A DNA stretch of 64,000 nucleotides, taken from NCBI RefSeq assembly GCF_032362555.1, contig NC_083506.1:6681501-6745500 (forward strand), read 5' to 3'. The notes beneath the pieces were generated by a model. It was given only the letters and a program-made list of their open reading frames with translations, was not told where the DNA came from and did no database searches. Origin of the DNA: Amyelois transitella. Taxonomy: Eukaryota; Arthropoda; Insecta; Lepidoptera; Pyralidae. A program made the translations under genes and the position numbers. Each line of letters begins with the position of its first letter. Positions within the stretch are counted from its first letter, which is position 1. Below, piece after piece: positions 1 to 64,000 of the stretch.

Positions 1-534
1 TTTTATCTTGTTTTAATTAACTTGTGCCACGTCATATGTGTGAAAATTATTAAAATGAGTTTCTATAAATGTTGTGCAGTACCTGATGTGAGTATTTACG
101 ATGATAAGTTCTTATTATTCGGCAGCTTAAAAATCTGGATTGTCTTTGAAGAAGACGCCAACCATTTGCATCCACTTTTGGTAGGTTTCGACTGTCAGCT
201 TTCTCGAAATTGGTTTCCATTATTAAATACCTATGTTATCTGAGCAATCCTGAGCGATAAAACACTTATAAAATCTTGAAAAATAATAGCGAACACCAAG
301 GAACGGTACGATCCACAGTCTGTTTATGGATAATTTACGTCATAATAGAAATAGCCAATCACGGTCATTTTTAGTCACGTGACATCTACATAAAAAACTA
401 ATTTTCGGAGACGGATTTTGTTAATATAATGCAATATTTTTATCTCGCGTTATTACAAATCGCTCCAAAAAAATAATATTAAGACTGATGACATAAAAGA
501 AATGTACCTATATTTTTATTACAGTCAAATAGCC
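1..534 (+). mobile_element. THAP-type TIR DNA element, copy A (cut by window start)
   Basis: This stretch is the reverse complement, with point differences, of the element at 42727-43634. It ends in the same terminal motif (GTCAAATAGCC at 524-534, reverse of GGCTATTTGAC). Near its left end it retains the first residues of a THAP exon (MSFYKCCAVP, from position 55), after which the reading departs from the THAP pattern, so the coding part is broken. CCAATCAC, GTCACGTGAC and an ACGTCA motif lie at about 335-385. The element continues to the left of the window. Confidence 0.7.
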
Positions 535-584
535 TATTCTAACTTAAAGCCAAATAGCTGAACGTAGCTTATCAGTCTTTACAA

Positions 585-625
585 GACTGTTGGCTCTGTC
601 TACCCCGCAAGGGATATAGACGTGA
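585..625 (-). repeat. Fragment of the common ~250-bp repeat (family C)
   Basis: Matches the part of family C that contains the words for 'pairs of CTT..AAG' stem (CAAGACTG) and CCCCGCAAGGGATATAGACG. About 40 bp survive. Fuller copies are at 14833-15085 and 56465-56718. Confidence 0.6.
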
Positions 626-639
626 TTATCTATACATAT

Positions 640-905
640 AATAAAACAGTAAAAATATTTTGTCTGTACATTAAGTATTTTTGACTGAAATGTATAGAGG
701 GATACTTAGAATAAATAATATAAAAAAATTTTTTTTTTGTCTTTCTGTCTGTTTGCATTATCACGCTTATCTCCGAAAATACTGAACTGATTTACTTAAA
801 ACTTTCACTAATTGCTTTGTTTTAACTCAGAAAAGCATTTAAAGTTTGTTTCATAAAAAGGTTCACTAAAAAAAATTAGTTTGCCTGCAAATAGCAGGCA
901 AACTC
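640..905 (+). repeat. Dispersed repeat (family R), nearly continuous copy
   Basis: Contains CATATAATAAAACAGTAAA at its start, then GTATTTTTGACTGAAATG, then CTCCGAAA and TTTACTTAAAACTTTCAC. The same order is found at 32795-34160, where it is split by an inserted THAP element. A fragment of its start is at 32290-32345. This copy shows the uninterrupted sequence across that insertion point. Confidence 0.65.
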
Positions 906-2467
906 ATGCCTGCCAGTATGCGGGCAACAGCCAGTATGTATGTATCTATGTATCTAACTCCATTTTCACACTCCAATCCATTTCCATACCTCTCCTCAAT
1001 CGATAGGAACTGCTTGCCTTTTCGCTGAAAGAGTGATAATTATTTCAAATGGTGTCAAATGTCATGAAAAGCAAGTAATTTGGTAAGTAAGTAGGTAAGC
1101 AAGTAAGTTGGAAAAGTAAGTTGGTGGTGCGATAAAGTGCGAATAACGAATGCGATAAATTTTAACGCTATAAATGTTTTAGTACCTGGGTGACCGGTGG
1201 ATGTCCATAATGAAAATTCATAAAAAGTAAGTAGTGAAAACAAAACAAAAAACTTAAAAAAATGCAATTAAAAACACAAAAATAATACTATCATTTGTCG
1301 AGAATCGAACATAGGTCCAACGATGTGAAAAAAGATCGTGCGCCGAACTTGGGCATTGAAGCTTTATTGCCCATGATTTACGATTCACGAAATGAAAACA
1401 AAACTCGCATTAATAACTGTCAAAATGTGATGCCTTTGTGTCAGTGTCAAGATTGGCCGACTTGGCCTGCTTGGCCACAAACTAATTAGGTAGAGTTATT
1501 AGACTTGATCAAGAAATATGTATGAGATTTGTTTTTGAAAAAATTTTGATTAGATTTTATGAATGTAGGTAGGTATGTGAAAAAGAGCATGTTTTCCCAG
1601 AACTTTATACTGTTTGTCACAAGAGTGTTTTCTTGACATTCGTAGTAATTCTATTCTTAAATCATAAAATAATTCTTCAAAAAAATAAAAAAATATTCTC
1701 TAAAGATTTTCCACAACCTCAGTGTAAGTTACACATTCATCATACCTATTTCTTTGCTCCCGTGGGAGTTTCGGGATAAAATTTACCCTTTGTGTTATTC
1801 CACGTTATATTCTATTCGTGTACTAAATTTCACACACATCCTTACAAACTCGCATTTATAAAATTATCCATATCTATTTTTCTATTACACATAATAAAAT
1901 CATAAACGTAACATTAGATATTTTTTTCGAAATAAAATAAAAATAAAAGTAAATACATCTACTGAGGCTAAAACAATAGTTTTTAGTATTATCATTGATT
2001 TGTTTTTGTTTTATCATTGATAACTTTGAAAATACTCACTGATACATGGCCGAGGTAGGACTTGTACCTGTGCCTTTCTGTGCATCATGCATTTTAACTG
2101 AGCACCTTACAGTTTTTATCAATATACAGCCACAAACTTTCAGATTATAAAGAGGTAAGCGTTTGTATGTTTGAGGCGGGTAATCTACGAAGATACCAAA
2201 CCAATTAAAAAAAATCTTTCACCATTAGAAAGTTACATTATCGGAGATTGCTATAAGCATATATTTGTTTGGAAAAAATCACTTTTAAATAAATTGTAAT
2301 CCAGAAAGAAAAGCATTTCCATAAACATTGCCTGCCTGCGCTGACCAAACTGTTGATCATTTATATTAATAATGTACTATAAAAGCATACAATGACACTC
2401 TAGCCCTATAAGCTAGAGCATTCAAAATAGAAACTAAAATCTAAAAACTTCTTTGTTCCAGGCCAAA
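906..2467. other. Intergenic DNA upstream of EXT1
   Basis: No convincing gene. Short reading frames here are AT-rich and lack domain patterns. A piece at about 2047-2110 matches the tRNA-like repeat at 56872-56945 (minus orientation). The sequence TTGTTCCAG at 2452-2460 looks like a splice acceptor 7 bases before the EXT1 ATG, so a non-coding first exon of EXT1 probably lies within this stretch, but I cannot place it. Confidence 0.4.
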
Positions 2468-5400
2468 ATGCAAGCCAAGAAGCGTTATATATTCCTTATT
2501 ATATCATTGATCTTTTTGGTTCTCTGCTATTTTTGTGGACATCCTCTGAAGTCAGAATTGGTTGAACACAGTCGTCGTGATCAGTTGCCTTCATTTGCAA
2601 CTTTAGATGAATTATCAGAAGCATCATCACAAATGCAGAGGCAGCCGCATCCTACAAAAAAATCATGTCGCATGGAAACTTGTTTTGATTTTTCAAAGTG
2701 TGGAAATGATCCTAAAATATATGTTTATCCTACTGAGGGTCCAGTGAGCACATCATACAGAAAAGTTTTATCAGTGATCAGGGAGTCACAGTATGCCACT
2801 AGGGATCCCAATCAGGCATGTTTATTCTTACCTGCCATAGACACTTTGGATGCTGATCCTTTATCACCAGAACATGTGCCTGATGTAGGTTCAAGATTGT
2901 CCCGTTTACCTTACTGGAAAAATGGTAAAAATCATCTTATTTTTAATTTGTATGCTGGGACTTGGCCAGATTATTCTGAGGAATCATTAGGATTTGATCC
3001 TGGTGAAGCAATTTTGGCCAGAGCAAGTGCTTCTGAGAATATATTCAGAGACGGCTTTGACATATCTTTGCCATTGTTTCACAAAGAGCATCCAGAAAAA
3101 GGAGGAGTACCTCCTGCTGCAACAGCTAATCCATTTCCAGCTCCACGCCGCCATTTATTAGCATTTAAAGGAAAGCGTTATGTGCATGGAATTGGTAGTG
3201 AAACAAGAAATTCCTTGTGGCATTTGCATGATGGCAATAATCTTATATTAGTTACCACATGTCGTCATGGAAAATCTTGGAAAGACTTAAGAGACGAGAG
3301 GTGTGATGAAGATAATCGTGAATATGATAAGTAATTACTCTTTTGTCCTAGTTTGAATTCGTTTTGACTTCCAAGATTCAACTTTTATTTTTTTTTATAT
3401 ATTGTGCCGTGTGAATTCCCGGCACTTTATAAAAGGACCACACAGACACAGACCACAGGATCCATATTTTTCCCATCGATGTCGTAAAATGTGACAATCG
3501 AAATGGCTAATAGATTTGGGATTCCTTTTGTACGCTATGGGCTACCTGTTACTATTTGAGTCTCGGTCACATCATTGTGCTATATATCTAAACGTGGCTT
3601 TTCAGAGTCTCAGAAGAATTAACTCTGTCTATGCAAGGGACATAGATGTGACTATATGTATCAATGTTTTTTATGTTTATAGATTTGACTATGAGCAGCT
3701 ACTGGCAAATTCTACATTTTGCCTGGTAGCACGCGGTCGCCGCCTCGGTTCCTACCGTTTTCTAGAAGCGTTAGCAGCTGGATGTGTGCCTGTATTACTG
3801 AGTAACGGCTGGCGACTTCCTTTTGATGAACGTATCGATTGGCGGCGTGCCGTTATATGGGCCGATGAGCGTCTATTATTGCAGGTACTTAATTATTTAT
3901 TTTATTTATTTATTTATTTATGTACACAAAATTATATACAGTACTTACTTTAAGAAAAATAAAAATCACATACTTTTGTGATTTGTAAATATTAATAATG
4001 GCGATTTTTGTACTGGTGACTGGGTAAATATAACTTTAGGTTTATTATTTTAGGTGCCAGAGCTAGTACGTTCAGTACCCCCTGAGCGCATACTCGCACT
4101 GCGTCAGCAAACGCAATTATTGTGGGAGCAGTATTTCTCGTCAATCGAAAAAATTGTGTTCACTACAGTAGAGGTAAGTATGATAGTGTCATAAAACTGA
4201 ATCTAAAATTGGACATGCAATAAAGGCACTCGTATAAAAAATGGAATTAACTTTTTCTATGGAGGTGATCATATTTTGGTCCGTTAAGATTGCTGATCTA
4301 CCAACTCTAGAGGTGAGGGATAGCTCCATTCCCATCGCAATGAGCCTCCTTCCCATTAAAAGTTACTCCATAAAAGGAACTATATAAACGAATTCAGTAA
4401 CGTAAAATCCTTGCAGATACTGCTCGAGCGTATCTTAGCACATCGAACGTCTCGGCAGCGGGAAGCTCTGATCTGGAACGGGTCGCCCGGCGCGCTGGGC
4501 ACGCTGGCCTCGTACGGGGACTCCCGCGCGCACTACCCCGCGGCCGCGCGCGCGCCGCCCGCGCCGCCCGCGCCCGCCGCGCCGCCCGCGCCGCTGCCCG
4601 CGCCCGCCGTCCCGCCCCCCGCGCCGCCGCCCTCGCCCGGCCGCTCCTACACGGCGCTGCTCTATGTGCAGGCCACGTCGCCCGCGCTGCATAAACTGCT
4701 CGCCAACATTGCGGGCAGCGAGTTCTGCGAAAAGGTATGCTTGCGTTTCATTGTAACATAAAAGATACAGAACTTTAATTTACAAAATTTTGTCAATCAA
4801 ATTCATATAGGTAATGAATTTAGTAATCAAGTAGCCTCATGAAAATGGAAGAGAACAGATCCTAATATAGCAAATCGTGCTTGTGTTCCTTGATCATAAG
4901 AACAGAAGATATAGAATACACAGAAGAAGTTTTGGGAGATCTATAGTTTTAGCATAGTATTACGCTCTTCATTCATAAATAGCCAGCCAAGACTAAAATA
5001 ATCATTTTTACCAATAGAAAATTTGTTTATTTCAGCAGTGTACAACTTAGTTGTGTTAGTTACATGGTCTTCTCAATATATAATAATTGAGCTTTTATGG
5101 AAGAGTGCAGTCAAGAGTAAGTGTAATCTGTAAGGTAAAATGTTTCCCAGGTGGTGCTAGTGTGGGACAGCGAGCGCGCGGCGCCGTCGTTGGTGTCCCT
5201 GGCGCGGGCGGCCGGAGACACGCGGGAACCGCTACCGGTGCTCGTTATCGATGCCACCACACATTACCCGGGGTATGTTGTGGATTAACACGAAACTTCA
5301 CATCAACTTAAGGCTAAAACCTTCTTCTGCAGATGACTGTACCTTCATAAAAGTTTTTGTTTGCTTAGAGGCTTCAACGGCCTTGGTATAAGCGTATTGT

Positions 5401-6928
5401 AAGTGTTGTGTCATACCAGGCAAGGCGTGTCAGCGCGCTGGCAGCCGCTGTGGGCGGTGCGCACGGCGGGCGTGTTCTCGCTGGACGGCGACGCGCCGCT
5501 GCTGGCCGAGGAGCTGGACTTCGCGTTCCGCGTGTGGCAGCAGTTCCCCGACCGCATCGTGGGCTACCCCGCGCGCACGCATTACTGGGACGAGGCTAAG
5601 GTGAGGCAACAAGACTAACATGATCAATATTTTGATAATGATAATGTGTTTTTTTTCACCCAATAGCATTAAATTGAACACAATGTACTTATATAAAAAT
5701 CTCCGGTAATTTCTTAATAATGTGATGGCAACGTGTAAGAAGACCTAAATATGTCTTCTAACACATTGACATCACATCTTAGCTTCATTTTTCTTTTCTT
5801 TCACTGGGTGTTCTTAGGGACAACTTCCAGGAAAGAACTTCCTTTTTCGATCATGGATAGCAATAGAAATCGATAACTATTAGCCGTCGGTTACAAGTAT
5901 TCAAAAGTACTTACATACAAAAATGTGATGGCCTTCAAGTGTAAAGTAACTACCTAACTCTACCTTGTAATATATTTTTAGTGTTCTGTCATTTAATTGT
6001 TATATCATCGAAGGGCACATGGGGCTACAGCAGCAAATGGGGCAGCGCGTACTCGATGGTGCTGGCCGGCGCGGCGATGGTGCACCGTGCGACGCTGGCA
6101 CAGTACGGCAACGCCGCGCCCGCGCTGCGGCTGGCCGTCCAGCGCGCCAGTAACTGCGAGGACATCCTGCTGAACTGCCTCGTGGCGCACCTCACGCGCC
6201 GCCCTCCGCTCAAGCTGGCGCAACGCCGCCGATACAAACACGTTCGCTACAGGTGAGTGGAAGTTCCTCAGATTATGTTATTATGGTAGCGCGTGCGGCG
6301 AAGATGCATCGTGCAATTTTGGCACAGTACGGCAACGCACAGCCTACGTTATGCCTCGTCGTGCATCGCGCGTGAATGACTGCGAAGCACGGAGTTATTA
6401 CTGACTTGACGCCCGGCACTTAAAAACTCATCCTCCATCTCTCTCTCATGCATGTCGAAAAAGGCGACATTTATTTATTGCTGCTTTTACCATGATCCAT
6501 CCTGTAGATTCCCCTTGAAAGGTTCCGTAGGACAGGTAACTAGTCGTTTCGTATGAAAACCCGACAAGCCTGAATTCAGGCGCAGTTTAGCGTAGCCCCT
6601 GGCTCTTTTTTCAGAGCGGTAAGGATGTATTCGGGTTTAACGCCAGAAGGAGGAAGTTGTTCTTAATCTCACTTAGGTATGTTTCCATTTGGGCCCTCTG
6701 CCGCTAATGCGGATTGGTATTCGTTCTAATTATGCTCATGTCAGTAGATCATCGTGGAGCGACCCAGAGCACTTCGTGCAGCGGCAATCGTGCCTCAACA
6801 CCTTCGCTACGGCGTGGGGGTACATGCCGCTGCTGCGCTCTGTGCTGCGTCTCGACCCCGTGCTCTTCAAGGACCCCGTCTCCACCTTCAGAAAGAAATA
6901 TAGGAAGATGGAATTAGTCACATCTTAA
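2468..6928 (+). CDS. ttv: Exostosin-1 (tout-velu), heparan sulfate polymerase
   Basis: Golgi type II membrane glycosyltransferase of the EXT family, which with EXT2 adds GlcA and GlcNAc alternately to growing heparan sulfate. Coding exons: 2468-3330, 3683-3884, 4054-4173, 4417-4734, 5151-5272, 5420-5600, 6014-6252, 6745-6928. All have GT/AG ends and compatible phases and give 742 aa, close to human EXT1 (746). A short basic head and a hydrophobic anchor ([16 protein letters not shown]) lie at residues 6-21. The exostosin GT47 domain covers about 75-395 and the GT64 domain about 475-740. Recognisable blocks are [26 protein letters not shown] (the DxD site, DED in human) and [18 protein letters not shown]. 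Between the domains (about 435-470) is an Ala/Pro-rich insert unlike human EXT1. Exons 4-7 are very GC-rich while exons 1-3 are AT-rich. The ATG at 2468 follows an apparent splice acceptor. Confidence 0.95.
3402..3665 (-). repeat. Family C repeat in EXT1 intron 1
   Basis: A full-length but diverged reverse copy of the ~250-bp family C repeat. It starts with the equivalent of GCCGTGTGG...CCCGGCAC and ends with GGGACATAGATGTGACTATAT. It lies wholly inside the intron between coding exons 1 and 2. Confidence 0.75.
6283..6422 (+). pseudogene. Decayed duplicate of EXT1 coding exon 7
   Basis: Thirty bases after the exon 7 donor the intron repeats part of exon 7. The translation reads [20 protein letters not shown] followed by VVHRA and an in-frame TGA. 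Exon 7 itself reads [20 protein letters not shown] and then [11 protein letters not shown]. The DNA stays alignable to about 6422. The exact shared stretch TTGGCACAGTACGGCAACGC makes chance very unlikely. No splice donor is preserved, so it is probably not used. Confidence 0.85.
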
Positions 6929-6968
6929 ACGCACCTATTGCGTATGTACAGCAAATATTTGATTCTTG

Positions 6969-7101
6969 TAAGGGTTCCGTTCTCTACGGGGAACCCTTTT
7001 TTCTTGAAGTATGTCTAGTCTATCCGCAGCTAAGTTGCGAGACTGTTAGTACCAGAATGTTGTTATTGCATTTAATGACACCGATAAACTGGTGAAATAA
7101 A
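6969..7101 (+). terminator. EXT1 3' end: stem-loop and poly(A) signal
   Basis: After the EXT1 stop, AAGGGTTCCGT and ACGGGGAACCCTT at about 6969-6997 form a strong imperfect stem. A canonical AATAAA follows at 7096-7101, which is the likely polyadenylation signal. The stem may simply derive from a repeat that carries GGGTTCCGT. Confidence 0.5.
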
Positions 7102-10100
7102 ATGTTTTATGGAAAATTCTAAACATACAGTAACAACGTAAGTAAGTAGTAACTCCTATACATTTTAAGTCTGAATGTTATATTTCTCATGAATTATAAG
7201 AGTCGAGGGTCAGAGATCAGATTAACTTATTAGAATCAGAAAAACATATAAGTAGTGTATTAATAGTCAAAAAAATTTAATTTAAATACTTGATTAAAAT
7301 ACCTTTATGTGGTGGCAAGCAACATTAATGTGGGCAGTGACAATTTTTACAGGTGAAGTAATTACGATTAATTAGTTAAACTCACTTGAGCTATAGGTAA
7401 CTTTATTTTTCTCTAAATTTCGTTTTAACATAAACATATGTTGACCAATGACTGCAATTGTGACTGTGGACGAATATAGTTGAAATATAATCACAACTAA
7501 TAAGTTAGTTTTTTTGTTTTCTCTTCACGCGTTATCTGCTGAACCAATCTTCTTGTAATTTTGCGTTTGTATAATTGAAAATCCCGTGGAATTTGCGAAA
7601 AACTTATATTGTATACCTATACCTATATTCTGGCGGGTGAAAGCAAAATAGCGGTCTCTGGGTTCCCAACAGCCAGTGCGCAACCGGATCATAAGCATAG
7701 GAACATGATAGATATGTGAAAATGTGATTTTGTATACGAGAAATAAATAATAAAATATTGCCATGGTCAATTTGTTTAGGCAAAACATTAGAAATGGAAG
7801 GGAAAACATATCGGAAGCAGACTTCAGCAATTGAATTTTAGCGTAAACATTAAGAGAACGACACATAAAGCTGTTTAATCATACATATTTCGCTAATTTA
7901 AATGCCCTTAACAGAGCCTGTAATAAAGAATTTAAGACTAAAAATAAAGACTTTGTATTAAAAATGCTTTTGTTTGTTTATCTCTAGCTTTTGACTAGTG
8001 GTTGTACAATATCTGTGATTTTTTAATTTAAGATTATTGAAGGTAATTACATTAGCCTTCTGCCTATATAAGTAGTCGAAATATAGATTAATATTTAAAA
8101 CATACACATACATATACATAGCCAGCTGCCTTGAACAGACTGAAAGACCAAGTTCTGCTGTATGGCTTCTGTGTTTAACCTTTTCGAGCACGGAAGGCGT
8201 TCAGCGACGCGCATACGGGTGGTGCCTCGTGATCGTGATTACCAAATTCCACGTAATATACAGCGTGGGAGCCTTTATTATAGATAAAGATGTTATGTTA
8301 CACATTGGAATTAGGAAATTATAACACTAATTGCGCATCGAAGTATGGGACTGGTTGGCCGAACTGCATTGGTTTGGTAGCCGGTGTTGCATAAGTGGAA
8401 CGCGAGCTGACATAACGAAGACTTCGCAATCGGCACCACGCCGGCCTTGGCCCGCTTGGTGCCGGCGCATTCGGTCACCGCACGCCGCGTCTTTTCGTAC
8501 ACAAGCTTACGGCCCGCGCTCACAGTGCCGCCTTCTACTTCGCGCTAAGCACTAGTGCAAGTGATATACGCGCACTTGAACACGAGGTAATATTATTAAT
8601 GTGTTAAATTCATTCATAAAAGTGAAAATGACTTTTCTTTGAGGAGAACGTAGCGCAATTGTATGCCTACTTATTTTAAAAACGTTTTTTTTAGTTGGGG
8701 TTACTGGGACATCGGTACAATAGTATCAAGTGAGCACCCAAACGTAGATGAACTGTTTATGAGCAGGTTTGTGCTATTTTTTATTTAAGTAGTTCGAAAA
8801 GAGGTCTTTTATGCACATTCATTCATATTGATATACATATAAACTGTTGCATTTTATTTTAAACGGAAATCAATAATGCCAATAGTGACTAACTTTTATT
8901 AATTTTATTGTATTTTTGTGTATTTGTGTGTGTCTTTTCTTAAAAAATAAAATATCGTAAAAATGTCTTTTGCTGAAGCAAAACTGATGTATGATGATTA
9001 TATTAACTTTTCCTTTACCTTGGTTATATTTTATTGTTTAATTGCCACAATATTTAGGGGAAAACGTTAATCAAAGACACTTATTTAACCGCAAATGAAA
9101 TTAATTTATTTGATCTATTTTTTTAATCTTTATTGATGGAAGTAAGATAGGTTCCTAATACCTATGGCGGAGTTGGTTTACTTCCCATTTGCGCAACAGG
9201 AAATAACTTATACAAATGAATGTTTTATATATTCATATCAAAGTAACTTTACATACAATATCTGGTAGGTGAAGGTAACAAAATATACATTAGCAGACTA
9301 AAGTAAATGTCCGTGACACAAGGCCATCGTTATGTTTAGATATAATACTTGTATGAAATGTGACAGAAAAAGAAATATTTTTTCCACGCGATCAAATGTA
9401 ACAAAAAAAGATATTGCAATCCTATTACCTTGCTCACCTTCCCTGGAGATGATCCTGAGGGCCGCTTTATGCCTACGATCTGGGAGTGGGAACGTCAGGT
9501 AGATAAGAGAAGGAAAAGTAATATTGGCGGGTGTGTGGAGGCATTAGGGTTCAAATTGGGTACTTTTGCTTAGGTATCAAACCAAAAGTGTACCATCTCC
9601 CTCTATATTCGATCTACCCTTCGAAAATGGGATCCTTTCACAGAAAATAGTACCTACTAGACGTATTGGTTGGTATTATTCTATGGGGCCTACTATAAGG
9701 TAAATAAGCAAGCAGGCGACATTATTTAAGGTGCGGTCGATTTTTTTTTTTTGAGTTAGTACTTTTTTTTCAAATATTTATTTAAATATATATAAATATT
9801 TATTTATATATGTAAAGTTTCATAGTTATTAAGTATTTTGCACTCGACTGTGCATCACCATTCTGCTTTTAGTTAATTATCGTACTTATAATACAATACG
9901 TACCTATCCATTACGCGACCATTACCCAAGATCATTTATTACAAAATTCCCAGTTATTACAAAAACCCAACCACGTAAGTAGATCACGTCCAAGTTGAAC
10001 TTTAATAGTATTTTTGCTTTAATTAATGTTGCTTTAGTTATTAATTCAGCTTTGTCTAATTACCAGAAATCGGAATAGGTAGGCTGTAAAGGGTAGGTAG

Positions 10101-10963
10101 AATGACATGTAGGTCCATTAAAGATAATAACTACTTATACAGTGGCATATCTCTTCGCTATTTTTTGAGGAATTCGATCCAGAACTTAAAAGCTGAAGGG
10201 GAACCCCAAAAAACGAAAGTGTAAGCAAAATACTTAGGATAGTACCTACACAAAATCGCAACTAATATCTACAGAAAGGAGATTGTTGCTGTCTGTACGT
10301 ATGACAAGAGTTTTTGTGGAATGAGACTGGTTGCATCATGTGCATCGTGTAACATGCCTGCATTGGAAAATAACAAGGCGGAAGACTACTTAGATACATT
10401 GAGACCCTAGATGTCTGTGTGAAAGGTAAGTTAAGAATAGTAAATTGCAGTTTTAAGGAAATCCGCAAATTAAAACTGGTTACCTAAATTTAATTGAAAT
10501 TTGATCTCCGTTCTCGGTTTACGGAATAATCTACACTAATTCCTAAAGAGAAAAGATTTGAATGTCTGAAACGAAGAAACGCAAAAATTACTGAACCGAT
10601 TTTCATAAAATTTTGTTGGAAATTTGTAATAACATAGACTACTAAAGAATATACCTATGAAAGCTAGTATAGGATAGTACCTATTCATTTCCTGATGACT
10701 TTCAATCACAATACCTAATATATATTTTTTAATTGGTATAAATATTTAATCTAGATACCTTCGGCAAGCTGCTAAACTAAGCTAAAAATATTTTTGGCAA
10801 AACATAATTTGAATAATTAACACCACATTATCAAACTCATCTTCACGAGTTCCCGATTTGCACCCTCAGCCATTGTTTTTATAGACTGCCTAGCTAAACA
10901 TAAATTGATATTGATAAATTAACCTTTACTAAAATGGTAAATGGAGTATCAATAATTATATCA
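7102..10963. other. Intergenic DNA between EXT1 and the secreted-protein gene
   Basis: Mostly AT-rich sequence without a supportable gene. Reading frames up to 113 codons (7525-7866, minus) have no domain signature and overlap diffuse repeat sequence. A GC-rich island stands out at 8311-8540 and is listed separately. T- and A-rich simple sequence lies at about 9737-9810. Confidence 0.4.
8311..8540 (-). other. GC-rich island with short open frame, identity unknown
   Basis: This island stands out in an AT-rich region. On the minus strand an open frame reads EVEGGTVSAGRKLVYEKTRR and then AVTECAGTKRAKAGVV, which is basic and uses GC-ending codons like the real exons in this window. I do not recognise the family. 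It could be a fragment of a processed gene copy, an exon of a gene whose other exons I cannot link, or a repeat. No splice pattern ties it to EXT1. Confidence 0.25.
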
Positions 10964-11193
10964 TCTATACTAATATTTTAAAGTTGAAGAGTTTGTTTGT
11001 TTGTTTGAACGCGCTAATCTCAAGAACTACTGGTTCGAAATGAAAAGGCTTTAGACTGTATAACATCACGCTGCAACTATTAGGAGCGAAGAGATAATAA
11101 AAAATGTGAAAAAAACGGAAAATTATTGCCTTGAGGGCTTCAGTGATGCCTAAAATAACTGTTCCACGCGGACGATGTCGCGGGCATAGCTAT
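10964..11193 (+). mobile_element. Non-autonomous Helitron-like element, family A
   Basis: Begins A|TCTATACTAATATTTTAAAG and then GAGTTTGTTTGTTTG. It carries the CTACTGGTTCGAA and ATCACGCTGCAACTATTAGG blocks and ends near a CGCG-stemmed hairpin followed by GCATAGCTATA, a decayed form of the family end GCACAGCTAG|T. TC start, 3' hairpin and CTRR end are Helitron hallmarks, and no helicase gene is present. Confidence 0.65.
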
Positions 11194-11333
11194 AATTTAT
11201 ATGGAAATCCATTTACAAATGGGTATTTAATTAATGGATGCTAATCATTTATTAGCTCGACGATTTAGTAGCTCCTTGTTTGCAGATTAACGTCACTAGC
11301 ACCGATTTAAAACTGTAAGGCGTACGGTGAGAA

Positions 11334-14300
11334 ATGGCTTTCAGCAGACATGGCTTCATTTTATCTATGTTCGTTATCATAGCGATCATCGCTCCTCAAT
11401 TCACAGCTGTACCCGTAAGTAATTGTATTTTTACCCTAAAATAAGTCTAAGTCAATTTGCTTATGAATATTTCATGATACTCTACGTTTTTTTTTCAGCC
11501 TACTGCTGAAAAGTTTATAAATAAGGATCGTACTAACAGACAAGCTGCTATAAAGGCTGGAAAACAAGTCCCAACAACACCGAAATGGGGATTCTTTGGA
11601 ACAGTGTTTCATCTTATTTTAGAGGTAAGTCATTCATTTCTTTTCTATTCCGTATAATACTCGTATCTATCTTATACCTACAAGGATCTACTGACCGATT
11701 AAATGATTTAGGCGCGATTGGTCCAATGTTCAAATCTATACTACTTATTAACATTAATAAGCTGAAGAGTTTGTTTGTTTGTTTGAACGCGCTAATCTCA
11801 GGAACTACTGGTTCGAATCGAATTTTAGGGTGAATAGACTTTGTCGAGGAAAGCTTTAGGCTGTATCTATACCATCACGCTGCAACCCTAAGGAGCATAG
11901 CAATAATGGAATATATGAAAAAAACGGGGAAAATTATTCATCCTTGAGGGCTTCAATGATGCCCAAAATATTTCGCAGGTGGTCATACTCGCGATTATTC
12001 CAAAAAGGCAATTATTTACGTCTTAGGGTTGTGTAGACCAATCGCAATTAGGACTAATCGCCCCTATTTATAAACGTGTGAATAAATAAACATACCTACA
12101 TACATATGGTCACGTCTATATCCCTTGCGGGGTAGACAGAGCCAACAGTCTTGAAAAGATTGAATGGCCATATTTATCTATTTGGCTTAATGATAGAATT
12201 GAGATTCAAATAGTGACAGTTTGCTAGCCCATTGCCTAAAAAAGGATCCCAAGTTTGTAAGCCTTTCCCTTAGTCGCCTTTTACGACATCCATAGGAAAA
12301 AGATGGAGCGGTCCTATTCTTTTTATAGTTTGTTTTAATCATAGCAGGAGCGAAATCATGACTCTATCCACCTTCTAAAATAATACACCATCGAGACCCA
12401 AAACCCTTTCAAATTAATTCAGTTCAGTTGCAACTTACATTTAAATTATTATTCATTTATTTATTTTTTTGTATTCGTGCCGGGAACCACACGGCACTAT
12501 ATTATTTTAGAAGGTGGATAGAGTCATGGTTTCGCTCCTGCTATGATTAAAACAAACTATAAAACGACTTCATTTTTATCTCAGAATTTTTATAAATGTC
12601 CATACTTAAATACTACTAATTTTTATTTCAGCAAATCAACGATACTAAGAGTGCCTACAATCAAATATCCGAATTAGTAAATAATCAATTTTCCGATGAT
12701 AATGTAAGTTACATTGACATGCCTCTTTTTATCTCAAAATAATGCAGGTTCAGATTCTAAATATTTATCTATTTAATACTGGTACTGAGAACCTTAAAGT
12801 TTGTTGCCCAGGATTATAAGCTATATATCTCCAAATAACCCTTGCTTTTTCGCTTGGTCTACTCCTACTGCGTAAGGAATGAGGGCGTGATCATGATATA
12901 CGTATGGGTTTTCTAATGCAAACTTCCACTCTGATCTATCTCTGAGCAAGAAACTAACAATTTATTGCTTCTCTTTCTGCACATAATCCAAGTTACTTTA
13001 CGAAAAGGCTTTTAAACATGTTTTTTTTTTAATCTTGATAAATCATCTGCTGTTGTGTCCAGGCTTAATAGCTATACAACAACATCAACATCCGTTCAAA
13101 TTTTCCAGCCGGAAATAAGGTGTACCTACAATTTCTGTTATGATAATAATCTTATCTATTTATTTTACTTAACAGAAAAATTATTTTCAAATATATTTCG
13201 CAGGCGGTTACCAAAGCTCCAAATCCTAGTAACAATAGCACTACAGAAGCACCAAAAATTTCTAGAGCAGAATTTTTGAAAATTCTCGACCGTAATTTAA
13301 AAGGCCTGGCTCGGTTACGGAATCTAGAAAATCGTATAGCTAGACAGGTAAGTTACGAGTAATCAAAACATGTAATAAGACACATTAAAATTTATTCCAA
13401 AAATGACAATTAAGAGACAAAATAAAAAAGGATCTTTTGTGTTTCTAGTACCGATAGTATGATATAAGCTTCACCGAGCCGCGACAGTTTAAGTCGCACG
13501 TGGTCCATGCTCATGGGAGAGTAAATAATTTCTGTATGTATGCAGCAGATTACATACAGAAATTATTTACTCTCCCATGACTGTGTGAAATAATATATAT
13601 ACACATGTGAATATATATGTCATTATATATATATATATTAAGTATATGTTTATAGTATACTAGCGACCCGCCCCGGCTTCGCACGGATGCACAGCCGATT
13701 CCGAGACTCTAGTAGAACTAACTAAAGGACCGCCCGCAAAGCGGCTAAGTCTTGCTCACTTCGCAACGGGCCGTGCAGCAGAAATCGTAATATTTTAATT
13801 TCACCACAACTTCAAAACCAAACGTCCATTTTTAATCATTCAAAGACCAAATATTATCTACATAAACTGTACTTATTGATGAAATTATTTTGATAAGGAT
13901 TAATAGCATGAGTAAAAAAACGCGTTTAAATGTAGACCAAACAAAATTCAAGATTCTTAAATAAAAATGTGGTTGTTGTGCCTCACTCGACATAGATAGG
14001 TATAGTGTGTCGCGGACTTTTTTGTAGATATTTATAAGATCTACAATTAATTTAAACATTTTATGGTTCTATCTTTTGTAGTTTAGGCAGCGTACGCAAA
14101 ATAAGTAATTTTTTGGTTGATTTTTTTCAGTTTGTGTCCGAAAAATCCAAATATATTACGGAACCCTATTTTTTTCCAAAATAAAATATAGTCTATGTTA
14201 CTCGTGGATAATGTAGCTTTCGAATGGTGAAAGAATTTTTAAAATCGGTCCAGTAGTTTTTGAGCCTATTCATTACAACCAAACAAACAAACAAAGTTTT

Positions 14301-15188
14301 CCTCTTTATAATATTAGTGTAGACTAGCCGTGCCCGCGACTCCGTCCGCGTGGAATAGTTATTTTGGGCATCATTCAGCCTTCAAGGGTGAATAATTTTC
14401 CCCACTTTTTTCACATTTTCCATTATTTCTTCGCTCCTTATAGTTGTAGCGTGATGTTATATAGCCTTAAGCCTTCCTCGATAAATGGTCTATTCAACCC
14501 AAAAAATTTTTTTCGCGTTAAAACAAACAAACTCTTCAGCTTTATAATATTAGCATAGATTTGTACAGTCGCTTGAAAAGAAGTATGACATCCTGTTCAT
14601 ACAAACACAAACTATAGGAGGGATTAAGTTTCTCTGTAGGCGGCTGTTCCTTCTTCAGAATTTTATTTATTTTTCTATTATCGTGATCTTGGTTTTATAA
14701 CTCGTGCGAGGCGAGGACAATGCCCAGAGCCTCACGTTAGTTTGTTTAGTTAGTGTAGACAATAGTCCCGGTTTTGTGTATATTTACGTATACGGATATT
14801 ATTAATCGTTTTTTAAATGACGTTTTGTTTTCCAGCCGTGTGGTTCCCGGCACCAATTCAAAAAATAATAGGACCACTCCATCTCTTTCCCATGGATGTC
14901 GTAAAAGGCGACTAAGGGATAGGCTTACAAACTTGGGATTCTTTTTAGGCGATGGGCTAGCAACCTGTCACTATTTGAATTTCAATTCTATCATTAAGCC
15001 AAATAGCTGAATGTGGCCATTCAGTCTTTTCAAGACTGGTGGCTCTGTCTACCCCGCAAGGGATATAGACGTGACTATATATATGTAGGTAAATATGTAC
15101 ATATCTATGTTTTGTTTTTCAGGACACAATGGCCAACCTTCGACGTTACAAAGATGAAATTTTCGGAAAGAAGAATGAAAACAGATAA
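11334..15188 (+). CDS. Small secreted protein of unknown function
   Basis: Five exons (11334-11414, 11499-11624, 12632-12703, 13204-13347, 15123-15188), all joined in phase 0 with GT/AG ends, give 162 aa. Residues 1 to about 24 form a typical signal peptide (start MAFSRHGF, hydrophobic FVIIAIIAPQF). The mature part is polar and has no cysteines: a Lys-rich opening, a WGFFGTVFHLI stretch (about 53-66), an acidic/amide-rich helix-like segment, a Thr/Asn/Pro linker with one NST glycosylation site, and a basic C-terminus that looks amphipathic (LKGLARLRNLENRIARQ). AATAAA at 15283-15288 is the probable poly(A) signal. I do not recognise the family. The uniform phase-0 modular exons and short length resemble secreted insect hemolymph or silk-gland peptides, but that is only a resemblance. 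Introns 1, 2 and 4 are filled with repeats. Confidence 0.8.
11735..11995 (+). mobile_element. Helitron-like element family A in intron 2 (3' end lost)
   Basis: Starts A|TCTATACTACTTATT and carries the same GAAGAGTTTGTTTGTTTG, CTACTGGTTCGAA and ATCACGCTGCAACC blocks as the other family A copies, then GAGGGCTTCAATGATGCCC. The terminal hairpin and CTAG have diverged beyond recognition. Confidence 0.6.
12105..12497 (+). repeat. Family C repeat interrupted by an inverted-repeat rearrangement
   Basis: A forward family C copy runs from CACGTCTATATCCCTTGCGG to GGTCCTATTCTTTT at about 12323. Its last segment (TGTATTCGTGCCGGGAACC and CACACGGCA) resumes at about 12470. The material between is one arm plus spacer of the 62-bp inverted repeat described at 12324-12561. 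Confidence 0.7.
12324..12561. repeat. 62-bp inverted repeat, one mismatch, 114-bp spacer
   Basis: The left arm is 12324-12385 and the right arm 12500-12561. They are reverse complements over all 62 positions except one (T versus C in the GCGAAATCATG segment). The structure lies in intron 2 of the secreted-protein gene and splits a family C repeat. Confidence 0.9.
13511..13580. repeat. Perfect 30-bp inverted repeat with 10-bp loop
   Basis: Left arm 13511-13540, loop TGCAGCAGAT, right arm 13551-13580, with no mismatches. It lies in intron 4 of the secreted-protein gene, just upstream of AT dinucleotide repeats (13590-13640). Confidence 0.92.
13660..14323 (-). mobile_element. Helitron-like element, family B end, 664 bp
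   Basis: Read on the minus strand it starts TCTACACTAATATTATAAAG and ends with the hairpin pair ACCCG/CGGGT-type sequence followed by CGCTAG|T. At its start it shares the family A-style TTTGTTTGTTTG tract and at its end the family B terminus, so it is a longer relative of both. Its start abuts the next element with no spacer. Confidence 0.65.
14324..14559 (-). mobile_element. Helitron-like element, family A, directly abutting
   Basis: A minus-strand family A copy: TCTATGCTAATATTATAAAG at its start (right edge), CCGCGACTCCGTCCGCGTGG near its end, CTAG at 14324-14327. On the minus strand its CTAG is followed immediately by the TC of the element at 13660-14323. Confidence 0.7.
14833..15085 (-). 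repeat. Family C repeat, near full length
   Basis: Reverse copy running from GCCGTGTGGTTCCCGGCACC through GGATGTCGTAAAAGGCGACT and CTACCCCGCAAGGGATATAG to GACGTGACTATAT. It ends about 40 bp before the last exon of the secreted-protein gene. Confidence 0.8.
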
Positions 15189-15419
15189 TTTTTTCCATTG
15201 GGTATATTAAATATAGGTTTGTGTAATGTTTGTTATTTATTTTTATGTTTAGAAAAAGCATTATGGTCAAGGGAAAAATTAAAATAAAATGAAGCTCCAA
15301 TCAGACAGACCGTTTATTGTGTAGTGTATAAAATATACCCTTGCTTACCTCTGTGGCTATATATATACGCCACAAGTCACAAAAATAAAAATTTGAAGTC
15401 TGTTGTTATCTCAATAAAC

Positions 15420-15968
15420 ATTTCTCACAACCCCCTGTCAGTTTAGATCAAACTATTAAATCTGCTACTCTCTCCAAATTATTACATGTACCACCCCCAC
15501 TTATCCTGCCTTTGAATTTTCTGCAGTTCTTCAAGATGATGTTACTAAAGCTATTCAACATATTTCCTCTGATGCAGTGGGAAATGACTTAGTATGCTCC
15601 AAGATGATCAGTTTACTTTTACCCATACTACTTACCTGTACAAACTCACATCTTTAATTATTCATTTTCATCGGGTATGTTTTCTTTAGCTTGGAAGCGG
15701 GCTAATGTTATACCATTGCCAAAAACTTCTAATCCTTCATCCTTCTCTGAACTTCGTCCTATATCTATTTTACCATACCTCTCTAAAGTTCTCGAACATC
15801 TTTTACACAACCAGTTTTCTTCATTTCTCTTGAGAAATAATCTTTTTTGCCCATTTCAATCTGGTTTCAGACCTGGACATAGCACAACCACCACTCTAAT
15901 TAATGTAACGGCCGACATCCGTTGGGCAATGGAAAATAAGTCACTCACTTTGATTGTGGATTATCGAT
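15420..15968 (+). mobile_element. Jockey-like LINE reverse transcriptase fragment
   Basis: Translation across two frames gives SSDAVGNDLVCSKMI, then WKRANVIPLPKTSNPSSFSE, LRPISILPYLSKVLEHLLH and FQSGFRPGHSTTTTLI. These are the finger and early palm motifs of a non-LTR reverse transcriptase. The polymerase YADD region, endonuclease and 3' end are missing and a stop breaks the frame near 15658, so this is a dead fragment. Confidence 0.8.
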
Positions 15969-16218
15969 AGATTTAATTCTTAATAATACCTTGTTAGTTA
16001 ATTATAACTAATTATTATCTAATGTGAGGAGTTTAAATCAAAGAGTATTATTTTGGTATACTATTATTAATTAACCACATACATTTTGAAGCTAAGTATA
16101 GATAGATATCTATTGCTACCTGGTAATCAGGTATTTTTTACTAATAAAAGTACATTAATTGAATACCACTTAATCACTAGGTATATATAATTCATGAAAC
16201 ACTATAATTAAATTTAAT

Positions 16219-19200
16219 CTAAGCTGCTGTATCAACTTCCACGTTATTTTTCTCATGTGAATTGTCGGCATTAATAACGTCCGTTTCCTCGTCTCCGACT
16301 TTAGATTTCTTGTCACTCTTACGGAACTTTTCGTACCTGCAACAATTTTTTTATTTCGCATTTTCATAACAAGGAGCATGGGAACTTTATACAACATGGA
16401 AACACACTCACACAAGCCTCATCCCGCGAATCTGTTACGCAGTTATATTTTTTACTAGCGACCTGTCCCGGCTTCGCACGGGTGCAAAATTCGAAAAAAA
16501 TTATACATGAAAACCTTCCTCTTGAATCACTCTTACCTGTTACAAAAAACCGCATCAAAAACCGTTGAGTAATTTTAAAGATTTATGCATACAGACAAAC
16601 AGACTAAAATAGCTACTTTGTTTTATACTATGTAGTGATTTTGAATTGAATTTCAAGGTTTGTTATATTTTGATTAGAACCAACATTAAAGCAGTATTAG
16701 GTTGTGATTATCACTACATAGTATAAAAAAAGTTGCTATTTTAGTCTGTTTGTCTGTATGCTTAAATCTTTAAAATTACGCAACGGATTTTGATGTGGTT
16801 TTTTGTAACAGGTAGATTCAAGAGGAAGGTTTTTATGTATAATAACATTTATAATTTTGCACCCGTGCGAAGCCGGGGCGGGTCGCTAGTGATAAAAAAA
16901 TTTGCATCGTTGTAGGAAGCCTTGATTGCTTTTTTTAAGTTGCAGCAAAAAATAACTATTTATGTATGTTTTAGGGCTTAAGATATTTATACCTGTCCAA
17001 GTCATCATCGTCGTCACTGCCCTCGTTTCTTTGAGGATCCACTTCTCGCAACAGTTCACCAATATCTTTGTCTACGTCTGCCCACAACTTGTCTTCATTT
17101 CCTGTAGGTAACATTTTTCGTATTAGCAAGGCATAATCTTTCACAAATAAGAGTAATACTAACATTTCACCCCTAACAGAAGCCTTAGGGAACAAATTAA
17201 TGTAAAAAAATTCTTTGATAGGAGATACAATCCAAATATATACATTTTTAACTGACTGATGTGTTCTTGAAGGATACAAATATCGATAAAGTGGATCTAT
17301 TTATATCAAGCAATTTTTTTTTGAATTTCTGATAAACCCCCACCCCTCTAAGGGGGCAAAACAGGGTATTTGTCAGATTTCGTTTCACGGCGAACGGAGT
17401 CGCGGGTGACAGCTAATTATCAGAATAAAAAAACCTAACCTGATGTATTACATGCATCACCACCGCCATTTTCCATTTTTTTCTTTTCTTCAGTGGGTTC
17501 CTGTTTTTCGGTTTTGACCTTATCTGCAGATTCTTCAGCATTAGAGTTGTCCTTCTCTTCTTCTGCAAACAAAAGTAAAATTTATATTTTAAATATATGA
17601 CTTCGCCTGTGAAAAATGTTTGCGGTATATATTGTAAACACGCATCACTATCTTCCGACTGCTTGAAACTTTTTTTTTTATTGTAAATTTGCTATCGCAA
17701 TGTTTAGCGCAACTAGCACTGCAGGTTTTTTCTAAATATGTATAAGGCAGAGCATCTCAATCCACGATCTCTTATGGAAGAAATTATAAATTATACGTTA
17801 TTTTATTATACTACACACAATAGAGCATAGTCCATTGTGATGACGATGACAAAAAGTCTAACGTTGTTTCCTGTGGCAATTTATTGGGGATTTTTAAATC
17901 ATAACCATTTATTCCTCGAATATGGTTACAATGTTGGTCTTAGTATTAAGTGTTGATGTATTGTGCGAGCGGTCACCTCTCTGCTGGTGCAGCTGGCGGT
18001 GGATGCGCTCGGCGTGCCTGCGCAGCGTGCGCGTGTCGCGGTGCTGCACGTAGCGGCCCAGGTGCAGGCGCAGGCGGCAGTGGCGGCGCAGCGCCTCCGC
18101 CTCCTCCGCGCCCGCCTCCGCGCGCGGCAGGTACACGCGGCACAGCTCGCACCACCACACCTACGCGCCGCCGAATCAATACACATGTTTCATACTAGCT
18201 TTTGAGTTTATTCCTTACAAAATAAAAAATACTTCTCTTTAATACTAATTTTAAAATATGAAGTACGGCTAACACAAAATCTGGACATACTAAATAATAT
18301 CATGATCAAAAATGGGTGAGTTTCCTCTGCAAAAATGTCGAAGGTCAGACGGGAGTCGCTTCATATAAAAATCTGCCTTACTCAATCTAGAATCATATTC
18401 AAAAACCATTTCGTGAGCAACTGAAAACACAATCATTCTATTTTATTGCGTCAACTTTTCCAGAATAATATCCTAGGTTTCAAATATCTATTTGGAATGA
18501 AGTTAAGCTCAATCGCAACTTTACCTCTACTTTCTTGATATGTTCACTGCCAATATTTATTTCCACTTTCGGCTTCTTTACAACGGTCTCTTCCTTCTTT
18601 TCACCACCAGAGTCATCATCTTCGACTTCTAAAAAAAATATCTAATATATAAAAGGAAGATCAACTGACTTACTCATCAATAACCAGTTTAAAGTAAAGA
18701 AACAATAATATATTTTAATTTATATTTACTGTCCATCTCTTTGATTATAATTTTATTTGCTCACCATCAACGTCGCCAACGGAATCCAAAGTCATGAAGT
18801 TGTCCAAGTCGACATCCATTCCCTCATCGCCGCTTCCTTCCGCCTTGGGACTAGCGCGCCTCGCGTTGGCTTGAGCAGCTTTCTTCTACAAATAAAACAA
18901 GTGGGTTTAAAAAATAGAATGCAACACATCATTATTTTTAAAATAATTTAATTATGCTTTCAGTTAACCAGTTCACCATCATTTTTCGTAAACTCGACCT
19001 GGAAGTGAGAAATAACACGCTGGTCTGGTAGCAAAGAAAATACCGGCCAAGTGCGAGTCGGACTCGTAGGGTTCCCATACCATCATCACATCACGTTTGT
19101 TACTTATATATTTCTTTTTTATATTCACGTTTCTACCTGTTTCTTAAAAGCGTAAGAAAAGTTTCCAAAAGTTGAAAGAAATTAGTTTCAGACATAAAAA

Positions 19201-22200
19201 AGACTTATTATTTTAATTTTTAGTATTTTTTGTTATACCGGCTACAGAAATACATAATTTGTGAAAATTAATGACTGTCGTGTCCGCTGTTTCTTCTGAC
19301 ATGCAGATTATATTAAGGAAGCACAAGGCTATAAAACTTGGATTTCATATTTAAGATGATGTGCTATCAACCGGCATCTATCTGAGCCTCAATTCTTATA
19401 ACAAGCCATCCAACTGACCATGAGTTTCGAGTCTAGAGAGTTCCTCTGTCTAATTTAACTGAAATCACATTAAGAGGTTTTCTGTTGACTATTCATCAAC
19501 TAAGACGTCAGGCATGTAGCAATAGTTCAGGCCCGGCCGCTAAAAAGATCTTCCGCCAGACTAGGTGTTATGCCTGGGGAACGGCGGCTCCGACAATGTT
19601 GAGTCGGAGGTTGTATTTAAATATGGGTGAAATCTTTAATATCGCGATTCAGCAAATGCGCTGTATAAGGCTAGCGGCGTGTGACGTTTAAGATGTCGCC
19701 ATAGACTCTTCGCTACTATTAGTTGAGTGCGTCGTACTCTCACTGTGATTGGCTGATGGCGTGTGAAGTTAGTGAATTAAGTCGTCATAATTATAATATA
19801 CTTGAAAAATTTTACCTTGAGATGTTCCAACGAGCAAATATGATGCTCATAGATCATCGGCGAGCGAAAAGTGAGACGGCAGATGCGACAGAACGGCAAC
19901 AAGAAACGCTTCATGGCGCGGTGCGTGTCCGTCATGTTGTGTGCCTGCCGCGTCGTGCGGTGATTCAACCGGCAAATCTGCATGAGTGAATTGCTTATAG
20001 TTTGTTTTTTTTTTTATTAAATTCCAAATTTTTTATTCATTATCATTATTAGAGACATTTCAACATCACTTAATAATCGTCATATATTTTGGTTTCACAA
20101 CATTTGTTGATGTCAAATAAATTACTTAAAATAAAGTTTAGTGCAGGTTCCAAAGTGTCGGTGCAGAAGAAGCGGTAAAAAACTGCACTGCAACATTTTC
20201 TTCAATAACGTCCGTCAGCTTCTTAATTATCCAAACTTAGAATAGAATCGAGGACGAGAGAAAACATTGTTTTGATTTATACGGAATTTAAATAATAAAA
20301 TTCTCGTGTCACAATGCTCGTTCCCGTAACCCTCCGAAACGGCTTGACACATTCTCGTGAAATTTTGTGAGCTCACTATGAGAACTCAATATGAGTAGGT
20401 CTGAGAATCGGCCAACATCTATTTTTCATACCCCTTAGTGATAAGGGTGGTCCACCCTTAACATTTTTTTTTTATTTTTAGACTTTTTTTTTATTATATA
20501 GCATCAAAAATAACATACAACCCTAAATTTTTACCCTTTTATCAGCCCTATTTTTAATAGCCATTTAAGTAATTTATTCATTTTTCATAACCGGTCAATA
20601 ACTGATCAATCATCATTTAATAATTTTTATAAGGCAAACTTTTAATTATTACCTTTATATTAAATACTAGTATTCGCCTACGATTCCGGCGGCGTGAAAA
20701 GTACCCTATATCCTTTTCCGTACCACAAAATATCATGGAGATCGGTTCAATGGTTTTGACGTGAAAAGCGGACAAAAAAACAGAAAGTGTGTTTTTTGTC
20801 CGCTTTTCACGTCAAAACCATTTACATTTACGAGTATAATATTAGTATTAGATTATTATTATTGTAAAAATATATATTTTTTTAATGAACTGATACGAAA
20901 TTTGCTTGGATTTGGATAAGCGTTATCATTATACAGACAGACAAAATATATTTGTCTGAAATTATAGCGCAGTTGAACGTCGCGCACTCTTATAAAGACA
21001 ACTTATTCCGAATGTTTATACATACAAAATAATCTTCAAGAGGCACCATTTGAAGACAAGAGGTTAGTGTATCTTCCTTCTTGAAAATAAACTTACTGAC
21101 TGATGGTCATATCATCGCACAGTTAAACCGCTGGGTCTAGTGATTTTAAATTTGAAATTTAGGTCTCTTATGCAGTTTACGTGTCTATTTAAATATAGTT
21201 ACCAAGCAGAATGTGGTATGAGGTGCGAGATCGGCGGCCGAGCTGGCCTCGAGCTCGCGCTGAGCGCCGCGCTGCGCCACGCGCATGCGCAGCAGCTGCG
21301 CCTTGTGTCGGCGCGCCACGCTGCTCATCGCCGCGCGGTGCTTGCTCGACACTAAGTGCTTCGCGTAGCGCTACAGGACGTCAATAAAACAAATAAACAA
21401 AGCTTATCCAAATCTTCAAACCGACGAGCTTGCATGCAATGATACCTCGAGGAAAGAGGGGTGATTTTATGAATGTTTATAAATCTTCTTCCTCCTTCCT
21501 GGCGTTAATCTAGGTTACTTCGACACGGGAACGAGGAACCCGGGATAAACCCAAATTGCGATTTAATAAGAGGACAATTTTATATCACCATTATTGTCCA
21601 AACAACATACATACAAGATCAGTGGAGGGTAATATTTATTTAATTAAAACCACGTTGGTCTAGTACGAGGGCGACACTGAAAGTTTTTAGAACTGGCCAT
21701 TTGTTATTTATATAATAAAAAAATTAATTCTGATTTCAAAATTTCATTCAATTGTCATTATTTTTGCAATCTGGCGGCAAAGTGAAAATAATTCGTGCTC
21801 CTAAAATATATGAATTTAACGCGAGAAAATTTTCGTGCAATGATTTTTTATGACTTTCTGTGAAGTTAACACGACAAGAAAGTTACAATAGACTTCGATT
21901 GGCCTATTATAATGAAGCCCCATTTCGTGCCACTGTTTACAACTGGTTCAATGAATTTAAGCGTTGTCGATCTAATCTCACCGATGATCTGCGTGAGCGA
22001 CGGCCTTCTACGGCGACCACTGAAGAAAACATCAGTGTTGTGCGGCGTATGATAGAGGCTGACAAAAGAGTTACCTATCAGCAGATTCGGACAAGTCTAG
22101 GCATTGGTATGAGCCAAATCCATAAAATCCTCCACGAACATTTAGAGGTCAGGAAGCTTTGTGCCCGGTGGATACCCCATAATTTGACTGAGGCCCAAAA

Positions 22201-25200
22201 ACTCCGTCGTGTTAATTGGTGCCGTGATAAGATTGAAAAATTTAACGGAGGTGACTCAAATGCCGTATTCGACATACATCTTACGGGTGACGAAAGCTGG
22301 ATTTGTTGTTATGATCCAGAAACTAAAAGGCAGTCGGCCCAGTGGGTGTTTCCGTTCGAGGAGTTGCCCACAAAAGTGAAGAGAGGTCGAATGTCTTTGA
22401 AAAAGTTCGGGAGAAACGACCTCGCAGCAGAATCCTCGTTCATCACGACAAGGCCTCGGCGAACCATCGACTTTTTAGAGATATCAAATGTGGAATCACT
22501 GGGTCACCCGCCATAGGTACAGCCCCAACCTAGCACCTTGTGTTTTCTATTTATTCCCCAAAATAAAAGAAAAACTTCGCGGTTAACGTTTTGTGAACGC
22601 TGAGGAAGCAGTCGCTGCGTTTGATAGGGCCGTCGAAGAGACACCTAAGGAAGAGTGGGCAAGGTGCTTCTCCCAATGGTTCCATCGGATGCAGCGATGT
22701 ATTGACGAAAAGGGACACTATTTTGAAAAGATATAATAAAACTAATATTATAGTATAATGCTCAGTTTTTGATTTTCTAAAAACTTTCAGTTTGACCCAC
22801 GTAGTGAAGAAAAGTGTCAGCTGCTTAATTCCTTTTACATATTGTCTTTTAACTTTTGAAACAATTTTTCTACAGTTAATGTTAGGCGAGTTTTACACGA
22901 GTCTTATGGGGACAAACAATTTAAAATACATACCGCAAATGTAACACACTTTTCCTTGCAATGCACGCAAGAAAGTTGTATATAAGAGCGAGGGCGCGGC
23001 GGGGCGGCGGCTTCGGAGGCGGTGTCGGCCTCCTTGTCCGTCTCGTCGCCAGCCTCTTCCGGCTCTCCTTCAGATCCATCCACATCCGGCTATAAGCAAA
23101 CGAGCGAACCTTACTAGACACTTAATACCTATAATCACGTCTATCTCTTAAGTGTCTTGACAGCCAAGTTCAGCTGTATGGCTAAATGTTAGAATTGTGT
23201 CAAAAAGTGATAGAATATATGATATAAAATATATAGTGATTATGTGACTAGCAACCCGACCTGGCTTCGCACAAGTATTTTTAGTATAAGTTTTGCGAAG
23301 ATTGTCAATACTACTTAAGTTTTCATTTGTGGTAGGTATACAAAGAAACACTAGCCTAACCTAACTATATAATTTAAAAAATTACAATGAAAATTATATA
23401 AACAAAATAAAACTTCCAAGTCTTTCAAACAATTAATTAATCTACGAAATACAAAATTACAAGGGATCTACCGAATTAGAGTTAATATTCAGAACACGAT
23501 GATATTGTGAACAAATGCATGCATCCAATAGAAATTGGAAACATCTATCCCCAAACTACTCTCACAACAAATATTTCGTCCGTCGTGTGCGTAATTGCAC
23601 GGGTTGGGCATAGTATAGAATACAGCAGAGGGCAGGTAGGCGCGGTGCGTGGTCGGTTATAGTTGGCGATAACTTCGCCAGGCCCGGAAATTTCCATTTT
23701 GCGATAGCTTATTAGATATTATTTTTTTCACGTAGTGCAATGCAATGTTGGTCTTCATTAAATGTATAACGTATTTAATTTAAAAAGGATTACTAAAACT
23801 AAAATCGTCATAATATCATCAGTTTGAACAAAACCTAAACTTATTATAAACTAAAACCTTCCTCAGTAATCACTCTACCTGTTGTTGAAACTGTATGAAA
23901 AATCGTCCAGTATTATTCAAGTTTATCGCGAACAGACAGATATACAAACGAGGCACTTTGTTTTATAATATGTAGTGATGAAGTGATGGAAGCTTACTAT
24001 GTGTGATTTATAGGATTACTTTTGTAAAACATCAACAACGTCGCAGGGTTAGATAGTCAAAACGTAACAAAATAATCTATTTATTGAAAGAATACATTTG
24101 CGACTGTACATTCTCGCGCGAGTGCCCTCGCCATGTGTTCGGGACAGCCAGTGGAAAACAGCAAAGTGTAGTGTAGGTATGTATAGCGAGAATAGACCAA
24201 AATTGTTTAGTTAAATGAACAGCCGAATAATAATTAACATTTTATAGTGCATAATTCATAGTTTAATTGTAATGTTTAATCTTTGTTAATCTTGCTATCA
24301 TAATTTAGCATGCAGTTTTAGGTGGGCATAACAGAGGTGGTGGATGCTTACACAAATAGTCAAAAGAATGGTCGATAAGGCAACTTTTATATACGTTGAT
24401 AAATGAATCTACATCCTTATCCCTACAAATATTATAAATAGGTAAATAACTGTCTGTTATGTTTTCACGCATAAACCACTGAATCTATTTTGATGAAATT
24501 TGCTACAGAGAGTTGAGGAAAAGCAATGGCAACTTTTTATTCAATTACAGAGCTTTGATGGTCAATAGAATTAGTAGCAGAACGCAAATGTACAGGGATG
24601 CATTACTCTCCACTCCCGAGGGAATGCAGGCAGGCCCTTTGACTCGCGTACAAAAGCCGACACGAGAGCGAGAGCGAAAGCACGCGACCCGAGGATAAGC
24701 GAATGTATCCTGTACATTCCCGTCCTCGCCATGTCTCCTGGGCCCTCGCCAAGACTGAACAGGCGAAAAATAAATGCGGCGGGCGGGATGATGATTCCTT
24801 TTATAACATCTTGCTATATTGCTTGCTTTTACTATAATATAATCTTTATGACGTTTTGATTGTTCTTTGTTGCAAGTTACGATAAATTGTAAATACCTCG
24901 CTCGGGAGCTACCCGTGCGAAGCCTGGGTGGGTAGCGACGTTTCAAATAACTCCTTGTTACTAGTCCACCGTGAAATCAAGTTTACATCAATACAATATG
25001 GTAAATACAATTCAAAATGACATCCCTTTTATTTCAGTTTTAATTTTTTATATAGCTACAAAATAATTTGATTAATTGTGCCTAAAGATATCCAAAAAAA
25101 AGTTGCAGACACACTACATGCTTTGGTTATTAATTTAATTTGAAATACATACCTTTGGCGATTTGCTTTTGGGTTCCTTTTTCTCCTCAGTGACTTCTTC

Positions 25201-28049
25201 CTTCTCATCTGCATCCCAATCTTCTTCAGTTGAAGAAGCATCTTCTTTTGATTTTACAGAGTTACTATAATTAAAATATTGTATGTCATCTATTATTAAT
25301 ATGTAATCTCAGGGAATTTATGTTAATTTCATGATACAATTTCATTTTGCAAATACTCTGAATTAATAAAAAACACTTATGAGTGTAACTGTTAACGAAT
25401 AATTGAATTTAACTAACAAACTTGTTATTCTCACATTTTTCACAAACATCCCTAGTTTCTGTTGATATTTTTGCAGCCAAATGAGGATGCAACAATTCTC
25501 GTCTTATACTTCCTCAGTAAGTACCTTTATATTTAGAGTAACTTTAGAAACCGCTGTCAAGGTATAATTCGAAGGATATAATAAATATTCAAATGGGAAC
25601 TTTCAAAAGTCAAAGCCCAGAAGGTGAATTTGAGATTTTAATTTGAATAAACTGGAATTCTTATTTCTACAATGAAGTAAGTAATTATTTGCCAAATTTA
25701 TGTTGACCAACCTATAACATATAAGTTAATATGGAAAGTAAAATCAGAAGATCCTTGTCGTTCATCTTGCTAGGATTGGAGCCCAATATACAACCAAGTG
25801 GCGCTCAATCCCATCTCCCTCTCAAAACAAAAATTGAGACTCTCACTTTAGACCATTAAATCGTTATTCTTGTTAATAACAATAGATCCTGCTATAGACA
25901 TGAAGAACACAATCTCATCTTGTAAGTATTTAGTCGTGAAAAAAGAATTTCCAGTATATTTTTCAAAAAATATTATATCTGTATGTATTATTAAATCAAA
26001 TCAATTGCAACTAAGCCAAAGTCATGTAACAGTAATCTTCTCTTATTTTTCAGTTGCTGTAAAATTTTCAACATATATGGTTTCCTTTGAATACACCTCA
26101 TTTTTCTGTGTTATCCAGTTTTACAAATTATTTGTAGTTTTTAATACATTTGTTCACCTCAACACCACTTAGAATAGCACAAACCAATGCTCCAGTACTA
26201 ATCGATTTCTTCTATGTTAAGATCTTCTTACGCTTTTCATGTAAGAACTCATCATCTCATCATAATTCCTTAAACTTTCAGTGAGGCTGGAATCATTAAA
26301 ACTAAGCATACAAGTAAGTCAACTCAGTATATGAAATTACCTTCGCTTGAGGGTTCTGAAAGCGCGGGTGTATCCGAGCGATCTTTCTCCGAATCGCCTA
26401 GAGGAAAAGGTTCCGCGCGAGCGCGGCGCTCCGCGGTAGGAGGCTCGCGAGCGCAGACTGCGGCCGCGGAAGGAGCGGCGCGGGGCGCGCGGACGCAGCG
26501 ACACGCGCTCGCGCGGCGGGCCCATGCCGCTCGGCTTGCGGTAGCTCTCTCTGGCGGGCGAGCGCCGCCGCTCCTCGCCTCCGAACGATCTCCTCTCGCC
26601 GCCGTAACTCTCTTGTCTACCGCCATACGAGCCGCCGTAATGACCGCCGCCGTCATGGCTACGTCTATCACTCGAGGAGCCCTGTACATAATTCTCTTTG
26701 GTTCTTCGGGTGTGCCTTACATATCGATAAATTTTCTATAAATTAACAATATTTATAATTAAACTACTTCCTCTTTTGTATATTTTGTGATATTTCTATT
26801 TGAAAATCCATCTCCATGTGTACACTGGTGTGCCAGTGAAGATCAATTTTTGGTTACATTCTTTTTAAAATTTCGTTATAATAGCAAAAAAACACGTGTT
26901 GTTTATTTGCATTGGTGACAAATTGTTCATCAAAACATTTTCTGTTGAAAGCAAGATTTATTCTTCACTGATAACCGAAAATCTATATCAGCTTTCAGAC
27001 CCTTTAGAGCCTCACCTGGCTAATTCTGATGAAGTAATGAGCACTGGGCATGGGTATCAGAAAAAGAGGTATAAATGTTTAGTAGGTAGCTAATTATCTC
27101 AGTTCAAAACTAACTACATCTTTTTGTTACCTCATTCAATGATTAGTTCCTTTCGTAGATGTTAGCTTTGCATTGCTCAATCTTCGATCAAGACATACAA
27201 TATTACCAACTCCATCATTTTAAGTCACCTCAAACTTGAAAAATCAGCAACCACTATGAAATTCTTTCTAAACTTTGATGGAGAAATTTTAAGCTCTTTG
27301 TAACAGATTAGTCATGCTCCAACATCTTTTTATCCATTAGTAATATTTTTGCATAGTATTCTCCTGATTTCAAATGTATGGGATTGGGATTTGCCATTTC
27401 TATGCTTATTGACGACAAGATATTTAAAAAATGATTGAACTAACCTCCACTCTCATCCTTTTCCTTTCTGGTGATCCAGATCTACCTCCATAGTCACGAT
27501 TAGCGTAGCTTGCAGAACTCTCCTGGAATTTATACATCTATACTATCTCTACTTTTTATTTATTTTATTCAAGTTGATGCCCATTAGTTCAAAAGTCAGA
27601 GACAGACTTTACTACTTTAGGAGCAAATATTACACAAATCATACATACATACATACATAAAATTACGCCTCTTTCCCGGAGGGGTAGGCAGAGACTACCT
27701 CTTTCCACTTGCCACAATCTGTGCATATTTCCTTCGCTTCATCCACACTCATAACTTGAATAAAATAATAATGACACATGAGCCAATATGATACGTCAAT
27801 GACTTTTATACTTACAGATCTATATGTTTTTTTATAGGGTTCATCTATTCTTTCTCGACTTGTATTATATCTGCTTCCACCACTGTTGTAACGGGAGTCA
27901 CTAGAGTATGAAGAGTAACCTCCTCCGCGTCCACCCCTGCTTTCGTATGATCCCCTAGAGCCACGATAAGAGCCTCTATATCCGGTGCCTCTGCTGTTGT
28001 ATCCCCCTCGTCCACCATAGCCGCCATAACCACGACCGCGAGACGACAT
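16219..28049 (-). CDS. Pep: Pep-like four-zinc-finger nuclear RNA-binding protein
   Basis: Thirteen coding exons on the minus strand, in gene order: 27816-28049, 27445-27522, 26341-26681, 25153-25264, 22934-23089, 21203-21370, 19816-19977, 18765-18885, 18525-18628, 17977-18160, 17440-17562, 16993-17101, 16219-16336. All phases agree, giving 669 aa. The N-terminus (1-78) is Arg/Gly/Tyr/Ser-rich, like RGG RNA-binding tails, followed by an Arg/Ser-rich segment. Four C2H2 fingers with H-x5-H spacing use C296/C299/H312/H318, C362/C365/H376/H382, C393/C396/H409/H415 and C496/C499/H519/H525. Fingers 1 and 2 are split by introns. Acidic Glu/Asp/Lys linkers separate them and fill the C-terminus. Drosophila Pep is a similar four-finger protein in hnRNP complexes on ecdysone puffs; that assignment rests on architecture. 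The exon 3 start is the weakest boundary: an acceptor at 26741 would add 20 residues in frame. Confidence 0.8.
16455..16638 (-). mobile_element. Helitron-like element, family B (184 bp), facing pair left
   Basis: Minus-strand copy: TCACTACATAGTATAAAA at its start (16638 leftward), GATTCAAGAGGAAGG inside, terminal hairpin ACCCGTGCGAAGCCGGGAC and CTAG at 16455-16458. It sits in the last intron of the Pep-like gene, 72 bp from an opposite copy. Confidence 0.75.
16711..16889 (+). mobile_element. Helitron-like element, family B (179 bp), facing pair right
   Basis: Plus-strand copy: A|TCACTACATAGTATAAAA at 16711, ACCCG...CGGGT hairpin at about 16861-16883 and CTAG|T at 16886-16890. With the previous copy it forms a large imperfect inverted repeat of about 435 bp in the same intron. 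Confidence 0.78.
19046..19270 (+). repeat. Dispersed repeat starting GGCCAAGTGCGAGTCGGACT
   Basis: This sequence, continuing CGTAGGGTTCC, is one I recognise as a widespread repeat opening in moth genomes. Only one copy is visible here, so the boundary at the right is approximate. It lies in an intron of the Pep-like gene. Confidence 0.45.
20680..20850. repeat. Dispersed repeat carrying a ~25-bp palindrome
   Basis: The repeat has the AAAATATCATGGAGATCGGT and GTTTTGACGTGAAAAG words of a common MITE-like family. At 20751 to 20820 it turns back on itself: TGGTTTTGACGTGAAAAGCG at 20751-20770 is mirrored exactly at 20801-20820, and pairing continues inward through GGACAAAAAA. The usual downstream sequence resumes after 20821. 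Confidence 0.7.
21421..21490 (+). mobile_element. Short LINE 3' end fragment (family D)
   Basis: GGAAAGAGGGGTGATTTTAT and GAATG resemble the 3' terminus of the LINE at 35470-36845 (GGGAAAGAGGCGTGATTTTA, then TGTATGTATG). Only the terminal few dozen bases are present. Confidence 0.4.
21666..22801 (+). mobile_element. Mariner element with 27-bp TIRs in a Pep-like gene intron
   Basis: The 1,136-bp element is flanked by TA dinucleotides at 21664-21665 and 22802-22803, the target duplication expected of Tc1/mariner. The inner parts of the inverted ends (ACTGAAAGTTTTTAG on the left and its exact complement on the right) match perfectly; the outer 12 bases match with about five differences. It carries a broken transposase gene and lies between coding exons 5 and 6 of the Pep-like gene. 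Confidence 0.9.
21860..22735 (+). pseudogene. Broken mariner transposase
   Basis: The N-terminal DNA-binding part is readable (FRATVYNWFNEFKRCRSNLT, then the RRPSTATTEENISVVRRMI helix-turn-helix region) and so is the first catalytic block HLTGDESWICCYDPETKRQS. After about 22390 the frame changes. ILVHHDKASANH, the block containing the second Asp, appears in another frame, and roughly 40 residues that normally lie before it are missing. The C-terminal end (WFHRMQRCIDEKGHYFEK) closes at 22735. Frameshifts and this deletion make it non-functional. Confidence 0.88.
23245..23978 (-). mobile_element. Helitron-like element, family B relative (~734 bp)
   Basis: Read on the minus strand it starts TCACTACATATTATAAAACA, contains the AGGTAGAGTGATTACTGAGG block and ends with GCGAAGCCAGGTCGGGTTG and CTAG at 23245-23248. 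It is more diverged and longer than the other family B copies. It lies in the intron between Pep-like exons 4 and 5. Confidence 0.55.
24418..24530 (+). repeat. MITE-like repeat fragment
   Basis: ATCCCTACAAATATTATAAA, then TTTTCACGCATAAACCACTG and TTTTGATGAAATTTGCTACA follow the order of a common lepidopteran non-autonomous repeat. Only the first ~110 bp are recognisable. Next to it, AATGTACAGGGAT at about 24588 and its inverse at about 24707 may mark another small element. Confidence 0.4.
27643..27760 (-). mobile_element. 5'-truncated LINE 3' end (family D) in Pep-like intron 1
   Basis: On the minus strand it encodes the C-terminal tail VDEAKEICTDCGKWKEVVSA followed by YPSGKEA and a stop, then a (CATA)n tail. 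The same tail ends the LINE at 35470-36845. Its frame runs into the Pep-like first exon's frame, so an automatic translation would wrongly extend that exon. Confidence 0.75.
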
Positions 28050-28375
28050 CTAAACAAATTTTAAAATGTTGAAGTGAGTACTACTTACGTTACCTACCTA
28101 CTATTTGAAGAATTTGTAAGGGTAAGATATTTTTCAAAGCCTCCATAGTTTTGTAACAAATGTTTTAATTAAATTAAGACTGTAGTTGAAATTAAGACTG
28201 TAAAGAAAGCACTTGAGTTCTATCTAAGAAAATGCTTTAACATTTATTCCACTCATAGCACTTCTTACAACTGTGTCTATACAATTAAGTTTATATAAAT
28301 GTATGATTGATTAAATGAAAGAATAAGAATTGAAAGCATCAAGAAACACAAAATCAAAAAATGTCATAAAACCAT

Positions 28376-28640
28376 TAGAAATGGTCAGGGCACACAATTA
28401 GATGTAGTGAAAAATGGTCAAAACTAGTGACGAATAAGTACACAGGAAACAGAAAGAGAAAAGGCAGCAAACCATTTAGACGATGGGTAGATGATGTTAA
28501 AACTATAGCTGGTAGACAAGAGAAGCACCTGATTGAGTAAAATGGATATATGTTGGAGAAGGCCTATGACTATAATTGACATACAGAGTTGATGCAGTAG
28601 GAAATAAAAAGTTACAAAAATGTAAATTTTGTCTGAATGA
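28376..28640 (+). mobile_element. RTE-like LINE C-terminal fragment
   Basis: Translation reads GNRKRKRGSKPFRRWVDDVK and TIAGRQEKHLIE before a stop. This is the conserved tail found after the reverse transcriptase in RTE-type LINEs (a GRPxxRWxDDI..AG motif). It is a short truncated copy, inside the 5' UTR intron of the Pep-like gene. Confidence 0.6.
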
Positions 28641-28929
28641 AGACTTCATAATAAATGGTTTAATAAGATTGACAGCTAAGGCTTACCAAGGTTGTAGCCA
28701 GGAAAATCACAATCAGGTCAAAACAATAATATAAACCCATTATAGTGAGAAGGTAATCTTTTTTAAACAAGGGTTTACAGAACTCCACAGGCAGTTCCCC
28801 CTAACTAGCCGAAAAATTTTAAGTATGTAACAGTGACATTTTTGGATTTACTAACTAATTTCTAAACCATAGTTTTAAAAATATAATATTGTGTTTCAGT
28901 CGTTTATAAATAAATTCATATAATCACAT

Positions 28930-28995
28930 AAGTCACCCCGGCGGGGTAGACAGAGCCAACAGTCTTAAAAAGACTGATATGCCAAGTTCAGATGA
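28930..28995 (+). repeat. Family C repeat fragment
   Basis: Contains CACCCCGGCGGGGTAGACAG and AGCCAACAGTCTTAAAAAGA. About 65 bp of the family's 5' part. Confidence 0.6.
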
Positions 28996-29409
28996 AATTA
29001 CATTATACATTAAAATTTATATAAATAAATTCACTCCTGTTTCCCAAAGGCGCATCAGCGTTAGCCAGACTCAATTTTCACTCCCATTTACAGTTTTGGG
29101 ACCAACAATCCTTCATGGACCGCCATTTCAATATTAATATCAGGTTAGGATATACGAAATTAAACGTGTATCCCGTGTAAACCAAGGTAGGTTAGGTTCC
29201 CAAGGACAAAAAGGGGTCGGTCATTCCAGGATCATGGTGAAAGGCGGACACAAGGCTCATTCCCAAAGAAGTAAGCAAGTTCAAAACCAAGTGGTTTCCA
29301 ATGGTAGGTACCCAAGAAAATTTGCTATCTCTCGTATTCGGGGGTAGCAAATTCTCGTATTGATCCATAATTCAAGGTGATTTACAAAATATAAACCAAA
29401 ATTACTTAC

Positions 29410-29520
29410 ATTTCTTTACTTAGCACTTCCTGGCTATGAAATCAAACAAACAAAACCAAAAAAATCAAATCAACGCAATTGTACACGCCGGCAAACAGGA
29501 AATAAGGAAGCAATACAAAA
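29410..29520 (-). other. Probable 5' UTR exon of the Pep-like gene
   Basis: The Pep-like ATG (28049) is directly preceded on the minus strand by TTTGTTTAG, a splice acceptor. The first good donor upstream is AAAT|GTAAGTAA at 29410. Before it lies non-AT-biased sequence with AGGAAGTGCT and GCCGGCAAACAGG. The upstream limit is a guess and no TATA box is obvious. Confidence 0.45.
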
Positions 29521-29889
29521 TGGCTGCAGTGGTTGGCCATAGAGTTGCCCGCTCTGACCGTAGACAGAATAGGTAGGTATAGATATCCAGTCCAGTCCAC
29601 AGTCCTAGTGCTGCCGATCGATAGTCCAATATCGATATCACATCTCTAATAAATACACACTATTATTACACTCTATCGATAGTTGAATGAAAGAAATAGT
29701 GAAGTATCGTATCGATACTATCGATAGTGATCAACTACAAAGAAATTCTACTAAAACAGTCAACTATCATTAGTTCGGTTCGGCAACGCCAATATTGGGC
29801 CGTATACAGAAAGAAAGCTAGAAACTTATAACCGCTTACCTTCGCTTGACAGCGCTGGTAACCCGCGCAAGAAAACATATGAACGAGCG

Positions 29890-30640
29890 CGCTTTAAGCA
29901 CTGAACGGTGCCGACAAGTTCCTACAAGCATTTATAATTAATAAACAACTACGACAACACGAGCGATTAACCAGCCTCAGTTGTTTAGCAGCTAGCTTTT
30001 CCATCATAGTCTGCAATTGCTGATAATAGACGTCTGCGGTAATCGTGTGGCCAGATTTAAGAACTGTTATGAACGACACCGGTGCTAGTCCACCAAACAC
30101 TAACAAATACATTTTTGGGTTAATTTTCGCTTGAGGCATGTTTTGGCTGGCTGGTCAGGGTCCAGCCATTGCGATGAGCGTTATCGATTATCATAGAGAA
30201 TCATTTTTTTATCATAGGTAATGATTTGATTTGAAAACCCTTCATTATTGTGCCGGTTAAGTAATGTAACGAAGCAGTCGACACGTATTTGTCGGTTTGC
30301 TTCACTCACCCACCCATCTTTGGTATCCACCTTTCAAGTTTCTTAATCTTCCCATTTTGCTTCAGGTGGATAATAATAGTTTTATTACTAACACCGAAGC
30401 CCGAAGCTAACTCAGACGTGGTTTGCGATGGATTCGCTTCGTCAATAGCCTAGAATTTTATTCTTCATTATCAACTAGGGTTTTCAGCCGTCCACAGGGC
30501 TGCAGGACGAAATTTCCAGCACGAGAACGTTGGAACCAGAAACGCACTGTTTTCTTTTGCGACACCACCGCCATACAGATTTATAAACCCTTCGATCCGT
30601 TTCCGCAGCACTGGTCCCACGGTGGAACTCGTACTCGTAA
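29890..30640 (-). pseudogene. Second mariner transposase fragment
   Basis: Minus-strand translation in several frames gives FWFQRSRAGNF, the SELASGFGVSNKTIIIHLKQ helix-turn-helix, PKINPKMYLLVFGG-like sequence and KSGHTITADVYYQQLQTMME, then KLAAKQLRLVNRS. These follow mariner order, with stops and frameshifts. The C-terminus and recognisable TIRs are missing. It belongs to a different mariner lineage from the element at 21666-22801. Confidence 0.75.
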
Positions 30641-31458
30641 GTAACGTGATATTTAAAATTTTCCATTTTTTAATCTGAGTGACGCAAACATAAAATCAGA
30701 AGAAAAAACAAATGAATGATGGTAAACGAAACACATGTTTTGAATTTGGAATCACTAACTAAAGTGGAGAAATTTGTGATTAAATAAGTAGTATAGTTTT
30801 TTTTTAAAAATTGGATACAAGATTTACTTATTTACGTCACATCACTTAAATCTTATAACTAAAACTACTACCGCTTCCGAAGCGCATGTGAAGAAGAAAC
30901 GGAATAAACAACACTGCAGCTTTTCACCGGACGTCAATTTACAAATATAGATCTCTTAAATCTAAATCGTGGACGAATACACATTGTCTACATTAAAAAA
31001 CATAAATGAATGTAAAACTTATTATTTCAAAGTACAACAAAGCGCTACCTATTAATTAATTAGTCCGGTCAATTTAGATCAAAAAATGAGAGTGAAGTTA
31101 CATAAAGTCCCAACAAGCTGAATTTTAGTGAAATTATTCAAAACATAATTATAAACAATGTGTAGAAGTTCCCCATCATTCCCGTGTATGGATTTTTTTT
31201 TATTCAAGGTCAAAGGTCAAAAAATGAGATTTTTGCGATTTTCAGCAAAACGGTGTACCTCTGGCAAAAATTGTAGGTCATAAAATTATCAATAAAAATA
31301 TATCAATACTTTTTTTCCTACGAGCCACCGATTCTGATATTATTTATAGATAATTTTATAATCTACAAACAAAACTTACCGTTTTGCTGGAAATCGCGAA
31401 AAACTCATTTTTTTGACATTTGACCTTGAATAAAAATTTACCTACATTAAACTACACA

Positions 31459-31641
31459 TCACTACATAGTACAAAACAAAGTCGCTATTTTAGTCTGTTT
31501 GTCTGCATGCTTAAATCTTTAAAATTACGCAACGGATTTTGATCCGGTTTTTTGTAACAGGTAGAGTGATTCAAGAGGAAGGTTTTTATGTATAATTTTT
31601 TCCGAATTGTGCACCCGTGCGAAGCCGGGGCGGGTCGCTAG
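31459..31641 (+). mobile_element. Helitron-like element, family B (183 bp)
   Basis: A|TCACTACATAGTACAAAAC start, GATTCAAGAGGAAGG, hairpin ACCCGTGCGAAGCCGGGGC GGGT and CTAG|T at 31638-31642. Confidence 0.75.
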
Positions 31642-31759
31642 TTGTTTATAATAATGTGATAGCATAATAAGCAACCAACAAAAATTTAGTTCCACGTTAT
31701 GGAGATGGAGCATCCTATCATAAGAACCAAAATGTTCCAAACATCTGCACTATAAACAA

Positions 31760-32007
31760 TCTATCTTAAACTTAATATATTAAAACCGAAGAGTTTGTTT
31801 GAATGTGCTAATCTCAGTCTCAGGAACTACTGGTTCGAATTCAAAGATTCTTTTTGTTTTGAATAGACCATTTATCGAGGAAGGCATTTTTAGGAGCAAA
31901 TAAATGATGGAAAATGTTTAAAAAATGTGGAAAATTATTCATCCTTGAGGGCTTCAATGATGCCCAAAATGAATATTCCACGCAGACGAAGTCGCGGGCA
32001 CAGCTAG
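31760..32007 (+). mobile_element. Helitron-like element, family A (248 bp)
   Basis: Begins near A|TCTATCTTAAACTTAATA, has GAAGAGTTTGTTT, CTACTGGTTCGAA and GAGGGCTTCAATGATGCCC, and ends CACAGCTAG|T at 32007 after a CGCAGACGAAGTCGCG hairpin. The start is diverged from the consensus. Confidence 0.65.
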
Positions 32008-32342
32008 TAGCTTTTAAAAAATAATTAAATCTCTGCATGATGCCGATTAGAGATCCAGCAATTGGCGGAACGTTACCCCGGCAGAATCTTGGCTTCTGCC
32101 GGAGTCTTACCATGCTTTTATTTTATATATTTATACCATCCAATACATATTATTATAGTTACTTTCATTCGGATTCGAGAAACTTTTTTGCTGGCATAAT
32201 GTTTCAAATGTCATCCTAGCAAAATCATTAAAGCGAAAATCTCGGAATCTACCGGCTGCACTTTTTTCAAACTTTCGTCATCAATAGGTACATATAATAA
32301 AACGGTAAAAAAAATTTGTCTGTACATTGAGTATATTTAAAA

Positions 32343-32654
32343 AAAATATATATTTACTAGCTTTTGCGCGCGAAAGTCCGAAAAAAATAAAAGTATCAAA
32401 ATCCACGATCTCGACAACTCTGTACTTTACTTGATCTTGATACTAGAAAAATAATTTATTTTTCAGACATTTATTTACATGTTTAGTTTTAATTTCTTGT
32501 TGTAGTATTGGTCTTTAATAAAGCGTGTGACGTAGTTTTTGAGGGTTTCTTAAATGTGAAAATAATGACGTTTAATTTAAATAAAAATAGGCTCAAACGG
32601 CTCAGAAGCATGGGTAAAAGGATGCAGTTGTTTTAAATGTCACCCTGTATAAAC
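32343..32654 (+). repeat. Dispersed repeat (family M) holding the empty MULE target site
   Basis: Its reverse complement is found at 48240-48582 plus 50826-50865, where it is split by the MULE transposon. Here the target is unbroken: AGTATCAAAATCCACGATC, with CAAAAT at 32397-32402. Shared landmarks are TTTTCAGACATTTATTTACA, TGAGGGTTTCTTAAATGTG and GGCTCAAACGGCTCAGAAGC. Confidence 0.85.
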
Positions 32655-32794
32655 ACCAACAAGCTCTTATATTTATGCGAAATCTACGTCACTGCATGCC
32701 ATGGCCGCCATATTTGAAAATTACATTTTCTTTTTCGTTTTAATAAAATAGCTAAAATAAAGACAGAAAAGTATTTTTAGGGCTCCTTTATCTA
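32655..32794 (+). repeat. 140 bp shared with one end of the THAP element copy B
   Basis: ACGTCACTGCATGCCATGGC followed by CGCCATATT, then TTTTAATAAAATAGCT and AGAAAAGTATTTTTAGGGCT also occur in the same order at 43405-43590. This is probably a relic of the same element class, landing next to the family M repeat. Confidence 0.55.
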
Positions 32795-32864
32795 TAGGAC
32801 ATATAATAAAACAGTAAAATATTTTGTACATTTAGTATTTTTGACTGAAATGGATAGGGGGACA

Positions 32865-33940
32865 AGGGATGTGGACTATTTTTGGGAAAGTGTTTAAAAC
32901 CATGCATAAGTACCAAATATAACCCAAACTATTTATTATTATTTTTTTATTTGAAGTAATACCTTTAAAATAATTTATTTAAAATTCCACTTAAAATTTC
33001 GCGCTAAAACGCGGATACCTGTCAAACGGCCGCTGTGACGTCACGCGTTATAAAATATTGTCGAAGTTGTATGTAATGAATAGTTATTTCATAGTTGTGT
33101 GATAATAATATGAATTCAAAATTTTATAAATATTGTGCGGTGCCGCAGTGTAAAAGTACAACTATTAAAGCACCTGAAAAACTGTATATTCACGTTCCAC
33201 GTACAAAAACGATGCTGAAAAATTGGCTTCAATTAGCCCGTCGGGATCCGGCACTTGTATCTACACAAAGTAAAATGTATTTCTGTGAGGATAAGTTTGA
33301 TAATATTTGTTACATTTACTTGTTTATTAAAATAATTTAACTCTTCAAGTTTTCAAAGACGAAAACTCGAATTTTTAGGTTAGAAATAAAGTAGGTAAAC
33401 AATGTTTCGTAGTTTCATTATAGTTGCCAATGGAATGGAGAATTATCCAGAATATCATTTGATGGGCACAGTATCCCAGATTAGACTGAGAGCAGGTTGT
33501 GTGCCAAGAAAGTTTGCATGTCAACCCGATAGAAAAGACGAACCGAAAAAACATAACAACTCGACTATTAGCAGTTAAAAGGCAAAGATTGGAATCAATA
33601 GCGGAATGTGAAAGAGAAAAAGAACAGACTCATTCTACACAAAGTATTTCCGTGGCTAAGATAATCGGTCGGTAATCACGGTAATAATATGATCCAAATA
33701 TCAACAAACACCATAGTATTTGACAGCGAAAATTCTTGTATTGCAACGCGTGACATCACGCATTTTGATTGGTGTTCATTGTCACGTGACTTGAGGGTGA
33801 ATTATTTAATAACATTTTATTAAATAAAAAAATAATCCCTTGTTTATTGAGGAAAATATTGTGTTTTTTATTATTTTTACTATAGAAACTACCTTTTCGT
33901 GGTAAAATTTTATACTTATTTGAGTACAGTCCACATCCCT
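32865..33940 (+). mobile_element. THAP-encoding TIR DNA element (1,076 bp, non-autonomous)
   Basis: Ends in 13-bp inverted repeats AGGGATGTGGACT (32865-32877) and its complement (33928-33940), inside a family R repeat. It contains a THAP exon (33110 on) and further reading FNMENYPEYHLMGTVSQIRL-like sequence at about 33425, a block I associate with THAP proteins of insect DNA transposons. No complete transposase is present. TGACGTCACGCG lies upstream of the THAP ATG and CACCAATCA plus GTCACGTGAC (reverse) near the other end. The target duplication could not be resolved. ISL2EU-type or P-type superfamilies are possible. Confidence 0.7.
33110..33340 (+). pseudogene. THAP zinc-finger exon, degenerate
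   Basis: From ATG 33110 the frame reads YKYCAVPQCKSTTIKAPEK, then WLQLARRDPALVSTQSKMYF and CEDKFDN. This fits THAP (C-x4-C, central W, C-x2-H) except that the final His is Lys. The frame then runs into AT-rich sequence and stops; a donor near GATAA|GTTTG and an acceptor near 33420 suggest the exon was once spliced to the downstream block. It belongs to the mobile element, not to a host gene. Confidence 0.65.
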
Positions 33941-34160
33941 ATAATAGAAAGCAAAAATATATTTTTTTAATTTGTTGTCTGTCTGTCTGCGTGTATGATC
34001 ACGATTATCTCCGAAAGTTCTGAATCGATTTACTTAAAACTTTCACCAGTTGCTTTGTTGTAACTCGGAAAAACATTTAAACTTTGTTTCATCAAAATCG
34101 GTTCACTAAAAAAAAGTTATCGACATTTGAATAAACTCAAGGCCTGGGTTTGCCTGCAAA

Positions 34161-35469
34161 TAAGTTACGAAATTTAAAATTCAAAGTCATTTATCATTGT
34201 ACGATAGCATAATACATATAAATAAAAGTGAAAATAAGTTTGATAATATTCTGGTTTTGAACTATCAGTGAAAAAATTATACGTTTTGCAAATAAGTAAT
34301 TCTAAAAATACATAAAACGCTACCATATATTTCAGATATTGCTGGGAGAGGGAGAAGGAGAAGAACGGCTGTAGCTAACACCCCCCTAGTAAACACCCAG
34401 TTTGCAAGGGCGCAGCTAGATTCTCGAGCTTCTACCATTTATAATAAAATAAACAAAAGAAATATATATATTTATGACAAAGCATATCATGCGTGTAAGT
34501 CAATGCTAATAACATGGCTCAAAGACAAAACCTATGACGAACTAGAGACGTTACATTTCCCCTGTGTAGACACATATAATTTTTAATATTTGCTCTAATT
34601 TAAATACAATTTTATGTATAAGTATATATCTATGTATATTTATTTTATTTAAATACACTTTATATATATAAATGTCACTTTATAATAATTTATATTTATT
34701 ATAGCAAATACTTATATTTACAAAACAATTTATTTAAATTCATAATATATATTATATTCTATTCAATATAATATTCCAAACATACCTATAAATAGTATAA
34801 AATTGTGAAAAACCTTGTTTTATAGTAGTGGCTTATGAGGTCAACTGTTAAATAAGTTATGAAAGAGCGGAGCTTCCTGGCACAAGCACATTTGCTTAAA
34901 AGGAGGTTCCCACAACCTGATCTAATGTAATTTGTAGTTGCCCAATAAATATTTTTGATTTTTTTTTGACCATGTGGTTCCCGGTACCAATACAAAAAAT
35001 AATAGGACCACTAAGAAACAGATTTTTGACCTCCTTTTGAGTAAATCTATTTTCAATAACCATTCGGACACAGACGGACTTGTTAAAAATTTATAGCTTT
35101 ATTTTAAAATGTTGTTTACTCTTTTCGAAATTTCTTTACCTGCTCCTTTGTTCCCCTTTTTGTAAATTTCCCAATTTGATACACATTGACCAGCTTTTAA
35201 AAGATAATATTTACCAATTATCCAGTAACATCTCGTTTTGATATTCAGAACTTTTTTGCTTGCTTAATGTAATGCACATCAAATATTGCTCGTATCGTAC
35301 AGAATATTGTTTGTTTTTTCTCACAGCCCATCTTATTTCCATTCAGAAAGATTTTGGCAAGAAACCAGGTTGCTGGCCTGTAGAGCTGTGTTTGATACAT
35401 AGTAAGTACATACTACACGATTTGCATATGGTGGCCTGGTTGATCTATTAATTTAAACTTACTGAGTTG
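34161..35469. other. Intergenic DNA with a LINE-like coding fragment
   Basis: At 34334-34588 a plus-strand frame after a TTTCAG reads RASTIYNKINKRNIYIYDKA, then CKSMLITWLKDKTYDELETL and a stop. This looks like the extreme C-terminus of a non-LTR polymerase. At 34969-35012 there is a fragment of family C (GTGGTTCCCGGTACCAATAC). The rest is AT-rich without recognisable content. Confidence 0.45.
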
Positions 35470-36845
35470 CAAGACTGAAAAGGGTCACAGCTGGACTGCA
35501 AAAATCATCGTGGTATAAGCCTGCTTAGCGTCGTCGGCAAATTGTATGCTAAGGTATTGATTAATAGAGTCAGGAATGAAACTGATGACAAAATATGGGA
35601 TGCTCAAGCGGGATTTCGAAAGGGAATGGGATGTACTGATCAGGTCTTTTCCTTGCGGTGCATAGCCGAAAAGTTTTTGGCCAAGAGTCAAAAAGTCTAT
35701 TGCACATTCGTAGATCTGGAAAAAGCCTATGACAGAGTTGAGAGGAATGAATTGTAGTCAGCACTTTCTATGCATGGGGTGAGCAGTCTCTTAATACGAG
35801 CACTGAAATCCTTATATGAGGATTCGAGTGCTTGTGTCAGGATAAACGGAGCGCACACTGAGTGGTTTAAGATTGAGAAAGGCGTTAGGCAAGGATGTGT
35901 TGCGTCAACGTGGCTGTTCAACCTATTTATGGATAGTTGTTTGACAGATTTGAAAGAGTGAAAGTGGATTAAGGATGAATGAGTTACTCGTCAAATGTCT
36001 GCTCTATGCCGACGATCAGGTTATACTGGCGTCATCAGCGGAAGAGTTACAGGAGATGGTAAACTGTATGCATGAAGCTTTAAGAGATAGGAATGAAAGT
36101 GAACGTAAGTAAAACTAAAACACTGGTTTTTGAAATGGAGAAAGAAATGACAGCATGTAATATTTTGATTGGAGGAGAAAAAGTTGAGCAAGTGAAAGAG
36201 TTTGTATATCTAGGATCAAAGTTTACATCAGATGGCAAGTATGATAGTGATATTGAAAGGAGAGTGAACGCGTGGAACATGGTGAATGGAGCTTTGCATG
36301 CCTTTATGAGCAGTCAGAAACTATCCAAAAAGGCTCGACTGGCTGTGCACAGGGGCGTGTTGGTCCCGACATTAATGTATGGGAGTGAAAGTTGGGTATG
36401 GCAAAAGAAGCATGAAAGCAGAATAGATGCAGTGGAAATGAGAGCGTTAAGGAGTATGATGGGTGTGAAATTGAGTGACAGGATAAGGAACAGCGTGATA
36501 AGGGAATGTTGTGATGTGAAAGATGTAGTTACAGGAATAGAAAAGGGTATGTTAAGATGGTTCGGTCATGTGGAGAGGATGAATGAAAGCAGGTTGACTA
36601 AGCAGATATACAAGGAGAGTGTGGAGGGAAAGTTCGGAGTGGGAAGACCTAGACGAACGTATCTTTATATATTAATTAAGGACGTCCTGGTAAAGGGTCA
36701 GTTCAAAAGTACCCGAAACCGCCGAGATGGTATGAAGAGTTATGAATGTGGATGAATCGAAAGAAGTGTGCAGAGATCGTGGCAAGTGGAAAGAGGTAGT
36801 CTCTGCCTGCCCCTCCGGGAAAGAGGCGTGATTTTATGTATGTAT
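35470..36845 (+). mobile_element. Dead non-LTR retrotransposon (family D)
   Basis: A 5'-truncated LINE with at least four frame breaks. Readable blocks in order: AQAGFRKGMGCTDQVFSLRC, YCTFVDLEKAYDRVER (palm A), GVRQGCVASTWLFNLFMD (palm B), LLYADDQVIL (palm C, YADD present), VNVSKTKTLVFE, VKEFVYLGSKFTSDGKYD, MRALRSMMGVKLSDRIRN and WFGHVERMNESRLTKQIYKE. The tail GKWKEVVSACPSGKEA and its stop end at about 36830 in a shifted frame, followed by GTATGTATG. I place it loosely with RTE/R4-like LINEs. Confidence 0.85.
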
Positions 36846-37457
36846 GTTGCAAGACTGCTTATTAACAGAAGGTTTTTACTGGGATGATTAAGATTAGTAA
36901 AAACAAACTCTCGATTTTGTGAATATTTTCCAGAATATATTGTAACAAATTACAAAGAAATACATATAAGTCAGTTACATCAGTGACCAAGTTTACAATC
37001 CAAGGTAGAAAATTACCAATGTTGAACTGACACAGGAATAAAAAGAAAAGAAACAGATACAAGTATACTGTAAGAACATAAAACCAACTCCATTTAACGT
37101 AATAAGAAATAAGAAAAATAATATTAACTTAAAACATCTTTCCTAAGTCATTGTAAAAAGTCAAGTGTCCAGTATTTTACTCCATTACGTGTAAAAATGT
37201 TGACAGTTTCATTATTTTTGTTTGTGGAAATATACTTTTATTATATTCAGATGTTATTATATTCTGTATGCTGTTTATGCTACAGTACATTTCCACTTTT
37301 TCATTTTTTTTTTCAATTTTTATTATTATATTTTTTTTTAAGAGCGGGAGACTGCTTCATAAAGAATTTTCAAAGCATTAAAACTAGAACTCTGGTAGTA
37401 ATGGTTCTTGTGAAAATCTGGCAAGTTATTATTGTCTTACCAGCTATCACAATTAAA

Positions 37458-40046
<2,589 letters not shown>

Positions 40047-40159
40047 CTATGAAGTACATTAACTTGGCCGTCGAAAAGAACAAATTCACTTTCTCTTTGT
40101 AATGACTACTATCGCATTCCTTAAGACCACGTTGCACGCTTACGTACACTAAATTAAAA

Positions 40160-40245
40160 TCGAGTGATTCCCGTTAATTTTTGATTATTTTACTATTTTT
40201 TTGGGTTTTTGTTAATTTTATGATTTTTTTTTTTATTTTACAAGA
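40160..40245 (-). promoter_or_regulatory. A-rich 5' leader of PABP, probable autoregulatory site
   Basis: On the minus strand, upstream of the PABP ATG, the leader has several runs of 5-11 A (for example AAAATAAAAAAAAAAATC and CCAAAAAAATAG). In mammals the PABP mRNA carries an A-rich 5' UTR element to which PABP binds to repress its own translation. The position fits, but the transcription start is not known here. Confidence 0.6.
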
Positions 40246-40973
40246 ATATTTCACGAAATGCTGAGGATTGTGTGACCTATATTTCCAGGGAGCACACAAC
40301 CTCGCGTGAACACACCTTGCTCACCAAAGGAAAGGTGACGTTTGTGAAACACAAAAATAAAATGGCGTCGCTTGGATTGGTTGGATGAGGTCACGTTCGT
40401 GCGTTCATCACGTTCATTTCCTTTCCTCTCCTCGATTTCCTCAGCTCATTTCTGCCGTAATTGAAGTCTATGGTCAAGGGGGTGTCTATTTATTTTGTCT
40501 ATTCACGACATCGACATATGTATCAAAGAGTTGTAAAAAAACTGCTATCCACTCTAATAATAAAAAGAAAAGATTTGAATTGTTATATATACGAAGTCAC
40601 TAATATTTAATGTATATAAAAAAAAATTGGTAAATTATGAGGTGCATTTTGAGATATGAATCCTTGTGATTAAAAGATATAATTGTTGTCCTCTACAGCA
40701 CGTTAATTAGATTAATAGATTCTGAAATACCATGAAATTAAAATTATTTGAAGAAGGTACGTAATTTTGACCGCTACTGCAGCGACGGCGTCGGTGTTTA
40801 AATGCATAAATATTAATAATTCATTCAAACATAAATTAATCTGTGAACAGCAGTGTGCATATTCTTGATTTTTGATGGGAGATATTTTTAGTTTTGATAA
40901 GTTAAAGATATAAAACGTAGGAATAGGAACAGATTTTAAATAAAGGTAAAAATTATAGCGATGTTATTTAATA

Positions 40974-41024
40974 CTAGCTGTGCCCGCGACTTCGTCCGCG
41001 TGGAATAGTTATTTTGGGCATCAT
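40974..41024 (-). mobile_element. Helitron-like family A, 3' end only
   Basis: CTAG followed by CTGTGCCCGCGACTTCGTCC and GCGTGGAATAG is the reverse of the family A terminus including its CGCG hairpin. The remainder is absent after about 41024. Confidence 0.6.
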
Positions 41025-41099
41025 ATTTATTTTTGCAAACATCCTCCTCGGCTTTATCAATTATAGCTGCTAATTGTTATGCGACTTGGCGACGACTTG

Positions 41100-41175
41100 G
41101 CCCACATCATTACCCGCGACGGAACGGAGACCGTATAGTGAGATGAGAGGCCTTTGCCCAGTAGTGGGATCTTAC
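41100..41175 (+). mobile_element. RTE-like LINE 3' terminal fragment
   Basis: ATGAGAGGCCTTTGCCCAGT followed by AGTGGGATCTTACAGGCTG is the typical coding end and start of 3' UTR of an abundant lepidopteran RTE-type LINE (reading MRGLCPVVG). Nothing upstream is preserved. Confidence 0.55.
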
Positions 41176-41799
41176 AGGCTGATACTTTACTTTACTTTAA
41201 AATAGTAATATCTTCTAAGATGTTCATTGAAATTAAGTGATATCAAAGACAGTTGTGTTTACAATTAAATACTCATAATCAACAACAATCTTAAAAGATA
41301 GACATAATCAGTTTAAAAGTAGGTAAGAGGTAAAAACAGACAAACATACAAAGGAAGTATTATAAGTAGAACGCGTATTAGAAAGAACGCTGGTTCGCTG
41401 TATTAAATGTTTTGCTGCAAATTGCTTATAACGACTATATCTCAAAACCTATTCGTCTGATTTATATACTGTAGGTAAATGGCAATTTTAGTCTACATGA
41501 AAAGCCGAAAGTAATAAACATATTTATTTGGATAAGGATTAATACTGAATTAAAGAAAATTGGTTTCAAAATAATTTATGTTTATAATGAAAAAATAATC
41601 TTAAAAAATGAACATAAAAGTAGTTATTGTAAGTAAACCTTAAGAGATAGATATATGCTCTCGTGGACTTTTTTGTGGCAAAAAATGAGTACTTCACATC
41701 TTTAGTACATTGTTTTACTATATCTTTGTTGGTTTGCGCAGCGTTCGCGTGGAAAGCTCGCAGAAAGGCCGACTCATTCAACTTTCACCTACATTGTTG

Positions 41800-41968
41800 A
41801 CGTTTCCCGTAGGAAATCCGGGATATAATGTAGCCTATAGCCTTCCTCGATAAATAGACTATCTAACAGTGAAAGAATTATTCAAATCGGTTCAGTAGTT
41901 TCTGAGATTAGCGCGTTTAAACAAACAAACAAACAAAACAAACTCTTCAGCTTTATAATATTATATAG
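41800..41968 (-). mobile_element. Helitron-like element, 5' half, family A
   Basis: Reverse copy whose right edge reads, on the minus strand, A|TCTATACTATATAATATTA then AGCTGAAGAGTTTG and a GTTTGTTTGTTTG tract. It also has ACCGATTTGAATAATTC and ends in the GGGAAACGTC region without a recognisable CTAG end. Confidence 0.55.
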
Positions 41969-42726
41969 TATAGATATCCGTGAGTTTTTCCACCAAAATT
42001 TCTTGTAATGTATTGATTTTTGGCAGTAGGTATCCTTAAAAGTTACGCTTTTAGAAATAATTTCTGACTTGGTATTCATGTAAAGATTAAAACTCAAACT
42101 CTAAATATTTATTGCATAACTGTGTAGACATGTAGATGCAAATTCAATACAAATTATTGAGTTTACTTAGTAGTTGAGTGGATAAAGCATGAAGATGTAA
42201 CAAACAAACTAAGGAACTGAGAAGGATATTGTAAGAGAATCTTTCACGCTTAAAAAAAAAAACAAATTTTCAGGAATTCCCACGGGAGCGGAAATACAGG
42301 TCATGAATACAGGAAATCGTACGAATTTGCGGGCAAGTTATTCAAAGCACGCCAAAAATCTACCTACCTGAAACCTTTAATTCAGTAAAAATACTGTTAC
42401 GTAGGATTTGCGTAAGACAACAATGTCAAAAGGAAATAATTTGTATTTTAATTTTTTCGTATGTTCGTAACGAATAAATTTAAATGTGTTGTTGTTTGGA
42501 TTGATTTTTACGACATTTACCAAAGATTTAGAATAGGTTTTTCGGGAGTAACATAGGCAATTTTTACTGGAATTTCCCACGGGAGCGAAGCGAGCATAAG
42601 CAGCTGGCTTATTTTCGTCGGAGTATGATTTAGTCTGCCTTGAATTTTGATCTTTCATTGCATGAACGGATTTAAAAAAAATACTATGATTTCAAGACAC
42701 TCCCATTTTGGAATGTGCTCACATTA

Positions 42727-43634
42727 GGCTATTTGACTGTATTAAAAATATACATTTCTTTTATGTCATCAGTCTTAATATTATTTTTTTGGAGCGATTT
42801 GTAATAACGCGAGATAAAAATATTGCATTATTTAAACAAAATCCGTCTCAGAAAATTAGGTTTTTATATGCAGCTGTCACGTGACTAAAAACGAACGTGA
42901 TTGGCTATTTCTATTATGACGTCAATTATCCATAAACAGACTGTGGATCGTACCGTTCCTTAGTGTTCGCTATTATTTTTCAAGATTTTATAAGTGTTTG
43001 ATCGCTCAGGATTACTCAGATAACATAAGTATTTAATAATGGAAACCAATTCCGCGAAAGCTGACAGTCGAAACCTACAAAAAGTGGACGCAATACTTAA
43101 TGGTTGGAAGAAGAAATCTGGATTGTCTTCTTCAAAGACAATCCAGATTTCTATGCTGCCGAACTGAGGAATGTGAAAACATCAATGTAAGTATATCTTG
43201 GTAACCACTGATCTTAGATCATGATCTGAAACCACTTCTTGCGAATATTCAAATCCATCGGCATAGAAAAAAACAGTTTCGTAGGAGATTTTATTGTTGT
43301 ATTAGTGCATTGACGCACTGCACAACATTTATAGGAACTCATTTTAATAATTTTCACACATATGACGTGGCACAAGTTAAATAAAACAAGAGACAATCAA
43401 AACTTTTCGAAACACCAACAAGCTTTGTATGATATTTACACGAAATTTACGTCACTGCATGCCATGGCCGCCATATTGCTAAAAGTCGCGTTTTGGCGGC
43501 ATATTTGAATATTTCATTTTCTTTTTCGATTTTTTAATAAAATAGCTGTAATAAAGGCAGAAAAGTATTTTTGTAGGGCTCCTTATAAACAAATAAATAC
43601 CCTAAGATAGTTTTTAGAACTTTGTCAAATAGCC
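42727..43634 (-). mobile_element. THAP-type TIR DNA element, copy B (908 bp)
   Basis: Ends GGCTATTTGAC at 42727-42737 and its exact complement at 43624-43634. It carries a partial THAP exon on the minus strand and CCAATCACG, CACGTGAC and TGACGTCA motifs at about 42875-42925. It is the second copy of the family found at 1-534. It also contains a 17-bp palindrome at 43113-43151 that copy A lacks. No transposase beyond THAP is readable, so it is non-autonomous. Confidence 0.8.
43214..43342 (-). pseudogene. THAP exon remnant in copy B
   Basis: From ATG 43342 (minus): MSSYKCCAVRQCTNTTIKSP followed by TKLFFSMPMDLNIRKKWFQ. It has the first Cys pair (C-x4-C) and the central Trp of a THAP domain, then stops before the second Cys and the His. 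Confidence 0.65.
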
Positions 43635-43937
43635 TTTTACTCGATGGTAGTTTTTGTTTTTTATGTTAATTGTGGTGGTTATTATCTTGTTTATTATTAT
43701 TCTTCGTTAAGATTAATGTTACTCATTAGATGAAATGCTTTTTACTCTGGCAGTAGGTCAATAGGTCCTTGTACAAAATTCTTTCTGCTCGACGACCGGA
43801 CTATTGTTAATATATATAGCTTGGTGTGTGATGGTAGAAGCAATAAAAAGTAATAAAGCCTATGTCATGTGTCATTGTCATTACTCAAATCAAAGTAGTA
43901 TAAATTTTGTCAATGTCAATTCTTTGAAGAGCAGACG

Positions 43938-43965
43938 TCTTTCTTTTTTACCGTGTTTCCCCTTG
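43938..43965 (+). promoter_or_regulatory. RpL13 transcription start area with TOP-like tract
   Basis: CTTTCTTTTTTACCGTGTTT, then CCCCTTG|GTTAGT, looks like the 5' terminal oligopyrimidine start typical of ribosomal-protein mRNAs followed by a splice donor at 43966. The matching acceptor TTTATTTTAG is at 44081-44090, leaving 19 bases before the ATG. Confidence 0.6.
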
Positions 43966-44109
43966 GTTAGTGTTTTATGAAAATCGTTTGTAATCTATAT
44001 TAAAACTCTTCGTTTATTTTCATGAATTCATCTTATAACATAGATATCGTATAACTCTTGGCAGTAATTAAGTTATTTTATTTATTTTAGGTAAAGTGAT
44101 AGTTCTAAA

Positions 44110-47100
44110 ATGGGGAAGGGAAATAACATGATTCCCAATGGCCATTTCCATAAGGATTGGCAAAGATTTGTTAAAACATGGTTCAACCAGCCTGCTAGAA
44201 GGCATCGTAGAAAGTTGAACAGAATTAAAAAAGCTAAAACCGTAGCACCCCGCCCTGCTGCTGGACCCTTGCGTCCGATTGTTCGTTGTCCTACTGTTCG
44301 CTACCACACGAAGGTCCGTGCCGGCCGTGGTTTTACTCTACGAGAAATCAGGGTAAGGATTTGTTTCTTTCTGTAAATAATCGTCATTATATTCAATGAA
44401 AGCGTCGATGGTCAAATTGTTATGGTACCCTTAAATCACAGAGAATTTGCACGAGCGAACCAGAAAATGAGTTATCTGGTTCGCCATGAACTGTTGACTT
44501 TTCTATGTTCATTACTTCAAATGCTAACTCATTTCTGTGTTAATGCAAAAAAATTTTGCCTAAGGAAAACTGATGATACTGTCCAATTATTTTTATCATA
44601 ATTGTTGTGGAAGCTTATCCTGGTAATATACCACCTTATAATGGTTGTTAGCCTAATTTATCCTGGGTCCTGGCCACAAGTACCACATTCTGGGCTTTAC
44701 AGAGAAGTGAGGAGACAACTGGGACCAATGCCTAAGCCTTCTCTAGTGTTTGTGTGTGGGGTGTGGTGGGGGGATGCAAACTGAGCACTCACCCAAAAAT
44801 TTACATGTGCATTTCTATGTTAAAACTAAATGTATTTGTAAAAAGGAGAACATAAACTGCCTGTTTTGATTCGGAGTCACACAAGAAGGGTTCTTGACCA
44901 TTATCTTTGAAAATTAACATAAATAGGAATACTTTTTCCATTCATTCATTGAACCTAGAGTGAGGATTTTGTTTTGAATAGCTGCACAGTAGACAGGCAA
45001 AATTTCTTGTTTGTAAGCAATCTTCTACTAATTAAATTTTCTGTTTATTTACAGGTTGCTGGATTGAGCCCTGCTTTTGCCAGAACAATTGGAATTGCTG
45101 TGGACCCACGCAGACGTAACAAGTCAGTTGAGTCCCTTCAAATTAATGTGCAACGTCTTAAAGAGTATCGTGCCAGGCTTATTCTATTCCCGAAGGGTAA
45201 AAAGGTAATACCACCATTATGATTTAAATGTTAGTTTACAATTTCATTTAATAGCTCCTGCCTACTAAAACACAAATAATGCCAAAACAATAGTCTATCT
45301 AAATTTATGTGTTAATTACTGATAGATTGTTCACAATTTATCTATTTGGTGTGTCTCCAGAAATTGATATAGGAAAGATAGGTACCCACCCACTTGTAGC
45401 CTAAGAAGATATGTTGTTAATTTATTTTTCAATATTTTTAAATGGATGTCGGGACCGGAAAAAGTGGAAAGATCTGGAGGAGGCCTTTGTGTCTAAAGGA
45501 TATGCTGATGGGGAGTGATGTGTTTTTATTATAACTGTTGTATATGTGTAATTGTAAAACTATAAGTCAGCAATAAAGGCTTTTTAAATTTGAAATTGGA
45601 TGTCGTAAAAGGCGACTAAAGGATAGGCTTTTTAACATAACATTCTTCTCTAAAAGAACTTCAACTTTTCACTATTTAGATCACAACTTAAAGTCAAAAA
45701 CAGTTGAATGTGGCCTATCAGTCTTTTGCAAGGCTTTTGGTTCTGTCTACCCCGCAAGGGATATAGATGTATGTACGTGTTTATTATGTAATAAATAAAT
45801 TTGTCAAATATTTTTTCTAATTAATAAATTTAATTTTAGGTCCTGAAGGGTGAGGCAAATGAAGAAGAACGCAAGTTGGCTACTCAACTCCGTGGACCAT
45901 TGATGCCAGTACAGCAAGCAGCTCCTAAGTCTATTGCTCGTGCAATCACAGATGAAGAAAAGGACTTCAAGGCCTATCAGTACCTTAGAGGAGTATGTTT
46001 CATTTCATTTTTTAAAGGTTCTGTAGTAAACAAGGGACCTTTATATTTTTATTATGTCTTACGGCGGTTTTACTCAGAGATTATAAGTGGTAGAAAGCTG
46101 GTAATTGGTATGGGTGTTAATAATAGCTAAAGTTATAGAAAAAAATATTTTTAAGGTTGCCACAGTAAAGTGGAGGTAATATTTTCTTTCCCCTAACATA
46201 TAGTGTGGTGTATCAGCACTACATAGTATAAAACGAAAGTCGCTATTTTAGTCTGTTTGTCTGTATGCTTAAATCTTTAAAATTACGCAACGGATTTTGA
46301 TGCGGTTTTTTTGTAACAGGTAGAGTGATTCAAGAGGAAGGTTTTTATGTATAATAACATTTATAATTTTGCACCCGTGCAAAGCCGGGGCGGGTCGCTA
46401 GTTATAATACAATACAAATTATCTTTATCTTTATTGTCCATAAAAAATACATTTGTAGTAGAAACATACATCGTAAATATGTTAAGCAAAAGCAGACTTA
46501 TTGTTAACCAATCTCTTCCAGCCAACCTTTTGGTAGTGAAAGATAAAATCCTGGAACTGGGTGGGCAGCTTACCTTACGTCATTGAGTAGGTCTTTTAAA
46601 AATATTTTGAGGTTGATAAAAATAAAAACCCAGTTTTTTTCCTTGTTTTAACCGACTTCACTCAATTCTACCATTTTTTTCCATATTTTCTATAATGTAT
46701 GTTACTGCATACATATTATTCATTATGTAAAAAAAATCCTCTTAAATTCACAAGAGTAGACTGTCTGATTGGTCCCAAAGAAATTTGGTTAAGGTCTAGT
46801 CTTAAATGTGAAAGTTATTCCAGGGAACTGCTCAAAAATAAACAGAATAAGCTCTGTAGTTAAGCTCATATGTAGGTATTAGAGGCCGCCCGCGACTTCG
46901 TCCGCATGGAAACCCTATCAATCCCGCGGGAACTCTGGGATAAAAAGTAGCCTATGTGTTATTCTGGGTCTTCAGCTACCTACATACCAAATTTCATGAA
47001 AATCGGTTCAGTTGATTTTGCGTGAAAGAGTAACAAACATCCATACATCCATACAAACTTCCGCCTTTATAATAGTAGTAGGATGGTGTATATGGCAAAG

Positions 47101-48021
47101 GCCTCGTCTCACAAGAAGAGATGACCATTATACGCATTTGTTTATATTAGTTTTAGTTCGGGGCTCGCGGCGCTTGGCAAGACTCTTTCTTTAGTTACCA
47201 AAGTCCTAGGAGCTCGTGTTTAAATAATAAGTGTGAACTGAACTATGGAATCTTAAAATACGCGTGACCAGACACGCTCTTGACCGCTGTATTTGTTTAT
47301 GTCCTTATTACCTTGCTGCCAATTTTTAAACCACCTTTATAGTGGGCATGAATTTTGTTTTGCTCATGAACCCCATTATTTAGAAATTTGTTTGCAATAT
47401 ATTCAACATTAAAGGTACGTCTTTTGACCACCATTCTGAAATGGTTATGATTTTACACGTAACGTAAATAATAAAAGGCGGCCAATAAAAAATAAAAAAT
47501 TGTGTAAAAATTGATGAAACAAGAGAGCATGCAGGATTGCGGCAAAGAAAAATAATCAAACAAGTAGAAGCGTGATGAACCATGGTGCCGTGAACGGACT
47601 CGCACTTATCCAGTGTTTTACCAAAATGATTGCATATGCATGCAACCAACTAATGCGAAAGTAAATTTATTTGTTAACTCTCAAGCATTATCCACTGCAC
47701 CAGTGTTCTTGAAATTTCGCGTCAATATGAAGAAAAGACAGCGTAGAAAAGGACAATGATAGTTCCCGTGGGATTTGCGAATAACCTGTATTCTTATGTA
47801 GGTGGCACTAAATTAGCACGGGCGAAGCTGCGGGTCAAAGCGGCGGAAAAAAGCTAGTCATCTATATATTATTAAAATCTACAATGTTCTTTTTGTTTCA
47901 GGCTCGGTCTATTGCCAAGCTCGTTGGTATTCGGGCCAAGAGACTAAAGGACGCCGCTGAAAATCCTGACGATGTCACTAAGGCACCCACTGCTGTGAAA
48001 GAAGCGAAGCCTAAAAAGTGA
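44110..48021 (+). CDS. RpL13: Ribosomal protein L13 (eL13)
   Basis: Large-subunit ribosomal protein. Four coding exons (44110-44352, 45055-45204, 45840-45992, 47902-48021), all phase 0, give 221 aa, the family's normal length. The start [20 protein letters not shown] and the following [16 protein letters not shown] are diagnostic, as are [20 protein letters not shown] and LILFPKGKK. The C-terminal exon is Lys/Ala-rich ([13 protein letters not shown]). A non-coding first exon probably lies near 43938-43965. AATAAA at 48029-48034 starts 8 bases after the stop codon. Introns 2 and 3 hold LINE, family C and Helitron insertions. Introns of ribosomal-protein genes often host snoRNAs, but I found no convincing box C/D or H/ACA pattern. 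Confidence 0.97.
45446..45596 (+). mobile_element. RTE-like LINE tail in RpL13 intron 2
   Basis: The frame [20 protein letters not shown] and stop, then a short 3' UTR with AATAAAGGCTTTTTAAAT, is the extreme 3' end of an RTE-type LINE. It is followed immediately by a reverse family C repeat. Confidence 0.65.
45594..45770 (-). repeat. Family C repeat, partial
   Basis: Begins at GGATGTCGTAAAAGGCGACT (the Helitron-like and C-repeat internal word) and ends with CTACCCCGCAAGGGATATAG. The first ~70 bp of the reverse copy (the CCGTGTGGTTCC part) are missing, replaced by the LINE tail. Confidence 0.7.
46213..46401 (+). mobile_element. Helitron-like element, family B (189 bp), RpL13 intron 3
   Basis: Starts A|TCAGCACTACATAGTATAA, carries GATTCAAGAGGAAGG and ends with the ACCCG...CGGGT hairpin and CGCTAG|T. 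It is very similar to the copies at 16711 and 31459. Confidence 0.75.
46884..47084 (-). repeat. Dispersed non-autonomous repeat, RpL13 intron 3
   Basis: GCCCGCGACTTCGTCCGCAT, GGGATAAAAAGTAGCCTATG and TTCATGAAAATCGGTTCAGT, ending CGCCTTTATAATAGTAGTAG. This layout is a common lepidopteran Helitron-like or MITE repeat. A relative is at 53077-53262. A short similar end with CACGGGCGAAGCTGCGGGTC and GCTAGT lies at 47817-47858. Confidence 0.5.
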
Positions 48022-48239
48022 TTTGTCTAATAAATATTGCATAAATTCTTTTTCTTTTTATATGATTCTTTCTATGTAAAAAAGTGACTGAAGTGGTGGC
48101 CCTTTGGATAATCGATCGTTTTTGCCTGCGGCTTCGCTCGCCCACTTTGTCTTTTATCGTAAATGTCGCGGAAACACATTTTTTGCTTTACGCCAATAAT
48201 ACAACGGTAGTAGTAGTACACTTCTTAAAGTACGTACAG

Positions 48240-48582
48240 GGTGACATTTGAAAGTTTAAAACAACTGCATCCTTTTAAACATAGACTATACCCATGCTTC
48301 TGAGCCGTTTGAGCCTATTTTTATTTAAATTAAACGACATCATTTTCACATTTAAAAAACCCTCAAAAACACGCTTTATTAAAGAACAATACTACATAAA
48401 GAAATTAAAATTAAACATGTAAATAAATGTCTGAAAATAAATTATTTTTCTAGTATCAAGATTAAGTACAGAGTTGTCAAGATCGCTCAGCTGAACAAAT
48501 TGTGTCGTTGACCTCTGAATCTTACGCATCGCTTTTCCGCGCCGGCCGGGATGATATGTCGTATTTAGGATCGTGGATTTTG
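48240..48582 (-). repeat. Family M repeat, left part, target of the MULE
   Basis: Reverse complement of 32383-32654. It is interrupted at 48582 by the MULE; the other side resumes at 50826 with ATTTTGATACTTTTTATTTT. Confidence 0.85.
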
Positions 48583-50825
48583 CCCCTTTAGTCGCAGTAT
48601 ATGATATTCGCAAAACATCATAAGAGCAAGACATTATAATCTCAAAATAGCACATTCTCAAAATATGATATTCTCAAAATATCATAATAGCTAGATATCA
48701 TATTCGCGAATCATAATGTTCCCAATACATCATATTTGCAAAAAAGCTAATACTCAGGAAATCATATTCAATCAAATATCATATTCGCATTTCACGATAT
48801 TTTTGATCCAAAAGTAACATCAGCTACAATAAAACCAAGACTGCGTTTAATTGATTCTTGTCCTAAAACGTGGTACTGGCTGGCCATTTATTTTCCTTTA
48901 TTATTTATGACTAATAATGACAGGAAAAACGTCAACTTTGATTAAACATATTATTTATTGCCTCAGAGGGTAAAATACTTTGCTTTAATTAGTGTTTCTC
49001 TGCTTAGGCATAAATATGGAACAATTCAAATGTAATAATAATGAAATAAAGTTCATCAAAAGTCAAAAAAATAAACCGGTGTTACTCTATCAGGGATACA
49101 GGTACAATTTCTATTTAAAAAACAAATCTGGGACGACAAACTGGCGGTGTTCTAAGCAACAAGAATGCAGAACGTCAATAACTCTCAACGCCAACAATGA
49201 AATTATCAGACCCGCTAAGCATGTCTGTGATTCTCCCAATTTTACAAGCAACCTAATAGATTTGATTGTTGATGACTGTAAGAATGAGGTGTGCACCAAT
49301 TTTACTTCTGCGCAAAAGATTTTTGAGAACAATATTTTAAAACACGATTTCAAGGGTCAAGAACATGAAATACCAATATTTGCGTCAAAAAAAGATACTC
49401 TGTACAGAGCTAGAAATAAATATTTAAATATGGATAACTTGAAAAAAGACTCATTTAACATAAGACTTCCAGATAACTTAGTAGGAGATTTCTATTTATA
49501 CGACGTACATGAATCATTTGGCCGTATTATATTTTTTTCAATGTTGACACGTGCAGAGATACGTGAATATTTAAAAACGGTATCAAGTATTTACGGAGAC
49601 GGTACGTTTAAGATTGTACCTAAGCCGTATTATCAACTATACAGCTTACATGTCGACGTGGCACGTACTGAAGAAACAATTAATTTTATTCCAATAATTT
49701 TTGCTTTACTTCCCAACAAACAGCAAAAAACGTACGAGTGCTTTTTTTCTATACTTAAACTACAATTCGGATTGAACTTAAATATGTACAAGTGCGATTA
49801 CGAACTGCCTGTTGTTAAAGCTGTAAACCAGGTATTCCCAAATGCAACCGTCAAAGGCTGCTATTATCACTTTTGCAACGCTGTTTTCAAAAAAAGCAAA
49901 GAATTCGATCTCTCTGCAGAAAATCGAAAAATTGTGCAATATTGTTCATTGTTACCACTGCTACCATCAAATTTGATACCGGAGACATTCTACACGATTA
50001 TGGAAATGTCATCACGAGACCGAGACATTAATAAATTTCTTGATTATTTTAATAATCAGTGGATGAAAAAGATAAGCAGTTCTATATTAAGCTGTTATGA
50101 TCAAAAAAACAGAACTACAAATGGAGTCGAAGGATGGCATCGCCGAATTAATAGTAAAATTCCTAAAAAGCCAACATTGTATCAATTTATAGCATTAATG
50201 AAAAAAGAAGCAAAAATACAAAAAGTAAAACTAGAAAGAAACAATTTACATTTTGCTGACAAGAAACGAAATAAAAAAACGATAGACAAAAATAAAAAAA
50301 TTAAAAGTATCGTCAATGATTGTGTACTTAAAACAATAAGTCTTCCGGTATGTCTAAAACGGTTAAGTGTTTTACAGAAATATTAGTAGTAAATATATTT
50401 TGAATATAATTAATAATAATAAGAATATTTTTTATTTTGTTTTTTGTAATAAGAATAAATAATTTGTTTTGTAATACCTAACAAATAATACTATGTTTCG
50501 AAATAATATATCTACCATTTCCAGCACTTCCAGCGGTCACCTCCTCCGCTCTTTTTTGTCTAGCTACATAAATTTTTGTCATATATCGTAATATATCAAT
50601 TACATATGCCTTACTGTACTTAGAATATAATGTTTTGAGCTTATCATATTTTGCGAGTGTGGTATATTGCGAAAATCATATTTCGTGAATGTGTTTTTAC
50701 GAGAATCTTATGTCTAGCTATTATGATATTTTGAGAATATCATATTTTGAGAATGTGCTATTTTGAGATTATAATGTCTTGCTCTTATGATGTTTTGCGA
50801 ATATCATATACTGCGACTAAAGGGG
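48583..50825 (+). mobile_element. Intact MULE (Mutator-like) DNA transposon, 2,243 bp
   Basis: Bounded by perfect 113-bp terminal inverted repeats (48583-48695 and 50713-50825) that start CCCCTTTAGTCGCAGTATAT. The terminal regions contain many copies of ATGATATT/ATATCAT-type words, probably transposase binding sites. ATTTTG flanks both sides (48577-48582 and 50826-50831), and the undisturbed target with a single ATTTTG is at 32397-32402 (reverse). A single uninterrupted transposase gene lies inside. Identical long TIRs and an open gene suggest recent movement. The 6-bp duplication is shorter than the 8-10 bp usual for Mutator. Confidence 0.92.
49016..50386 (+). CDS. FLYWCH/MULE transposase, complete
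   Basis: Open frame of 456 aa from the first ATG. Residues about 6-62 form a FLYWCH-type zinc finger (LLYQGYRYNFYLKN, then NWRCSKQQECRTSI and a terminal H-x-C). The MULE catalytic domain covers about 190-300: YGDGTFK supplies the first Asp, KCDYELPVVKAVNQVF the second and GCYYHFCNAVFKK is the conserved C/H block. NGVEGWHRRIN near residue 375 gives the Glu. The Lys-rich C-terminus may be a nuclear signal. No frameshift or stop is seen, so it could be active. It is the only gene in the element. Confidence 0.9.
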   Translation: MEQFKCNNNEIKFIKSQKNKPVLLYQGYRYNFYLKNKSGTTNWRCSKQQECRTSITLNANNEIIRPAKHVCDSPNFTSNLIDLIVDDCKNEVCTNFTSAQKIFENNILKHDFKGQEHEIPIFASKKDTLYRARNKYLNMDNLKKDSFNIRLPDNLVGDFYLYDVHESFGRIIFFSMLTRAEIREYLKTVSSIYGDGTFKIVPKPYYQLYSLHVDVARTEETINFIPIIFALLPNKQQKTYECFFSILKLQFGLNLNMYKCDYELPVVKAVNQVFPNATVKGCYYHFCNAVFKKSKEFDLSAENRKIVQYCSLLPLLPSNLIPETFYTIMEMSSRDRDINKFLDYFNNQWMKKISSSILSCYDQKNRTTNGVEGWHRRINSKIPKKPTLYQFIALMKKEAKIQKVKLERNNLHFADKKRNKKTIDKNKKIKSIVNDCVLKTISLPVCLKRLSVLQKY

Positions 50826-51010
50826 ATTTTGATACTTTTTATTTTTTTTCGTACTTTCTGAAATATGAACAGATATTTTTCTTTTAATGTTTTTAAATAT
50901 CCTTTAGATGAGTAAAACACTTACATATTTGTTTTGACAGTCAGACAGACATCTTGACAGTCTTCATTTCAAATAAAAAGTACAAGAATTATAATATGGG
51001 AAAGAAACTG

Positions 51011-51156
51011 AGAAGTTAGTAAGTGAAGAACATTCACCTTTCTCACAAAATAACAAAAATTTTCTTGTAATAATAAAGATTTTTCTTTCTTTATTATTAC
51101 AAGAAAATTTTTGTTATTTTGTGAGAAAGGTGAATGTTCTTCACTTACTAACTTCT
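51011..51156. repeat. Perfect 68-bp inverted repeat with 10-bp loop
   Basis: Left arm 51011-51078 and right arm 51089-51156 are exact reverse complements; the loop is ATTTTTCTTT. Transcripts of either strand would fold into a long perfect hairpin. It lies in unassigned AT-rich DNA between the MULE and Nmt, followed by a short TTTC tract at about 51220. Confidence 0.95.
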
Positions 51157-52714
51157 CTTATCACTATTGTATACAATGACACAAGATATAGTACTATAGT
51201 ATACAAATTATCTTAATTTCTTTCTTTCTTTCTCTCTTAATCGCATTCCATCCATCCACATCAGCTCGCGCCACGCTCAGCTATTTGGTTTAATGATAGA
51301 TACGAAACCCTAATATTACATAATTATTTTACTACAAGAAAAAAACCAAGTAAAAAAATACAACTTATATTTGGACTTTGGTTTTTCATTTGAATATTCA
51401 GATTAGGATAGTACCTACCCTACCTATTTACTAGTGGTTCTCAAACTCATGAGCATATGAAGTAGGTAAAATTGGATATCATATCACACTGTATGAATGA
51501 CTTCGGTTGATTTGTTCATTCAGATTACAGTACATTCGGAAACTCTAGGTAGGTAGCTACTTATTAGTATTCCAACAATTATTGTATGTATTATGGGCAT
51601 TATCATTATTTTGATGAATAATTAAAATTTATTACGATTCTACATAAAATAAACTATCAAACTACAATTACAATAATGTATTTATTTGGAAAACAAAAAA
51701 AAAACAATGAAACAGTAACAGTAGTAACTTTTTTTTCAACATTGTTACTGTATATACTTACCTGTTTTTAAATTTTTGCCATAATTATTTAATTATAATT
51801 TAAATCATGAAATGCGAAATATCGGGTGACACATGACATAAGAACATACATAATTAACGCCTTTCCTTCTTTCCTGGAGAGACGGGACAGAGATTTTATC
51901 TTTCCACTTGCCATGATCTCTGCATATTAAATGAAAATAAAATAATGTATAAAATAATATTTATCTTCGTTATCAGTGCACCATTCAAAATATCAGTCCT
52001 AATAACAAAGTGTGCAGTGTGACTTGAAACGGTCACTTATTTGGTCCGGTTTTTGTATTTTTTGCATTATGGTAATTATATTGTTGTATTGTATTTCAAA
52101 TATTGTTATTCATTATTCATCTCTACTCTCATGAGTCTACTGGAAAAGATTTGTATTGAAATAAGTAGCACCTTTGTACTACAATAACACACGATATACA
52201 GCAGCATTTAGCTCCTGTATATGATTTTGTGTAAGTACTTAAATAAACAAAATAATGAATGTATCGTCATTAACATATTATGTCAATTAATATTTATTTT
52301 TGGAAATACTTATTTTAAAATTTTATCTACTAAAATGTGGCCATGTCCACAGAGGACTTTTGTATATACTGCCATGTCAGGTGGCAAATCCTATTGTCAC
52401 ATATACAGAGGCATCACAGTTCTTCTACATTGGTGACCTCGACGTGCTTGGTTGTTGTGACGTGTGGCGTAGAGATGTTGCCACACCAATCTACATATTT
52501 TCACCAACTGATCGTATAAAACTTCATTCATAAGTTGATATTGAAATTATGCCTACCAAATTTTTCAACCTGATGAGCATTTTCTTTTGGCGAAATTAAA
52601 CAATTGAAAATCTGGATCGTGTGATGTGGAAGCCAAAGGGACCAGCTACTCTGTTAGGTATATATATGGAAATGACGTCTTAGCAAAAGTTGTTTTGCCT
52701 GATTGAAAATGGCC
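51157..52714. other. Intergenic DNA with small retroelement traces
   Basis: A reverse LINE family D 3' end lies at 51856-51935 (CTTTCCTGGAGAGACGGGAC and TCTTTCCACTTGCCATGATC). At about 52416-52450, TTCTACATTGGTGACCTCGA and CGTG resembles the primer-binding region just after an LTR in some insect retrotransposons, which would make 52130-52425 a candidate solo LTR, but I cannot find its start. The remainder shows nothing recognisable. Confidence 0.35.
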
Positions 52715-52966
52715 ATATAGTACATATTATCCCTAGCGGGGTATACAGAGCCAACAGTCTCGAAAAGACCAATAGGCCACGTTCAGCTGTTTGGCTGTAT
52801 TATAGAATTATTATTGAGATTCAAATAGTGACAGGTTGCTAGCCCATCGCCTAAAAGAAATCCCAAATTTATAATCCTATCCCTTAGTCGCCTTTTACGA
52901 TATTCATAGGAAAGAGATGGAGTGGTCCTATTCTTTTTTGTATTGGTGCGGGGAAACACACGGCAT
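52715..52966 (+). repeat. Family C repeat, near full length
   Basis: Runs from CATATTATCCCTAGCGGGGT through AGGTTGCTAGCCCATCGCC and CCTATCCCTTAGTCGCCTTT to GGTGCGGGGAAACACACGGC. Confidence 0.75.
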
Positions 52967-53076
52967 ATAGATAGTAGTTTTGGGAAATCTCATCGGTTCC
53001 ACACATAACATGATAAAGCACATCAGCATGTAATTTTTAAAGTAGAAAGGTAAGGTTGAAATCTGCTAGCTTATGC

Positions 53077-53262
53077 CCGCTGTTTCGTTCACGTGGTATC
53101 TTTATTCGCAGTAAAAAAGAGTCAAAAGTAAGTAGCCTATGTTCTTCCTCAGGGTCAACTCTTAAGTTACCATATTCCATCAAAATCGGTTCAATCGGTG
53201 TAGACGTGAAAGTGTAGGTAACAGATAAAAAATATTTTCGCATTTGTAATATTAGTACCAAA
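53077..53262 (-). repeat. Dispersed non-autonomous repeat
   Basis: GCCCGCTGTTTCGTTCACGT, AAGTAGCCTATGTTCTTCCT and ATCAAAATCGGTTCAATCGG, ending in GCATTTGTAATATTAGTA. It is the same layout as 46884-47084. Confidence 0.5.
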
Positions 53263-53755
53263 AAGAATATTACCACTAAGTTTTTAATTATTAGGTACCT
53301 AGGATCTATAGGTATTAGTTGTAAATATACATTCTTCTGTTTTAAAACGAGCAACATTTGTTTAAACCAGTGATTCTCAAAGTGGTCTATATCGACCCGT
53401 AGGGAACCTGCAAGGGGTATACGTCAGCGAAAAAAAATTTCAACATACACTAATGGTACCTATTTACTTACGTCATACTATCTTATAAAATCAAAACTTA
53501 TAGGTACATTATTATAAATGTACCTATGAAGTAAAAAAAATATTATATGGTATGTTTATAAAATTGTAGGATACAGAAAATCAATATCAGGTAAGTAGGT
53601 ATACCCAACACGGAAAAACATGACAAGGAAACGTTTGGGGAACTCTGGTTTTACGATACGATTTCGTATAAAGGTGCATACCGGAGTTAAAAGGCAATCT
53701 AGCTGGGTCTTATTTTCACCCAAAAATATTTTCCTTTGTAAAATGGCCGCTAGAA

Positions 53756-53850
53756 ATTGATAATTTCGGCACCTTGGTAGCGTAGTATTGGTTAGCGTAG
53801 CCATCGGTTTCCATGTGTAATGAACCGGGTTTGATTCCAGACAAGCGATG
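53756..53850 (+). repeat. tRNA-derived SINE-like head
   Basis: TAGCGTAGTATTGGTTAGCG resembles a tRNA/SINE A box and GGGTTTGATTCC, about 45 bp later, resembles the B box GGTTCRANTCC. There is no folding acceptor stem, so it is not a working tRNA gene. Confidence 0.45.
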
Positions 53851-53915
53851 AATTTTTATTGTTTGCTTTTAATATTTTTTGTTGCTATCTTTTTCTTTTG
53901 TTTTTCTGCTTTTGT

Positions 53916-54230
53916 TATGCCGTGTAGTTTCCGACACTTTTATAGAATATGACCACTCCATTTCTTTCTTAAGCATGTCGTAAAAGAGCACTAAGGTAAG
54001 AGGTTCACATTCATCACACATAGTGCAAGCAGCAATAGTACAATTTCTTATAGGAAGAAAAATTATTGTGTGCCAGTTGCTTCTCTTCTCATGCTGATTG
54101 TAAAAGTTTATCAAGGGAAAGCCTAACAAAATTAGGATAAGACAATGGGCAAACAACCTGTCACTATTGGAATCCCAATTTAAGTCTTTTTGATACTGTA
54201 GCTTCTGTCTACCTGTAAGGGATATAAATA
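53916..54230 (-). repeat. Family C repeat, diverged, with an inserted segment
   Basis: TGCCGTGTAGTTTCCGACAC, CATGTCGTAAAAGAGCACTA and, after about 80 extra bases, AAACAACCTGTCACTATTGG and CTGTCTACCTGTAAGGGATA keep family C order. Confidence 0.55.
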
Positions 54231-54529
54231 TAACAGATCTTATTTTTATGTTTGTTTTTCTGATGTACAACAAGCACAGCTCGGTCACCCAAGTACTGTG
54301 TATGATTATCATACATATACAACAAGATAATTAACATGCAAGAAAAACAAACACTTAAATATTATACATATTTTTATTACTGTTTATAAAATTAAACAAG
54401 TGCATTAAAGAAATTGTATGTAGTGAACTATGTCTTTATTTTCCAAACATCAAAAACAAATTTACAGTGACAAAAACCCTTGGTTCTACCTTATACAAAA
54501 TGTTTATCAACATTCCATTAAACAAAAAG

Positions 54530-55939
54530 TCACTGAAGCACTAGGCCAATTTTATTTGGTGTCATAGTTGGACATCTCCAATTATACAAATAGTATTGCA
54601 AGTTTCCATCACCAATACCAAATTTTAATGGTTCTAAAAATTCTTTGTTATCCATCAAATCCAAGGCATTAAATACATCAAATCCTGAATTTTTTGCAGT
54701 AATCAAAGCATCAAGCATTAATTCAGTCCAAGCAGTTTTGGTAGAGACATTGTAAAATGAATATGCAGCCTTGAGGGTTTTGTGAGTTGGGTGATATACA
54801 ACTGTTGATGGTAATGTATAGTAACTCACAAAATCAGTGATTGAACCATCAAGAGCTTCAACAACAAAGCTATCAATAATACCAGATTGGGGAATAAACC
54901 AATGTTTGAAACCTTCCTCTGAAAAAACAGGTGCCAAATCAAACTTTTTCATGTACTCATTTAATAATTTTACCACTTTTTCACAATCCTGAACTTCCAT
55001 CTTTCGGAATCCTGGAGTCTTGGGCACATCAGGGAGTTTATACAATTTGAGAGTTCTTTGCATAGTCATGTTTCTGGATAAGTGACTAAATTTGATGTCA
55101 ATCAGTTTCTTTGGATTAAGAGATCTGTGCCAATAACGACATGTTGCCACTGGCTTAGGTAGCACAATACCCGCAGTATATACTCCTTGAAATATTCCAG
55201 TTAAATTAACTCTCCGAGTAATTTCCCTGATGAGCACTGGAGCTACTCTCTTGGAGCGAAGCTTTTTATGAACACATAAGAAATTGATTTCTACTACAGT
55301 TTGTACATGGTCATATATTCTCAATTCAGCAGGGGTAGCAGATATAAATCCAACCAGTCTTCCTGATTTCACAACACGCACTCCACAGTGCCATTCCATT
55401 CTCCATCCAGGAGGCTGGAGAGCCCACTTGAGAAAATCTGTTTGGTAGTCAAATCGAAACATACAATCATCATCTTCAACATAATTCTCATTGAGCAATG
55501 TATAAAGTTCTTTGAGTACAAGGGGTTCATTTAGGTTAAGAGTGTCCCATCGGAAACCATCAGGCAAAGTATATGGTTCAGCCCTAATATCTTCAGGAGC
55601 TTTTGGTGGTTCTATAGGTTCGTTGGAAACAATTTTTTCATCCATTTTCGGTACAGGTTGGGTTGACCAAAATTGATAAGATTTGTGTAAAGCTTCCTCC
55701 GTAGTCTTCGCTGGTTTTTGTTGAAAATTTAAAACTTCCATAGCCATCTTCAAATCCTTTAGGGATATATTCTGATGAACGTCACCTGCATTAGAAGTTA
55801 AGCTATCGGAAGTTCCAGAAACCCCGTGGTCGCCGTCGCCACCGCTGCGCTTTTTCTTGTTTTTGCCCTTTTTCTTTCCATGTTTGTCCTCGTTATCCCT
55901 TTGATATTCATTAGATTGGGCCGTGTTACTTTCCTCCAT
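54530..55939 (-). CDS. Nmt: Glycylpeptide N-tetradecanoyltransferase (N-myristoyltransferase)
   Basis: Transfers myristate from myristoyl-CoA to the N-terminal glycine of proteins such as Src kinases and Arf GTPases; cytosolic and ribosome-associated. One uninterrupted 469-aa frame. The N-terminus is disordered with a Lys-rich ribosome-targeting tract ([13 protein letters not shown]). Two GNAT-like halves follow. Family signatures are [40 protein letters not shown] (residues about 185-260), [16 protein letters not shown] and the C-terminal GLVLQ whose carboxylate acts in catalysis. Upstream the sequence TTTTTTTATAG could be the acceptor of a 5' UTR intron. Downstream, AATAAA on the minus strand lies at 54435-54440. 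No introns in the coding region, but no poly(A) tract or direct repeats that would mark it as a retrocopy. Confidence 0.96.
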
Positions 55940-56039
55940 TGAAAATATATACTATAAAAAAATTTCAGTGGTGAATAGAAACCCAAAAAATCCCGACTAA
56001 AATTACCAACTAGGTAAGACACTGACTGATTATTTCATT

Positions 56040-56464
56040 GCCCTACCTACGCCATGCCCCCACACCACACCATGCCTGTCAAACAAAATTGTCATTTTCT
56101 TGTCATGTAATGAATAACAATGTTGCCAAATGGCAGCCTCACGTTTCTTCCAAAATAAAGAATTGAAAGGTCGTAGACATTATGGCTTAGGGCAAGTTTA
56201 GGACCCGTACGTACAGCGTGCCACCGACTACGTCCGTCTTAGGTCTGACTGATTCAGACAGACTGGATTTAACGTGTGAAATTAAACGGCGCCGTGTAAC
56301 ATGCCACCGACCAATAGTCGGTATTCATCGGCCGTGCCGTTTAATTAATTCGGTAACGGTAACGGTCAATCCAGTCGGCCAGACCTAAGTCGGACGAAGT
56401 CAAGAACACGCTGTCGCTGGGTCGGCAACTGTCTACCTTATACATAGTGTAGTTTATACATACA
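56040..56464. other. Nmt upstream region and unassigned DNA
   Basis: GC-balanced sequence around 56040-56110 is probably the Nmt promoter (minus). Between 56215 and 56420 there are repeated, partly inverted words (GCCACCGACTACGTCCGTCT; CAGTCGGCCAGACCTAAGTC; GACGAAGTCAAGAACACGCT), suggesting a decayed inverted-repeat element of about 210 bp. Confidence 0.4.
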
Positions 56465-56718
56465 TATATACATACGGTCACGTCTATATCCCTTGCGGGG
56501 TAGACAGAGCCAACAGTCTTGAAAAGACTGAATGGCCACGTTCAGCTATTTGGCTTAATGATAGGATTGAGATTCAAATAGTGACAGGTTGCTAAACCAT
56601 CGCCTAAAAAAGAATCCCAAGTATGTAAGTCTATCCCTTAGTCGCCTTTTACGACATCCATGGGAGCGAGATGGAGTGGTCCTATTCTTTTTTGTATTGG
56701 TGCCGGGAACCACACGGC
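56465..56718 (+). repeat. Family C repeat, best full-length copy
   Basis: Runs from ATACGGTCACGTCTATATCC to GTGCCGGGAACCACACGGCA with all internal words intact. It can serve as the reference for the other copies in this window. Confidence 0.85.
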
Positions 56719-56871
56719 AGTGTACCTTATTCCCATAACTAAGTAGATTTTATAAGGAAAGTTTTCTTTAATTTATAGCGAAATAACACGTTGTGAAGTT
56801 ATCCATTGTAGTAAAATGGTTACAAATACAAATTAGTAGACTATGGCTTAAGGCAAAACGCTGTCCAAAAT

Positions 56872-56945
56872 TATGGTTGAGGTGAGATTCGAACCTGTGC
56901 CTTTCAGCGCATCATGCACCTTACCGATTTCAACCACCAACGCTA
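56872..56945 (-). repeat. tRNA-derived repeat fragment
   Basis: On the minus strand GGTTGAAATCGGTAAGGTGC (A-box-like), then CACAGGTTCGAATCTCACC (B box). The same sequence, more decayed, is at 2047-2110. No acceptor stem is visible, so it is a SINE head rather than a tRNA gene. Confidence 0.5.
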
Positions 56946-57600
56946 TAAATCGATCAAACACCCATCTTAGAAAGAATATAACAACACAGCATTTTGGGCT
57001 CCAGTCAAAAAGTCCTTGTGCACCGTAGACAAAGTATAGGTATAGACAACTAGTCAGCGTGTCGCTGATAGGGACAGGGTTCCGGTTCCGGTTGTCAAAT
57101 AGATAACACGTATTGTTCGTAGTCCTAGTTAATATTAAGGAAATTTAATAATAACTTGCCTGTGGTGTGTTGGAACAATGAAAATTATAACCTCTTCAGC
57201 CAGTCTCACGGTATGAAAATATAAACATTAGTAAATATACCACTAAATTATCACTAGAAGAAAAATAAATACTGAACGGTGAAGTGATCACTACTAAATT
57301 TAAAAATTTTACTGGAATTCTAATAACATTGACCAATAAGAACATTAATACAAAGCAACAACAGTACATATTCAATCAAATCCAATCTACCCACAAAATA
57401 AATATGTGACATATTATATATTTTTTTTGACATTGACATCTATTTGACATCTATATTGACATTGATTGATTGACTAATTGACAGACATAAGAAATAAATA
57501 CATACCGTCAGATACATTGAATTAAGGAAGTTGACAGTGACATATTGTTGACATTATAGTAATATTAAATAAAAGTATTCCCATTCATACAGCCAGCAAA

Positions 57601-59133
57601 ATGTCAATGACACAAAAAAATATTTGTGCAAAATGCCGCAAAATAATTAAAGACAAATATTTTCTCACATGTGCTGTATGCAAACGCAGTTATGATCTTG
57701 CATGCACAAATAATGAAAAGCTGTTTAATCTAATGGACAAAGAGAGAAAATTAAAGTGGTCCTGCAATAAATGTACATATGAGAAAAAACAACTTAAAAC
57801 TAATACAAGTACTCCAAAATCGCAGCAAATGGAGTCGTCAAACACATTAGCTACGCCGTCGACGAGTAATCAAGTTGTACCTAAACAACGACAGGTGATA
57901 CCTGAAGCAAACTCCAAACAACTTAACTCATCAATTGATAACGTCACAAAGAGAACTCAAAACATTCCCCTTCATAACTCCTTCAGCCCCCTATCGGAAG
58001 TAGAGTCATTTGAAAGCGGTGTATTGAGAAACAATACGTTAAATAGAAGCTGCCCGGAACCATCTGTAAATAATTACGTCGAGATGGAAGAGATGAAAAT
58101 AAAAATTGTGGAACTAGAAAGAAAGCTTCAAGCGGCCGATAGCGAAATAGAAAAACTATTATTAGAAAACAGTGCACTTAAGAAGAAAATAACAGGCAAC
58201 GAGACAAAAATTAAAAATCTAGAACAAATATGTAAATCACCAAAATCACAAAAAAAGAAGAAGAACACAAGCTTACTTAATTTATCAAACATAAATAAAA
58301 CACAAATTGAAGAATCAATCATCATAATACCTGAAAACCCTAGTCATATATTGAGGGAAGATAATGAACAAAGCAAGGATGAACGAATTCCAATTGTAAA
58401 GGTACCTCAAGTCAAAAAAGAGACACATCACCATAACATATTTATATTTGGCGGGGAACAATGCGTCGGTCTAGGATCCGAAATTACGCAGGCTAGGATG
58501 AATTCTCCGTACGAAAAATATAAAGTATCGTCTCTAACAAAGCCAGGAGCAACCTGTGAAGAAATTTTAAAAGCCACAACGACACTGGAATCAACTGCCA
58601 ATGATGTAATAATTATTAACGTTGGTGATTGTGATCAAAATCCAACTAAGCTTTGTGTAGAATTAGGCTACTTTCTAAAACGATACTCTAAACAAACTGT
58701 CATTGTAATAGGAGTTCGAAGCAATGTCCATCTTAGTGTAAGAACATTAAATGACAGAATAGCTATGTATTGTAAGCAATTTGATAAATGTTCATTTATT
58801 AATCCATTTAACATACACTACAACAATAGAAACTTTATATCCAAATTGACATACAAAATTAATATAATTATTGACACTATTTACTATAATAAAAATTATC
58901 TTTCTATTAAAAATCATAAAACTAATAATATTAAAAATACAGTAAATATGCAAGTTCCACATAAAAAAGGAACCATTAAATACTACTTTAATACAATTAA
59001 AAAAAGGAACGAGTCATTAAATTACTTAAAAGTCCCTAGGCAAACTGTGCAAAAACGTGTTACTGACTATTTTACTAAAATTGACAAGCCTCGGGTAAAT
59101 AGTAGTAATTTGTTTTTTCGTGACGACAAATGA
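57601..59133 (+). CDS. CR1-group LINE ORF1 protein
   Basis: Intact 510-aa frame. The N-terminal 60 residues hold a PHD-like zinc module (ICAKCRKII, FLTCAVCKRSYDLAC, WSCNKCTYEKK; four Cys pairs). A low-complexity linker follows, then a coiled coil at about 160-210 (VELERKLQAADSEIEKLLLE). At about 280-400 is a domain resembling the SGNH esterase fold of CR1/L2-type ORF1 proteins (HNIFIFGGEQCVGLGSE, DVIIINVGDCD, QTVIVIGVRSNVH); the nucleophile GDS motif appears replaced by GGEQ, so the enzyme activity may be lost. The basic C-terminus probably binds RNA. ORF2 overlaps its end in another frame. Confidence 0.85.
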   Translation: MSMTQKNICAKCRKIIKDKYFLTCAVCKRSYDLACTNNEKLFNLMDKERKLKWSCNKCTYEKKQLKTNTSTPKSQQMESSNTLATPSTSNQVVPKQRQVIPEANSKQLNSSIDNVTKRTQNIPLHNSFSPLSEVESFESGVLRNNTLNRSCPEPSVNNYVEMEEMKIKIVELERKLQAADSEIEKLLLENSALKKKITGNETKIKNLEQICKSPKSQKKKKNTSLLNLSNINKTQIEESIIIIPENPSHILREDNEQSKDERIPIVKVPQVKKETHHHNIFIFGGEQCVGLGSEITQARMNSPYEKYKVSSLTKPGATCEEILKATTTLESTANDVIIINVGDCDQNPTKLCVELGYFLKRYSKQTVIVIGVRSNVHLSVRTLNDRIAMYCKQFDKCSFINPFNIHYNNRNFISKLTYKINIIIDTIYYNKNYLSIKNHKTNNIKNTVNMQVPHKKGTIKYYFNTIKKRNESLNYLKVPRQTVQKRVTDYFTKIDKPRVNSSNLFFRDDK

Positions 59134-62011
59134 GAAATATTACAATAACCCTACGACTAATGAGAAATGTCAAAATAATTATGCAATATTTCACCAAAAT
59201 ATAGCAGGTTTAATAAATAAATCGGAATTAATTACACTTACGCTAAAGGAACTAGAAGACGAAGGAAATAATTTTGATATACTTTGTTTCAGTGAAACGT
59301 TCATAAGGTCTGGTAGTGAAGGGAATTTTCATATCGCTGGTTATCGCTTAGTATCATCATACTCAAGAACCCATCAAAAAAGAGGTGGTGTTTGCATTTT
59401 ATGTAAGCAAAATATGCAAGCTGAAAAATATGACCTTGTAAACGAATTTGCAGAGGACAATATCTTTGAGTGTTGTTCCATAATAATAAAACCAATCAAA
59501 TGTATTATAGTCTGTTTGTATAGAATTCCCCAATCATCTAATCTAGTTCGATTTTATGAAAAGTTAAACTGTCTTCTAAATAAGTTAAAACATAAAAAAG
59601 GATACAAAATTATTCTAACAGGTGATTTAAATATAGACCTACTTTGTGAAAATGAATCCAGAAAACTGCAAAACATAATATCGAATTATAATTACAATTT
59701 TCACATTAAATTGCCCACACGCAAGAAAACTTGTATTGACCACATCATAAGTAATTTTTTTGTAACTCAAAGTGGCACTTATGCTCTATATCTTTCCGAT
59801 CATGATACTGCTCAATTCATTAAATTTACAGAACAAAATAGCATACAGAAACCGTCACATTGGTTCGTCAAGAAAAGAGACTATAGCTATGAGAACATAG
59901 AAAAGTTTCGTGAATGTTTGAGTAGTTTAACATGGAGTGATGTCTTAAATGAAAATGACACTAACACTGCATTTAATTATTTTCATGAGACTTTCAAACT
60001 TTTCTATGACCTTTGTTTTCCAATAATTAGAATAAAGGTTAGGGCACAGAAAAGAGGTGTAACAAACTGGCTCACCAAAGGTTTACGAAAATCGACTATA
60101 ACAAAACGACATCTACGTTTTGACTATTATAAAAACTCCAATGGTACAAATAAAAGGAAGTACCAAAATTATAATAAACTTCTAAAAAGATGTATACATC
60201 AGTCTCAAAAAAACATTAACACAAAGCATCTGACATTATCAAAAAATAAATGTAAAGCCACTTGGGAGATAATAAAAAATAACACAGTTCGGGACTCTTC
60301 TAACATTGACAATTTAAAAATTAATAATGACATGATGAACAATCCAATAGAAATTTCGAATGCGTTTAATAGACACTTTATTAATCTGCCAAATAATAAT
60401 AGCAAAAATAATACATATAATCATGATCTCAAATCAAATCACGCTAGCCTTTTCTTGACACCTGTAGACACATACGAAATAATTAAAATAATAATGTCGT
60501 TAAAATTGACTAACTCTTGTGGTTATGATGATATACAAACTAGCATATTAAAAGCTTGTGCTCATGAGATTGCACAAGTTCTGACGTATTTAATAAATCT
60601 ATCCTTCAGTACCGGTGTATTTCCCGATAAACTTAAGGTGTCAAAGGTAAAGCCCTTATACAAAAAAGGTCCCCGAGATTGTGTCGATAATTATCGACCG
60701 ACTGCTCTTATACCCATAATAGCTAAAATATTTGAAAAAGCTTTCCTCACACGTCTTACTCTATTTCTTGATAAGTTTAAAATAATCAAACCAGAACAGA
60801 ATGCATTTCAAAGAGGAAAATCCACGACACTTGCCACCTTCCATCTCATAAATAAAATTCTGGAATCGATGGACAAACGTGTACCAGTCACGACTGTCTT
60901 TTTTGATATGAGTAAGGCGTTTGATTTTGTAAAGCACGCGTTATTGCTACATAAATGCGAAATGTATGGTGTTCGAGGTTTGGCAAATAAGTGGGTCAAG
61001 AGTTATTTGTGTAACAGGACACAATATGTCGAAATTACAAAAATGAATGACAGTAATGAAATAGAACAATATAACTCTACGAAGGAACCAAATTTAGTAG
61101 GAGTGCCGCAAGGTAGTATCCTGGGCCCAATGTTATTTTTATTATATATAAATGACTTGCCAAATATAACAAATTATGACTGCACACTATTTGCTGATGA
61201 CATTTCTGTAATTATACCATGTAATAACAATCTAACTTATAATGATGAAATTAATAAAACAATTGACAAAATAATAAAATGGCTTAATAATAACAATCTA
61301 CAAATAAATTTAACAAAGACTACTTATATGCAATTTATAAATAAGAATGGTAAAAAACATAATTTAAATATTTCCCACAATAATATATTAATCAAAGAAT
61401 CAAACCAAACTATGTTCTTAGGAATTACATTAGATGACAAGTGTACGTGGGAAGGACATGTTGCCAAAATTTGTAAAAAGATTAACTCTTTTTCGTACGC
61501 TTTGTGGAAACTTACAAAAGTGAGCAGCAAAGCAGTAGCAATACAAGCATATCATGGTTATGTGGGATCCGTTCTTCGATATGGCATTCTTATATGGGGA
61601 AATTCCTGTCATATGGAACGTGCTCTTATAGCTCAAAAAGCGTGTATCAGAGCAATATGCAACGTAGACCCTCTGACATCATGCAAACCTCTATTTAAGG
61701 AATTAAAAATATTGACTGTTCCATGCCTATATATATTCGAATTATGTGTATTTGTCAAAAATAACCCTAACTTATTTAAAAAACGAAATGACACTAGCAA
61801 ATATAGCTGTAGACATCCTAATAGACTAAATCTACTCATCTCAACCACAAAAGTAAAAAGCAGAAATAGCTATCAAATGGCTGTCAAAATATACAACGGC
61901 CTCAATGAGGATATAAAGTCGCTATCTTTGAATGCCTTTAAAACTAAATTAAAACTGTGGCTTATCGAAAAATCGTTTTATACTGTTGACGAATATTTCG
62001 ATAAAAAATAA
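59120..62011 (+). CDS. CR1-group LINE ORF2: endonuclease and reverse transcriptase
   Basis: About 963 aa. APE-type endonuclease in the first ~240 residues: HQNIAGL, CFSETF, TGDLNIDLL and LSDHD carry the metal-binding and catalytic residues. Reverse transcriptase spans about 480-790: VDNYRPTALIPIIAKIFEKA, FQRGKSTTLATFH, FFDMSKAFDFVKHALL, GVPQGSILGPMLFLLYINDL, LFADDISVI (FADD catalytic box), INLTKTTYMQF and FLGITLDDKCTWEGH. All catalytic motifs are present. The frame opens at 59099 after a stop, but the first in-frame ATG codes for about residue 98 (after SETF), so the start is not an ordinary ATG: it overlaps the end of ORF1 and may need re-initiation or a frameshift near TTTTTTCG (59113-59120). 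Confidence 0.88.
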   Translation: MTTNEKYYNNPTTNEKCQNNYAIFHQNIAGLINKSELITLTLKELEDEGNNFDILCFSETFIRSGSEGNFHIAGYRLVSSYSRTHQKRGGVCILCKQNMQAEKYDLVNEFAEDNIFECCSIIIKPIKCIIVCLYRIPQSSNLVRFYEKLNCLLNKLKHKKGYKIILTGDLNIDLLCENESRKLQNIISNYNYNFHIKLPTRKKTCIDHIISNFFVTQSGTYALYLSDHDTAQFIKFTEQNSIQKPSHWFVKKRDYSYENIEKFRECLSSLTWSDVLNENDTNTAFNYFHETFKLFYDLCFPIIRIKVRAQKRGVTNWLTKGLRKSTITKRHLRFDYYKNSNGTNKRKYQNYNKLLKRCIHQSQKNINTKHLTLSKNKCKATWEIIKNNTVRDSSNIDNLKINNDMMNNPIEISNAFNRHFINLPNNNSKNNTYNHDLKSNHASLFLTPVDTYEIIKIIMSLKLTNSCGYDDIQTSILKACAHEIAQVLTYLINLSFSTGVFPDKLKVSKVKPLYKKGPRDCVDNYRPTALIPIIAKIFEKAFLTRLTLFLDKFKIIKPEQNAFQRGKSTTLATFHLINKILESMDKRVPVTTVFFDMSKAFDFVKHALLLHKCEMYGVRGLANKWVKSYLCNRTQYVEITKMNDSNEIEQYNSTKEPNLVGVPQGSILGPMLFLLYINDLPNITNYDCTLFADDISVIIPCNNNLTYNDEINKTIDKIIKWLNNNNLQINLTKTTYMQFINKNGKKHNLNISHNNILIKESNQTMFLGITLDDKCTWEGHVAKICKKINSFSYALWKLTKVSSKAVAIQAYHGYVGSVLRYGILIWGNSCHMERALIAQKACIRAICNVDPLTSCKPLFKELKILTVPCLYIFELCVFVKNNPNLFKKRNDTSKYSCRHPNRLNLLISTTKVKSRNSYQMAVKIYNGLNEDIKSLSLNAFKTKLKLWLIEKSFYTVDEYFDKK

Positions 62012-62270
62012 ATTCTGACAAGAACATTTAATATGACATTATTTTAATTTAATTTTCATTTCAATTTTAATTTTCATTTAATTTCAATTTTCTGTATTTT
62101 TGCATGCCATGACTGGTTAAATGCGCGACATGTATATTCTTTGTAACACCTTTAATTGTACCGCATTTATAGCAAATAAAGTATTTGTATTTGTATTTGT
62201 ATTTGTATTTGGAGGTTACCATGTACAGAAAAATTACCTCATTTAATTTAATGCAAACCATGTTCACACG

Positions 62271-63194
62271 TAATAGGGTACCGGACAGTAATCGAAAAAA
62301 AATCTAAGTTGTGTTTTAAAATAAAGTTTGTTATACAAGAACATCACATAATAAAGATTTTTAAGAAATAACAATGATTTATAATTTTAAATCAATAAAT
62401 AAAGTTGCAAAAATCCAATATTTTTTATCTGTGCAGCGTAAGAACCCAAACACCAATCACAGTGAGTGACGTCATACGTAATGAGTGATAAGTAAACACC
62501 ACTGCTTTATATGTTATTTCGAGTTATTCTACGATTTATTTGCATTTTTCTAAAAATATTTAATTGAAATTAGTTACGAATTGAAGGACTTTACTCATAA
62601 CAGAAGTTGTCGCAAGTGCTTGAAGCCGCCTATCAAGCTTTTATCATGGAACAAGGTTACAAACCGACAATAGAAATCTCCCAAAAGATTGATATTTTCA
62701 TGGTGGGCAGTTCCTTTGCCACTAATACCGACTTTTATTTGCTGAATTTAGCAATGTGGAAACATTTGTGTAAGTATTTCAACCTCTTTTTGTTTATCTT
62801 AACAACAGAAATGATTGAAGAAATTACAAACGAAAACATAACCTAAAACTAGTTTCATTGTTTACAAAGTTATTTTCACATATTTTTTTCTATGATTTTA
62901 AAGGTTAGATATTTATGGGTTTTGCATGTTTCTAGATCTGCGAGAAAATACTTTAATTATCCAAGCACTGATCACTTGTAATATGGCTTGTAGTTTGTTT
63001 TTCAAACATATGACGTCACGCGATCAGAATTGACGTAAAGTGCTGTTTTCGCGGCAATTTTAAATAAATTACGTTTTTCTCGTTTTTAAATACTCCAAAA
63101 GATTTATTTATTTAAAATAATATTTTTTATGGATATATAAATAAATAAAGATTATTTTTAAACACAATCTGAAAAGTTGTCCGGTACCCTATTA
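62271..63194 (+). mobile_element. TIR DNA element (924 bp), non-autonomous, THAP-element-like layout
   Basis: Ends are TAATAGGGTACCGGACA (62271-62287) and its exact complement (63178-63194). Inside, ACCAATCAC and GTGACGTCATACG (62453-62475) precede a short frame, and TGACGTCACGCG occurs again near 63010, as in the other THAP elements. The short frame at 62607-62846 reads LEAAYQAFIMEQGYKPTIEI and AMWKHLC; I do not recognise it. No THAP finger is visible, so membership in that group is an inference from layout. Confidence 0.65.
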
Positions 63195-63676
63195 TGAATG
63201 ATTTTGTGTTTTTAAATATGTTATTGTTCATGTTAATTTGACACCACATGATCTATACTGCGTTGATAGCTTAAAGAGAAAATAATAGCTTTGATTGCGC
63301 AAGCAGCCTTTTTCATCCAGACCTTAAAAACCAGTTGAAGAAATTCGCCTTCGGCTATTTTACAAAGTGACACATTTCCTTTAAAGAAATGCTTGATATT
63401 ACACTAATATAACTTTTTGTAAGAAATTTGAAGATAAATCACAAGTCACCTAATAACATTTGGCCGTCGCCGCGCTTTCGCTGTCAATGTAATGAATTCA
63501 TAAAAGCAAATTAAACGCAAAACAAACATGTACAATGTCTGTCATACATAATTTGGATTTATTCTGGTACTAATAGTAAACATCGACAATCTTCATTAGA
63601 TAGGTACTTTCAATCTATATTTCATACTTTTAAACACCTTTTCACGTAAAAAATCAGATTCAGTTTATATATACAT
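63195..63676. other. Unassigned AT-rich DNA
   Basis: No gene, repeat family or structured element was recognised apart from a GC-rich word (GGCCGTCGCCGCGCTTTCGC) at about 63462. Confidence 0.4.
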
Positions 63677-63944
63677 AGTTTTTCCCGTGACTTCGTCCGC
63701 GTTGAAAAGTTATTTTGGCCATCATTGAAGCCCTCAAGGATGAATAATTTTCCCAGTTTTTTTCACATTTTCCATTATATCTTCGCTCCTAATAGTTGCA
63801 GCGTGATGTTACATAGCCTAAAACCTTCCTCGATACATGGTCTATTCAACACAAAAATATTTTTTAAATTCGAACCAGTAGGTAGTTCCTGAGATTAGTG
63901 CATTCAAACAAACAAACTCTTCAGCTTTATAATATTAGTATAGA
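63677..63944 (-). mobile_element. Helitron-like element, family A
   Basis: On the minus strand: TCTATACTAATATTATAAAG, GAAGAGTTTGTTTGTTTG, CATCACGCTGCAACTATTAG, GAGGGCTTCAATGATGGCC, and a decayed CGCGGACGAAGTCACGGGAA end. The start TC is at 63944. Confidence 0.65.
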
Positions 63945-63964
63945 CACATAAAATTGTCTTAATC

Positions 63965-64000
63965 TTTACGGGGTAGGCAGAGCCAACAGTCTTGAAAAGA
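63965..64000 (+). repeat. Family C repeat, cut by window end
   Basis: ACGGGGTAGGCAGAGCCAAC followed by AGTCTTGAAAAGA is the start region of family C. Confidence 0.65.

Follow-up and report, generated by a model that had tools for sequence, protein, structure and literature searches.

A very young Phantom/Muta-type MULE in a lepidopteran genome, probably still mobile

Introduction

Muta1 of Aedes aegypti is an active MULE that moves in yeast, and its authors thought that the cut falls outside the terminal inverted repeat (TIR) (PMC5225508). Muta5, described in the same report, has identical copies and yet showed no movement in yeast, so identity alone can mislead on activity (PMC5225508). The transposon that we describe here resembles Muta1 in several respects. 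Both encode a FLYWCH/MULE-type transposase, with a target site duplication (TSD) of 8 or 9 bp in the case of Muta1; both possess TIRs of more than 100 bp built of short repeats, which in Muta1 measure 12 bp plus a spacer of 3–4 bp, or ~15–16 bp in all; and both occur in several identical copies (seven in Muta1) with signs of cutting outside the TIR (PMC5225508). Muta1 differs in that it measures 3,198 bp and encodes 504 aa in two exons, as opposed to 2,239 bp and a single open reading frame (ORF) of 456 aa here, and in its more than 300 derivatives, compared with few seen here; in our element the period is 16 bp and every perfect TSD seen is 8 bp long (PMC5225508). Of 12 Aedes families with long TIRs, 10 likewise contain tandem repeats in them.

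Tm1 of root-knot nematodes, a Mutator/Foldback element of the Phantom subclass, likewise combines FLYWCH and MULE domains in its transposase (496 aa), with a FLYWCH motif that is without its final histidine as it is here, and bears composite TIRs of tandem repeats (PMC3169594). It is set apart by a repeat of 13–15 bp (mostly 14), a TSD of mostly 9 bp and a variable TIR length (PMC3169594). The Phantom elements (group 20) are similar to ours in their arthropod hosts and in TSDs of 8–10 bp where these are given; their TIRs span 18–613 bp or are absent, and FLYWCH is present in some members (PMC6446971).

An arthropod survey counted 322 MULE types in 222 of 4,268 species, with a single type in 164 of the 222 positive species, at most nine in any, and six in the richest lepidopteran that it names (PMC13359780). 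The species analyzed here may be one of those 222. Recently active MULEs were reported from several Lepidoptera (PMC13359780). The complete lepidopteran MULEs of that survey measure 2,698–9,206 bp, whereas our element (family A) measures 2,239 bp and a second family of the same genome, E, measures 2,160 bp; because both are shorter, A and E are probably not among the survey elements (PMC13359780).

Results

Boundaries and inverted ends

We analyzed a window of 64,000 bp (C2:6681501-6745500) within a searched genome of 327 Mb in 33 contigs. Contig 33 measures 15,205 bp, and its first 200 bases, judged by eye, comprise tRNA-Met, tRNA-Ile and a reversed tRNA-Gln ahead of a coding stretch; ARAGORN recognized only the tRNA-Gln, and Rfam gave no hit at the start of this mitochondrial contig. 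The Met-Ile-Gln order is the derived arrangement of ditrysian Lepidoptera, which points to a moth or butterfly. The window holds a complete, intact DNA transposon, with the following features in window coordinates.

48585..50823, plus strand: whole transposon by family-wide boundaries, 2,239 bp
48575..48582, no strand: left TSD copy, 8 bp, GGATTTTG, by junction comparison
48583..48584, no strand: extra CC between TSD and element, absent from the element family and the host repeat
48585..48695, plus strand: left terminal inverted repeat, perfect over 111 bp
48599..48790, plus strand: left subterminal array with 16-bp period, its register holding ~11 of 12 marked units
49016..50386, plus strand: transposase ORF, 456 aa, with FLYWCH finger (residues 13-68) and MULE/DDE domain
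50618..50809, minus strand: right subterminal array, ~12 units of 16 bp in register
50713..50823, minus strand: right terminal inverted repeat, perfect over 111 bp
50824..50831, no strand: right TSD copy, 8 bp, GGATTTTG, by junction comparison
32343..32654, minus strand: empty-site paralogue of host repeat M, uninterrupted, itself without ~88 bp left of the site

The limits of the element are those common to 15 two-ended copies at different places, which start with CCTTTAGTCGC and end with GCGACTAAAGG, while the sequence outside differs from copy to copy. Inside these limits the inverted ends are perfect over 111 bp, or over 113 bp if counted from CCCC. The identical 113-bp ends of the preliminary description are confirmed by its own bounds: when the window copy is read alone, its apparent ends are CCCCTTTAG...CTAAAGGGG, identical over 113 bases and flanked left and right by ATTTTG. 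The part common to the copies, however, opens with CCTTTAG and not with CCCCTTTAG. Long TIRs are common, although not universal, among MULEs, and those of this element extend over 111 bp. Hairpin folding of the left end is unexceptional, with a z score of -1.08 and 27 of 200 shuffles folding as well or better.

By eye, the transposon sits between exons resembling those of a poly(A)-binding protein (37458-39401, minus strand) and a frame resembling an N-myristoyltransferase (54530-55951, minus strand). Also judged by eye, the window contains two long frames of 530 and 970 aa (57541-62011) that resemble the endonuclease/reverse transcriptase frames of a non-LTR retrotransposon, as well as a 220-aa frame (21854-22516) resembling a mariner-type transposase.

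Target site duplication and empty sites

Perfect TSDs of 8 bp lie directly outside the ends in 11 of the 15 two-ended copies. The TSD of the window copy is the 8-bp GGATTTTG, flush with the element at the right end and two bases off it at the left. Both the 8 bp of those 11 copies and the 8 bp plus CC of the window copy fall within the 8–11 bp typical of the MULE superfamily. Three two-ended copies (L012, L014 and L024) have no recognizable TSD, for which simple insertion does not account. An 86-bp direct repeat (99%) is present in both flanks of L012, and these three loci may be rearrangements or aberrant insertions.

Among the 14 other two-ended copies, a CC like that of the window copy is found outside the left end only in L009, where it forms part of that copy's TSD, GACAAACC. 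A genome search with the left flank gave 40 places, the best 40 of 1,000 candidates, comprising the window's own and 39 others at 91–94% identity; all 39 of these matches end at base 143 of 145, just before the CC. The empty site is uninterrupted in each of the 11 host-repeat paralogues that we fetched (L030-L040, L029 being the window's own), and in these 11 the sequence GTGGATTTTG is followed directly by ATAC, or in one case by ATTC. Because the host matches stop before the CC and the element copies start after it, the CC at 48583-48584 is foreign to the host repeat and the element family alike. Together with the TSD it mimics a symmetrical CCCC...GGGG end, and the 8-bp duplication of the window copy was hidden because of these two stray bases.

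An uninterrupted copy of the host repeat (family M) near 32343-32654 had been reported in the preliminary description, and we confirm it; with the intact ends and the transposase, it bears out the claim of an intact MULE with its own empty site. This copy is missing ~88 bp immediately to the left of the site, between two GATCG words, a stretch through which 39 of the 40 listed M matches (again the best 40 of 1,000 candidates) run. Its junction, GTGGATTTTGATAC, is sound despite the gap. Within the window, at ~36561-36789, there is likewise an uninterrupted paralogue of the L021 insertion site, which has seven of the eight TSD bases in common with it and differs from it by a few bases and by a 3-base gap just left of the TSD bases.

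Subterminal array

A 16-bp period with the consensus ATATCATATTCGCAAA starts at base 15 of each end and comprises ~11 units at the left and ~12 at the right. Self-identity at a lag of 16 is 0.58 and 0.62 at the two ends, values matched by none of 500 dinucleotide shuffles at any lag from 6 to 40. The many ATGATATT-type subterminal words noticed earlier are indeed present and prove to be units of this phased array. Tandem repeats in the TIR are a mark of Phantom/Muta elements, and the array is consistent with a dense series of putative transposase-binding sites.

Transposase

The transposase is encoded in a single open frame of 456 codons (49016-50386, plus strand). In Pfam, the MULE domain (PF10551) scores 35 bits against a cut-off of 27.6 (E 2e-8), and FLYWCH (PF04500), the N-terminal finger of the Phantom/Muta type, scores 38.1 bits against 23.6 (E 1.7e-9). 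The zinc ligands of the finger are presumed to be C45, C51, H69 and C71, that is, C2HC rather than C2H2. Alignment identifies D195, D261 and E372 as the catalytic residues, with a GCxxH motif (C282/H285) between D261 and E372; the two aspartates and the GCxxH residues are alike in all nine aligned MULE transposases of the genome, as is the glutamate in the eight that reach it. ORF, Pfam and alignment agree with the original reading of an open 456-aa FLYWCH/MULE transposase that retains its D, D and E. The spacing of 66 residues between the first and second aspartates lies within the 60–76 reported for arthropod MULEs, but the raw spacing of 111 residues from the second aspartate to the glutamate, against 120–135 aligned columns in most arthropod MULE clades, speaks against the assignment (PMC13359780). 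A search of solved structures with the transposase gave one chance match (E 0.85), a PHROGs search gave nothing significant (best E 0.073), and a single-sequence structure model was useless at a pLDDT of 35.5.

Copies and age of the family

A genome search with the left end yielded 73 matches, with 40 of 55 candidates scored. We examined 21 places, namely 20 that were fetched and the window itself, and recognized two-ended copies by the exact 25-base end. These places comprise 15 two-ended copies, two truncated copies (L019 and L020), two end fragments (L025 and L026) and two diverged end-like sequences (L027 and L028; 82%). Further diverged end-like matches, at 83–88%, lie outside the 21 places at C24:3812361, C3:10921187 and C4:8933041. 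Thirteen of the 15 two-ended copies are full-length with the 456-aa frame, a count upheld by searches with the protein and with the ORF DNA. The other two, L021 and L023, are deletion derivatives (1,057 and 861 bp), and few non-autonomous copies were seen in family A. The truncated L020 (C12:10709911-10713500) is a one-ended remnant in which the first 192 bp of the element are followed by GTCGCAGT, a sequence that also occurs in the element's own end; it is perhaps an abortive repair product.

Four sequences account for the 13 full-length copies. Four copies have the 2,239-bp form, L018 differs from it by one substitution, seven are shortened to 2,214 bp by a 25-bp deletion, and L016 has a 140-bp tandem duplication. 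Across all 13, there is one substitution in 28,782 aligned bases in addition to two length changes. When the ORF was used as a DNA query, 16 places were found (16 of 16 candidates scored), 15 of them at 100% (rounded), including one on C12 in which the frame is broken, and the last a 38-bp piece at 97%; no diverged DNA copy of the transposase was found among these 16. This near-identity indicates that the family multiplied very recently. Taking the Heliconius mutation rate, which is reportedly 2.9e-9 per site per generation, the burst would be ~12,000 generations old, with a Poisson range of ~300 to 67,000.

Other MULE families of the genome

A protein search of the genome gave 94 matches, with 93 of 202 candidates scored. 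Beside family A, we found several multi-copy families with intact transposases 27–38% identical to that of A, and we sampled one to four copies each of B, B0, C, D, E, H, I, J and K. In a Pfam scan of eight families (all but C), the MULE cut-off was passed by all eight and the FLYWCH cut-off by six; FLYWCH is absent from the D and H reading frames scanned. Duplications of 8 bp were found by script in four of four copies of B and two of two of E, and by eye in both copies of C and the one copy of J.

Searches of the whole genome with transposase DNA cover families A, B, E, I and K. Every place found was near-identical and full-length for B and for I (five of five in each); E has 14 full-length copies among 21 places, all at 100% (rounded), and K has five near-identical full-length copies among seven places, of which the remaining two are 111-bp pieces at 71–72%. 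Over the whole element, the fetched copies are 99.7–99.97% identical in B, 99.86% in E and 99.75% in K, so these families are somewhat older than A or gained their differences outside the gene. The two copies compared in each of C and D are 99.97% identical in both cases, and B0 is represented by one copy, whose ends have diverged (86.6%). Because A, B, E, I and K are represented only by near-identical full-length copies, several recent MULE invasions of one genome are suggested. The richest lepidopteran named in the arthropod survey, with six MULE types, is a moth.

At L063, a reverse-transcriptase-like ORF of 391 aa (3427-4602, by eye) starts ~150 bp beyond the 3,275 bp common to the D loci L063 and L064 (99.97%), and this D copy may have inserted into a retrotransposon or next to one. 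Contig C32 (12.4 Mb), which at a guess is perhaps a sex chromosome, contains many degraded or fragmentary MULE transposase matches.

The 16-bp spacing across families

We tested periodicity in nine families (A, B, B0, C, E, H, I, J and K), leaving out D, for which no ends could be located in the loci examined. In four of the nine (A, B, B0 and I), 16 bp is the strongest period at both ends and is matched by none of 500 shuffles. Other periods, also unmatched by shuffles, are present in E (38) and H (39 and 13). C, E, H and J thus lack the 16-bp period, C and J showing no period at all. K is equivocal: its right end has a z score of 3.1, with 23 of 500 shuffles reaching its maximum, and at the left end 238 of 500 do so. 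The sequence of the repeat unit differs between A, B, B0 and I. Because A, B and B0 are closer relatives (35–40% protein identity, compared with 24–26% for the distant I), up to three of the four 16-bp families could owe the period to common descent.

A distance of 16 bp corresponds to about one and a half helical turns. We infer that the pitch reflects transposase molecules seated side by side on the end. Similar pitches have been published for Muta1 (12 + 3–4 bp) and Muta5 (15 bp) (PMC5225508) and for Tm1 (13–15 bp) (PMC3169594), and we do not put forward the strict 16-bp pitch as unreported.

Discussion

We consider it highly probable that the element is an autonomous Phantom/Muta-type MULE of the Mutator superfamily, very recently multiplied in this lepidopteran genome and probably still mobile. 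Its intact ends and transposase, the 13 near-identical copies, the 8-bp TSDs and the empty paralogous sites were all read directly from the DNA, and the assignment to Phantom rests on architecture.

The preliminary description had regarded the element as a MULE relative with a duplication of 6 bp, or at most 7 bp, and on account of this short TSD as a distinct lineage. The window copy alone gives that impression, with ATTTTG flanking apparently perfect CCCC...GGGG ends, and ATTTTG is indeed present on both sides; it is, however, only a part of the 8-bp GGATTTTG duplication. The part common to the copies starts with CCTTTAG, the overlap in the window copy is 8 bp, and neither host nor element accounts for the CC. 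Perfect 8-bp TSDs accompany these ends in 11 of the 15 two-ended copies and a 6-bp TSD in none of them. Aligning insertions with their empty sites, a check that the preliminary description had itself recommended, gives a duplication length of 8 bp and not 6. The 6-bp reading is refuted because other copies with the same ends show 8-bp TSDs, which was that description's own test, and a separate lineage has very little probability left to it. The claim was wrong, and the element, well preserved and very young, is an ordinary representative of a known group. Membership in a different superfamily is just as hard to sustain. P-superfamily/Galileo and hAT elements can generate TSDs of ~8 bp, and the TIRs of Galileo are long and internally repetitive, so an 8-bp TSD and long repetitive ends are features in common with our element. 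A Pfam scan up to E 10, however, returned just two weak transposase models besides FLYWCH and MULE, with no THAP, BED or hAT model, which leaves the element outside the P type, and other MULE transposases align with its protein over the DGTF, CDYE, GCYYH and VEGWH stretches. We therefore find a P/Galileo-like or hAT element in place of a MULE very unlikely.

Copies that are identical to the base could also arise in assembly, by the placing of one copy many times. The chance of this is negligible, because the TSDs differ between copies and so do the 400-bp flanks of the 15 copies, apart from a few common repeats; the four sequence classes, with the 25-bp deletion in seven of 13 copies and the 140-bp duplication in one, point the same way. 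More serious is the view that the burst came from a resident family, inherited vertically with rapid turnover and lately re-amplified, and not from a recent horizontal arrival. A few places 82–88% identical to the end hint at older kin, and deletion derivatives are present. Against residence, no diverged transposase copy turned up in the DNA search, in which all 16 candidates were scored. Elsewhere in the genome, the most similar transposases reach 37–38% protein identity, and the pattern recurs in families B, E, I and K; we regard a resident origin as possible but doubtful. Scans of viral contigs with the protein or with 25 bases of the end found no virus-borne relative, a conceivable vehicle of transfer, nor did a scan with a nine-transposase alignment, a weak one in which a single short peptide pattern was used.

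For the recently multiplied, autonomous MULE that we favor, we infer binding, cutting and present-day mobility as follows. The transposase would bind the 16-bp-phased subterminal array, probably via its FLYWCH finger, and would pair the two ends. Its D-D-E RNase H-like center would then cut the DNA at the CCTTTAG ends or immediately beyond them, and strand transfer staggered by 8 bp would create the TSD, in a cut-and-paste reaction. On this view the window copy would owe its CC to the donor flank, two bases of which would have travelled with the element after a cut 2 bp outside the left end; such a cut matches the one outside the TIR suggested for Muta1 on other grounds (PMC5225508). L009 (C16:777347), an identical copy with CC at the same side, could be the donor, although the match, at ~1 in 16 per copy, is not significant.

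A single insertion can mislead on TSD length; here, two stray bases made 8 bp look like 6 and suggested a new lineage. Of greater value than the original claim is the genome-wide context, with its several young families and their shared 16-bp pitch in some cases. Read jointly, these would have the ends of FLYWCH MULEs read at a fixed 16-bp pitch while the unit drifts with each transposase, and at least five diverged lineages invading this moth almost simultaneously by horizontal transfer, each near-identical and without older full-length kin in the genome. We offer this joint reading tentatively and think it unlikely to hold in full. In the element itself we have a good candidate for a compact animal MULE that has a single ORF and is probably active; few such MULEs have been shown to move. 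The 16-bp phasing, common to families with diverged transposases, makes it testable how transposases read long repetitive ends, and a genome that holds several families of similar youth allows a test of whether MULEs reach moths in waves.
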